From: Candidatus Aquidulcis sp.
GTDB lineage: Bacteria > Chloroflexota > Anaerolineae > Anaerolineales > UBA4823
DNA length: 37,183 bases
NCBI GenBank assembly: GCA_020723385.1
Contig: DYIZ01000054.1
Location: forward strand, 1 to 37,183
Direction: 5' to 3'
Of the stretch, positions 1-37,183 are shown one piece after another. The notes below the pieces were generated by a model. That model made no database searches. It was not told the origin of the DNA and worked only from the letters and a program-made list of their open reading frames with translations. The translations under genes and the position numbers were made by a program. Positions within the stretch are counted from its first letter, which is position 1. Every line of letters begins with the position of its first letter.

Positions 1-333
1 TGGGCCGAAGCGGCAAATCGCCGGCGCGCCAACTGGCAACGCTGCCACACACTGCTGGCTGATTTTACACATCTGGCAACCTCCCAGTTAAATGACCACA
101 CCGTTCCCCTCGGTTACGTGATCCGCCTGGAAAACCGGGACCGGGTGCGAGCGCTTCTGGCCCGGCAGCGCATCTTCTGCCCGGTGCATTGGCCGCTGCC
201 CCAGGCCGTTGATCCGCGGCGTTTTCCCGCGGCTGACCGCCTTGCCCGCACTTGCCTGACTCTGCCAATTGACCAACGCTACGGCGAGCCGGAGATCGAA
301 CGGATTGCACAATCCTTAAAAATGGTGTTATAA
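1..333 (+). CDS. DegT/DnrJ/EryC1/StrS-type aminotransferase, C-terminal fragment
   Basis: The reading frame is open from the first base and ends at TAA 331-333, so only the last 110 residues are present. The tail carries the pattern seen at the end of DegT/DnrJ/EryC1-type sugar aminotransferases: a PVHWPLP segment, then FPAADRLARTCLTLPIDQRY and a final helix. Family members are PLP enzymes that aminate keto-sugar nucleotides; the PLP lysine would lie upstream, outside the window. It is followed after 9 nt by the acyltransferase gene, so it is probably part of the same operon and supplies amino sugars for the glycan. Family assignment rests on the tail only; the substrate cannot be told. Confidence 0.65.
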   Translation, partial: WAEAANRRRANWQRCHTLLADFTHLATSQLNDHTVPLGYVIRLENRDRVRALLARQRIFCPVHWPLPQAVDPRRFPAADRLARTCLTLPIDQRYGEPEIERIAQSLKMVL

Positions 334-342
334 CCTCGCGCC

Positions 343-1413
343 ATGACAATCCACATTCTGGATGCACACGCCGACAGCCAGGCATGGCATGAAATCCTGG
401 CTCGCCTGCCTGAGACACTGCACGACATCTATTTCTGGCCGGAATACGCCGGGCTGGGTGTTCACACTTCCGAGTCTCGGGCAGTTTTGTGGGTTTACGA
501 GAGTGGTGAGCGCTGCTGGTGTTATCCATTTCTCTTGGGGCAGATAACACACATCGGCTCGCAGATTCTTACCCATCCCTGGTATGATATCGAAACGCCG
601 TATGGGTATGGCGGACCGCTGGCGAATACCGATGATACCGGTTTTCTGACCGAGGCGCTGCGGGCATTTGGGAACTGGTGTCAACGCGAGCAGGTGGTCG
701 CCGAGTTCATCCGCCTCCACCCATTGATAGAAAATCAGCGGTGGCTGGATGCAAAAGTAGCGTTGGTGTTCGACCGCACCACCCTCTCCATTGATCTGAG
801 ACAGTCAGACGGCAGCACGAAACGCTATAGCAAAGATGCGCGGAATATGCTTCGCCGGGCAGTACGCGCGGGTATTCATACATCCCGGCAGCCTGTCCTG
901 GATCAGATGGAACAATTCAGAAGGCTGTATCACCGCAGGATGGAATTATTGAAAGCCGATTCCTATTACCATTTTTCCGATGAATATTTCTGCCAACTGG
1001 CACAACTCACCGAAAGTTCCGGATGGCTCTTGGCGGCGCAAGCTAACGGAGAATGGTCAGCCGGGGCGGTGTTTTTACGCGGCTCACGCTGGCTTCACTA
1101 TCACCTTTCAGCTTCCGCGCCCGGCCAGGCTGCGCCTGGTGCGACCAATCAACTGATTGACGCCGCAGTACAGCTAGGTATCCAATCGGGTCTGGAAACC
1201 CTGCACCTGGGAGGCGGGCGTACCAACGCCTCGGATGACACCCTGCTGAAGTTCAAACAATCTATGGCAAGCCACAACCACCCCTTCTACATCGGAAAAC
1301 GGGTGCATAACCCTGAAATCTATGCCAGACTGAAAGACCAATGGGAGCACACTTACCCCGAACTCGTCGAGACTTATGGACACCGGCTGCTGTGCTACCG
1401 ATACGAGGCATGA
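343..1413 (+). CDS. FemAB/GNAT-like N-acyltransferase
   Basis: This 356-residue protein looks like the FemAB-related acyltransferases (double GNAT fold) often found in exopolysaccharide loci. Visible features are the ETPYGYGGPL segment at about residues 84-93, a basic central region (about 155-185), and a C-terminal GNAT-like half with a HYHLSASAPG strand and an LHLGGG turn (about 290). The family transfers acyl or aminoacyl groups to amino groups; here the acceptor is probably an amino sugar made by the neighbouring aminotransferases (inference). The ATG at 343 is 9 nt after the previous stop. The stop overlaps the next start by 4 nt, which implies translational coupling. The family is fairly sure, the substrate unknown. 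Confidence 0.7.
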   Translation: MTIHILDAHADSQAWHEILARLPETLHDIYFWPEYAGLGVHTSESRAVLWVYESGERCWCYPFLLGQITHIGSQILTHPWYDIETPYGYGGPLANTDDTGFLTEALRAFGNWCQREQVVAEFIRLHPLIENQRWLDAKVALVFDRTTLSIDLRQSDGSTKRYSKDARNMLRRAVRAGIHTSRQPVLDQMEQFRRLYHRRMELLKADSYYHFSDEYFCQLAQLTESSGWLLAAQANGEWSAGAVFLRGSRWLHYHLSASAPGQAAPGATNQLIDAAVQLGIQSGLETLHLGGGRTNASDDTLLKFKQSMASHNHPFYIGKRVHNPEIYARLKDQWEHTYPELVETYGHRLLCYRYEA

Positions 1414-3683
1414 TGACATTCGATATCCAATCGCTTATCGTTTCACCCCGGCACAATCTGCAAGAATGCATCGAAGCGCTCAACCAGACCGGCAAAGGGA
1501 TTGTGCTCGTCACCGACGATGCGCGCCGCCTGCTCGACACGATCACCGATGGCGATATCCGCCGCGCCATCTTGTGGGGCATCCCGCTCGACCGGCCGGT
1601 CAGCGAGCTACTTGCCCGCCGCGCCAAATCCCCTTACCCCGCTCCCATTACGGCCCCGCTCGACGCCGACCGGGATTCACTGCTCAACCGGATGCAGGCG
1701 CGCAAAATTCGCCATATTCCCTTGCTCGATGATCAGAATCGAATCGCCGGGCTGGCATTACTCGAAGAGCTTCTGCCGGAGCAAGCCCTTCCCGTGCAGG
1801 CCGTTATCCTGGCAAGCGGTCAGGCCAGGCAGCTTCATCCGCTTGTCGAAGACCTGCCCAAACCCATGCTCCCGGTGGGTAACCGCCCGCTGTTGGAATT
1901 GACCATCCGCCAGCTTCGACAAGCCGGAATCCGGCATGTCAACCTGACAACTCATTACAAATCCGAGACCATCGTACGACATTTCGGCGATGGGCATGAT
2001 TACGGCATGGAGATTCGCTACCTGGATGAACGACAACCCCTGGGGGATGCAGGCGCGTTGAGCTTGCTGGATACACCAGCAGAGCCGGTTTTAGTCATCA
2101 ACGGCGATGTGGTGACTCATGTTAACTACCGGGCGTTGCTGGATTTCCATCGAGAACAGCAAGCCGATATGACCGTCGCCGTGAGGCAGTATGAGTTCAA
2201 TATCCCTTACGGGGTTGTCCAAACCGAGGGCAGCGCTATCACCCAAATGGAAGACAAGCCCACCCTGCACCGGTTCGTCAATGCTGGCATATATCTGATC
2301 AACCCCGAGCTGCTGGCCTCCATTCCCAAAGGCCAGCCCTACGCAATCTCAGCATGGATCAACCAGTTAGTGGCTGATGGCCGCCGGGTGGCGAGCTTCC
2401 CGCTGCACGAATACTGGCTGGATATCCACGAATACCAGGATTACCAACAGGTGCTGGCCGATGCAGAAAGGGGTATTTTGGGAGACCTGAGCGCGGCTGT
2501 CACCCAGCTCGAGCCAGGGGCGCCGCCTCCGCAGGGTTTCATCCCGCTGTGTGTGCCCGAATTGAGCGGGAACGAATGGGCTTATATCAAGGAATGCCTG
2601 GATACGAACTGGATTTCATCGGTGGGGCCGTTTGTTGACCGTTTCGAGGAAATGGTAGCCGCGTATGCAGGCGTCAAATACGGAGTGGCCGCCAGCAGCG
2701 GCACTGCCGCCTTGCACATTGCCCTGCTCGTCGCCGGCGTCCAACCCAACGATGAGGTTCTGGTCTCGACATTGACCTTCATTGCCCCCACCAATGCCAT
2801 ACGCTATGTAGGAGCCTGGCCGGTATTCATGGACGCCGAGCCGGATTTCTGGCAGATGGATGTGCAGAAAGTGGCTGACTTCCTGGAGAAAGAGTGCACC
2901 TGGCGAGAGGGGGCCTTGTACAACCGGGGGAATGGACGCCGATTGAAAGGGATCATCCCGGTGCATGTGCTCGGACACCCGGTGGACATGGATCCACTGC
3001 TCGAACTGTCGCGCAAGTACAACCTCGTGGTTATCGAGGATGCCACCGAGAGCCTGGGAGCGACCTACAAAGGGAAAATGGTTGGGCAATTAGGCGATAT
3101 GGCCTGCTTCAGCTTCAATGGCAACAAAATCATCACCACCGGCGGCGGCGGAATGCTCGTCACGAATCGCGAAGATTGGGCGCGCCGCGCCAAATATCTG
3201 ACGACCCAGGCCAAAGATGATCCACTGGAATATGTTCACAAAGCCATTGGCTATAATTATCGCCTGACGAACATTCAGGCAGCGCTGGGCTGTGCGCAAA
3301 TGGAGCACTTATCCGATTACGTGGCTGCCAAACGCCGCTTTGCCGCGGCTTACAGCCAGGCATTTGCCAGCCTACCGGGCATCGCGCCCATGTGCATGGC
3401 GGATTGGGCTGACAGCATTTACTGGATGTATACGATTTTGGTGGACGAGACCCTTTATGGATTGGACAGCCGCGCGTTGCTGCGGCGGCTGGCGCAGGCT
3501 CAAATTCAAACTCGCCCCTTGTGGCAGCCAATGCATCGCAGCCCGGTGATGGCAGATTGCCAGGCCTATCGCTGCGACGTTGCAGACCGTCTGTACCGGC
3601 AGGCGCTGAGTCTGCCCAGTTCGGTGGGGTTGACTGACGAGCAGCAGCAAAAAGTAATCGAGACTATCCGGAATCTAAGTTGA
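1410..3683 (+). CDS. Fusion: CBS pair + sugar nucleotidyltransferase + LegC-family aminotransferase
   Basis: This 757-residue protein has three parts. Residues 1-122 are two CBS motifs (TDGDIRRAI near 47-55, RHIPLLDD near 101-108). Residues about 128-356 are a nucleotidyltransferase fold with PKPMLPVGNRP (150-160) and NGD (231-233), as in PtmE-like CBS-nucleotidyltransferases of legionaminic acid loci. After a Pro-rich linker, residues about 375-757 match LegC-type PLP aminotransferases: IEDATESLG (542-550, PLP Asp), SFNGNK with the Schiff-base Lys573, and TTQAKDDPLEYVH. These are usually separate proteins. The nucleotidyltransferase entry loop reads ASGQARQL where GGxGxRL is expected, so that domain may be altered or inactive. 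The tandem ATGATG at 1410/1413 overlaps the previous stop; an upstream in-frame ATG at 1341 lies deep inside the previous gene and was not used. No other leg genes are in the window, so the product sugar is open. Confidence 0.85.
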   Translation: MMTFDIQSLIVSPRHNLQECIEALNQTGKGIVLVTDDARRLLDTITDGDIRRAILWGIPLDRPVSELLARRAKSPYPAPITAPLDADRDSLLNRMQARKIRHIPLLDDQNRIAGLALLEELLPEQALPVQAVILASGQARQLHPLVEDLPKPMLPVGNRPLLELTIRQLRQAGIRHVNLTTHYKSETIVRHFGDGHDYGMEIRYLDERQPLGDAGALSLLDTPAEPVLVINGDVVTHVNYRALLDFHREQQADMTVAVRQYEFNIPYGVVQTEGSAITQMEDKPTLHRFVNAGIYLINPELLASIPKGQPYAISAWINQLVADGRRVASFPLHEYWLDIHEYQDYQQVLADAERGILGDLSAAVTQLEPGAPPPQGFIPLCVPELSGNEWAYIKECLDTNWISSVGPFVDRFEEMVAAYAGVKYGVAASSGTAALHIALLVAGVQPNDEVLVSTLTFIAPTNAIRYVGAWPVFMDAEPDFWQMDVQKVADFLEKECTWREGALYNRGNGRRLKGIIPVHVLGHPVDMDPLLELSRKYNLVVIEDATESLGATYKGKMVGQLGDMACFSFNGNKIITTGGGGMLVTNREDWARRAKYLTTQAKDDPLEYVHKAIGYNYRLTNIQAALGCAQMEHLSDYVAAKRRFAAAYSQAFASLPGIAPMCMADWADSIYWMYTILVDETLYGLDSRALLRRLAQAQIQTRPLWQPMHRSPVMADCQAYRCDVADRLYRQALSLPSSVGLTDEQQQKVIETIRNLS

Positions 3684-3685
3684 CA

Positions 3686-5164
3686 ATGCTCAAACGATTG
3701 AAGTCCCTTGCGGGTCAATCTTCGGTCTACGGGTTGGGAGGGCTGCTGCCAAAAGCGATTGCCTTCCTGCTGCTCCCGCTCTATACACAGCTCCTCACCC
3801 CGGCCGATTACGGCATCCTGGCCTTCGTCACAACCCTCAACACCGTGCTGATTATTTTCCTGGAGTTTGGCCTGGGTGGGGCCATTACCCGTTTCCATTA
3901 CGATTATCTGAACGACCCCAAGGAACAACGCGCCTTTTACGGCACGATTTGGATATTTCTCACCGTATCGTCATTACTGCTCACCCTTTTGATTGATTGG
4001 CAAGGCGAGCGATTGTTTAGCCTGCTATTCAGGGAGACCCCTTACGACCCGTATGGCCGGCTGACAGTCTGGCTCTCTTTCTTCACGCTCGCCCAGACTG
4101 TGCCGATGGTGTTGTTCAGGGTACGCGAACAGCCACATTATTATGTCTTGTTCTCCGTTGGCCGGTTTTTGATAACTACACTGGCTATCGTCTATTTCGT
4201 CGCCGGTCTGCGACAGGGCGCTGCCGGCAGCCTGAGAGGGCAACTTCTTTCGGGCATGCTGTTTTTCATCCCATTTATGCTGGTGGCGATGCGCAATCTG
4301 CGTATTTCTTTCCAGTGGGATAAACTCAAAGCTTCGCTTGCCTTCGGTCTGCCGCTGATCCCTCATGCGCTCTCCAGTTGGGCGCTCAATGTCTCGGATC
4401 GCATTCTACTGGAACGCTACGTCTCATTAGACGAGCTGGGATTGTACAACCTGGGTTATCGCCTGGCAATGATCCTGGATCTCATCTTACTTTCGATCAA
4501 TAATGCCTGGGCGCCTTTCTTCTTCCGTACTGCTGCCACCGAGAAAGATGCTCCAAAAACATTTGCCCGCCTGACTACATATTATGCAATCGTGGTGTTG
4601 GCGTTAAGCCTGGGTGTTGCCTTGTTATCAAAGCCCTTACTGAGTTTCATGGCAAAACCAGCTTTTCACTCGGCTTATCGCGTGGTACCGATTGTCGTTC
4701 TGGCTTACGTTGCTCATGGTTTTTATTTTATGGTAGTCAATCAGTTATTCTATACGAAGAATACCAGGCGTCTGCCGCTCTATACGATGATTTCCGCCGC
4801 AGTCAATATCATGCTCAACCTGCTGACGCTCGACCGGTTCGGTATCATGGCAGCGGCCTGGAATACGGTTATTGGGTTTATTATCTTGTTCGTGCTTGTA
4901 TTTCGTGAATCGAACCGGGTTTACCCTGTCCCCTATGAATACAAACGGCTGGGCATACTCTTTGCCGCCGCAGGTGCAACTTATTTTCTTGGCAGCCTAA
5001 TCTCGCTCGGCAATCCCTATCTGGAATTTGGCAGCCGCTCCATCGCCGTCGCGATCTTCCCGCTTGTCCTGTTGGTTGCCAGGTTTTTTACCCCGCGAGA
5101 GATTGACCAGGTAAAATCTATTATTGCACGATTGCCCAATCGTTTCCGCGAGAAAATCCACTGA
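3686..5164 (+). CDS. Wzx-like polysaccharide flippase (MOP superfamily)
   Basis: This 492-residue very hydrophobic protein has about 12-14 predicted membrane segments. Its N-terminal pattern (SSVYGLGGLLPKAIAFLLLP, then YTQLLTPADYGILAF) is typical of Wzx/RfbX-type flippases, which move lipid-linked oligosaccharides across the inner membrane. The central SDRILLERYVSLDELGLYNL stretch is also characteristic. Its length matches the family. A TTG at 3680 is an alternative start that would overlap the previous stop by 4 nt; the ATG at 3686 was chosen because there is no clear ribosome site for either. It sits among glycosyltransferases, as expected for a Wzx/Wzy-type locus. No Wzy polymerase is recognised in the window. 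Confidence 0.88.
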   Translation: MLKRLKSLAGQSSVYGLGGLLPKAIAFLLLPLYTQLLTPADYGILAFVTTLNTVLIIFLEFGLGGAITRFHYDYLNDPKEQRAFYGTIWIFLTVSSLLLTLLIDWQGERLFSLLFRETPYDPYGRLTVWLSFFTLAQTVPMVLFRVREQPHYYVLFSVGRFLITTLAIVYFVAGLRQGAAGSLRGQLLSGMLFFIPFMLVAMRNLRISFQWDKLKASLAFGLPLIPHALSSWALNVSDRILLERYVSLDELGLYNLGYRLAMILDLILLSINNAWAPFFFRTAATEKDAPKTFARLTTYYAIVVLALSLGVALLSKPLLSFMAKPAFHSAYRVVPIVVLAYVAHGFYFMVVNQLFYTKNTRRLPLYTMISAAVNIMLNLLTLDRFGIMAAAWNTVIGFIILFVLVFRESNRVYPVPYEYKRLGILFAAAGATYFLGSLISLGNPYLEFGSRSIAVAIFPLVLLVARFFTPREIDQVKSIIARLPNRFREKIH

Positions 5165-5165
5165 A

Positions 5166-6611
5166 ATGTACCCAACCGTCAACAACCAGCAAACTAGCGA
5201 TACCGCCTCAGAAAGTCAAACACCCTACTTCATTGCCAGCGAGCGCATTCGCCGGATCGAAGCAGAGAAAGATTTATTGCAATACCAGTTGGGCGGCTGG
5301 TGCGTCTGGCCGCTGTTACGCTTTTATGTCGCGTATCGAATAGCATCGCAATCGGAAAGCGGGCCGACCAGCAAAATTTCCTTGAGAGAACAGATCCCGA
5401 CTGCGCTTCGGGATGTTTTTGCATTATTCACGCTCCGTCGCACCCCTTACGCTGTTTTCGTTCAATCTTCCAATCGGAGCGAAAAACAAGGAGTGCTTTA
5501 CAAAGACGTTTATTTCGATGATCTGCTGGCGGAATTGGGGCATTTCACCAAAGTCGAGGCGGTGGTTAACCGCCAATTCATGGACAGAAATCGCCTGGCG
5601 TTGATGAAGAGCGCCATCACCAACACCCACATTCAACTCCTGGCAAAGATCTTCACCCGGTTGGGTGGCCCCCAGAGGGCCGAGGCTATCGGTCACGCGT
5701 TGTACAATCACCTGCAGCAGGATTTCGGCATGGAGCTGTTCACGCCGGATAACATGGTCAAACACCTCAGGCATTTCTACTGGGCAAAACAGTTTTATGG
5801 CCTCCTGCTGAACCGGATACGTCCAAAATATCTGCTCATGGTCACAGCATACACTTATCATCCCCTGGTGGCGGCTGCCAAAGAACGCGGCATCACCGTG
5901 GTCGAGTTCCAACACGGCGTCTTGAGCCGCCACCATCCCGGCTACTCATGGACATCCTATGCCCTGCCGTATAAAGCAAAAATGCCCATTCCCGACCGGT
6001 TGTTTTTGTACGGCGACTATTGGAAAGGGGAGTTGGAATCGTATGGTTTTTGGGGAGACGAATTGTACCCTGTCGGTAGCCTGCGTATGGATAAATACCG
6101 CTCGGAAAAACCCACAGGCGAAGCTGGTTCCCGCATGTTGGTGGTCACAACCCAAAACCTCGACACAGACCGGTTGATTGCTTTCCTGGCTGAATTTTTA
6201 GAGCTTTCCAAAGAGCGCTCTGATTTTCGATTGGTGATCAAACTTCACCCCGGCGAGACTAGCAAAGACAAATACACCGCTATGTTTCAGGATAACCCTA
6301 ACGTCAGCATACTGATGAGCAGCGAAGAACCATCCACGTTCCAGTTGTTGAAGCAAGCCGATTGGCACATCAGCATTTATTCCACCTGCCATTTCGAAGC
6401 CTTATGCCTGGGCACGCCCACCATCATCTTGCCGCTCACCAACCATAGAACTGTTCTGCACCTTCTCGACACAGGCTACGCTTTTCTGGCGCAAACGCCT
6501 CAGGAATTATTGAAAATTACCATGCAGCCGAAATTATCCGTCCCGGCCGAGGCAGGCGATTATTATTTCTCCGCCGGGGCAATTCAGAACATCAAAAGGG
6601 CGCTCAGTTGA
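5166..6611 (+). CDS. Capsule-type GT-B transferase, probable
   Basis: This 481-residue soluble protein has no clear close family. The C-terminal half looks like a GT-B nucleotide-sugar binding domain of the capsule polysaccharide/polysialyltransferase/CDP-glycerol transferase kind: VEFQHGVLSRHHPGY at about 247-261, VIKLHPGE near 360, and FEALCLGTPTIILP near 410. In such enzymes the HPGE and S-x-FEAL-x-GTP motifs hold the nucleotide. The likely role is transfer of a sugar or polyol phosphate during glycan assembly on the cytoplasmic face (inference). The ATG at 5166 directly follows the flippase stop (1 nt gap); a GTG/TTG-type extension back to 5124 would overlap the flippase and is less likely. 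Confidence 0.65.
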   Translation: MYPTVNNQQTSDTASESQTPYFIASERIRRIEAEKDLLQYQLGGWCVWPLLRFYVAYRIASQSESGPTSKISLREQIPTALRDVFALFTLRRTPYAVFVQSSNRSEKQGVLYKDVYFDDLLAELGHFTKVEAVVNRQFMDRNRLALMKSAITNTHIQLLAKIFTRLGGPQRAEAIGHALYNHLQQDFGMELFTPDNMVKHLRHFYWAKQFYGLLLNRIRPKYLLMVTAYTYHPLVAAAKERGITVVEFQHGVLSRHHPGYSWTSYALPYKAKMPIPDRLFLYGDYWKGELESYGFWGDELYPVGSLRMDKYRSEKPTGEAGSRMLVVTTQNLDTDRLIAFLAEFLELSKERSDFRLVIKLHPGETSKDKYTAMFQDNPNVSILMSSEEPSTFQLLKQADWHISIYSTCHFEALCLGTPTIILPLTNHRTVLHLLDTGYAFLAQTPQELLKITMQPKLSVPAEAGDYYFSAGAIQNIKRALS

Positions 6612-6618
6612 GCCTGTT

Positions 6619-7860
6619 ATGTCCAATGTGCTGATGGTTGCCTATTATTTTCCCCCCCTCGGCGGCGCGGGCGTGCAGCGGACGCTCAAGTTCGTCAAAC
6701 ACCTGCCTGGGTTTGGCTGGCAGCCGTCGCTTCTGACCGCCCAGGGCCGCCAGAAATACGTCTCCGACCCAACGATTTTGGCCGACATCCCGGCGGGTAT
6801 TGTCGTTCACCGCACGCCGGCGCTGCTCCTTCCCGGCCAATTGCCCTACCGGCTGCGCCGCGCCATCACCCGCTGGCTGCTCCTCGTGGACGAGCAGATC
6901 GGCTGGCTGCCATTCGCCGCGCCGCGCGCCAAACAAATCCTCCGGGCGGGATGCTTCAAGGTTGTTTACACGACCTCCGTTCCCTACACCGACCATCTGA
7001 TCGGGCTGCAAATCAAGCGGGCTACCGGATTACCCTGGGTGGCCGATTTCCGCGATCCCTGGATAGATAATTTTGCTTCCACCTTCCCCACCCGTTTTCA
7101 CAAAAATCTGGCCCGGCGCTGGGAAGCCGCAATCTGCCATCAGGCTGACCGCGTCACCGTTGTCAGCGAACCGATGCGCCGCGCTTTGCTGGAGCGCTAC
7201 GAGTGGTTATCCCCGGCGCGTGTTATCACCCTCACCAATGGGTACGACCGTGATGATTTTACGGGCATCACCCCAGCAAAACGCCCGCCCGAACAATTTA
7301 CGATCGTTTACACTGGCACTTTCTACCAGCATGGTCGAACACCCGAAACATTTTTGCGGGCCGCACGAAACGCCATTGACAGCGGCTTGATCCCACGTAA
7401 TCATCTTGTGATCGAGTTTGTGGGCAATATCGGGCCGGGCGCTCACCAGTTGATCGAGACTCTCGATTTGGGCGGCGTTACTCATACGACCGGATACCTG
7501 CCCCACCGAGACAGCATCGCCCAATTGCTTTCGGCAGATGTTTTGCTGCTCGTCGTCGGTTCCGGGCCGGGCAGCGAGGCGGTGCTCACCGGCAAGGTGT
7601 TCGAATACCTCGCCGCCCGCAAGCCGATCCTGGCGCTCGCGCCCCCCGGTGCAGCCGCAGACCTGATGCGGCAAGCCCGCGCCGGGGTGGTGGTTGATCC
7701 GGAGGATGTCGCCGCCATCTCCGCCCAGCTTGTTACCCTGTATCACCAATGGCAATCTGGCAGCCTGAGCATCTCACCCGACGAAGCCGTCATCGCCTCT
7801 TATGATCGGCGTAAATTAACCGAGAGATTAGCGACAATTTTCGATGAGGTCAGCCGATGA
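6619..7860 (+). CDS. GT4-like glycosyltransferase
   Basis: This 413-residue protein has the N-terminal GT4 pattern (MVAYYFPPLGGAGVQRTLKF), a central VADFRDPWIDNF motif, VTVVSEPM, LTNGYD, and a C-terminal nucleotide-sugar domain with GKVFEYLAARKP, where the Glu contacts the donor in the family. It uses a nucleotide sugar to extend a lipid-linked glycan on the cytoplasmic side; donor and acceptor are unknown. It begins 7 nt after the previous stop, and its own stop overlaps the methyltransferase start by 4 nt, so the genes are probably cotranscribed. Confidence 0.85.
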   Translation: MSNVLMVAYYFPPLGGAGVQRTLKFVKHLPGFGWQPSLLTAQGRQKYVSDPTILADIPAGIVVHRTPALLLPGQLPYRLRRAITRWLLLVDEQIGWLPFAAPRAKQILRAGCFKVVYTTSVPYTDHLIGLQIKRATGLPWVADFRDPWIDNFASTFPTRFHKNLARRWEAAICHQADRVTVVSEPMRRALLERYEWLSPARVITLTNGYDRDDFTGITPAKRPPEQFTIVYTGTFYQHGRTPETFLRAARNAIDSGLIPRNHLVIEFVGNIGPGAHQLIETLDLGGVTHTTGYLPHRDSIAQLLSADVLLLVVGSGPGSEAVLTGKVFEYLAARKPILALAPPGAAADLMRQARAGVVVDPEDVAAISAQLVTLYHQWQSGSLSISPDEAVIASYDRRKLTERLATIFDEVSR

Positions 7861-8555
7861 ACCCATCCGACGATATCCAGCGCATTCAACAAGTTTACAG
7901 CACCACCTACCACCAAGACCCACAAGACCGAAGTTACGCCTGGCACCCGCTGAACCCGGTCTCGATCTACTACCGCCAGGCGCAGGAACGGGCGCTGGCG
8001 GCCCTGTTCAACCGATTCAACTTGCCCATCGAGCGCATGAAAGTGCTGGATGTGGGCTGCGGATCGGGCGGATTTCTGCGACTGCTCGCCAGCCTGGGCG
8101 CTTCGCCGCAAAATTTGCACGGTCTCGACCTGATGGATTATCGCATCGAGCAGGCCCAGGCGCTCTGCCCCCCAGGGGTTAATCTGCGCGCCGGAAACGC
8201 CGCCGAGCTGCCTTACCCCGATGGCAGTTACGATCTCGTCAGCCAGTTCACCGTGTTCTCCTCGATCTTCGACACGCAGTTATCCACCAAAATCGCTGCC
8301 GAGATGGGGCGCGTGCTCGCCCCCGGCGGCTACCTCCTTTGGTACGATCTGCGGGTCGGCAACAGCAAAACCACGCGCGGTATTCAGCGGGATGAAATCT
8401 GCCAGTTTTTCCCCCAGCTGCGCCTGCTTGCCATCCAGCCCATTCACCCGCCACGCGCTGCCCTGCTTGCCCGCCGCTCCTATCTGCTCGCCGAGCTATG
8501 GGATCGCCTCCCCGGCCCAAAGAAAACTCACTACCTCGCCCTCTTCCAAAAGTAA
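7857..8555 (+). CDS. Class I SAM-dependent methyltransferase
   Basis: This 232-residue protein carries the Rossmann methyltransferase motif I, VLDVGCGSG (residues 63-71), an acidic motif II (GLDLMD, near 86), the GNAAELPYPDGSYD segment typical of motif III/IV, and LAPGGYLLWYD after it. It transfers a methyl group from S-adenosylmethionine. In this position the substrate is probably a sugar residue or a chain end, which in some systems caps polymer growth (inference). The start ATG sits in an ATGA overlap with the preceding glycosyltransferase. Confidence 0.85.
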   Translation: MNPSDDIQRIQQVYSTTYHQDPQDRSYAWHPLNPVSIYYRQAQERALAALFNRFNLPIERMKVLDVGCGSGGFLRLLASLGASPQNLHGLDLMDYRIEQAQALCPPGVNLRAGNAAELPYPDGSYDLVSQFTVFSSIFDTQLSTKIAAEMGRVLAPGGYLLWYDLRVGNSKTTRGIQRDEICQFFPQLRLLAIQPIHPPRAALLARRSYLLAELWDRLPGPKKTHYLALFQK

Positions 8556-8588
8556 CCCTTGCCCATTTGCTTACTTGTTGATTTGCCC

Positions 8589-9875
8589 ATGTCCTCCCCT
8601 CTCCCCCATCCCCCACAAGATTTGCTCCCCCTCGCCATGATCGGTCCGGTGACCGAAAGCTGGGGCGGGGAACGCCATCTCGGCGGCGTCTCGGCCTACG
8701 TGCAGGGGCTGGCTTCAGCCATCGCCGGAATTGGCGGGGTGAAGCTGTCTCTCCTGGCAGACAATACGAATGCAGCCAGGCCGCCAACCGGGCTTTCACT
8801 CCCTGATCGGCTCCAACTCGCCGTCATGTGCCGCCTGGCGGGCCGCGCCGCCCCAACTGCGGTCGCTGCTCTCGGAGGAGGCCGGCTGGCAAAAATGGCG
8901 TGGCGATTGGCGACGCTAAACACGTACGCCATCCCCCTGGCGCAGAAATTACGTTACGTGGACCGCGCCGCCAATTACGACCGCTTTTTGCGTCAGGCGC
9001 GGCCAGATCTGATCCATGTCGCCCATGCCGAGTTTCGCCAATTCCTCTGCCAGCGCATCGTGCGCTCGCCGCTGCCGATTGTGGCTTCGGTGCTCAGCGC
9101 CACAATCTTCTTGCGATCCTCGCCGGAGTGGCTCACCCGGATGACGAAAGACAACTTCGACTCCGCGGCGCGGCTGCTGCCGTGCAGCAATTTCGTAAAA
9201 GAAGCTATCCGGCCCTACGTGGCGCGCCCCGAGCGGATGGTCGTCATCCCCAACGGGACAGACGCCTCCCGCTTCCGCCTCACCCCGCAGGCCGAGGCGC
9301 GTACGGCACTCGGGTTGGCTCCCGATGAGTTCATCGTCCTATTCACCGGTGGGCTGATCGTTCCCAAAGGCGTTCACCTTCTCACGAAAGCATTCGCCCA
9401 AAGCTTTGCCCAACGCCCCGGGACGCGGCTGGTTTTCGTCGGCAAGGGACCGGAGGCCGCATCCATCCAGAAGATGGCAAGCGAGCTGGGCATCGGCAGC
9501 CAGGTGACGCTGACCGGTTTCCGCCCGGATGACGAGCTTCCCGCCTGGTATGCCGCCTGCGATGTGTTTGCCCTCCCGTCCCAATCCGAGGGATTATCAG
9601 GCTCGCTGCTGGAAGCTATGGCGACCGGCAAACCTGTCGTGACCACCTATCCCGATCTTGGCGCGCACGATGCGGTCGAAGATGGCGTCAACGGCTTTCT
9701 CGTTCACTTTGGAGACGCCGACGCACTGGCAGCCGCACTGGAGAAGCTCTACCAATCGCCTGAATTGGCCCAGCGCATGGGGATCGAGGCCCGGTGGAAA
9801 ATCGAGAGCACCTTCGACTGGCCGAACATCGCCCGGCAAGTGAAGCAAATCTACAACGAGGTGCTGGCAGAATGA
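8589..9875 (+). CDS. GT4 glycosyltransferase with full EX7E motif
   Basis: This 428-residue protein is a standard GT4 enzyme: N-terminal GGVSAYVQGLA acceptor-side loop, VIPNGTDASRF hinge, LFTGGLIVPKGVHLLTKAF, VFVGKGPE, and an EGLSGSLLEAMATGKPVV motif with both glutamates of the family EX7E signature. It should be a retaining transferase using a nucleotide sugar. Start choice is uncertain: TTG 8559, ATG 8589 and ATG 8637 are all in frame. Conserved sequence begins near MIGPVTE at 8637, so the ATG at 8589 or 8637 is likely. No ribosome site is visible; the ATG at 8589 closes a run of 8-nt repeats. The stop overlaps the next gene by 4 nt. Confidence 0.87.
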   Translation: MSSPLPHPPQDLLPLAMIGPVTESWGGERHLGGVSAYVQGLASAIAGIGGVKLSLLADNTNAARPPTGLSLPDRLQLAVMCRLAGRAAPTAVAALGGGRLAKMAWRLATLNTYAIPLAQKLRYVDRAANYDRFLRQARPDLIHVAHAEFRQFLCQRIVRSPLPIVASVLSATIFLRSSPEWLTRMTKDNFDSAARLLPCSNFVKEAIRPYVARPERMVVIPNGTDASRFRLTPQAEARTALGLAPDEFIVLFTGGLIVPKGVHLLTKAFAQSFAQRPGTRLVFVGKGPEAASIQKMASELGIGSQVTLTGFRPDDELPAWYAACDVFALPSQSEGLSGSLLEAMATGKPVVTTYPDLGAHDAVEDGVNGFLVHFGDADALAAALEKLYQSPELAQRMGIEARWKIESTFDWPNIARQVKQIYNEVLAE

Positions 9876-11020
9876 ATTTGGACGCAGCTTTGACGCGCGG
9901 CTTCGCCTGGCTCGAGAATAACGGCTGGGCCGGGTACGACCCCTACGATGTGCGCGGCACATCTCTTTTCGTGCGATTGAACAAGCGCAGGCTGACCAGC
10001 GCGGCCTTCAAAATCTATTCTTTCCTGTTCCCGTTGGCGGCGCGGCAAACATTGAAAGTCATTCCGCAAATCAACGCCAAAGCCGTGGCGCTGATCGCCC
10101 ACGCTTACCTCGACCGCTACGCGGTTAGCCGCAGTTCCTACGATCTGGAGCAGGCCCAATCGGCGCTGAATTGGCTGGTCGAGCACCCCAGCAATGGTTA
10201 CGCCGGTCTGTGCTGGGGCTACCCGTTCGATTGGGATAACCGAACTTTCATCCCGAAGGGCACGCCCTCCAGCGTAGTCACGGCGATTGCCCTCGAGGCC
10301 TTCCTGCGTGCACATGAACTTCTCGGCGAGCAACGTTACCTGGAAACCGCCCAAAGCTGTGCGGCCTTCATCACACAAGACTTGAACCGCGACGAGATTT
10401 CCGCTGACGAGCTGTGTTTCAGCTACACTCCGCTCGACCACTGGCACGTTCACAACGCCAACCTGTTTTCATGCGCCACACTGGCTCGCGTCAGCCAGTT
10501 GACCTCCGACTCGACCTGGGATGATCTCATCCGGCGGGGGACACGTTACACGCTGAACGCCCAGCGCCCGGATGGCGCGTGGGCCTATTGGGGGCCGCCC
10601 GACCGGGGGATTTACATGGTTGATCATTATCACACCGGCTATGTGCTGCGCTGCCTGGATGCAATTCGCCGACATCTCGAAATTCCCAGCCTCGACCAGG
10701 CTGTCGAGCGCGGCTACCAGTTCTACCGCCAGCAGCTTTTCACCGCTAACGGCCTGCCCAAGCGCACCGAAAGCGATCTCTACCCGGTTGACATCCATAG
10801 CTGCGCCGAGGCAATCATCTGCCTGACCCATTTCGGCGCTCGCTATCCCGATGGGCTGACCCTCGCCCGGCAGGTGGCAGACTGGACAGCCGCACACATG
10901 CAGGCCGGCGATGGCCATTTCTACTACCGCAAATACCCTGCCCTGACCATCCGCATCCCGTTCGTGCGCTGGTCGCAAGCCTGGATGCTGCGAGCCTTGA
11001 GCAGCCTGCTCGTTACCTAG
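9872..11020 (+). CDS. Alpha/alpha-toroid (six-hairpin glycosidase-like) protein
   Basis: This 382-residue protein is made of repeated helix hairpins with aromatic-rich turns such as GYAGLCWGYPFDW, DGAWAYWGPPD, VDHYHTGYVLRCLD and VDIHSCAEAIICL, as in six-hairpin glycosidase or terpene-cyclase-like toroids. Proteins of this type recur in polysaccharide loci, where they may cut, trim or modify the chain; the reaction is unknown. No signal peptide is visible, so it is probably cytoplasmic. The ATG at 9872 overlaps the stop of the glycosyltransferase before it. The 26 residues upstream in the same frame (from 9794) belong to that gene's shadow and were excluded. Confidence 0.6.
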   Translation: MNLDAALTRGFAWLENNGWAGYDPYDVRGTSLFVRLNKRRLTSAAFKIYSFLFPLAARQTLKVIPQINAKAVALIAHAYLDRYAVSRSSYDLEQAQSALNWLVEHPSNGYAGLCWGYPFDWDNRTFIPKGTPSSVVTAIALEAFLRAHELLGEQRYLETAQSCAAFITQDLNRDEISADELCFSYTPLDHWHVHNANLFSCATLARVSQLTSDSTWDDLIRRGTRYTLNAQRPDGAWAYWGPPDRGIYMVDHYHTGYVLRCLDAIRRHLEIPSLDQAVERGYQFYRQQLFTANGLPKRTESDLYPVDIHSCAEAIICLTHFGARYPDGLTLARQVADWTAAHMQAGDGHFYYRKYPALTIRIPFVRWSQAWMLRALSSLLVT

Positions 11021-11107
11021 GGCGGGCACACAGGCCCGCCCCGACGCCCGCCCCGACTCTCGTTCCCATGCTCCGCGTGGGAACGCACTACCCGACGCTC
11101 CGCGTCG
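11021..11107. repeat. Palindromic spacer repeats after the toroid gene
   Basis: The spacer holds two or three dyads. GGCGGGC (11021-11027) pairs with GCCCGCC (11034-11040) directly after the stop codon and could end transcription. CGTTCCCA (11061-11068) pairs with TGGGAACG (11078-11085); this GTTCCCA...TGGGAAC type palindrome resembles dispersed repeats known from many bacterial genomes. A GACGCTCCGCGTC arm pair follows at 11094-11106. Confidence 0.6.
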
Positions 11108-11118
11108 CATATGATCTG

Positions 11119-12273
11119 ATGACACACATTTTGATGCTCCTCTCCAACGCCTTTCGCCCCGACCCGCGTGTCGCCCGCGAAGCCGCCGCGCTGCTCGCGC
11201 TGGGCTACCGCGTGACCATCCTGTGCTGGGATCGCAAGAGCGAATTTCCAGAGCGCGATACATTCGAAGGGGCTGATATCATCCGGGTGAAAAACATCGT
11301 CACCATCTATGGCGCTGGGGCGCGCCAACTGCTCTATACCCCCCGCTTTTGGGGCGAGGCCATCCGCATCGGGCGCACCCTTCACCCTGATGCCATTCAC
11401 TGCCACGACCTGGACACGCTCTACGCCGGGATACAACTCAAAAAGCATTTCGGATGCCCGCTGGTCTACGACGCCCACGAGGATTACCCGGCGCTGATGA
11501 CGCTCTACCTGCCTCGGTTTATGATCCCGTGGCTCTCGTGGCTGGAAAGCCGCCTGCTCAAGCAGGTAGATGCCACCATCACCGCCAGCTCGGTTTTTGC
11601 CGATAAATTACGCGCCAGGGGTATCGAGTCGGTCACGACCATCGGCAATTATCAGTCTTTGGAGCCATACGACGCCGTAACCGATGCCGAGGTCGCCGCC
11701 GAGCGCGCCCGTCTGGGGCTGAAACCCGACGATTTCGTGGCGGCTTACATCGGCGGTTTCACCCGCAACCGCCAACTGCTCCCGCTGATCGAGGCTGCCC
11801 GCCAACTGCCGGATGTCCAGGTGTTGCTGTGGGGCGACGGGCATCAAAAAGATGCCATCCAGGCCGCCGTGGCAACGGTTGCCAATGCCCGCTATCTCGG
11901 CTGGCTGCCTGCCGCCCAGGTGCCGCTCTGCACCCGGCTGGCGGACATCATCTTCTATTGTCTGCGTCCCGATTATCCCGGCGCAATCTACAACGCTCCC
12001 AACACCCTCTCGAACGCCATGGCTGCCGCTCGTCCAATCATTGCCAACGATGTCGGCGACCTGGGGCGCATCGTCGCCCAGTCCGGGTGCGGGCTGCTCC
12101 TCCCCGAGGTCACACCGGAGGCCATTTGCCAGGCCATCAGCGCTCTGCGCGACCCCGCCGCCCGCAAAAAGCTAGGCCAGGCCGGGCGCGCCGCCGCGGA
12201 AACCACGTATAATTGGGCGGCTGCCGGGCAGTCTCTTCGCGAAATCTACGAGAAGCTCATTCGGCCAGATTGA
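11119..12273 (+). CDS. GT4-like glycosyltransferase
   Basis: This 384-residue protein starts THILMLLSNAFRPDPRVARE, a common opening of GT4 enzymes in exopolysaccharide loci. It continues with AIHCHDLDTLYAG, VYDAHEDYP and a C-terminal domain with YIGGFTRNRQLLPLIEAA and LWGDGHQKDAI. The donor-site region (YNAPNTLSNAMAAARPIIAN) lacks the usual first glutamate of EX7E, which is common in this subgroup. The start at 11119 was chosen because the family pattern begins there; the in-frame ATG at 11068 lies in repeat sequence. It probably adds one sugar of the repeat unit. Confidence 0.83.
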   Translation: MTHILMLLSNAFRPDPRVAREAAALLALGYRVTILCWDRKSEFPERDTFEGADIIRVKNIVTIYGAGARQLLYTPRFWGEAIRIGRTLHPDAIHCHDLDTLYAGIQLKKHFGCPLVYDAHEDYPALMTLYLPRFMIPWLSWLESRLLKQVDATITASSVFADKLRARGIESVTTIGNYQSLEPYDAVTDAEVAAERARLGLKPDDFVAAYIGGFTRNRQLLPLIEAARQLPDVQVLLWGDGHQKDAIQAAVATVANARYLGWLPAAQVPLCTRLADIIFYCLRPDYPGAIYNAPNTLSNAMAAARPIIANDVGDLGRIVAQSGCGLLLPEVTPEAICQAISALRDPAARKKLGQAGRAAAETTYNWAAAGQSLREIYEKLIRPD

Positions 12274-12290
12274 AAGATACCTTACGTTCT

Positions 12291-12342
12291 ACCTGCCCTG
12301 CCACCTGTTTACCTGATACCTGATTACCTGCTTACCATCTCC
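12291..12342 (+). repeat. Degenerate 8-nt tandem repeat before a start codon
   Basis: The element ACCTG occurs at 12291, 12303, 12311, 12318 and 12326, with ACCAT at 12334. Steps are 12, 8, 7, 8 and 8 nt and the consensus is ACCTGNTT. The run ends a few bases before the ATG at 12343, and no Shine-Dalgarno sequence is visible. Confidence 0.75.
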
Positions 12343-13581
12343 ATGCGCATCCTCTACCTCTCCCAATACTTCCCCCCCGAAGCTGGAGCCACCCAAACCC
12401 GCGCCCACGAAATGGCGCGCAACTGGGTGCGGCTTGGCCACGCTGTGACCATGATCGGCGAAGTGCCCAACCACCCATCGGGAATCATCCCGACCGAGTA
12501 CCGCGGCAAGCTGTGGGAGCGCAAACCCCTCGATGGGATTGACGTAATCCGCGTGTGGGTGAAGGCCTCGCCGGTCAAGAATTTCCGCAACCGGATGCTG
12601 TTCTACTTGACCTTCATGGTCAACGCCGCGCTGGCCGGGCTGTTTCTGGCGCGCGGCAAATTCGACCTGATCTATGCCTCGTCGCCGCCGCTGTTCGTGG
12701 GCGGGGCGGCGCTGGCGATCAGCTTCCTGCGCCGGATTCCGCTCGTCTTCGAGGTGCGCGACCTTTGGCCAGAGAGCGCCGTGGCGCTCGGGGAATTGTC
12801 CAGCCCGAAGGCGGTGGCGCTGGCGACAAAGCTCGAAGTCGCCTGTTACCGCCGCGCCCGCAAGATCATCGTTGTCACCGAGGGGATTCAGGATAAGCTG
12901 CTCGCACGCGGCTACCCGGCTGACAAAGTGATCCTGGTTCCAAATGGTGCCAACATCGCCATGTTTCGCTTCGATCCGGGGAAGCGCGCCCAGACGCGTG
13001 CCGAATGGGGCATTGCGGAGGAAAAATTCGTGGCGATCTACGCCGGGATTCACGGCGTCGCCCAGGGGTTGGAGACGCTCGTCGAGGCGGCGCGCCGCCT
13101 GCAATCCGAGGCGGGCATACATTTCCTCCTCGTCGGCGAAGGCCCCAAAAAGGCCGAGATCGCCGCGCTCGTCGCCGAGTACGGCCTGACCAACGTCACC
13201 CTGATGCCCGAACAGCCGCGCGAAGCCATGCCTACGCTGCTCTCCGCCGCCGATGCTGCCATCATCCCGCTCAAAAAGCTCGATTTGTTCAAAGGCGCTC
13301 TGCCCTCCAAGCTGTTCGACGCCTGGGCCTGCGAGCGGCCAGTGCTGCTCTCGGTGGATGGTGAAGCTCGGAAAGTAATGGAGGCCGCCCAGGGTGGCCT
13401 GTTCGTCCCGCCCGAAGACCCCGCCGCCCTGGCCGAAGCCATCCTGTCTCTCGAAGCCGATCCCGATTTGCGCGCCGAGATGGGCCGCCGGGGGAGGGCA
13501 TTCACCGAGCAAAACTACTCCCGCCAGGCGCTGGCCGAGAGATTAGCGGGAATACTGGATTCGGTGAGCAGTGAGCAGTAA
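12343..13581 (+). CDS. GT4 glycosyltransferase, WbuB-like
   Basis: This 412-residue protein opens with MRILYLSQYFPPEAGATQTR and has EVPNHPSGII, VFEVRDLWPESAVALGEL, VVTEGIQDKL, VPNGANIAMF and LPSKLFDAWACERPVLL. This set matches the WbuB/FucNAc-transferase-like branch of GT4, which adds an N-acetylated amino sugar to a lipid-linked acceptor in O-antigen synthesis. That fits the amino-sugar genes in this locus. The donor-site glutamate of the branch (LFEY) is Asp here (LFDA). The start ATG follows an 8-nt repeat tract rather than a ribosome site. Confidence 0.88.
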   Translation: MRILYLSQYFPPEAGATQTRAHEMARNWVRLGHAVTMIGEVPNHPSGIIPTEYRGKLWERKPLDGIDVIRVWVKASPVKNFRNRMLFYLTFMVNAALAGLFLARGKFDLIYASSPPLFVGGAALAISFLRRIPLVFEVRDLWPESAVALGELSSPKAVALATKLEVACYRRARKIIVVTEGIQDKLLARGYPADKVILVPNGANIAMFRFDPGKRAQTRAEWGIAEEKFVAIYAGIHGVAQGLETLVEAARRLQSEAGIHFLLVGEGPKKAEIAALVAEYGLTNVTLMPEQPREAMPTLLSAADAAIIPLKKLDLFKGALPSKLFDAWACERPVLLSVDGEARKVMEAAQGGLFVPPEDPAALAEAILSLEADPDLRAEMGRRGRAFTEQNYSRQALAERLAGILDSVSSEQ

Positions 13582-13628
13582 TCAGTGATCAGTAACCTGG
13601 CCACCTGACAGGTTACGAAACAGGCACT

Positions 13629-13687
13629 CTGAGCGTAGTCGAAGAGCGCCGAATCGCCTGGAAACCGCATCCTTCGACTGCGCTCAG
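13629..13687. repeat. Inverted 16-nt repeat, copy 1
   Basis: CTGAGCGTAGTCGAAG (13629-13644) faces CTTCGACTGCGCTCAG (13672-13687), its reverse complement with one mismatch. The first arm is identical to 17598-17613. This TTCGACT(A/G)CGCTCAG type is a dispersed repeat seen in many bacterial genomes (established pattern; copy number here not computable). Confidence 0.75.
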
Positions 13688-13701
13688 GATGCTTCTCTCG
13701 A

Positions 13702-13749
13702 AACTATCCAACCATCAAACTATCAGATCATCAGACTATCAAACTATGA
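13702..13749 (+). repeat. Six 8-nt tandem repeats ending in the wecB start codon
   Basis: Six consecutive 8-nt units with consensus RACTATCA run from 13702 to 13749 without a gap. The last unit, AACTATGA, supplies the ATG at 13746. No ribosome site is visible within it. Confidence 0.85.
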
Positions 13750-14825
13750 AACTCATTCACATCGTCGGCGCACGACCCAACTTCATGAAAGCCGCCCCGC
13801 TGCTGCGGGCGCTGGCTGTTTACCCGCACGTTCAAAACCTGCTCGTCCACACCGGGCAGCACTACGACGAGAACATGTCCGATGTGTTCTTCGACGATCT
13901 CCACTTGCCCCGCCCCGACATCAACCTGGGCGTCGGCTCCGGCTCACACGCTGAACAAACTGCCAATGTCATGCTGCGCTTCGAGCCGGTGCTGCTCGAA
14001 CACAAACCTGATGGGGTTGTCGTGTTTGGCGATGTCAACTCGACCATCGCCTGCGCGCTGGTGGCAGCCAAGCTGCATATCCCCGTGGTGCATGTCGAAG
14101 CCGGGGTGCGCAGCTTCGACCGGATGATGCCGGAGGAGATCAACCGCGTGTTGACCGACGCCCTGGCTGATTTGTGTTTCACCCCGTCACGCGAGGCCAA
14201 CGACAATCTGCGCCGGGAGGGGATTGCAGAGGAGAAAATTCATTTCGCCGGGAATGTGATGGTGGATGCCCTGCTCGAGGCCGCCGCCATCGCCAGCCAA
14301 CGGGAAAGCTGGACCCGCTGGAATCTGCACCCCCAGGGGTACGCGGTCACCACCCTGCACCGCGCCGCCAACGTGGACGACCCGGCCACACTGGCGAGAT
14401 TACTGTCAACTCTCTCTATACTGGCTATACGCATACCAATCGTGTTCCCCATCCACCCACGCACAGCCAAACGGCTGGTCGAATCTGGCATCCCCACCGA
14501 TGCGCCAGGACTCATCCTGACTGAGCCGCTCGGTTACCTCGATTTCCTGTGCCTGATGTCGCAAGCCAAGCTGGTGCTGAGCGACTCGGGCGGCATCCAA
14601 TCCGAGACTTCCATGCTCGGCGTGCCCTGCCTGACGCTGCGCGCCAACACCGAATGGGGCGTGACCCTCACCGAGGGCACCAACATCCTGGTCGGAGACG
14701 ATCCGGAGCGTATCCTGGCCGAAGCCGACAAAATCTTGCGCGGCGAAAGCCGCCAGGGGCGCCGCCCCGAATTCTGGGATGGGCAGGCGGCACAACGCAT
14801 CGCCAAAGTGCTGGCGAAGCGCTAA
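13746..14825 (+). CDS. wecB: UDP-N-acetylglucosamine 2-epimerase (non-hydrolysing)
   Basis: This 359-residue protein matches WecB/MnaA, which interconverts UDP-GlcNAc and UDP-ManNAc. Visible motifs are GARPNFMKAAPL (8-19), HTGQHYDENM (35-44), GDVNST (95-100), HVEAGVRS (116-123), PEEINR (129-134), SDSGGIQSE and the C-terminal TEWGVT...GTN pattern. Residues D96, E118 and E131 fall where the catalytic acids of the E. coli enzyme lie. It is the last gene of the glycan cluster and gives ManNAc-type precursors. The ATG at 13746 was chosen because the family begins MKLIHIVGARPN; an in-frame upstream ATG at 13689 lies in repeats. Confidence 0.93.
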   Translation: MKLIHIVGARPNFMKAAPLLRALAVYPHVQNLLVHTGQHYDENMSDVFFDDLHLPRPDINLGVGSGSHAEQTANVMLRFEPVLLEHKPDGVVVFGDVNSTIACALVAAKLHIPVVHVEAGVRSFDRMMPEEINRVLTDALADLCFTPSREANDNLRREGIAEEKIHFAGNVMVDALLEAAAIASQRESWTRWNLHPQGYAVTTLHRAANVDDPATLARLLSTLSILAIRIPIVFPIHPRTAKRLVESGIPTDAPGLILTEPLGYLDFLCLMSQAKLVLSDSGGIQSETSMLGVPCLTLRANTEWGVTLTEGTNILVGDDPERILAEADKILRGESRQGRRPEFWDGQAAQRIAKVLAKR

Positions 14826-14883
14826 ACGGCAGCGTGTCAATCCGTCCATTTCTGATAAAATACATACATGAAAAGAAAAAAAT

Positions 14884-14978
14884 GCAAAGGCTACGAAAGG
14901 CTAACACAAGGGCACAATAAAGGAAATCAAACCTTTATACCTTCGTGAAAACCTTCGTAGCCTTTGTGTTTCAAAATC
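14884..14978. repeat. Spacer dyad of the CAAAGG/CCTTTG type, copy 1
   Basis: This is the 200-nt spacer between wecB and the aldolase gene. The stretch GCAAAGGCTACGAAAGG near 14884 faces CCTTCGTAGCCTTTGTG near 14952, forming a dyad. CCTTTGTGTTTCAAAATC (14961-14978) is an exact reverse complement of 27540-27557 in the pst spacer. No RNA gene is seen here. Confidence 0.75.
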
Positions 14979-15026
14979 CTTTCGCATGACGCGAAGATCT
15001 AATTCTTTGATTATGAGGAGCAAACC

Positions 15027-15971
15027 ATGATCGTCACCACCAAAAAACTCTTCGAGGCGGCTTATGGCAAGTATGCCATTGGCGCGTACAATATCAATAA
15101 CCTCGAGCAAACCATGGGGCTGTTTCGCGGCTGCCTGGACAGCCAGGCCCCCTTCATCATCCAGATCAGCAAAGGGGCGCGCGCGTACACCCATAAAACC
15201 ATGCTCGAGGGTCTGATCCGCGCCGCTGACCAGGTTTTTCCCCAGGCGATTTTCGCCGTCCACCTCGATCATGGCGACGAGGAGACCTGCTACGACTGCA
15301 TCGCCAGCGGTTTCTACAGCTCGGTGATGATTGACGCCTCCCACGAGCCATTCGATGAGAACATCGCCATCGTCAAGCGGGTGGTAGACGCGGCCCATGC
15401 AAAAAACATCGTCGTCGAGGCGGAGCTGGGCCAATTGGGCGGCGTGGAAGAACACGTCAAGGTAGACGAGGCCAACGCCAAGCTGACGGATCCCACGCAG
15501 GCCAAGGAATGCGTCGAGCGCACCGGGGTCGACTCGCTGGCCTGCGCCATCGGCACCAGCCACGGGGCATTCAAATTCTCGGGCAGCCAGGGGCTGCATT
15601 TCGAGGTGCTGGAAGATATTCAGAAGCGCCTGCCGGGCTTCCCGCTGGTGATGCACGGCTCCAGCTCGGTGCCCCAGGATGAGGTCGAGCGCATCAACGC
15701 GGCTGGCGGCAATTTGAAGGGCGCCAAAGGCGTGGACGAAGAACAGTTCAAAGGCGCGGCATTGCTGGGTGTGACCAAAGTCAACATTGACACCGACGGG
15801 CGGCTGGTGTGGACGCGCGTCCACCGCGAGCATTTCCGCGATCATCCCGAAAACTTCGACCTGCGCCCGGTTGGCAAGATCTTCATGGCCGAGTACGCCA
15901 AGTTCATCGCCCACAAGAACGAGAAACTGGGCAGCGCCGGGCAGCTCGAAATCGTGCGGAAGATGATGTAA
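15027..15971 (+). CDS. fba: Class II fructose-bisphosphate aldolase
   Basis: This 314-residue protein is a zinc-dependent class II aldolase, cleaving or forming fructose 1,6-bisphosphate in glycolysis and gluconeogenesis. It has HLDHGDEE with the catalytic Asp81 and zinc ligand His82, VEAELGQLGG (130-139), GTSHG with zinc ligand His179, VMHGSSSVP with His210, and KVNIDTD for phosphate binding. Length fits the family; the related tagatose-bisphosphate aldolases cannot be ruled out. An AGGAG ribosome site lies 9 nt before the ATG. It is followed by a strong hairpin and then a second aldolase gene. Confidence 0.9.
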   Translation: MIVTTKKLFEAAYGKYAIGAYNINNLEQTMGLFRGCLDSQAPFIIQISKGARAYTHKTMLEGLIRAADQVFPQAIFAVHLDHGDEETCYDCIASGFYSSVMIDASHEPFDENIAIVKRVVDAAHAKNIVVEAELGQLGGVEEHVKVDEANAKLTDPTQAKECVERTGVDSLACAIGTSHGAFKFSGSQGLHFEVLEDIQKRLPGFPLVMHGSSSVPQDEVERINAAGGNLKGAKGVDEEQFKGAALLGVTKVNIDTDGRLVWTRVHREHFRDHPENFDLRPVGKIFMAEYAKFIAHKNEKLGSAGQLEIVRKMM

Positions 15972-15975
15972 TTGA

Positions 15976-16038
15976 GAGCCGGAATTTTATGTTTGGGTGT
16001 GCGAAGCACGCCCAAACATAAAATTCCGGTTTTCTCTT
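15976..16038 (+). terminator. Very strong hairpin between the two aldolase genes
   Basis: Arms 15979-16002 and 16006-16029 pair over 24 bp with one G-U wobble and a GAA loop; outer A/G and T/C stretches extend the stem. A TTTTCTCTT tract follows, so it can act as an intrinsic terminator or an RNA-stabilising hairpin at the end of fba. It starts only a few bases after the fba stop. Confidence 0.8.
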
Positions 16039-16069
16039 CAAAGTCGGTAAACAACTCAGGAGGCCCACC

Positions 16070-17488
16070 ATGTACGAGACCGCACTCGACGATATCCTGT
16101 CCCTTCTCGAACACAGCCTGAGCATCGCTGACGGGAAAGGCGAGATCCTGGATAACGCCAAGCTGCGCGCCACGATCCACCGGCTGGCGGAGGTTTCTGC
16201 CCTGGAGAATGGCGTTCGCCAGGGGCTGGCGCGCTACGTGGTGCGGCTGGCCGCCCAGGCACTCGGTATAATCCCGGCTTCCATACACACCCTTTACATG
16301 GCGCGCGGGCGCGGCGATATCCCGCCCAATTTCACTGTTCCGGCGCTCAACCTGCGCGCCCTGGTTTTCAATGCAGCGCGGGCCGTCTTCCGAACGGCGA
16401 TCAGCCTCGAGGCTGGCCCCTTTATCTTCGAGATCGCCCGCTCCGAGATCGGTTACACCCACCAGCGCCCGGCGGAGTACGCCACGAGCGTGCTGGCGGC
16501 AGCCATTGCCGAAGGTTACACAGGGCCGGTCTTCCTCCAGGGCGACCATTTTCAGTTCATCGCCAAGCAGTACGCCGAGTCGCCCGAGGCAGAACACCAG
16601 GTGCTGCGGGAGCTGACTGCGGAAGCGATTGCTGCCGGGTTCTACAACATTGATATTGACGCTTCAACCCTGGTGGACATCAGCAAACCGACGATCCCTG
16701 AACAGCAGACGCTCAATGTCGCACTGACCAGCGAGTTCTTGGCGTATATTCGCTCCCTCGAACCGGAGGGGATCGCCATCTCAGTGGGCGGCGAGATCGG
16801 CGAAGTGGGCGGGCACAACTCGACCGAGCCGGAGCTGCGCACCTTCATGGACGGCTGCGCCGCCGAGCTGAAAAAGCTGGCTCCTGGAGCTGCAGGATTG
16901 AGCAAGATCAGCATTCAGACAGGAACCTCTCACGGCGGGGTGGTGCTGCCCGATGGCTCGATTGCCCGGGTGACGGTAGACTTCGACACGCTGACCCGAT
17001 TGAGCCGCGTCGCTCGAAAAGTGTACGGGATTGGCGGGCCGGTGCAGCACGGCGCGTCCACCCTCCCGGAAACGGCGTTCGACAAGTTCGTCGAGTGCGA
17101 GACGCTGGAAGTTCACCTGGCGACGAATTTCCAGAACATCCTGTTCGAACGCCTGCCTGATGATCTTCGGGCGGAAATCTATGCCTGGGTGGACGAAAAC
17201 CAGGCAGCCGAACGCAAGCCCGGCATGACTGACGAGCAATTTTATTACCGCAACCGCAAGTTTGCCCTCGGCCCGTTCAAATCGAAGATGTGGAATCTCA
17301 CCCCGGTCAAGCGCACCGAGATCGTCAACGCCTGGGCTGACCAGTTCCGCAAGCTGTTCGTTTTCCTGGGGATGCGGCGCACGCGGCGGTACGTGGATGA
17401 TTTCATCAAGCCGATCGTCGTCCAGCCAGATTTAAATTTCTACCTCGGAAAGACGGGCTCCGAGGATGTGAAAGGCATGGCCGATTGA
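16070..17488 (+). CDS. Long class II aldolase family protein
   Basis: This 472-residue protein is a second class II aldolase-type TIM barrel, much longer than the first. Metal and catalytic motifs remain: LQGDHFQF (Asp159, His160), VGGEIGEVGG (Glu242), TGTSHGG (His288) and GPVQHGAS (His327), then VHLATNFQN in place of the usual NIDTD. About 85 extra residues precede the barrel and about 110 follow, so the substrate may differ from fructose bisphosphate. A good AGGAGG site lies upstream of the ATG at 16070. It may be a paralogue for another ketose phosphate or a structural subgroup; the family is clear, the substrate is not. Confidence 0.8.
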   Translation: MYETALDDILSLLEHSLSIADGKGEILDNAKLRATIHRLAEVSALENGVRQGLARYVVRLAAQALGIIPASIHTLYMARGRGDIPPNFTVPALNLRALVFNAARAVFRTAISLEAGPFIFEIARSEIGYTHQRPAEYATSVLAAAIAEGYTGPVFLQGDHFQFIAKQYAESPEAEHQVLRELTAEAIAAGFYNIDIDASTLVDISKPTIPEQQTLNVALTSEFLAYIRSLEPEGIAISVGGEIGEVGGHNSTEPELRTFMDGCAAELKKLAPGAAGLSKISIQTGTSHGGVVLPDGSIARVTVDFDTLTRLSRVARKVYGIGGPVQHGASTLPETAFDKFVECETLEVHLATNFQNILFERLPDDLRAEIYAWVDENQAAERKPGMTDEQFYYRNRKFALGPFKSKMWNLTPVKRTEIVNAWADQFRKLFVFLGMRRTRRYVDDFIKPIVVQPDLNFYLGKTGSEDVKGMAD

Positions 17489-17506
17489 GCTATCGAGAGA
17501 TAGCTG

Positions 17507-17539
17507 CACGGGAGCAAGGGATAAGCCTTTGCTCCCGTG
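17507..17539 (+). terminator. Intrinsic terminator after the long aldolase
   Basis: Arms CACGGGAGCAAGGG (17507-17520) and CCTTTGCTCCCGTG (17526-17539) pair over 14 bp with one wobble around an ATAAG loop. A small GCTATC/GATAGC hairpin lies between it and the stop codon at 17486-17488. The T-rich stretch after it is short, so termination strength is uncertain. Confidence 0.7.
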
Positions 17540-17563
17540 TTGTATGTTCAGGTAGAAACCGGT

Positions 17564-17613
17564 CTTCGACTACGCTCAGACCGCCTGGTGAAGCGCCCTG
17601 AGCGTAGTCGAAG
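17564..17613. repeat. Inverted 16-nt repeat, copy 2
   Basis: CTTCGACTACGCTCAG (17564-17579) faces its exact reverse complement CTGAGCGTAGTCGAAG (17598-17613), with an 18-nt loop region. The second arm is identical to 13629-13644. It lies between the terminator and the Nudix gene; a small GCGGCCTAAAGGCCG hairpin-like stretch follows near 17640. Confidence 0.8.
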
Positions 17614-17680
17614 GGGCTTCACACCATAAACTGCACCAGCGGCCTAAAGGCCGAAATCCGGCAATTCGGGAAATTACATC

Positions 17681-18181
17681 TTGCCAGCTTCCGATCAAGG
17701 CTCCACCCACGACCGATACACGCTCATCCCGCGCACGCTGATCTTCCTGACGCGGGGCGAGAGCGTATTGCTGCTCAAAGGCGCGCCGCACAAACGACTG
17801 TGGGCCAACCGCTACAATGGGGTCGGCGGGCACATCGAGCGGGGCGAAGATGTGCTCACCGCGGCCCGCCGCGAGCTGCTCGAAGAGACCGGGCTGGAGC
17901 CGACGAATCTATGGCTGTGCGGGGTGATCGCGGTGGATACCGGGCAAAATCCCGGTATCGGTATCTTCGTTCTGCGGGGCGAGTGCCCCACGGGCGAGCC
18001 GATCTCCTCCTCCGAGGGAGAGCTTTCCTGGATTTCGCCAACGGATTTGGATGATCTCCCGCTGGTAGAAGATCTGGCTGTGCTGCTGCCGCGCGTGCTG
18101 GCAATGCAGGCGGGCGGGCCGCCTTTTGCCGCGCTGTACCGCTACGACGAGGCAGGGAAACTGGTGATCGGTTTTCATTGA
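17681..18181 (+). CDS. Nudix hydrolase
   Basis: This 166-residue protein holds a complete Nudix box at residues 50-72: G50, E56, then REL (64-66) and EETGL (68-72), matching GX5EX7REUXEEXGU. Such enzymes use Mg2+ to cleave nucleoside diphosphates linked to another group, for example oxidised dNTPs or nucleotide sugars; the subtype here is likely MutT-like (8-oxo-dGTP diphosphatase kind) but not certain. The only good start is TTG at 17681, as no ATG or GTG lies before the conserved YTLIPRTLIF strand. Confidence 0.85.
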   Translation: MPASDQGSTHDRYTLIPRTLIFLTRGESVLLLKGAPHKRLWANRYNGVGGHIERGEDVLTAARRELLEETGLEPTNLWLCGVIAVDTGQNPGIGIFVLRGECPTGEPISSSEGELSWISPTDLDDLPLVEDLAVLLPRVLAMQAGGPPFAALYRYDEAGKLVIGFH

Positions 18182-18267
18182 GCATTTTTCAGGGTGATAT
18201 TCCAGAATGCCAGGAGAAATTTAGCAACCTGGGTAAACTAACCAATTAACAGCTCGGGAGAAATGTT

Positions 18268-18546
18268 ATGAAACTCAATCTAAGGGCCATCATCATTTTC
18301 CTGGTTCTATTTGCCGTCCTGGCGATCCTTCCCATCATCCCCATTCAAACCGCGCCGGTGATTCCCAACCCGGTCTACCAGCTTTCGTTTGTCACTCTGG
18401 CCGGAGTGATCTGGCGGTATGCTGCACCGCTGGTGGGGGTTTCGTATCGCTGGGGATGGTATACCGGCGCGGTGATCCTGCTCATCCCGCTGATCAGTCT
18501 GCTGGCTGGTCTGCTCTTCTCTCGCCAACGTGGCTCACGCTCGTAG
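18268..18546 (+). CDS. Small membrane protein, unknown
   Basis: This 92-residue hydrophobic protein has about three membrane segments: residues about 6-26, 38-58 and 65-84, ending in a basic tail RQRGSRS. I do not recognise the family. A GGGAG ribosome site lies before the ATG at 18268. It is followed after 32 nt by another small membrane protein gene with a strong AGGAGG site, so the two may be cotranscribed. Confidence 0.65.
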   Translation: MKLNLRAIIIFLVLFAVLAILPIIPIQTAPVIPNPVYQLSFVTLAGVIWRYAAPLVGVSYRWGWYTGAVILLIPLISLLAGLLFSRQRGSRS

Positions 18547-18578
18547 GCTGTATCCCATTCTTTTCCAGGAGGCGCTTT

Positions 18579-19049
18579 ATGAATATTCGTTCTCTGCTTC
18601 TCGCCAGCGGCATCGCCGGTCTGTTCATCGGGGCGCTGTCGGATCTGCCGTTCATCAGCCTGGGCAATTGTGTTTTGTGCATGTGGGTGTGGGGGGGCGG
18701 CATCCTGGCGGTCTATATGTACCGCGTTTTCGAGACCGGCCAGCCCAACCCAACCACGGGCAACGCCATCGCCATCGGGGCGCTGGCCGGGATGGTTGGA
18801 GCAATCGTCGGCACGATCATCTCGGCTTTGTTCAGCGGGGTCGGCAGCGCGGTGGTGTACAAATGGCTGGAAACGATCCCGGAGTTTGCCGAGCAGATGC
18901 AAGGGCTGCCAGTCCCTGGTTTACAGACGGGGAATGTTTCTATCACGGATGTGGTGTGCAATATCGTACTCTACCCATCATTCGGGGCGGTGGGCGGGTG
19001 GCTGGCGTCGCTGATCTGGAAGGCGCCGAAAAAGGCGGATTTGGTGTAG
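18579..19049 (+). CDS. Small multi-pass membrane protein, unknown
   Basis: This 156-residue protein has about four membrane segments (roughly 5-22, 28-48, 62-86 and 130-150) and a Cys-containing LGNCVLCMWVWGGG motif around residues 28-41. Proteins with such a NCxxCxWV segment and glycine-rich helices occur as uncharacterised membrane proteins in several bacteria and archaea; no function is known to me. The start at 18579 follows an AGGAGG site; the frame is open upstream to 18456 but that part overlaps the previous gene. Confidence 0.65.
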   Translation: MNIRSLLLASGIAGLFIGALSDLPFISLGNCVLCMWVWGGGILAVYMYRVFETGQPNPTTGNAIAIGALAGMVGAIVGTIISALFSGVGSAVVYKWLETIPEFAEQMQGLPVPGLQTGNVSITDVVCNIVLYPSFGAVGGWLASLIWKAPKKADLV

Positions 19050-19281
19050 TATAGGCTCTGAATCCGATGAGTATCAGATCGTTCACCGCGGAGATTGCTG
19101 CGTCCGCGGAGTTGTTTGATGCCGGAAGTGACTGGAGCAGGTCAGTGAAAGCGAAGGCAGATGGGGCATGACCATGGCGGGACTGAATTCCCAAACTGGC
19201 GAACCTGGCCAGCAGTCATTGTGCTGATTCCGAATGCTCTCTATAAGTTAATTCTCGCTAAAAGTACCTGGAGATTTGTGT
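19050..19281. other. 232-nt spacer without a gene
   Basis: No gene is seen. Near 19082-19110 the sequence CACCGCGGAG...GTCCGCGGAG shows a short repeated GCGGAG element like other periodic spacers in this window. No convincing promoter or terminator was found. Confidence 0.4.
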
Positions 19282-19941
19282 ATGAAAAACGCGTTTGCGC
19301 TAATCTTTGCAATCTTACTTCTCGTTAGCTGTTCCAGTTTTCAACCCGCTCCGACGACAGCCTCACCATCCATGGCCCCAACGAAAATTATAGCCCCGAG
19401 TAAGTCACCAACCCCGACCCTTACTCAATCACCAATACCGTCATCTACTCCAACGAATACAATAATCCCAAGTGATACACCGTTCCCAACTTATACTCAA
19501 ACCCCATTGCCATCATCAACTTCAACGGAAATTCCTACCCTGCAATTTTATGCCATTGACCCTACAATCGTCGCGACATCGGTCAGTTGCAGTAGTTCAC
19601 CAGGCGTATTTTGCGTATCAGGGTTGGGAATTAAATTATCCGGAACAAAACTGAGTAAGTATGAGGTTGTTGTTAGCTGGCCGGGGTTTACGGGAACTTC
19701 ATTCGAGTGTCCACAGCAAGCGCTGCTTGTCTCTTTTGGCGAAAATATGGCTCCAGTTGTATGCGATAGTAATGGGATTACTTTTATTTCAGTTGGTTTA
19801 ACCGAATTGACGATCACGATCAATTGGGATGGCGGCTCTTATACCGAAACCCTTTATCCCGCTTACGAAGTCGTTGCACCCCAGGGGCCAGAATGCAAAC
19901 CACAATGTTTGGTCGGAAAAGCGGAAATGACCATACCCTGA
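19282..19941 (+). CDS. Lipoprotein with Thr/Pro/Ser-rich linker, unknown
   Basis: This 219-residue protein has a lipoprotein signal peptide with lipobox LVSC (Cys17). Residues about 20-85 form a low-complexity linker rich in T, P and S with TPT-like steps, as in many exported Chloroflexota proteins. The C-terminal domain (about 90-219) is predicted beta-rich with cysteines, for example SCSSSPGVFC and ECKPQC, which could form disulfides outside the cell. No family is recognised. The ATG at 19282 was preferred over the TTG at 19276. Confidence 0.75.
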   Translation: MKNAFALIFAILLLVSCSSFQPAPTTASPSMAPTKIIAPSKSPTPTLTQSPIPSSTPTNTIIPSDTPFPTYTQTPLPSSTSTEIPTLQFYAIDPTIVATSVSCSSSPGVFCVSGLGIKLSGTKLSKYEVVVSWPGFTGTSFECPQQALLVSFGENMAPVVCDSNGITFISVGLTELTITINWDGGSYTETLYPAYEVVAPQGPECKPQCLVGKAEMTIP

Positions 19942-20019
19942 GAGGTTTGCTTCAAAGTCATCTTCAGTTGGCCTGGCAAGTATCCATAATAGTTGGGTGA
20001 AAAGCAGAGGATAAATTAC

Positions 20020-20220
20020 ATGAGCCAGTTATCAAAAAAGATCATTAAATCTGGTCTGGTTTTATTTATCCCAGTGGGACTAATATTCGCAATCCTGGAA
20101 CTTGCTACCTGTGGCTGGATTGACGACATATCTTCGGCTTTGAGTGTAGCCTATTCCCCAGATGGTAAAACCTTTGCTATAACTTCTTCGACCGAAATAT
20201 ACGTTTTTGAGAATAAGTGA
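20020..20220 (+). CDS. Short membrane protein with one WD40-like blade (possible remnant)
   Basis: This 66-residue product has one hydrophobic segment (about residues 10-30) followed by VAYSPDGKTFAITSSTEIYV, which looks like a single WD40/PD40 propeller blade, and then stops. Propellers need several blades, so this may be the start of a decayed larger gene. No continuation in other frames was found in the 87 nt before the next gene. Confidence 0.45.
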   Translation: MSQLSKKIIKSGLVLFIPVGLIFAILELATCGWIDDISSALSVAYSPDGKTFAITSSTEIYVFENK

Positions 20221-20307
20221 TTAGCAGGATGCTGTTGGAAGAGCCAGACCAGTAAATTACTCCAAATTGATTTCAGCCATGGCACACCCTATGTCAGGAG
20301 CAACCCC

Positions 20308-20748
20308 ATGCCGACCACTCTTATCATCGTCATCATCATTGGGCTTTTGGGAGGTATCGCAGTCGGCCTTCAAGGCCCTCTCGCCAGTTTGATCAGCCAG
20401 CGGATTGGGGCGATAGAGAGCGCCTTCATCGTCCACCTGGGCGGGGCGGTGGCAGCCCTGATTATTTTGATCGCCATAGGGGGAGGCCGTCTCGACAGTT
20501 GGCGGACGGTGCCGTGGTATGCGCTCGGAGCCGGAGTGTTGGGCCTGATTTTGATCAGCTCGATCAGTTACGCCATTCCTCGATTGGGGATCGCCACGAC
20601 TCTAACCTTGATCGTGGTCGGCCAGCTCGGCGTGGGGGCCATTCTCGATCACTTTGGGCTGCTTGGGGCAGCCATCCGACCATTGGATTTGTCACGCCTG
20701 ATTGGCCTGGGCGTGATTTTCATCGGGATTTGGCTGATGGTGCGATAA
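20308..20748 (+). CDS. DMT-superfamily membrane protein, YdcZ-like
   Basis: This 146-residue protein has five predicted membrane helices and the pattern of the YdcZ (DUF606) group of the drug/metabolite transporter superfamily: a glycine-rich first helix followed by GLQGPLASLI, then a GALAAL-like second helix and a GVGAILDHFG segment. The substrate is unknown. The start at 20308 is 87 nt after the WD40-like stub, and the next gene begins 13 nt after its stop. Confidence 0.75.
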   Translation: MPTTLIIVIIIGLLGGIAVGLQGPLASLISQRIGAIESAFIVHLGGAVAALIILIAIGGGRLDSWRTVPWYALGAGVLGLILISSISYAIPRLGIATTLTLIVVGQLGVGAILDHFGLLGAAIRPLDLSRLIGLGVIFIGIWLMVR

Positions 20749-20761
20749 AAGCAGGAGAACC

Positions 20762-22033
20762 ATGCAGATTACGATCATTGCTCCCGGCACGCAAGGCGAC
20801 GTGCGGCCCTACGTGGCCCTCGGGGTCGGTCTGAAAGCCGCCGGGCACGCGGTGCGCGTGGCCACCCACCTCAACTTCGAGACGCTGGTCACGCGGTATG
20901 GGCTGTCGTTCTGTCCCATGCACGGCGACACCGAAGCCCTGATGCGCGACCCGAAAGTGGGGAACGCCCTGGCGAAGAACAATCCCATCGCCCAAATTTC
21001 GCTGCTGCAAAAAAAACTGATCGTATTGAATCAGCAATGGATGCGCGACTGCCTGGATGCCTGCCAGGAGGCGGATGTGGTCATCGGAGGCTTCGGCGGG
21101 GTGATCGCCGGGCAGCCGGTAGCCGAAAAACTGGGCATACCGTTCGTCCAGGCGTGGCTGGTTCCCTTTCTGCCGACGCGGGCCTTCCCGGCGGTCACAT
21201 TCCCCATGATGCGTACCTGGCTGGGCGGGCGGCTCAACCGGCTCTCGCACATTCTGGGCTGGCGGCTGATGGCATGGCCGATGCAGCGCGCCTCGGTCAA
21301 CGCGGCGCGGCGCGCCGTTTTGGGACTGCCGCCAGCCCCTTATTGCGACGGCCCGCTGGCATGGCTCAAGCAGCACGATTTTCCTGTGCTGAACGGCTTC
21401 AGCCCCAATGTCGTCCCGCCTCCCCCGGATTGGGACGCGCATTGTCACGTCACCGGCTACTGGTTTCTCGATCCGCTCCCCGACTGGCAGCCCCCCTCGG
21501 GGCTGGTGGATTTTTTGGAAGCCGGGCCGCCGCCGGTGTACATCGGCTTCGGGAGTATGAGCCACGGCGATCCCCAGTCGGCCACCCGCATGGTGCTGCA
21601 AGCGCTCCAGCTTGCCGGGCAGCGCGGCGTGCTGCTATCTGGCTGGGGCGGGCTGACTCAGGCCGATCTCCCGCCATCCGTTTACATGGTGGATTCTGTT
21701 CCGCACAACTGGCTGTTTCCCCAAATGGCGGCGGTGGTGCATCACGGCGGCGCAGGGACGACCGCGGCGGGCCTGCGCGCCGGGAAACCCACGATCATCG
21801 CGCCATTCATCTCGCTCGATCAGGCCTTTTGGGGCTGGCGGGTGGCTGACCTGGGAGTTGGCCTGCCGCCGATCCCATCGAGACGCCTGACGGCGGAAAA
21901 TCTGGCCCAGGCCATTACCACCGCCGTGACCGACCCGGTCATGCGACAGAAGGCGTCGCACCTGGGGGCGAAGATCCGCGCTGAGGATGGCGTATCCCGG
22001 GCGGTCGAGAGCTTGTTCGCCGATTGGAAATAA
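20762..22033 (+). CDS. GT1 (UGT-like) glycosyltransferase
   Basis: This 423-residue protein belongs to the GT1 group that includes sterol and macrolide glucosyltransferases. It opens with ITIIAPGTQGDVRPYVALG, and the C-terminal donor site reads SVPHNWLFPQMAAVVHHGGA followed by GTTAAGLRAGKPTIIAPF, with the characteristic HHGGAGT. FGSMSHGDPQ is the domain hinge. It should glycosylate a small lipophilic acceptor such as a lipid or carotenoid, with the acceptor unknown. A CAGGAG ribosome site precedes the ATG. It is separate from the glycan locus and its GC content is higher than that of its neighbours. Confidence 0.88.
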   Translation: MQITIIAPGTQGDVRPYVALGVGLKAAGHAVRVATHLNFETLVTRYGLSFCPMHGDTEALMRDPKVGNALAKNNPIAQISLLQKKLIVLNQQWMRDCLDACQEADVVIGGFGGVIAGQPVAEKLGIPFVQAWLVPFLPTRAFPAVTFPMMRTWLGGRLNRLSHILGWRLMAWPMQRASVNAARRAVLGLPPAPYCDGPLAWLKQHDFPVLNGFSPNVVPPPPDWDAHCHVTGYWFLDPLPDWQPPSGLVDFLEAGPPPVYIGFGSMSHGDPQSATRMVLQALQLAGQRGVLLSGWGGLTQADLPPSVYMVDSVPHNWLFPQMAAVVHHGGAGTTAAGLRAGKPTIIAPFISLDQAFWGWRVADLGVGLPPIPSRRLTAENLAQAITTAVTDPVMRQKASHLGAKIRAEDGVSRAVESLFADWK

Positions 22034-22057
22034 CATCAGCCAGGACTTGACGAGACA

Positions 22058-22576
22058 ATGACGCAGAAAGTCGAGAGTTTTCGCCCACTGCAAATAACCT
22101 CCTCCCGTGAGGATGATTGGGCCGCCAACCTGCTGGGCAGGCTATCATCCAGGCAAAAGCGGGCTTTGCTGCTGCGCTTGATCTACCACGGGCTGATGAT
22201 CGCCCTGCTCATCGGATTAGACGCTTTCGTGTGCCGGATCTTCATTCGCCAACCGATGATCGAAACTTTCCTGCTTGGTCTCTTTTGGAGCATCTTCCTG
22301 GGAGCGCTCGCTGTCTATCATTTTCAGTCAGGCGCAAAGCTGTGGAGAGATATTCGGGACAGGCTTGTGATGGTACTATCCGGCAGGGTTCACAAGTATT
22401 TTTATGTTGCCGGCGGCGGACGCGGGAATGCCAGCAAATTTGTCTGTTGCATCTATATACGCGGCGAAAGCTTTACGGTCTCTCGTTCGATTTATGACCG
22501 GCTTTCGGAAAAACAGAAATACCGGATTTATTACGCCCCAAACTGTAAGGAGCTTCTGAATATAGAAATCGCGTGA
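22058..22576 (+). CDS. Membrane protein with two N-terminal helices, unknown
   Basis: This 172-residue protein has two membrane segments (about residues 44-64 and 70-92) and a soluble C-terminal part of about 75 residues with VHKYFYVAGGGRG and YDRLSEKQKYRIYYAPNCKE. The C-terminal part resembles uncharacterised domains where a short beta-barrel-like fold follows two membrane helices; I do not recognise the family. It follows the GT1 gene by 24 nt. Confidence 0.6.
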   Translation: MTQKVESFRPLQITSSREDDWAANLLGRLSSRQKRALLLRLIYHGLMIALLIGLDAFVCRIFIRQPMIETFLLGLFWSIFLGALAVYHFQSGAKLWRDIRDRLVMVLSGRVHKYFYVAGGGRGNASKFVCCIYIRGESFTVSRSIYDRLSEKQKYRIYYAPNCKELLNIEIA

Positions 22577-22603
22577 GATCATGCGAACAGAAAGGATCCC
22601 CCT

Positions 22604-23131
22604 ATGAACGACCCTATCAACCTGTCAAATCAACCAAACCCAAATACTTTCGAGTGTATCAATTGCGGAGCAGCCGTTCTGTTAGACGCCAGAAAATGTC
22701 CTCACTGCGGGTTAGATTTTTATCCACCCGAAGAGCCATCTGCGGCGAATACAATTGCCCCAATTGATCAGCCGAATCAAGCCGATCAAAGCAGTTTCGA
22801 GTGCTTCAACTGTGGGGCTACCGTTCTCATCGAGGCAAGAACCTGCCCTCAATGCGGTATGGATTTTTACACGCCCGAAGATCCAACCCCGAAGAAAGAC
22901 ATTCGGTGCAGCCGGTGCGGCGGCGCATTGCGCGAAGGCATCACGATTGATCGAGGTCCTTCGGGGCGCAAATACAATACCGAATGGGTGCAAGGCAGGC
23001 CACAGGAGTTATTCCTGGCAGGCCTGGATACAACGGGGCTGCCCACTTATTATGTGATCACCTACCGCTGCGAGGTGTGCGGGTATTTGGAATCGTTCGC
23101 AGAAAAACAACAATCGGGCATGAGCCATTGA
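22604..23131 (+). CDS. Zinc-ribbon protein with two tandem ribbon repeats
   Basis: This 175-residue protein has a duplicated unit: ECINCGAAVLLDARKCPHCG (C18, C21, C32, C35) and ECFNCGATVLIEARTCPQCG (C67, C70, C81, C84), each followed by a DFYxPE tail. A third, split ribbon uses C102/C105 and C156/C159 (RCSRCGG and RCEVCGY) around a longer insert. All three can bind zinc. The function is unknown; such ribbons often mediate protein contacts. The near-identical units point to an internal duplication. An AAAGGAT site precedes the ATG. Confidence 0.7.
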   Translation: MNDPINLSNQPNPNTFECINCGAAVLLDARKCPHCGLDFYPPEEPSAANTIAPIDQPNQADQSSFECFNCGATVLIEARTCPQCGMDFYTPEDPTPKKDIRCSRCGGALREGITIDRGPSGRKYNTEWVQGRPQELFLAGLDTTGLPTYYVITYRCEVCGYLESFAEKQQSGMSH

Positions 23132-23551
23132 GCGAGAGTGCGTTCGATAGTTCTTTGCCGATCCCGCCGCAGCTAACAATCCACAGTTAGTAAGCTGAAG
23201 GTGACACTGTTTTGCGAATACAGTCACCTGCCCGCCGATTTTCAATGGGGCTTCGATAATTTTAGCGCGGCGGGGGCCATCCACGAATAGGCGCGAATAC
23301 TCGAATGACATGGGCCGGGCGCTGACATTCGTGTATTCGCGAGGTATTCGCGGATGGTTTTCGCGCTCATGCCAAGAATTGCCGATTTTCTGTAGACCCC
23401 GGTTGGAAGAGTATGCTATACTAAAATCGTATCGTAGATGGTAGGGTTTGTAACGGGGTCATGCAGTTTAGGCAAAGGAGAAACGAGGAATCAGGTTAAC
23501 CAGTGCGTAAAATAACGCCAGACATACAAAATATTGACTGGAGGGTTACCC
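23132..23551. other. 420-nt spacer with an inverted periodic repeat and promoter-like element
   Basis: No gene is seen. Arms 23277-23310 and 23324-23357 form an imperfect dyad built from CGAAT units on one side and ATTCG units on the other. An extended -10-like TGCTATACT lies at 23414-23422, about 130 nt before the next gene. A GGAGGG ribosome site at 23540-23545 serves the ATG at 23552. Confidence 0.55.
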
Positions 23552-24274
23552 ATGGAAGCTCACACTGGTAACAAGAGAACAAACTTGGCTATCATCGTTA
23601 TAACAAGCGTCATCTTATTGATAACTAGCGTCATCGCAGTGGTTTTTCTCGCCAGTCCTTTTGGACAAAAAATACATGCTTCCGAGTGGTGGCTGATCGT
23701 ATGGTCTGCCTTTCTCCTTGGGTTATATATCATTTTGATAGTGAGAAACTGGCAGCGATGGGGAAAAGCTCGAAAAATAATGATGATCAGCATGACGATC
23801 TTGACAGTTTTTGCCCTGGGAGGCACTGCGTATACTTCCTGGCCAAACTTGCCGTGGGGACAAGCAAAGGCGTTCCAAACAGCCAATCGCTTCATGGCCA
23901 ACCTGAGAGACGCCAATTACACTGTGGCTGCCGCGGAACTTTCTCCCGTTACCCAAAATTATATTGGTGTCGAGGATCTGGACAGCCCTGAGGCGCGGCC
24001 TGTCTCCTGGAATTTGAGCAAGATTGATAATTCAGTAGTGAGCGGTACAGCTACTTTTTCGGATGGCGTAGAGTTGCCGGTTGAAATCAGGTTGACCTGG
24101 CTCAAGAATCGTTGGCGAATAAGCGGCGTGACGTTCGGAGAATGGACAAAAGACGTCAACGGCGAGATTCAAATCAACGTTCGAATGGATTTTTTGTTTT
24201 GTTGTGATCTTCCCTGGCCCATTGACATCTTCAGCAATTTAATCGAGAAACTTATAGCGATGATAGTTCACTGA
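23552..24274 (+). CDS. Three-helix membrane protein with C-terminal NTF2-like domain, unknown
   Basis: This 240-residue protein has three membrane segments (about 15-36, 45-65 and 73-93) followed by an extracytoplasmic domain. The domain begins AKAFQTANRFMANLRDANYT and has an ITG-like VSGTATFSDG and LTWLKNRWRISGVTFG, the general pattern of small NTF2/DUF4878-type cone domains. The fold call is a guess from pattern. The GGAGGG site supports the ATG at 23552 over the TTG at 23534. Confidence 0.6.
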   Translation: MEAHTGNKRTNLAIIVITSVILLITSVIAVVFLASPFGQKIHASEWWLIVWSAFLLGLYIILIVRNWQRWGKARKIMMISMTILTVFALGGTAYTSWPNLPWGQAKAFQTANRFMANLRDANYTVAAAELSPVTQNYIGVEDLDSPEARPVSWNLSKIDNSVVSGTATFSDGVELPVEIRLTWLKNRWRISGVTFGEWTKDVNGEIQINVRMDFLFCCDLPWPIDIFSNLIEKLIAMIVH

Positions 24275-24297
24275 TTTGCTTGCAAAGGAATTCTCCT

Positions 24298-24819
24298 ATG
24301 ATAACCCTCTGTTCTGCAACCTTTGTGGAGATTTTAATAGGCACAGCCCTATCCAGCGGCATACTTTTCGGATGCGGATTTTGGTTTTTGATGCTATTCA
24401 TAGCTATGATCACAAAGGATTTTAGTTTCAATGTGGTTAATGGTGCAGCCGATTCTATTGCATTTGGAATTGTTTTCGGCTTATATATCGGCGCATGGTT
24501 TGGATGGAGAATGCGTCGCTCCCATGTTGAAATCCCTATAACGGACGATGAAGACCGTCTGCGGAAGGTAATTGGGAAAGCCTGTGCGGTAGAAAAGTAC
24601 CTGGTTAGTTCCAATGGAGATTCCCTGTTAGTCCACAAAAAAACCTATCCTTTTCAATTGATTCAATGGGTGGCAAAAATGCGCTATCAGAAAAACGCAG
24701 TGACGATAGAAGGCCCTAAACTGTACGTCCGGGATTTGGAAAAGATCATCGAGATTATGAATGTGGTTGGGGAATCAGACGCGCCTGACACATCTTCCTC
24801 GCCTAGCCGTCTCGGTTGA
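24298..24819 (+). CDS. Membrane protein with two helices, unknown
   Basis: This 173-residue protein has two glycine-rich hydrophobic segments (about 8-38 and 52-76) and a cytoplasmic C-terminal domain that includes IPITDDEDRLRKVIGKACAV. No family is recognised. The AAGGAA site at 24285-24290 favours ATG 24298 over TTG 24280. It follows the previous gene by 23 nt. Confidence 0.55.
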   Translation: MITLCSATFVEILIGTALSSGILFGCGFWFLMLFIAMITKDFSFNVVNGAADSIAFGIVFGLYIGAWFGWRMRRSHVEIPITDDEDRLRKVIGKACAVEKYLVSSNGDSLLVHKKTYPFQLIQWVAKMRYQKNAVTIEGPKLYVRDLEKIIEIMNVVGESDAPDTSSSPSRLG

Positions 24820-24856
24820 GTCTTTCAGCAAATCTCACCTGAAGGTCTTCTCCCCC

Positions 24857-24889
24857 CTCACACATTCAACTCACTCATATCCCCCGTCT
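24857..24889 (-). pseudogene. Fragment of a phoU 3' end
   Basis: On the - strand these bases encode TGDMSELNV followed by a stop, nearly the same as the end of the real PhoU (TGDMNELNV). At DNA level 24857-24889 matches 26020-26052 in 31 of 33 positions. No further PhoU-like sequence is evident to the right of it, so it is a remnant or a short duplication, not a gene. Confidence 0.65.
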
Positions 24890-24941
24890 CTAAGTTCGCC
24901 CTGATTGGTGGGTATTTCCTGCCAGCATTCAGGTATTGTAT

Positions 24942-24949
24942 GATATAAT
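24942..24949 (+). promoter_or_regulatory. Extended -10 promoter-like element
   Basis: A TATAAT at 24944-24949 is preceded by TGA, giving the extended -10 form TGNTATAAT (24941-24949). No good -35 is seen. It would transcribe rightward with a leader of about 160 nt to the membrane protein gene at 25116. The rest of the 24820-25115 spacer holds the phoU fragment and no gene. Confidence 0.4.
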
Positions 24950-25115
24950 TGGACTTATGGGGTCTTATTAGATTGTAATCCACGAGCCGAATCCCCGCCC
25001 GAACCCCTGTCAATTGCAAAGTGTGAGCAAGACATAACGCCATATTGCTGATCTGGCAACAATCACATGGGCCATTCCGCCCATCGTGCAGTTTACCGAT
25101 TATGAAGAGGGTGAA

Positions 25116-25913
25116 ATGACAAAAGTTTTGCGCTTTTTCCTGTTTATTGTTTGTGCGATCCAGTTTTTCTTTACCATCGCTTTCTTCATGCAGTTGCCAT
25201 TTGTGGTCAAAATGTGGCCGTTCCCAGGAACTACCCCACTGACCTTTATTTTTATATCGTCAATCTTTGCAGCGGCAGCCGCATCAACGCTGTGGGTCGC
25301 TGTTACTGAAAACTACGGCGCTTTGGCAGGGATCGGTCTTGATTACCTCGTGATCCTGTTGCCTGTCGCGATTCTCTCGTTTCAGCTTGGAGCGAGTAGC
25401 GGCAACGCTCAGATGACCACCTATGGCATCGTGTGCGTCTTCGGAGCGCTGTTCGGACTGGGTCTTTTCTTGTGGAGCGTTCGCATTCCTATTGACCACA
25501 CCATTCCAATGCCCAGCCCCGTGCGGTGGTCATTCGTCATCTTCATCGTTGCCCTGCTGATCGTCTCCGTACAGATGATCTTGAAAGTACCTAATGTAAT
25601 TCCCTGGAAGATAACGCCGGATCTCTCGGTTGTTATCGGTTGTATGTTCTTGGGCGCGGCGTTATATTTTATCTATGCCCTCTTGCGGCCAAGCTGGTTG
25701 AATTCGGCTGGCCAATTGGTGGGTTTCCTTGCCTACGATGTCGTCTTGATTGTGCCGTTCATCACCCGGCTGCCTACGACAATACCTGAGTTCCGGCTCG
25801 GCCTGACCATTTATACGGCAGTCATCACCTACAGCGGATTGCTGGCCCTTTACTACCTCTTCCTTAGCAAACGAACGCGCTTGTGGTCCGAAATGCCGTC
25901 GAAACGCAAATAA
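25116..25913 (+). CDS. Multi-pass membrane protein, unknown
   Basis: This 265-residue protein has about eight hydrophobic segments with few charges between them and a basic C-terminal tail (SKRTRLWSEMPSKRK). No transporter motif or family pattern is recognised. The ATG at 25116 follows a GAGG-type ribosome site; an in-frame GTG at 25086 is a weaker alternative. It lies between the phoU fragment and the true phoU, both on the other strand, and runs convergent to phoU. Confidence 0.6.
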   Translation: MTKVLRFFLFIVCAIQFFFTIAFFMQLPFVVKMWPFPGTTPLTFIFISSIFAAAAASTLWVAVTENYGALAGIGLDYLVILLPVAILSFQLGASSGNAQMTTYGIVCVFGALFGLGLFLWSVRIPIDHTIPMPSPVRWSFVIFIVALLIVSVQMILKVPNVIPWKITPDLSVVIGCMFLGAALYFIYALLRPSWLNSAGQLVGFLAYDVVLIVPFITRLPTTIPEFRLGLTIYTAVITYSGLLALYYLFLSKRTRLWSEMPSKRK

Positions 25914-26020
25914 CCTGCATTGGTGCGATCATTGCAATGAGATCAAGCTCATAACATCGAGACGCCCGATGGGTTCTCGCCCTCCCCAAAACTGACATCA
26001 CCCGTTACAGCGGGGCAACC

Positions 26021-26686
26021 TCACACATTCAACTCGTTCATATCCCCCGTCATCATATACACCACCTGCTCGGCGATGTTCGTGGAGCGGTCGGCAATGC
26101 GCTCCAGGTTGTGCGCCACCCACATCAGGTAGGTGCAGCGCTGTACCGCGTCGGGTTTCTTGACCATGAACTTGAGCAGCCGGTCAATCGTGGCGTGATA
26201 GAGCTTGTCCAGCCTGGCGTCCCGCCCGGCGATCTCGCGCGCCCACTCCGGGTCGCGCTTGAGGAATGACTGCACCACGTCAGCCAGCATCTGGCGGCTC
26301 AGCTCGCCCATCTTGGGGAACTTCTTCAGCGTTTTGAGCAGCGGTTCGTCTTCCATCAGCAGCACGATGCGCGCAATCCCGGCGGCGTGATCGCCCATGC
26401 GCTCCAACTCGACCACGATGTGCATCACCGCCACCACCGAGCGCAGATCGCTGGCGGCGGGCTGACGGGTGGCGATAAGCACGATACAGGCCTCCTCGAT
26501 CTCGAAGCGCAGCCGGTTGACATCCCCATCGTTGGCGACGACCGCCTCCGCCGTCAGGGAATCCTGCTCGAGCAGGGCTGTCATCGCCCGCTGGATGGCC
26601 CAATCCACCATCTGGCTCAGATGCACCAGCTTGTCGCAAATATCGTCGAATTCACGGTCGAACGCAGCGCGCAGACTTTGGGGCAT
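26021..26686 (-). CDS. phoU: PhoU, phosphate signalling regulator
   Basis: This 221-residue helical protein is PhoU, which in other bacteria dampens Pst transport and Pho two-component signalling at the membrane and protects against excess phosphate uptake. Both three-helix bundles show the metal-binding pattern: ELERMGDHAAGIAR at residues 93-106 and NLERIADRSTNIAE at 193-206. Length fits the family. It lies directly downstream of pstB on the - strand with a 1-nt gap, so the two are cotranscribed. Its last codons have a near copy at 24857-24889. Confidence 0.95.
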   Translation of the reverse strand: MPQSLRAAFDREFDDICDKLVHLSQMVDWAIQRAMTALLEQDSLTAEAVVANDGDVNRLRFEIEEACIVLIATRQPAASDLRSVVAVMHIVVELERMGDHAAGIARIVLLMEDEPLLKTLKKFPKMGELSRQMLADVVQSFLKRDPEWAREIAGRDARLDKLYHATIDRLLKFMVKKPDAVQRCTYLMWVAHNLERIADRSTNIAEQVVYMMTGDMNELNV

Positions 26687-26687
26687 A

Positions 26688-27458
26688 TCATCCCATCCTT
26701 CCGGTAATGTAATCTTCGGTCAACTGCTGTTCGGGGCGGGTGAACATGCGCTGGGTGGGCGAGAACTCCACCAGCTCGCCGAGCCAGAACAGCCCGGTCT
26801 CGTCCGAAACCCGCGCCGCCTGCTGCATGTTGTGGGTAACGATCACGATGGTGTACTGCGCTTTCAGCTCGGCGATCAGCTCCTCGATTTCCAACGTCGC
26901 AATCGGGTCGAGCGCCGAGCACGGCTCGTCCATCAAAATGACCTCCGGCTTCACCGCCAACATGCGGGCGATGCACAACCGCTGCTGCTCGCCCAGCGCC
27001 AGGCTTTGCGCGTCCTCGTCGAGATGATCTTTCACCACGTCCCACAGCGCGGCCTGCGTCAGGCTGCGCTCGACGATTTCATCGAGGTCGGCGCGCTGCC
27101 TTGCTAACCCGACCGCCCGCGGCCCAAACACCACGTTATCGAAGATCGTCTGCGGGAACGGGTTGGGCTTCTGGAATACCATCCCCACCCGCTGGCGTAA
27201 ATGCGCCAGGTCAACCTCCGGCGCGTAGATGTCCATCCCCTCCAGCAGGATCTGTCCGGCGACCCGCGTCCCCGGAATGGTGTCGTTCATCCGGTTGAGA
27301 CAGCGCAAAAAGGTGGATTTCCCGCATCCCGAGGGGCCGATCAGCGCCGTCACCTGCCTGCGGCGGATGTCCAGATTGATCTTGCTCAAGGCCAGCGAGG
27401 GGCCGTAGAAAAAATCGAGGTCTCTGACCTGAATGATGGGGGGTTCGGCGTCGGGCAT
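26688..27458 (-). CDS. pstB: Phosphate ABC transporter ATPase PstB (copy 1, altered signature)
   Basis: This 256-residue protein is PstB, the ATPase of the high-affinity phosphate importer. Walker [10 protein letters not shown] (41-49), Q-loop VFQKPNPFP with Gln96, Walker B ILMDEP (Glu178), the PstB-specific CSALDPIAT, and His209 (VTHN) are intact. The ABC signature, normally LSGGQ, reads LALGE (153-157), so the serine that contacts the partner's ATP is gone. The rest of the helix (QQRLCIAR) is normal. It is divergent from pstS and cotranscribed with phoU. A TAAAAT (27465-27470 on the + coordinates) lies only 6 nt before the ATG, suggesting a leaderless message. The second PstB (30622) has the opposite set of motif changes. 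Confidence 0.92.
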
Positions 27459-27539
27459 GGCTGGATTTTAACCGATTTCGGTGGTTGCGTGTTATTGTAC
27501 TGTGTTCTTTTGGAATTGAACCTGAACATTTCGTGCAAA

Positions 27540-27640
27540 GATTTTGAAACACAAAGGTGACAAAGGGCTTCACAAAGGTTACGAAGTTTTTATAATTTTC
27601 TCTTTGTCCCCTTTGTGTTGCCCTTTCGTGGCCTTCGTGT
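27540..27640. repeat. Spacer dyad of the CAAAGG/CCTTTG type, copy 2
   Basis: CAAAGG occurs at 27552, 27561 and 27573 (steps 9 and 12), and CTTTGT-type units at 27602, 27611 and 27623 (steps 9 and 12) face it. Bases 27540-27557 are the exact reverse complement of 14961-14978. It fills the divergent pstB/pstS region, so regulators of both operons must bind in or beside it; no clear Pho box was recognised. Confidence 0.75.
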
Positions 27641-27647
27641 TTTAGCT

Positions 27648-27675
27648 TTTACGACTTGCCCGGGTAGGGTATAAT
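27648..27675 (+). promoter_or_regulatory. pstS promoter, probably leaderless
   Basis: TTTACG (27648-27653) and TATAAT (27670-27675) have a 16-nt spacing. The pstS ATG at 27686 comes 10 nt after the -10, so transcription would start about 4 nt before or at the start codon. No ribosome site is present. Confidence 0.65.
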
Positions 27676-27685
27676 CCGCCGCGAG

Positions 27686-28573
27686 ATGAAAACTGCCCGC
27701 CTGCTGTTGTGCATCCTGTCACTGATTGCCCTGAGCGGCTGCGCCAATGCAACCGTTCCGGCAGGTCAACCCACCCCTGCAACCGCCGCCTACATCGAGA
27801 ATAAAGGCTCCGACACCATCGTCAACCTGGCATTGGCCTGGGCCGAAAGCTACCAGGCGCTGCACCCCGAGGTGCGCATCTCCGTCACCGGGGGCGGCAG
27901 CGGTACTGGCATCGCCGCGCTGATCAACGGCACGGTGGATCTCGCCAACGCCTCGCGCCAGATCAAAGCCGAAGAAACCGCCGACGCCCTGGCGAACGGC
28001 ATCACCCCGGTGGAGCACACCATCGCCCGCGACGCCATCGCCGTCATCGTCAACCCCCAAAACCCGATCCAGCAGCTCACCCTCCAGCAAATCTCCGACA
28101 TCTACAGCGGCAAGATTGACAACTGGCTGGAGGTCGGCGGCGAAGACCGCCCCATCGTGCGCCTGTCGCGTGAGACCAACTCTGGCACGCACGTCTATTT
28201 TCTCGAGCAGGTGCTGCGCCTGGGGCAGTCGGATAACAAGACTCTGTTTGCCGCCAATACCCTGCTGCTGCCCTCCTCGGAAGGCATCACCGCCGAAGTG
28301 CGTGACAATCCCAATGCCATCGGATACGATGGGCTGGGATATGTGACGCCGGATGTCAAAGTGATCGCCGTGGCAAAAGACGCCAGCAGCCCCTACATAT
28401 TCCCCTCGGCAGAGAGCGTCAACGCCGGGCAGTATCCCATCTCGCGTGACCTGTACATGTACACTGCTGGCGAGCCGACCGGTGCAGTGAAAGCGTACCT
28501 GGATTGGATCGTCGGGCCGGAGGCGCAGGAAATCGTTACCGAGTTAGGCTTCGTTCCAATCAAAAGTCCGTAA
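27686..28573 (+). CDS. pstS: Phosphate-binding lipoprotein PstS
   Basis: This 295-residue protein is the substrate-binding part of the phosphate importer. It has a lipobox (ALSGC, Cys19), so it is anchored to the membrane, then the PstS-type pattern: NKGSDTIVNLALAWAE, TGGGSGTGIAALINGTVDLA, ASRQIK, HTIARDAIAVIVNP, LTLQQISDIYSGKI and SRETNSGTHVYF. The Ser and Gly loops hold phosphate in this family. It is the first gene of the pstS-pstC-pstA-pstB operon. Its stop codon TAA (28571-28573) lies inside the first unit of the heptamer repeat that follows. Confidence 0.93.
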   Translation: MKTARLLLCILSLIALSGCANATVPAGQPTPATAAYIENKGSDTIVNLALAWAESYQALHPEVRISVTGGGSGTGIAALINGTVDLANASRQIKAEETADALANGITPVEHTIARDAIAVIVNPQNPIQQLTLQQISDIYSGKIDNWLEVGGEDRPIVRLSRETNSGTHVYFLEQVLRLGQSDNKTLFAANTLLLPSSEGITAEVRDNPNAIGYDGLGYVTPDVKVIAVAKDASSPYIFPSAESVNAGQYPISRDLYMYTAGEPTGAVKAYLDWIVGPEAQEIVTELGFVPIKSP

Positions 28574-28630
28574 AACGTGAGACGTAATTCGTAAGGTGCC
28601 CCTTACGTTTTACACATTACGTTTTACGAA
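28569..28630. repeat. Heptamer repeats as inverted arms between pstS and pstC
   Basis: CGTRA occurs at 28569, 28576, 28583 and 28590, exactly 7 nt apart. TTACR occurs at 28603, 28610, 28617 and 28624, also 7 nt apart, and is its reverse complement. The element can form a hairpin or bind a dimeric protein. A related copy lies at 30553-30598. Confidence 0.85.
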
Positions 28631-28658
28631 TTTTCTTCCCTAATAACCTCACCCTCCC

Positions 28659-29552
28659 ATGAAATCCACTTCCACCTGGCCCGAGTTTCTCATCACCCGC
28701 CTGATCAAAGCCTCGGGCTATTCGGCCATCGTATTCGTGGCGCTGATTTTCTATTTCCTGCTCAACGAAGGCGCGCCGGCGCTCTTCAAAACGCCGCTCT
28801 CCTCGTTACTCAGCACGCGCTGGTACCCCATCGAGAATTATTTTGGCCTGCTGCCGCTCATCAGCGGCTCGCTCATCGTCACACTGGGCGCGGCGCTGGT
28901 GGCGGTGCCGTTTGGCATCGGGACGGCGGTTTTTATGTCCGAGATTGCGCCGCGCTGGCTGCGGGAGATTCTCAAACCGCTCGTGGAAGTGCTGGGCGGG
29001 CTGCCATCGGTGGTGCTCGGCTTCCTGGGGATTCTGCTGCTGGCGCCGTTCCTGCGCCGGGCGCTCGACCTGCCCACGGGACTCTCGGCCCTGGCGGGGG
29101 CGCTGCTCCTGGGGGGCATCGCCGTCCCGACGGTGGTCTCGGTGGCCGAAGACGCCCTCGACTCGGTGCCGCGTTCCTACCGTGACGCGGCCCTCGCCCT
29201 CGGCGCAACCCGCTGGCAGACCATCTGGCGGGTGACGCTGCCCGCCGCCCGCTCCGGCGTGTTGACAGCAGTCATGCTCGGCATTGGCCGCGCTATCGGT
29301 GAGACAATGGCGGTGATGATGGTCACCGGCAACGCGGCGGTGATGCCCTCCCTGTTGGCGCTGTTCCACCCGGCCCGTACAATGACCGCCACCATCGCCG
29401 CCGAGATGGGCGAGGTGGCCAATGGCAGCCTGCATTATCACGTGCTGTTCTTCATCGGGATCGTGCTGTTCCTCATCTCGCTGGCGATCAACGTCACCGC
29501 CTCGGCAGTGGTGTTCCGCCAAAAGAAACGCGCAGAGAGAATTCTGTCATGA
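28659..29552 (+). CDS. pstC: Phosphate ABC transporter permease PstC
   Basis: This 297-residue protein is one of the two permeases of the importer, with about six membrane helices. It has FGLLPLISGSLIVTLGAALV near the N-terminus of the transport domain, EVLGGLPSVVLGFLG, SVPRSYRDAALALGATRWQT (EAA loop contacting PstB) and IGRAIGETMAVMMVTGNA, all typical of PstC. It follows pstS after the heptamer repeat; no ribosome site is visible before the ATG at 28659. Confidence 0.93.
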   Translation: MKSTSTWPEFLITRLIKASGYSAIVFVALIFYFLLNEGAPALFKTPLSSLLSTRWYPIENYFGLLPLISGSLIVTLGAALVAVPFGIGTAVFMSEIAPRWLREILKPLVEVLGGLPSVVLGFLGILLLAPFLRRALDLPTGLSALAGALLLGGIAVPTVVSVAEDALDSVPRSYRDAALALGATRWQTIWRVTLPAARSGVLTAVMLGIGRAIGETMAVMMVTGNAAVMPSLLALFHPARTMTATIAAEMGEVANGSLHYHVLFFIGIVLFLISLAINVTASAVVFRQKKRAERILS

Positions 29553-29583
29553 TCAGTTTTTCCTGTCGCTCATAAGTTTTGCC

Positions 29584-29667
29584 CGTCACTACGAGCGTTT
29601 TTTGCGAAGCAGTCTCCCCGTATGTGAGATTGCTTCGGGCCGGAAAATACCGGCCATCGCAATGACA
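29584..29667. repeat. Dispersed GAAGCAATCTC-type palindrome between pstC and pstA
   Basis: GAAGCAGTCTC (29606-29616) faces GAGATTGCTTC (29626-29636), its reverse complement with one mismatch. Outer arms CGTCACTACGAG and CATCGCAATGACA extend the dyad. This resembles a GTCATTGCGAGG...GAAGCAATCTC palindrome that is dispersed in many bacterial genomes. Confidence 0.7.
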
Positions 29668-29677
29668 CTGGAATAAT

Positions 29678-30544
29678 ATGGCTACCCAATCCTCCTCCGC
29701 CTCCCGCCTCGCCACACAGCGCATCGGCTTCAGTCTGATGACGCTGATGACGCTGCTCACGGTGACGCCGATATTACTGGTTGTGGCGTACATCGTCTGG
29801 CAGGGCGCGCCGGCGATATCGGTCGAATTCCTGACCGGCTTCCCACGCGAGGGGATGAAAGCGGGCGGTATCCTGCCCGCCATCGTGGGGACGTTCTACC
29901 TGACGCTGGGTACAGCCGTCTTTGCCGTGCCGCTGGGGTTGGGCGCGGCCATCTATCTCTCGGAATACGCACCCGATAACCGCTGGACGCGGCTCATCCG
30001 GCTGGCGATCATCAACCTGGCGGGGATTCCCTCGGTGGTGTACGGGTTGTTCGGGCTGGGGCTGTTCGTGCTGTTCCTGCGCTTCGGCACCAGCATTTTG
30101 GCCGCATCGCTCACCCTTTCGATCATGACCCTGCCGGTCATCATCAGCACCGCCGAGGAGGCCCTGCGGGCTGTGCCTCAGTCATTCCGGGTGGTGAGCA
30201 TTTCACTTGGGGCCACACGCTGGCAGACCATCCGGCGCATCGTGCTGCCCCAGGCGCTGCCGGGCATTCTCACCGGGGTGATCCTCGGGCTGGAACGCGC
30301 CGCCGGGGAAACCGCCCCCATTCTCTTCACGGGCGCAGCTTTCTTCTTGCCGCGCCTGCCCCACTCGCCGCTCGACGCCACGATGGCGCTGCCTTATCAT
30401 CTTTTCGTCATCTCGACCCAGGTTCCGGGGATGCCGGTCGAAATCCAGTACGGCACGGCGCTGGTGCTGCTGGTTTTCGTGCTGGGGATGAATGTGATCG
30501 CGTCGGTGATCCGGTCGAGGGCGAGGGCGAAACGACAATGGTGA
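29678..30544 (+). CDS. pstA: Phosphate ABC transporter permease PstA
   Basis: This 288-residue protein is the second permease, with about six membrane helices. PstA features are GGILPAIVGTFYLTLGTAVF, IYLSEYAP, NLAGIPSVVYGLFGLGLFV, VPQSFRVVSISLGATRWQTI (EAA loop), and LERAAGETAPILFTGAAFF. The LGATRWQTI core of the loop is identical in PstC and PstA, as expected if both dock on PstB-type ATPases. It lies 125 nt after pstC, the gap being a dispersed palindrome. Confidence 0.93.
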   Translation: MATQSSSASRLATQRIGFSLMTLMTLLTVTPILLVVAYIVWQGAPAISVEFLTGFPREGMKAGGILPAIVGTFYLTLGTAVFAVPLGLGAAIYLSEYAPDNRWTRLIRLAIINLAGIPSVVYGLFGLGLFVLFLRFGTSILAASLTLSIMTLPVIISTAEEALRAVPQSFRVVSISLGATRWQTIRRIVLPQALPGILTGVILGLERAAGETAPILFTGAAFFLPRLPHSPLDATMALPYHLFVISTQVPGMPVEIQYGTALVLLVFVLGMNVIASVIRSRARAKRQW

Positions 30545-30552
30545 ACGCAAAA

Positions 30553-30598
30553 CGTAATTCGTAAAACGTAAGGGGCATTTTACGGATTACGCTTTACG
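30553..30598. repeat. Heptamer repeats as inverted arms between pstA and the second pstB
   Basis: CGTAA lies at 30553, 30560 and 30567, and TTACG at 30580, 30587 and 30594. Both arms step by exactly 7 nt. ACGTAATTCGTAA is shared with 28582-28594. The dyad fills almost the entire gap between pstA and the next start codon. Confidence 0.85.
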
Positions 30599-30621
30599 TT
30601 TTGCGAGCGTCTGAAATCATT

Positions 30622-31377
30622 ATGAACAAGATTACGATTGACCACCTTTTTCTCACCTACTCCGACGGCAAAGAGTCGCTGCGCGACATCAACCTGGGGA
30701 TCGCCGAGCACGCCATCACGGTGCTGTTTGGCCCGGCGGGGGGCGGAAAATCTACGCTGCTGCGGGTGCTCAATCGCTTGAACGATCTGGCCGATGTGAC
30801 GCTGGTTGCCGGGAAGGTGCTGCTCGATGGGGAGAATATCCTCGACCCGAAGACAGACGTGATCCGGCTGCGGCGCAAGGTGGGGATGGTGTTCGCCCGC
30901 CCGGTGACGCTGCCGCTCTCGATTCGCGGCAACCTGACCTATGGGCTGGAATTGGCGGGCGTGCGCGACAAATCCCGGCTGGACGAGGCGGTGGAACGCA
31001 GCCTGACTCAGGCCGCGCTGTGGGAGGAAGTGAAGGAGCGCCTGGACGACCCGGCGGTGGCGCTTTCCGGCGGGCAGCAGCAGCGGCTGTGCCTGGCGCG
31101 CTCGCTGGCGCTGGAACCCGAGGTCATCCTGCTCGACGAGCCAACCTCCGGCCTCGACCCGATCTCGACCGGCAAGGTGGAGGCCTCGCTGCAAGAGTTG
31201 AAGCAGCACTACACGATTGTGCTTGTGCCGCATTCGGTGCAGCAGGCCGCCCGCACCGCCGATTACGCCGCATTCTTCTTGCAGGGGGAGTTGATCGAAT
31301 ACGCGCCCGGAAAAGACATTTTCATTCACCCGAAAAACAAGCGCACCGAGGATTACGTCGAGGGGCGGTTTGGTTAA
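30622..31377 (+). CDS. pstB: Second PstB-like ATPase with altered Q-loop
   Basis: This 251-residue protein is a PstB paralogue. Walker A is GPAGGGKST (37-45), the signature is a perfect LSGGQ (148-152) followed by QQRLCLAR, Walker B is ILLDEP (Glu173), the D-loop is SGLDP and His204 is present (VPHS). The Q-loop, normally VFQKP, reads VFARP, so the usual Gln is Ala92. The frame could extend to TTG 30601, but the ATG at 30622 fits the family length. It closes the pstSCA operon. Its motif changes complement those of the - strand PstB: together they would make one normal and one degenerate ATP site. Confidence 0.88.
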   Translation: MNKITIDHLFLTYSDGKESLRDINLGIAEHAITVLFGPAGGGKSTLLRVLNRLNDLADVTLVAGKVLLDGENILDPKTDVIRLRRKVGMVFARPVTLPLSIRGNLTYGLELAGVRDKSRLDEAVERSLTQAALWEEVKERLDDPAVALSGGQQQRLCLARSLALEPEVILLDEPTSGLDPISTGKVEASLQELKQHYTIVLVPHSVQQAARTADYAAFFLQGELIEYAPGKDIFIHPKNKRTEDYVEGRFG

Positions 31378-31400
31378 TATACCGTGGCTATTTTTGAAAA

Positions 31401-31502
31401 GCGGGCTTCGCCCGCCAGGTAAACCGATTTTGAGTGGTTTTGCCGCACAAGTTCGTGCGGCAAAACCACTCAAAATCGGTATTTTCGGCTCCCGAAGGGA
31501 GC
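31401..31502. repeat. Cluster of three hairpins after the second pstB
   Basis: GCGGGC/GCCCGC (31401-31415, TTC loop), a perfect 26-bp stem with arms 31423-31448 and 31455-31480 (6-nt loop), and GCTCCC/GGGAGC (31488-31502, GAA loop) follow one another. The 26-bp stem is free of mismatches, which is unusual for a chance or ageing structure. Confidence 0.85.
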
Positions 31503-31535
31503 GATTCAGAATCATTGATGTCGCGGGATACTAAC

Positions 31536-31567
31536 AAAACCAGGTTTCTTTGAGAAACCTGGTTTTT
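31536..31567. terminator. Symmetric intrinsic terminator
   Basis: AAAACCAGGTTTCT (31536-31549) pairs perfectly with AGAAACCTGGTTTT (31553-31566) around a TTG loop, with A-rich and T-rich flanks. It can work in the + direction to end the pst operon, and possibly in both directions. Confidence 0.75.
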
Positions 31568-31583
31568 CATTGGTGGAAATCTG

Positions 31584-31612
31584 TTGCAATTCACCCCTTA
31601 TTCCCGTACAAT
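31584..31612 (+). promoter_or_regulatory. Promoter of the ppk2 pair
   Basis: TTGCAA (31584-31589) and TACAAT (31607-31612) are separated by exactly 17 nt, a good sigma70-type pair. It follows the terminator and gives a leader of about 39 nt before the ATG at 31658, which has an AGGGAG ribosome site. Confidence 0.75.
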
Positions 31613-31657
31613 ATCATCATCCTGTTTCATTCGTCTTCACCCAAGGGAGCGACAATC

Positions 31658-32617
31658 ATGCTCGAAAAAATAGACCTCACCCAAAAGGTTGATAAGCCCA
31701 CCTATAAAAAACTGATGTCCATGCTCTCGGAGCGGCTGTACATGGTGCAGAAAGCCTCCTGGGACGCGGGCATCCCGGTGGTGATCCTGTTCGAGGGCTG
31801 GGATGCATCCGGGAAAGGAACATCCATTCAAACCCTCACCAGCCCGCTCGACCCGCGCGGCTTCAAGCTGTATCCTATCCGGGCGGCGCGCACCTATGAG
31901 AAGAAACGCCCCTGGCTGTGGCGCTTCTGGCTGAAGCTGCCAGCGCGCGGCGAATGGGCCATCTTCGACCGCTCGTGGTACGGGCGGGTGGCCGTCGAGC
32001 GAGTGGAGAACATCATCCCCGAGGCCGAATGGCGGCGCGGCTACCGTGACATCGTAGATTTCGAGCGCACTATCGCCGATGACGGGCATCTCATCATCAA
32101 ATTCTTCCTGCACATCAGCAAGCGCGAGCAGAAGAAGCGTTTCGAAAAGCTCATCAAAGACCCCCTCACCGCCTGGCACGTGGCGCCCGAGGATTGGGAG
32201 CACCACCGCCATTACGACGATTGGCTGCAAGCCTACGAAGAGATGTTCGAGCAGACCGAGACCGAGTGGGGGCCGTGGACCATCGTGGAAGCCACCGACC
32301 GCCGCCACACGCAGGCCAAAATCTACCTGACCGTCATCAATGCCCTCGAAGAGCGGCTGGGGTTGGAGCGGACGGTGGTCAAGCTCGACCAACATGCCGA
32401 GACGGAAGATGACGCCGCCGCCGAGAATGACGATGATGACTCAACCGCCGGGGGCGAGGCAACCCCGGCGGAGGCCGCGCCGCCCGAGGCGGAGGCAAGG
32501 CCATCCGGCGAGCCGAAAGAGAAGAAATCCAAATCGAAAAAGTCCGCCAAAAAATCCAAAGACCGCGCCGAGCGGCTAGAAGAAGCCATGGAGGTGTCCG
32601 ATGTTAGGGACAGTTGA
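31658..32617 (+). CDS. ppk2: Polyphosphate kinase 2 family protein with charged tail
   Basis: This 319-residue protein has the PPK2 core (about 1-245): Walker A GWDASGKG (47-54), FDRSWYGRV (103-111) as Walker B, and a DWEHHRHYDDW lid region (179-189). PPK2 enzymes move phosphate between polyphosphate and nucleotides; class I-III choice between ADP/GDP and AMP cannot be told. The C-terminal 75 residues are low-complexity: an acidic stretch (249-261), Ala/Pro/Glu, then a Ser/Lys run (285-302). The tail resembles the acidic-serine-lysine segments known to bind polyphosphate in other proteins (inference). The next PPK2 gene starts 17 nt before its end. Confidence 0.9.
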   Translation: MLEKIDLTQKVDKPTYKKLMSMLSERLYMVQKASWDAGIPVVILFEGWDASGKGTSIQTLTSPLDPRGFKLYPIRAARTYEKKRPWLWRFWLKLPARGEWAIFDRSWYGRVAVERVENIIPEAEWRRGYRDIVDFERTIADDGHLIIKFFLHISKREQKKRFEKLIKDPLTAWHVAPEDWEHHRHYDDWLQAYEEMFEQTETEWGPWTIVEATDRRHTQAKIYLTVINALEERLGLERTVVKLDQHAETEDDAAAENDDDDSTAGGEATPAEAAPPEAEARPSGEPKEKKSKSKKSAKKSKDRAERLEEAMEVSDVRDS

Positions 32618-33392
32618 CCTGAGCCTGACCTTGACCGAGGAAGAATATGACAGCCAGTTGATCATCCTGCAAGTCGCGCTGGCGAAACTGGCATTCCAGG
32701 TTTATTTGCAGCAGCGGCCGGTCGTCATGGTTTTCGAGGGCTGGGACGCGGCCGGCAAGGGCGGCGTCATCCGCCGGGTGACCGGGAAGATTGACCCGCG
32801 CGGCTACGTGGTCTATCCGATTGCCGCGCCCGCCGGCGACGACAAGACCCACCATTATCTGTGGCGCTTCTGGCGGCGGCTGCCAGAGGCCGGGCAGATC
32901 GCCATCTTCGACCGTTCGTGGTACGGGCGGGTGATGGTCGAGCGCATCGAGGGCTTCTGCACCGAGCCGGAGTGGAAGCGCGCCTACCGTGAGATCAACC
33001 AGTTCGAGCGGCAGTTGGTGGATTACGGCGTGATCCTGTACAAATTCTGGCTGCACATCAGCCCGGAGGAGCAATTGCGCCGCTTCGAGGACCGCTCCGC
33101 CGACAAGCTGCGCAGTTGGAAGCTGACCGACGAGGATTGGCGCAACCGTGAGAAATGGGGCGTGTACGAGGAAGCCGTCAACGAGATGTTGCTCAAGACC
33201 AGCACCGTCTCGGCCCCCTGGACGGTGGTCGAAGGCAACTCGAAGCCCTACGCGCGCATCAAGACCCTGAAAACCATCGTGGACAAGCTGAGCGACGAGC
33301 TGCACTTCGACCCGGAGAAAGATCAAATCGTCGCGCCGGGCGGTGAGAGCAAGCCGAAAGAGAAGAAAGACAAGAAGAAGAAAAAGAAGTAG
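32601..33392 (+). CDS. ppk2: Second polyphosphate kinase 2 family protein
   Basis: This 263-residue protein is a paralogue of the preceding one and lines up with it without gaps over the first half: GWDAAGKG at 47-54 and FDRSWYGRV at 103-111 fall at the same positions. It should use polyphosphate to phosphorylate nucleotides or the reverse. It ends in a Lys-rich run (KPKEKKDKKKKKK), again suited to binding polyphosphate. The ATG at 32601 has a GGAGGTG site inside the previous gene and overlaps it by 17 nt, so translation is coupled. The pair recalls two-domain PPK2 proteins (one polypeptide in some bacteria) split into two genes. Confidence 0.9.
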   Translation: MLGTVDLSLTLTEEEYDSQLIILQVALAKLAFQVYLQQRPVVMVFEGWDAAGKGGVIRRVTGKIDPRGYVVYPIAAPAGDDKTHHYLWRFWRRLPEAGQIAIFDRSWYGRVMVERIEGFCTEPEWKRAYREINQFERQLVDYGVILYKFWLHISPEEQLRRFEDRSADKLRSWKLTDEDWRNREKWGVYEEAVNEMLLKTSTVSAPWTVVEGNSKPYARIKTLKTIVDKLSDELHFDPEKDQIVAPGGESKPKEKKDKKKKKK

Positions 33393-33407
33393 CTGAAAGC
33401 TGGGGTT

Positions 33408-35027
33408 ATGTTGAGAAAAAGAATGTTGGCGTTACAGTTCAGTTTGGTCACCCTTTTGTTTGCTGGGTGTACCATTCCTCAGACAGCAGCGCCAACACAA
33501 CCTTTTGTTACCAGCGTATCACCTCTGGCTTCATCAACATCGGGTAATATTGCGCCGTCCCCAACAATTGAAATAAGCCAAACGCCGACTGCCATAATAC
33601 CGCAGCCTTCTATCACCTACACAGCAAGAACTCACCCAACCTATACTCCTACCCCAAAACCATCCCCTACCCTTACTCCGACATCCACTCCCTATCCACC
33701 ACTCTCCGAGACAGGCCCCTACCTGGCTTACTTTGTGAATTTGCCTGAGGGCAACGGGCTTACGCTGCTTAACTCAGACGGTTCAGGCCGCAAAGTGTTG
33801 CCACTCCCTGAAGGGGCGCATATCGGTGATATAACCGATTCTATATCGCCAGATGGAGAATGGCTGGCTTTCCACACCGGCTCGGTCGAGACCGAGCCTT
33901 ACGATCTGAGACTGAACCTGATGCACCTGTCCGATGGCGAGATCTATACGGTTACCCAGTTACTTTCCGCAGATTACCCGAATAATTTTCAGGGGATAGC
34001 TGAGAACATCTTTCAGGCCAACCCGGATAGATACAAGTATTTATCAGTGGCCGAGTTGGCACAAGAAATTCGATATAACTTCCAAGGTGGCATCTATGAG
34101 GTAAACTGGGCACCCAACAGCCGCTACTTGGCCTTTGCCGGTCAGATGAATGGCCCATCCTCCGACATCTATCGCTACGATATTCAATTAGGGACAATCG
34201 TACAACTCACCGATGGGCCTGAACAAATCTGCGGCATCAATTGGTCTCCCGATGGGAAATGGATTTTACACGAAGCCAGCAACGAACCAGGCGGTGAAGG
34301 ATGGGCTCCCAATCTCTATGCTGTGCAAGCAGATGGGAGCAAAGCCAAAAAACTCTTTGAGAGTATTTACCTATGGGGATGGCTTTCATCAACCACATAT
34401 GCGGTTTACGATGCCGCAAATGGTCCTGGCGCACATAATCTGCGGTTTATAGATATTGAAACTGATCAACCCGTGTTCCAGTGGGCGGACACCTTTGGGG
34501 CGTTTGCGATAGATACTCAATCCTCCGTAATTGTAATAGATAGTTATTCATACTGGAACAGTAACCTAAAACCCGGCACATTTCTTATATATCCAAGTGG
34601 AAGTCAAATATTTGTGACAGGAGATCACTGGTCATGGGGGTTGACATTTCGGGGAGGGGAAATCAACCGGTTCGTAGGAAGCGATTATGGGAGAGGGATA
34701 TTTGGGATATCAAAGAATGGTAATATAACGAAAATCACCGATAAATTTGGCAGGGTTAATATCTCTCCCAATTATCAGTGGATGCTAACGCACTATTATG
34801 AGCAACCAGGAATTGACCTCTTCTCCGAAACCGACGAATTTGTTCGCCGCATTACCGACGATAACCCTGATGGCATTGTCTGGCGGCTTACTTCCGACGC
34901 GATATTCTATCAAGTTGGCTATAATCTTTATTACGTGGCGATTCCAAACGGACAACCTATCCTAATAGATAACAACGTTGTTCCTTCTGGATGGGACTCA
35001 GATTATGGCTTCGTTTGGATCAAATAA
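33408..35027 (+). CDS. Lipoprotein with TP-rich linker and TolB-like propeller
   Basis: This 539-residue protein has a lipobox LFAGC (Cys21), then a Thr/Pro-rich linker (about 25-105) with TPTPKPSPTLTPTSTPYP, and then a PD40/TolB-like beta-propeller. Blades show as SISPDGEWLAFHTGS, VNWAPNSRYLAFAG and INWSPDGKWILHEA. It would sit on the outer face of the membrane. The role is unknown. It separates the ppk2 pair from ppk1 with lower-GC codon use than either, suggesting a later insertion. An internal ATG at 33423 is an alternative start. Confidence 0.75.
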   Translation: MLRKRMLALQFSLVTLLFAGCTIPQTAAPTQPFVTSVSPLASSTSGNIAPSPTIEISQTPTAIIPQPSITYTARTHPTYTPTPKPSPTLTPTSTPYPPLSETGPYLAYFVNLPEGNGLTLLNSDGSGRKVLPLPEGAHIGDITDSISPDGEWLAFHTGSVETEPYDLRLNLMHLSDGEIYTVTQLLSADYPNNFQGIAENIFQANPDRYKYLSVAELAQEIRYNFQGGIYEVNWAPNSRYLAFAGQMNGPSSDIYRYDIQLGTIVQLTDGPEQICGINWSPDGKWILHEASNEPGGEGWAPNLYAVQADGSKAKKLFESIYLWGWLSSTTYAVYDAANGPGAHNLRFIDIETDQPVFQWADTFGAFAIDTQSSVIVIDSYSYWNSNLKPGTFLIYPSGSQIFVTGDHWSWGLTFRGGEINRFVGSDYGRGIFGISKNGNITKITDKFGRVNISPNYQWMLTHYYEQPGIDLFSETDEFVRRITDDNPDGIVWRLTSDAIFYQVGYNLYYVAIPNGQPILIDNNVVPSGWDSDYGFVWIK

Positions 35028-35064
35028 GGACGAAGCACACAACATCCAATTACCGAGAACAATC

Positions 35065-37183
35065 ATGCCCGACACACCCGAACCTACCCCTACTCCCCTC
35101 CCCCCTGACCTCTCCGACCCCTCCCTCTTCATCAACCGCGAGCTGAGCCTGCTCGAATTTCAGCGCCGCGTGCTGGAGGAAGCCCAGGACGAGCGCAACC
35201 CGCTGCTGGAACGCGTCAAGTTCCTGTCCATCGTCGGGTCGAACCTGGATGAATTTTACATGGTGCGTGTGGCCGGGCTGAAAAAGCAGATTGACGCTGG
35301 GGTGCTGGACCTGCCCCCGGATGGGATGACCCCTGCCGAGCAGTTGGCCGCCATCCGCAAGGTGGCGCATCAGCTTATGACCGAAGCCCACGACACGATG
35401 CGCGACGAGCTGCTGCCCGCTCTCAACAACGCCGGCATCCACCTGCTCGAATACGAACAGCTCACCGAGCGGCAGCGCGCCATCGTCAAGAAATACTACG
35501 ACGAAGTCGTCTTCCCCGTGCTTACCCCGCTCGCCTTCGACCCCGGCCATCCCTTCCCGCACATCTCAAACCTGAGCCTCAACCTGGCCGTCATCATCCG
35601 CGATAAAGATCAAAAAGAGCATTTCGCCCGCATCAAAGTGCCGGGCACCCTGCCGCGTTTGGTGCCGATCAAACGCTCATCGGGCGGCGTGCGCAAAGAC
35701 GGCACCGTGCCGCACGATCACTTTTTCGTCTGGATGGAGCAGGTGATTGCCCACAACCTGGATCTGCTCTTCCCTGGCATGGATGTGATCGAATCACACC
35801 CGTTTCGCGTCACCCGCGACGCCGACATGGAAATCCAGGAACTCGAAGCCGCCGACCTGCTCGAAACGATGGAGCAATCCGTCCGGCAGCGGCGTTTCGG
35901 GCAGGTAGTGCGCGTGGCGGTCAACCATGCGATGCCCACCCACGTGCGCGACATCCTTGGAGAAAACCTGGAACTGGATCGCAACGATATTTACACGCTG
36001 GATGGCCCGCTCGGCATCAGCGATTTGATGGAAATTTTCAGCGTGGATCGGTACGACTTGAAAGAAATTCCGTTCAAACCCGCCATCCCTGCCATTCTTC
36101 GAGATATCAGCGCCGACCACAATATCTTCACCGCCATTCGCCGCGGAGACCTGCTGATCCATCACCCCTATGACTCTTTCTCGCCAGTGGTGGCCTTCCT
36201 CAAACAGGCTGCCCGTGACCCGGGAGTTCTCGCCATCAAGCAGACCCTGTACCGCGTGGGGCGCAACCCTCCGGTGGTGGAAGCCCTGCTCGAAGCGGCG
36301 CAAAACGGCAAGCAGGTGGCGGTGCTGCTCGAACTGAAAGCGCGCTTCGATGAAGAGAGCAATATCAGTTGGGCCAAGACACTGGAGCGTGAAGGCGTCC
36401 ACGTCATCTACGGCCTGCTGGGGCTGAAAACGCACTCCAAGATCGCGCTGGTCGTGCGCAAGGAAGGCGACGGCATCCGCCGGTATATTCATCTCGCTAC
36501 CGGGAATTACAACGCCATCACGGCGCAACTGTACGAAGACCTGGGCATGTTCACCTGCGACGACGAGATCGGCGCTGACGCCACGGATCTGTTCAACTAC
36601 CTGACGGGTTACTCATCCAAGCAGGATTTCCGCAAGCTGTTGGTAGCCCCCATCAATCTGCGCACCCGCATGGAGGCGCTCATCCAGCGGGAGATCGAAC
36701 ACCAGCAAAAAGGCGAGAAAGGCTATTTGCTGTTCAAGATCAATCACCTCGTAGACGATCACATGATCCAATTGCTCTACCGGGCGTCGCAAGCCGGCGT
36801 GCAGGTGGATTTGATCGTGCGCGGGGTGTGCTGCCTGCGGCCTGGGCTGAAAGGGATCAGCGAGACCGTGTGTGTGCGCAGCGTGGTGGGGCGCTTCCTC
36901 GAGCACAGCCGGGTGTACTACTTCCGCAACGGCGGCAAAGAAGAGATCTACCTGGGCAGCGCCGACCTGATGCCGCGCAACCTCGACCGGCGGGTGGAGG
37001 TGCTCTTCCCGGTGCAGGAACCCGCCATGGTGCGTCATCTGCGCGACGAAATCCTGGCAATCTACCAAAAAGACAACGTCAAATCACGGATCATGCTGCC
37101 CGACGGAACGTATGACCGCGTCAAACCCGCGGCCAAGGAGAAACTCATCAACAGCCAGGCGTGGTTCATCAAGCAGAGAGAGT
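35065..37183 (+). CDS. ppk: Polyphosphate kinase 1 (runs off the window)
   Basis: The frame from ATG 35065 is open to the window end; 706 residues are seen, close to the family's usual full length, so only a short C-terminus is missing. PPK1 makes polyphosphate from ATP. The N-terminal domain starts LFINRELSLLEFQRRVLEEA, as in the family, and the kinase half has the two histidines: His457 in LKTHSKIALVV, the autophosphorylated one, and His614 in GRFLEHSRV. They are 157 residues apart, the same spacing as His435 and His592 of the E. coli enzyme. A Pro-rich, low-charge lead of 20 residues precedes the conserved part. It lies 37 nt after the propeller lipoprotein gene. Confidence 0.95.
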   Translation, partial: MPDTPEPTPTPLPPDLSDPSLFINRELSLLEFQRRVLEEAQDERNPLLERVKFLSIVGSNLDEFYMVRVAGLKKQIDAGVLDLPPDGMTPAEQLAAIRKVAHQLMTEAHDTMRDELLPALNNAGIHLLEYEQLTERQRAIVKKYYDEVVFPVLTPLAFDPGHPFPHISNLSLNLAVIIRDKDQKEHFARIKVPGTLPRLVPIKRSSGGVRKDGTVPHDHFFVWMEQVIAHNLDLLFPGMDVIESHPFRVTRDADMEIQELEAADLLETMEQSVRQRRFGQVVRVAVNHAMPTHVRDILGENLELDRNDIYTLDGPLGISDLMEIFSVDRYDLKEIPFKPAIPAILRDISADHNIFTAIRRGDLLIHHPYDSFSPVVAFLKQAARDPGVLAIKQTLYRVGRNPPVVEALLEAAQNGKQVAVLLELKARFDEESNISWAKTLEREGVHVIYGLLGLKTHSKIALVVRKEGDGIRRYIHLATGNYNAITAQLYEDLGMFTCDDEIGADATDLFNYLTGYSSKQDFRKLLVAPINLRTRMEALIQREIEHQQKGEKGYLLFKINHLVDDHMIQLLYRASQAGVQVDLIVRGVCCLRPGLKGISETVCVRSVVGRFLEHSRVYYFRNGGKEEIYLGSADLMPRNLDRRVEVLFPVQEPAMVRHLRDEILAIYQKDNVKSRIMLPDGTYDRVKPAAKEKLINSQAWFIKQRE

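Follow-up and report, generated by a model that had tools for sequence, protein, structure and literature searches.

An octamer tract carrying the wecB start codon is most likely an arm of a genome-wide class of gap-filling intergenic repeats

In a contig of Candidatus Aquidulcis sp., six 8-nt units follow one another directly into the start codon of wecB, which raises the question of why a tandem array stands in the ribosome-binding region of this gene and whether it serves translation there. An earlier note, made from the sequence, had proposed that this tract, together with others nearby, represents a common way of making translation starts in the cluster. The window, meaning the whole 37,183-nt stretch of DNA that was analyzed (DYIZ01000054.1), is one contig of a 6.43 Mb genome in 239 contigs (G000). 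The features of the window are as follows.

12303..12336, + strand: another octamer tract (TACCTGNT) of right-arm type, separated by 6 nt from the glycosyltransferase start, in a gap of 69 nt
12343..13581, + strand: glycosyltransferase gene upstream of wecB, with its last codons and stop inside a heptamer array (Glycos_transf_1; sequence reading)
13564..13595, + strand: left-arm array of heptamers (GTGAGCA / ATCAGTG family) that includes the TAA stop of the glycosyltransferase gene (sequence reading, Tandem Repeats Finder)
13629..13687: dispersed palindromic repeat CTTCGACTNCGCTCAG, two inverted copies (13629-13644, - strand; 13672-13687, + strand) between the arrays
13689..13691, + strand: in-frame ATG farther upstream, from which the tract would be coding; rejected as the real start (ORF list against relatives' alignment)
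13702..13749, + strand: octamer tract of six degenerate RACTATCA units, each 8 nt long, of right-arm type and including the wecB ATG (sequence reading, Tandem Repeats Finder, self-match simulation)
13746..14825, + strand: wecB, UDP-N-acetylglucosamine 2-epimerase, 359 aa (Pfam Epimerase_2, E 2e-107; start from relatives' alignment)
30544..30605: inverted heptamer-array pair, left arm AACGTAA at 30544-30571 and right arm TTTACGN to about 30605, before an ABC transporter gene (30622)

The units of the tract begin at 13702 (AACTATCC), 13710 (AACCATCA), 13718 (AACTATCA), 13726 (GATCATCA), 13734 (GACTATCA), and 13742 (AACTATGA). The earlier note had described six ungapped units of 8 nt each, the sixth holding the wecB ATG, and both statements hold exactly: the units fill 13702-13749 and the ATG occupies 13746-13748. 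It had also called the units perfect in length, which is true, but their sequences vary, as RACTATCA is exact in only two of the six (units 3 and 5), with one mismatch in units 1, 2, and 6 and two in unit 4. Tandem Repeats Finder reported 13701-13753, with a score of 57 at period 8 and 64 at period 16, and the lag-8 self-match of the tract reached 25 of 32 positions, whereas 20 simulations of the window under a first-order Markov model gave no more than 20. The ATG at 13746 is likely the start of wecB, because the product is an Epimerase_2 protein to which relatives' proteins align from residue 1; a home-made gene caller based on codon usage placed the start at the same position. The tract fills the entire ribosome-binding region of wecB, and no Shine-Dalgarno sequence is present there. 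No sigma-70 promoter was detected at 13400-13900, a terminator scan of the same interval returned no terminator-like site, and the window had no Rfam match; the tract corresponds neither to an intrinsic terminator nor to an Rfam-listed RNA class.

The 164-nt gap before wecB is made up of the heptamer array on the left, the CTTCGACTNCGCTCAG palindrome pair, and the octamer array on the right. A search allowing 1 mismatch placed the CTTCGACTNCGCTCAG palindrome at 104 genomic sites and its reversed control at 0. Another inverted pair of this palindrome was seen in the window at 17564-17613. When folded, the wecB gap was more stable than its shuffles (z -3.82), with a stem that comes from the CTTCGACTNCGCTCAG palindrome and not from the tract.

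The octamer tract is not specific to the wecB cluster and belongs to a genome-wide class of intergenic repeats. Two consecutive RACTATCA units, with 2 mismatches allowed, were matched at 40 places in the genome, although this pattern reads the same backwards and its control is therefore void; the control of a second, GACTATCA-family pattern search is not clean either, as it matches the same arrays in another register. Taken together, the genome pattern searches located arrays at 60 or more places. Self-matching arrays were then counted at lags 4-24 in the window and 60 further stretches (926,030 nt), which yielded 118 arrays at lag 7 and 35 at lag 8, against 1, 0, 16, 13, 7, and 4 at lags 4, 5, 6, 9, 10, and 11, the lag-6 arrays all being coding. 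As 21 of the stretches lay on contigs picked for matches to the RACTATCA pattern, a separate count was made for the 40 stretches (488,847 nt) whose choice depended on contig number only: lag 7 accounted for 41 arrays there, lag 8 for 8, and lag 9 for 9. Octamers thus form a minor class, and in this subset they do not outnumber the lag-9 arrays. Although 85% of the sample is coding, 87 of the 153 lag-7 and lag-8 arrays are intergenic. The unit families comprise ATCAGTN, CGTAAAA, CAACYTT, GACCGTT, and CCCCTAT among the 7-nt units and ACAGGTAN/TACTTGTN, TTTGCTGA, and GACTATCA among the 8-nt units, each with a constant core and one to three variable positions.

Arrays also occur inside genes, where they encode linkers. 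One protein (L329 2490-4832) contains a 7-nt array read in three frames, giving QQSAVSD-like heptapeptide repeats, and UvrA (L050 4209-7160) has a short insertion at a GGGGATA-type array.

Seventeen GACTATCA-family sites were inspected by eye with their neighbors; these are a selection of the pattern matches, which also include, for example, two matches within genes (C128 and C145) and weak matches on C20, C29, C170, C192, C212, and C225. Sixteen were intergenic and one was intragenic. Ten of the 16 had two arms, always GTCTGATA-type on the left and GACTATCA-type on the right, and the remaining six, including that of the window, had a GACTATCA-family right arm only, facing a downstream start. 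The flanking genes include L2-S19, S9, UvrA, CofC, HypB, MurJ, and L33/tRNA-Trp. Nine right arms face a protein start, and by eye the array contains or directly adjoins the ATG in five of them: wecB, HypB, CofC, UvrA, and a gene in L329. In the other four, a Shine-Dalgarno sequence stands between array and ATG at two (S9 and the gene of a TadA-like ATPase), AGGAG lies inside the array at S19, and a spacer is present at MurJ. A further GACTATCA-type right arm ends a few nucleotides before tRNA-Trp, behind the L33 gene. At the rplB-rpsS junction (L327 1161-2423), a 102-nt octamer palindrome was observed, its right arm carrying AGGAG before the rpsS start.

The arrays are arranged in a regular geometry. 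Among 367 gaps of 40-650 nt, 72 contained an array and 27 contained two or more, and in 26 of these 27 the outer arrays were inverted copies of each other. The mean inverted score was 17.6 within a gap, which none of 10,000 permutations reached, compared with 9.2 between gaps. Both arrays had the same period in 24 of the 27 gaps, and the purine-richer arm stood on the left in 25, right arms being usually pyrimidine-rich. A cruder GT/AC polarity test gave p = 0.0011 for all arrays in co-directional gaps, and octamers taken by themselves did not reach significance (p = 0.28). Only one of the 27 gaps, that of wecB, departs from the inverted-copy rule: its arrays belong to different families, a heptamer on the left and an octamer on the right, with an inverted score of 5 and a direct score of 7.

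Short tandem heptamers between genes have precedents. The STRR heptamers of heterocystous cyanobacteria (Mazel and others) are reportedly degenerate short tandem repeats dispersed between genes, and the arrays here share all of these properties. As in intergenic heptamer repeats of this type, the present copies are dispersed and mainly intergenic, follow an orientation rule (one strand near stops and its complement near starts, octamers alone being not significant in the GT/AC test), and are sporadic among relatives. The tract itself differs in its period of 8, with heptamer arrays standing in the same gap and throughout the genome. STRR heptamers are also mentioned for Calothrix in the available text of Rehm et al. 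2015 (PMC4692102).

Two published repeat systems come closer. In the portions of MacGregor 2015 (PMC4679880) available to us, TAACTGA heptamer direct repeats are described from marine Beggiatoaceae, Cyanobacteria, and some Bacteroidetes; they are intergenic, lie largely just before starts where canonical ribosome-binding sites are rare, and were suggested to act in translational regulation and to spread horizontally. They share with the arrays here the intergenic tandem arrangement, the admixture of other heptamers, the sporadic distribution across phyla, and relatives with shorter gaps and no repeats. RACTATCA is not the TAACTGA unit, but the neighboring 13564-13595 array belongs to the complementary ATCAGTN family: ATCAGTN, the commonest heptamer here, is the reverse complement of ACTGATN, of which TAACTGA is a rotation. 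Unlike the TAACTGA repeats as described in that text, the present arrays also include 8-nt units, comprise many families per genome, and mostly form inverted gap-filling pairs, whereas only one indirect repeat was counted in MacGregor's main genome; the word Chloroflexi is absent from the same text. Rehm et al. 2015 (PMC4692102) reported, in the corresponding portions of their article, GGGNATC / GGGGA(C/T)T heptamer repeats of Xanthomonas and Nostoc, which stand on the coding strand near stops and on the non-coding strand near starts. Common to these and the arrays here are intergenic heptamers, polarity, a variable position within the unit, and some overlaps with stop codons, and the Xanthomonas repeats likewise form many convergent inverted pairs. 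However, the GGGNATC repeats are one G-rich, quadruplex-capable family, whereas the octamer tract is G-poor, and no mention of octamers was found in the available text. In the open-licence literature, including a search for octanucleotide repeats, no description of intergenic octamer arrays was found. As far as the accessible parts of the two papers go, the polarity of the arrays here fits both systems, and the arrays extend the published TAACTGA and GGGNATC heptamer repeats to octamers and to another phylum, the Chloroflexota.

The earlier note had looked to a comparison of the tract in related genomes; in relatives too distant to follow the gain or loss of single units at the tract, the outcome spoke against a conserved element. 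In G010, from the same family, the wecB homologue is 65% identical and follows the same upstream gene, but the gap is 13 nt (AAGTTATCAGCCC), compared with 164 nt in G000, and contains no array; the preceding junction is about 2 nt, compared with 69 nt with the octamer tract in G000. Counted from the end of the protein alignment, the G010 figures are 28 and 5. No lag-7 or lag-8 array was found in 120 kb of G010. The difference at wecB may reflect loss of an array in G010 instead of gain in G000. We observed that TATCA in the short pre-start sequence of G010, TTATCAGCCC (L052), is spaced from the ATG as it is in the window's final octamer ahead of the start (13733-13745). The tract may have grown from such a TATCA seed, or the match may be due to chance. 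The ATCAGTN pattern was found at 100 places in G000 and at 1 place in the other 37 genomes of the family (2 of 38 genomes positive, counting G000). In a draw from the phylum, 14 of 400 genomes carried it, again counting G000, and several of these belong to a different family within the order. Two such carriers, G116 and G171, also have ACAGGTAN/TACCTGTN-family octamers, and a GTCTGATA array is present in G116 as well. Nine intergenic lag-10 arrays were seen in 140 kb of G171 (L267-L273), a lag hardly seen in G000.

Orthologous gaps in G171 and its relatives have turned over. One holds an octamer hairpin in G171 (112 nt), a different palindrome in G107 (75 nt), another insert in G132 (60 nt), and only 15 bare nucleotides in G275; in all four an AAGGAGA-type site followed by ATG is kept (AAGGAGAA-ATG or AAGGAGATA-ATG). 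In a second gap, an ATCAGTN array is present in G171 but absent from G107; in a third, G171 has TTACCAT units where G107 has TTACCAA-type units, equal in length and reaching the ATG. As read from these alignments, the gaps indicate gain, loss, replacement, and homogenization of repeats rather than conservation of a start signal.

The octamer tract is probably the right (downstream) arm of a gap-filling repeat complex of the genome-wide 7-/8-nt class, presumably transcribed as the leader of wecB. In the G000 lineage, such a complex would have entered the junction of the glycosyltransferase gene with wecB. Repeats of this class usually pair an arm immediately after the upstream stop with an inverse arm ahead of the next gene, and they are gained, expanded, replaced, and lost quickly between related genomes. 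They tend to avoid needed gene signals but can donate a stop codon, as to the glycosyltransferase gene, or a start codon, as to wecB. The transcribed tract would then be a G-poor, open leader lacking a Shine-Dalgarno sequence from which wecB is translated, and its unit number would presumably change by slippage.

A competing explanation, along the lines that MacGregor 2015 proposed for TAACTGA repeats, is that the array is a translational element, either binding S1, a cold-shock protein, or another regulator or serving as a ribosome loading site that works without a Shine-Dalgarno sequence. The right arm does face the start, as do the similarly placed TAACTGA repeats in the available text of MacGregor 2015. 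Contact with gene boundaries was examined for the 77 of 152 arrays that could be placed in gaps, the others being mostly coding or without a called neighbor, with approximate gene starts taken from our home-made caller. Array edges facing a stop lay within 5 nt of it in 27 of 76 cases (null 0.13), whereas those facing a start did so in 7 of 78 (null 0.10); contact with stops, but not with starts, exceeds random placement. A Shine-Dalgarno survey of 642 usable genes among 662 called found 42 with an array that ended 20 nt or less from the start. In 12 genes the array ended no more than 3 nt before the start or overlapped it, and none of these 12 had a Shine-Dalgarno sequence, which agrees with such an element; however, 15 of the 20 genes with an array ending 11-20 nt before the start kept theirs. 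Lacking a Shine-Dalgarno sequence is in any case ordinary in this genome, because only 277 of the 600 genes without a near array have one. The start region of wecB is more open than that of 98% of the genes without a Shine-Dalgarno sequence, but starts with an array within 8 nt were, as a group, not significantly more open than such genes (0.51 compared with 0.48, p = 0.41; 630 genes). Moreover, the same octamers stand before a tRNA gene, heptamer arrays occur in convergent gaps, and the array family in orthologous gaps differs between congeners. We therefore regard a dedicated translational role as unlikely. Of the proposal of a common way to make starts in the cluster, the part that survives is that the tract supplies the wecB ATG without a Shine-Dalgarno sequence and that other genes are alike in this respect; the repeats are, however, a genome-wide class that favors stops and also abuts a tRNA gene. 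The arrays occupy some start regions, and nothing in these data shows that they are placed for starting translation; the tract probably lies against the wecB start codon because such repeats fill short intergenic gaps.

It is very unlikely that the tract is a phase-variation switch in which slippage by 8 nt alters spacing and so switches wecB expression. Tandem units do precede the start of a surface-polysaccharide gene, and two Cyanothece strains were reported, in the accessible part of MacGregor 2015 (PMC4679880), to differ mostly by indels in 7-nt increments. However, only two of the six units are identical, and slippage is therefore expected to be slow; there is no Shine-Dalgarno sequence or detectable promoter whose spacing could shift, and the same arrays precede housekeeping genes such as those of S19, S9, and UvrA. 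Less credible still is a coding tract, with wecB beginning at ATG 13689 and the array forming an N-terminal extension: the frame is open from there, as a 378-aa ORF running through the tract, but relatives begin at the residue encoded at 13746 and the codon-usage call agrees. The earlier statement that gain or loss of a unit leaves the reading frame unchanged holds if 13746 is the start but not if ATG 13689 is, because the ORF from the latter runs across the tract. Chance low-complexity sequence, for which the degenerate units and the short stretch of 8-nt matches might speak, can be set aside in view of the lag-8 self-match above every simulated value and the many related arrays in the genome.

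A broader and more speculative possibility is that an undescribed process makes gene-boundary palindromes with 7-/8-nt tandem arms and spreads them through compact genomes, perhaps driven by a relative of Y1 transposases. Arms would be copied as inverses, with a fixed core and free positions in each unit and the purine-rich arm first; the same unit families would recur in different families of the order, essential ribosomal operons would be reached, and stop and start codons would be rewritten. REP/REPIN elements, which are associated with Y1 (RAYT) transposases, are dispersed intergenic palindromes of 20-40 nt with a tetranucleotide tag; they share the dispersed intergenic palindromes with the arrays here but lack arms of tandem units. 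Y1_Tnp was present in all 14 genomes tried and its presence does not separate array-rich from array-poor genomes. Five array-rich genomes had 5-7 Y1_Tnp matches, compared with 1-5 in the nine genomes where the ATCAGTN pattern matched once or not at all, a post hoc comparison confounded by phylogeny.

The tract is a real, non-random repeat arm, the octamer form of an already described sort of repeat, and most likely a by-product of gap filling that happens to give wecB its leader and start codon. These findings suggest that the repeats of MacGregor and of Rehm et al., described as putative translation signals and as quadruplex repeats, may be views of one class of inverted-arm gap repeats with fixed polarity, a class that also has an octamer form and extends to a further phylum. 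If they are one class, nearness to start codons would follow from gap filling, and interest would shift to the origin of complementary arms built from units of exactly 7 and 8 nt.

Follow-up and report, generated by a model that had tools for sequence, protein, structure and literature searches.

Opposed heptamer arrays between pstS and pstC of a Chloroflexota bacterium are probably one copy of a dispersed 60-bp repeat

The STRR heptamers of cyanobacteria (Calothrix) are short tandem heptamers located in intergenic DNA. In Xanthomonas (unit GGGAATC) and Nostoc (unit GGGGA(T/C)T), heptamers form arrays of about four units that lie mostly in intergenic regions between co-directional genes and near or overlapping a stop codon, with some intragenic arrays in Nostoc, and each Xanthomonas genome carries 70-75 opposed heptamer pairs (PMC4692102). 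The TAACTGA direct repeats of Beggiatoaceae, Cyanobacteria and Bacteroidetes, which place stops in three frames, are patchily distributed across phyla and in some cases overlap upstream stop codons, have been proposed to be RNA-binding sites (PMC4679880). Paired tandem 7- and 8-mers in Geobacter metallireducens were proposed, without a test, to be binding sites of a global regulator (IHF/HU) (PMC2700814), and the palindromic elements of Rickettsia are in-frame insertions in genes for housekeeping proteins (PMC10969869).

The locus described here lies in a window of 37,183 nt, the whole stretch of DNA that was analysed (Candidatus Aquidulcis sp., assembly GCA_020723385.1, contig DYIZ01000054.1). 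An earlier note on this DNA had reported that, between pstS and pstC, CGTRA repeated four times at exact 7-nt steps faces TTACR repeated four times at the same step, and we found all eight units where it had placed them. The left arm (28569-28594, plus strand) consists of CGTAA at 28569, CGTGA at 28576 and CGTAA at 28583 and 28590, and the right arm (28603-28628, plus strand) of TTACG at 28603, TTACA at 28610 and TTACG at 28617 and 28624; the interval of 28569-28630 that had been given is thus correct at its start, and the units stop at 28628. Between the arms lies the loop GGTGCCCC (28595-28602, plus strand), a variant of the loop common to the repeat family (consensus A-R-N-G-C-N-C-C). As had also been noted, the first CGTAA unit includes the stop codon of pstS (TAA, 28571-28573) and the flanking genes are pstS, encoding the phosphate-binding protein (27686-28573, plus strand, TIGR02136), and pstC (28659-29552, plus strand, TIGR02138), both above cut-off when the pst gene names were checked against NCBIfam. 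The C-terminus of PstS (LGFVPIKSP) is normal and the length of the protein agrees with that of its relatives. The eight-unit opposed pattern matched in 40 of 40 letters, compared to 27 for the best of 40 first-order Markov windows, and the opposed heptamers after pstS are real and far beyond chance.

Searching the window for three tandem units with up to 3 mismatches yielded nine matches, when 0.75 were expected, and all nine fell into two clusters, the element between pstS and pstC and a second one at 30545-30606. The latter, which the earlier note had overlooked, is another copy of the 60-bp element, located in the pstA-pstB gap (30546-30605) on the minus strand and hence in the opposite orientation; it aligns with the pstS copy across 60 columns, loop included. 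The segment from pstC to pstA (29678-30544, plus strand, TIGR00974 above cut-off) is thus bracketed by two copies in opposite orientations, and the listed TTG start of the second pstB-like ATPase gene (30601-31377, plus strand; TIGR00972 with E 1e-98 and 330 bits versus a cut-off of 343) overlaps the end of the second copy. The pst region as a whole (26021-33392) contains two pstB-like genes, this one and another at 26688-27458 on the minus strand together with phoU (26021-26686), and two adjacent PPK2 genes (31550-32617 and 32601-33392) lie downstream of the second pstB. Elsewhere in the window, a heptamer array of another family (CAGTRAT type; 13564-13593, plus strand) overlaps the stop of the ORF at 12343-13581, and an 8-mer array (ACTATCAA type) occupies 13702-13753 near the start of the ORF at 13689-14825. 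Rfam models gave no match to the window.

Genome-wide, in 6.43 Mb on 239 contigs, three tandem CGTRA units (CGTRANNCGTRANNCGTRA) matched 148+134 times (282), the opposed two-arm pattern 145+140 times, where one element may yield several matches, and a 26-nt core spanning the loop (CCGTAAARNGCNCCTTACGTTTTACG) 21+25 times (46) at up to 3 mismatches; the control gave 0 matches in each case (a reversed pattern for the three-unit search). When 35 distinct copies were aligned, conservation was confined to a body of about 60 bp and did not extend into the flanks. Within the family the arms vary by whole units, from 2 to 9, and the ends are ragged in heptamer steps and carry no fixed terminal repeats. 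Because the loop that the copies have in common lies outside the heptamer, their sharing of it is best explained by descent from one another. Considering only letters outside the search core, the CGTAA cores are mostly more than 90% conserved on the left side and less so at the right end, and conservation drops to only about half at two linkers (-15/-14 and +26/+27). In one case (L053, 4216-4295) the arrays are nested, an 8-mer array of the ACAGGTAA type lying in the loop between two CGTAA arms.

Beyond this genome, the matches listed for the opposed CGTAANN pattern fall in named genomes of Chloroflexota (mostly Anaerolineae), Nostocales, Deltaproteobacteria, Poribacteria and a few other groups; each lineage has its own linkers, and some of these matches possibly reflect chance; the cross-phylum counts are lower bounds, from a search pattern that itself fixed the CGTAA letters. 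The three-unit pattern is missing from most genomes of the bacterium's own family and present in a few genomes from other families of the order. In two genomes (G042 and G052), matches to the reversed control (AATGCNN steps) suggest another heptamer family. Literature searches for the literal sequence CGTAAAACGTAA or for heptanucleotide repeats in Chloroflexi found nothing, and those for intergenic repeats of Anaerolineae found nothing relevant.

With its tandem 7-nt units above chance, the element is best read as belonging to a known type, the dispersed heptamer repeats of Xanthomonas, cyanobacteria and Beggiatoaceae. Like the STRR arrays, it consists of intergenic tandem heptamers; it differs from them in unit sequence and in its opposed core with a conserved loop. 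The two convergent arrays near stop codons resemble the Xanthomonas pairs, but the CGTAANN unit lacks a G-tract and hence the capacity to form a G-quadruplex that characterizes those pairs; here, unlike in Xanthomonas and Nostoc, opposed arms are the usual form, the loop is common to the copies and the same genome holds many other unit families (PMC4692102). With the TAACTGA repeats the family has in common the heptamer, stops in all frames and a patchy distribution, and a TAACTGA-type unit (ATCAGTTA) is present in this genome, but the TAACTGA repeats of the Guaymas Beggiatoaceae are direct and lie mostly just before start codons, whereas the CGTRA arrays are opposed and lie at gene ends (PMC4679880). 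The Geobacter metallireducens repeats likewise comprise 7- and 8-mers on opposite strands with variable spacing and several classes per genome, although with other units (PMC2700814). Rickettsia elements, in contrast, are about 150 bp long and have no heptamer period, and whereas they enter genes, the CGTRA family is almost confined to gaps and only its sister families are found in genes (PMC10969869). Less usual is the number of unit families with the same mirror layout in one genome.

The position of the copies relative to genes was assessed in 704 kb of stretches, partly selected around matches, in which a simple home-made hexamer gene caller predicted 591 genes. CGTAA arrays were intergenic in 18 of 19 cases and lay between co-directional genes in 14 of 19, and the core had the same orientation as its co-directional neighbours in six cases and the opposite one in nine. 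Examination of 51 elements gave 48 relations to an upstream stop, in 27 of which an array unit provides the stop (the first unit in 16 cases, the second in five and the third in four), and the stop of pstS inside the first unit is thus typical for the CGTRA family. Every CGTRA unit includes a TAA or TGA and a 7-nt step moves the frame by one, so that three units stop all frames. Only 2 of 25 CGTRA segments lay inside called genes, compared to 37 of 104 for other families (Fisher p 0.007), probably because stops in every frame filter the CGTRA arrays out of genes. The stops are real and explain why the CGTRA family avoids genes and ends them. They are unneeded to account for its spread, and selection for stop codons as the cause of that spread was set aside, 21 of 101 7-mer segments having no stop on either strand.

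CGTRA is one of many such families. In a sequence-blind scan of the same 704 kb, period 7 accounted for 101 segments and period 8, a second size class in the genome, for 28, whereas each of the periods 4, 5, 6, 9, 10, 11 and 13 gave 0-9 segments; a further 56 segments had period 14, which is twice 7. Units include ATCAGTN, CCCCTAT, CAACCTT, GACGGTT and the 8-mer ACAGGTAA, and the other families have their period in common with CGTRA, not their sequence. Of the 101 7-mer segments, 58 had a reverse-complement partner no more than 110 nt away when up to 2 mismatches were allowed, compared to 2 and 14 in two controls. Long contig stretches totalling 467 kb contain about 150 array clusters per Mb, a density that would amount to roughly a thousand 7- and 8-mer arrays across the genome. 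In one instance (L086, 13046-13144) an ACCGTTG array faces a CAGTNAT array, two families around one loop.

Many arrays of the non-CGTRA families are located inside reading frames. In UvrA, 26 extra residues (78 nt) correspond to a CCCCTAT...ATAGGGG array that is in frame and interrupts the alignment to solved UvrA structures, in a variable region that is only a few residues long in most relatives; no target duplication was evident at this one site. LeuRS and PheT have shorter extra in-frame segments at their arrays; in LeuRS (L050, 6092-8923) the array insert comprises residues 238-261. A different repeat-like insert occupies the same UvrA loop in G043 (L345). Residues 383-506 of LeuRS (about 120) do not align to Thermus LeuRS and possibly represent a further insertion, and one called reading frame of 1775 aa (L083, 5649-10973) contains three arrays of three heptamer families.

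We consider it probable that the pst element is one copy of a dispersed opposed-heptamer repeat of about 60 bp and a tolerated passenger between pstS and pstC. Its copies, dozens in number and probably of common descent, consist of CGTAANN units that oppose their own reverse complement across a short loop rich in GC, and they lie beside unrelated genes in either orientation. Such arrays would arise and spread by a putative DNA copying process, with slippage plus hairpin-templated copying as the candidate. Arrays would survive only where they are harmless, at gene ends and in surface loops of proteins, and would subsequently drift. Several observations count against this account: no copying enzyme, copying event or target duplication was seen, the higher conservation of cores than of linkers is unexpected under plain drift from a master copy, strong hairpins are somewhat enriched at the pstS ends of relatives, and the first unit carries 16 of the 25 stops on units 1-3, more than the third that random frames would give, which hints at a preferred site. 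A bolder version, to which we give a rather low probability, is that what is fixed is the period and the mirror layout and not the sequence, one putative copying process for opposed 7- and 8-nt arrays founding many families, some of them cross-phylum, and placing them by preference at stop codons and within the loops of proteins.

The alternative that fares best, although we regard it as unlikely, is tuning by a hairpin, as the earlier note had suggested: the element would be under selection as an mRNA structure that favours PstS over PstC, by protecting the 3' end of pstS mRNA or slowing read-through, and the family would supply ready-made hairpins that are retained where useful. REP elements act in this manner in some E. 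coli operons. The hairpin itself is physically likely: the element (28563-28634, plus strand) has a predicted RNA fold of -30.8 kcal/mol (z = -8.4), would be expected to fold in the mRNA and may alter the stability of the pstS end, and no intrinsic terminator was called on the plus strand at 28563-28634. Among 35 copies, 706 paired cells were counted, compared to a permuted mean of 713, indicating no compensatory change, and most copies have mismatches (T.T and C.T) at two facing positions within the stem. There is thus no sign of selection on pairing at the family level, and an RNA structure under selection was rejected for lack of covariation across copies. Tuning specific to pst is further called into question by the second copy in the pstA-pstB gap and by the occurrence of cores in both orientations (6 versus 9).

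Support for a role at this junction comes from its counterparts in relatives of the same order (49 genomes), which often carry unrelated hairpins between pstS and pstC: G041 has CGTGATA arms, G038 TGCTGAT arms and G052 heptamers, G043 and G142 have palindromes, and G060, G177, G206 and G108 carry other repeats. Across the pstS-pstC gaps of L254-L293, hairpins are unrelated in sequence between species and missing in some congeners; congeners of G043 and others have gaps of 16-23 nt and no hairpin, which counts against the tuning reading. A z below -4 was found at 22% of pstS ends and at 10% of other co-directional junctions, but the rank test gave p 0.09 and the within-genome rank test and the KS test each p 0.11; with gaps of 40-200 nt, strong hairpins were present at 9 of 20 pstS ends and 33 of 157 others (one-sided Fisher p 0.022), in a comparison in which relatives are non-independent and several thresholds were tried. 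The enrichment in relatives is therefore weak and suggestive at best; it leaves room for hairpins that land at a pstS end being kept more often than elsewhere. We see no good sign that the hairpin at this pstS end was selected for phosphate uptake. The genome-wide search, to which the earlier note had itself looked for a decision between a neutral repeat and a regulator of pst, found many copies next to unrelated genes, and with these and the copy in the pstA-pstB gap a pst-specific regulator was rejected as the main reading.

Less probable still is a binding array, in which a protein (nucleoid, IHF/HU-like or CsrA/Csp-like) would recognize CGTAA at 7-nt steps along DNA or RNA throughout the genome. 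The idea of an array for a regulator, likewise raised before, gains from the cores being mostly more than 90% conserved, when two linkers outside the search core are about half conserved, and from the recurrence of the opposed CGTAANN pattern with different linkers in Chloroflexota, Nostocales and Deltaproteobacteria, but the search pattern behind this recurrence had the CGTAA letters fixed. The other families of the genome, moreover, have the same period and a different sequence, and the three-unit pattern is missing from nearly all genomes of the same family. We know of no binder for CGTAA arrays. Precedents have been proposed for Geobacter metallireducens (PMC2700814) and for the TAACTGA repeats as RNA-binding sites (PMC4679880).

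That the element is of the REP/RAYT or MITE type, mobilized by a transposase from another locus of the genome, is very improbable: its defined 60-bp body, dozens of copies and patchy distribution, its sister families inserted in frame and six Y1 transposase matches in the genome would fit, but no such array lies within about 1.5 kb of any Y1 match, the consensus has no GTAG/CGTC tag, and the ragged ends lack fixed terminal repeats. Of the small mobile repeat once proposed for this site, it is the dispersed repeat that is supported, by its many genome copies, and mobility by transposition is at most putative.

Reading the element as a dispersed repeat removes the tempting view of a phosphate-specific switch, which is poorly supported. 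What emerges instead is one bacterium with something like a thousand 7- and 8-mer arrays, most of them in mirrored pairs and some present as in-frame inserts in UvrA, LeuRS and PheT. For annotators this is a caution, since arrays of this kind supply the ends of genes and lengthen proteins. The old question of why a 7-nt unit is so common among bacterial repeats becomes testable in one genome.
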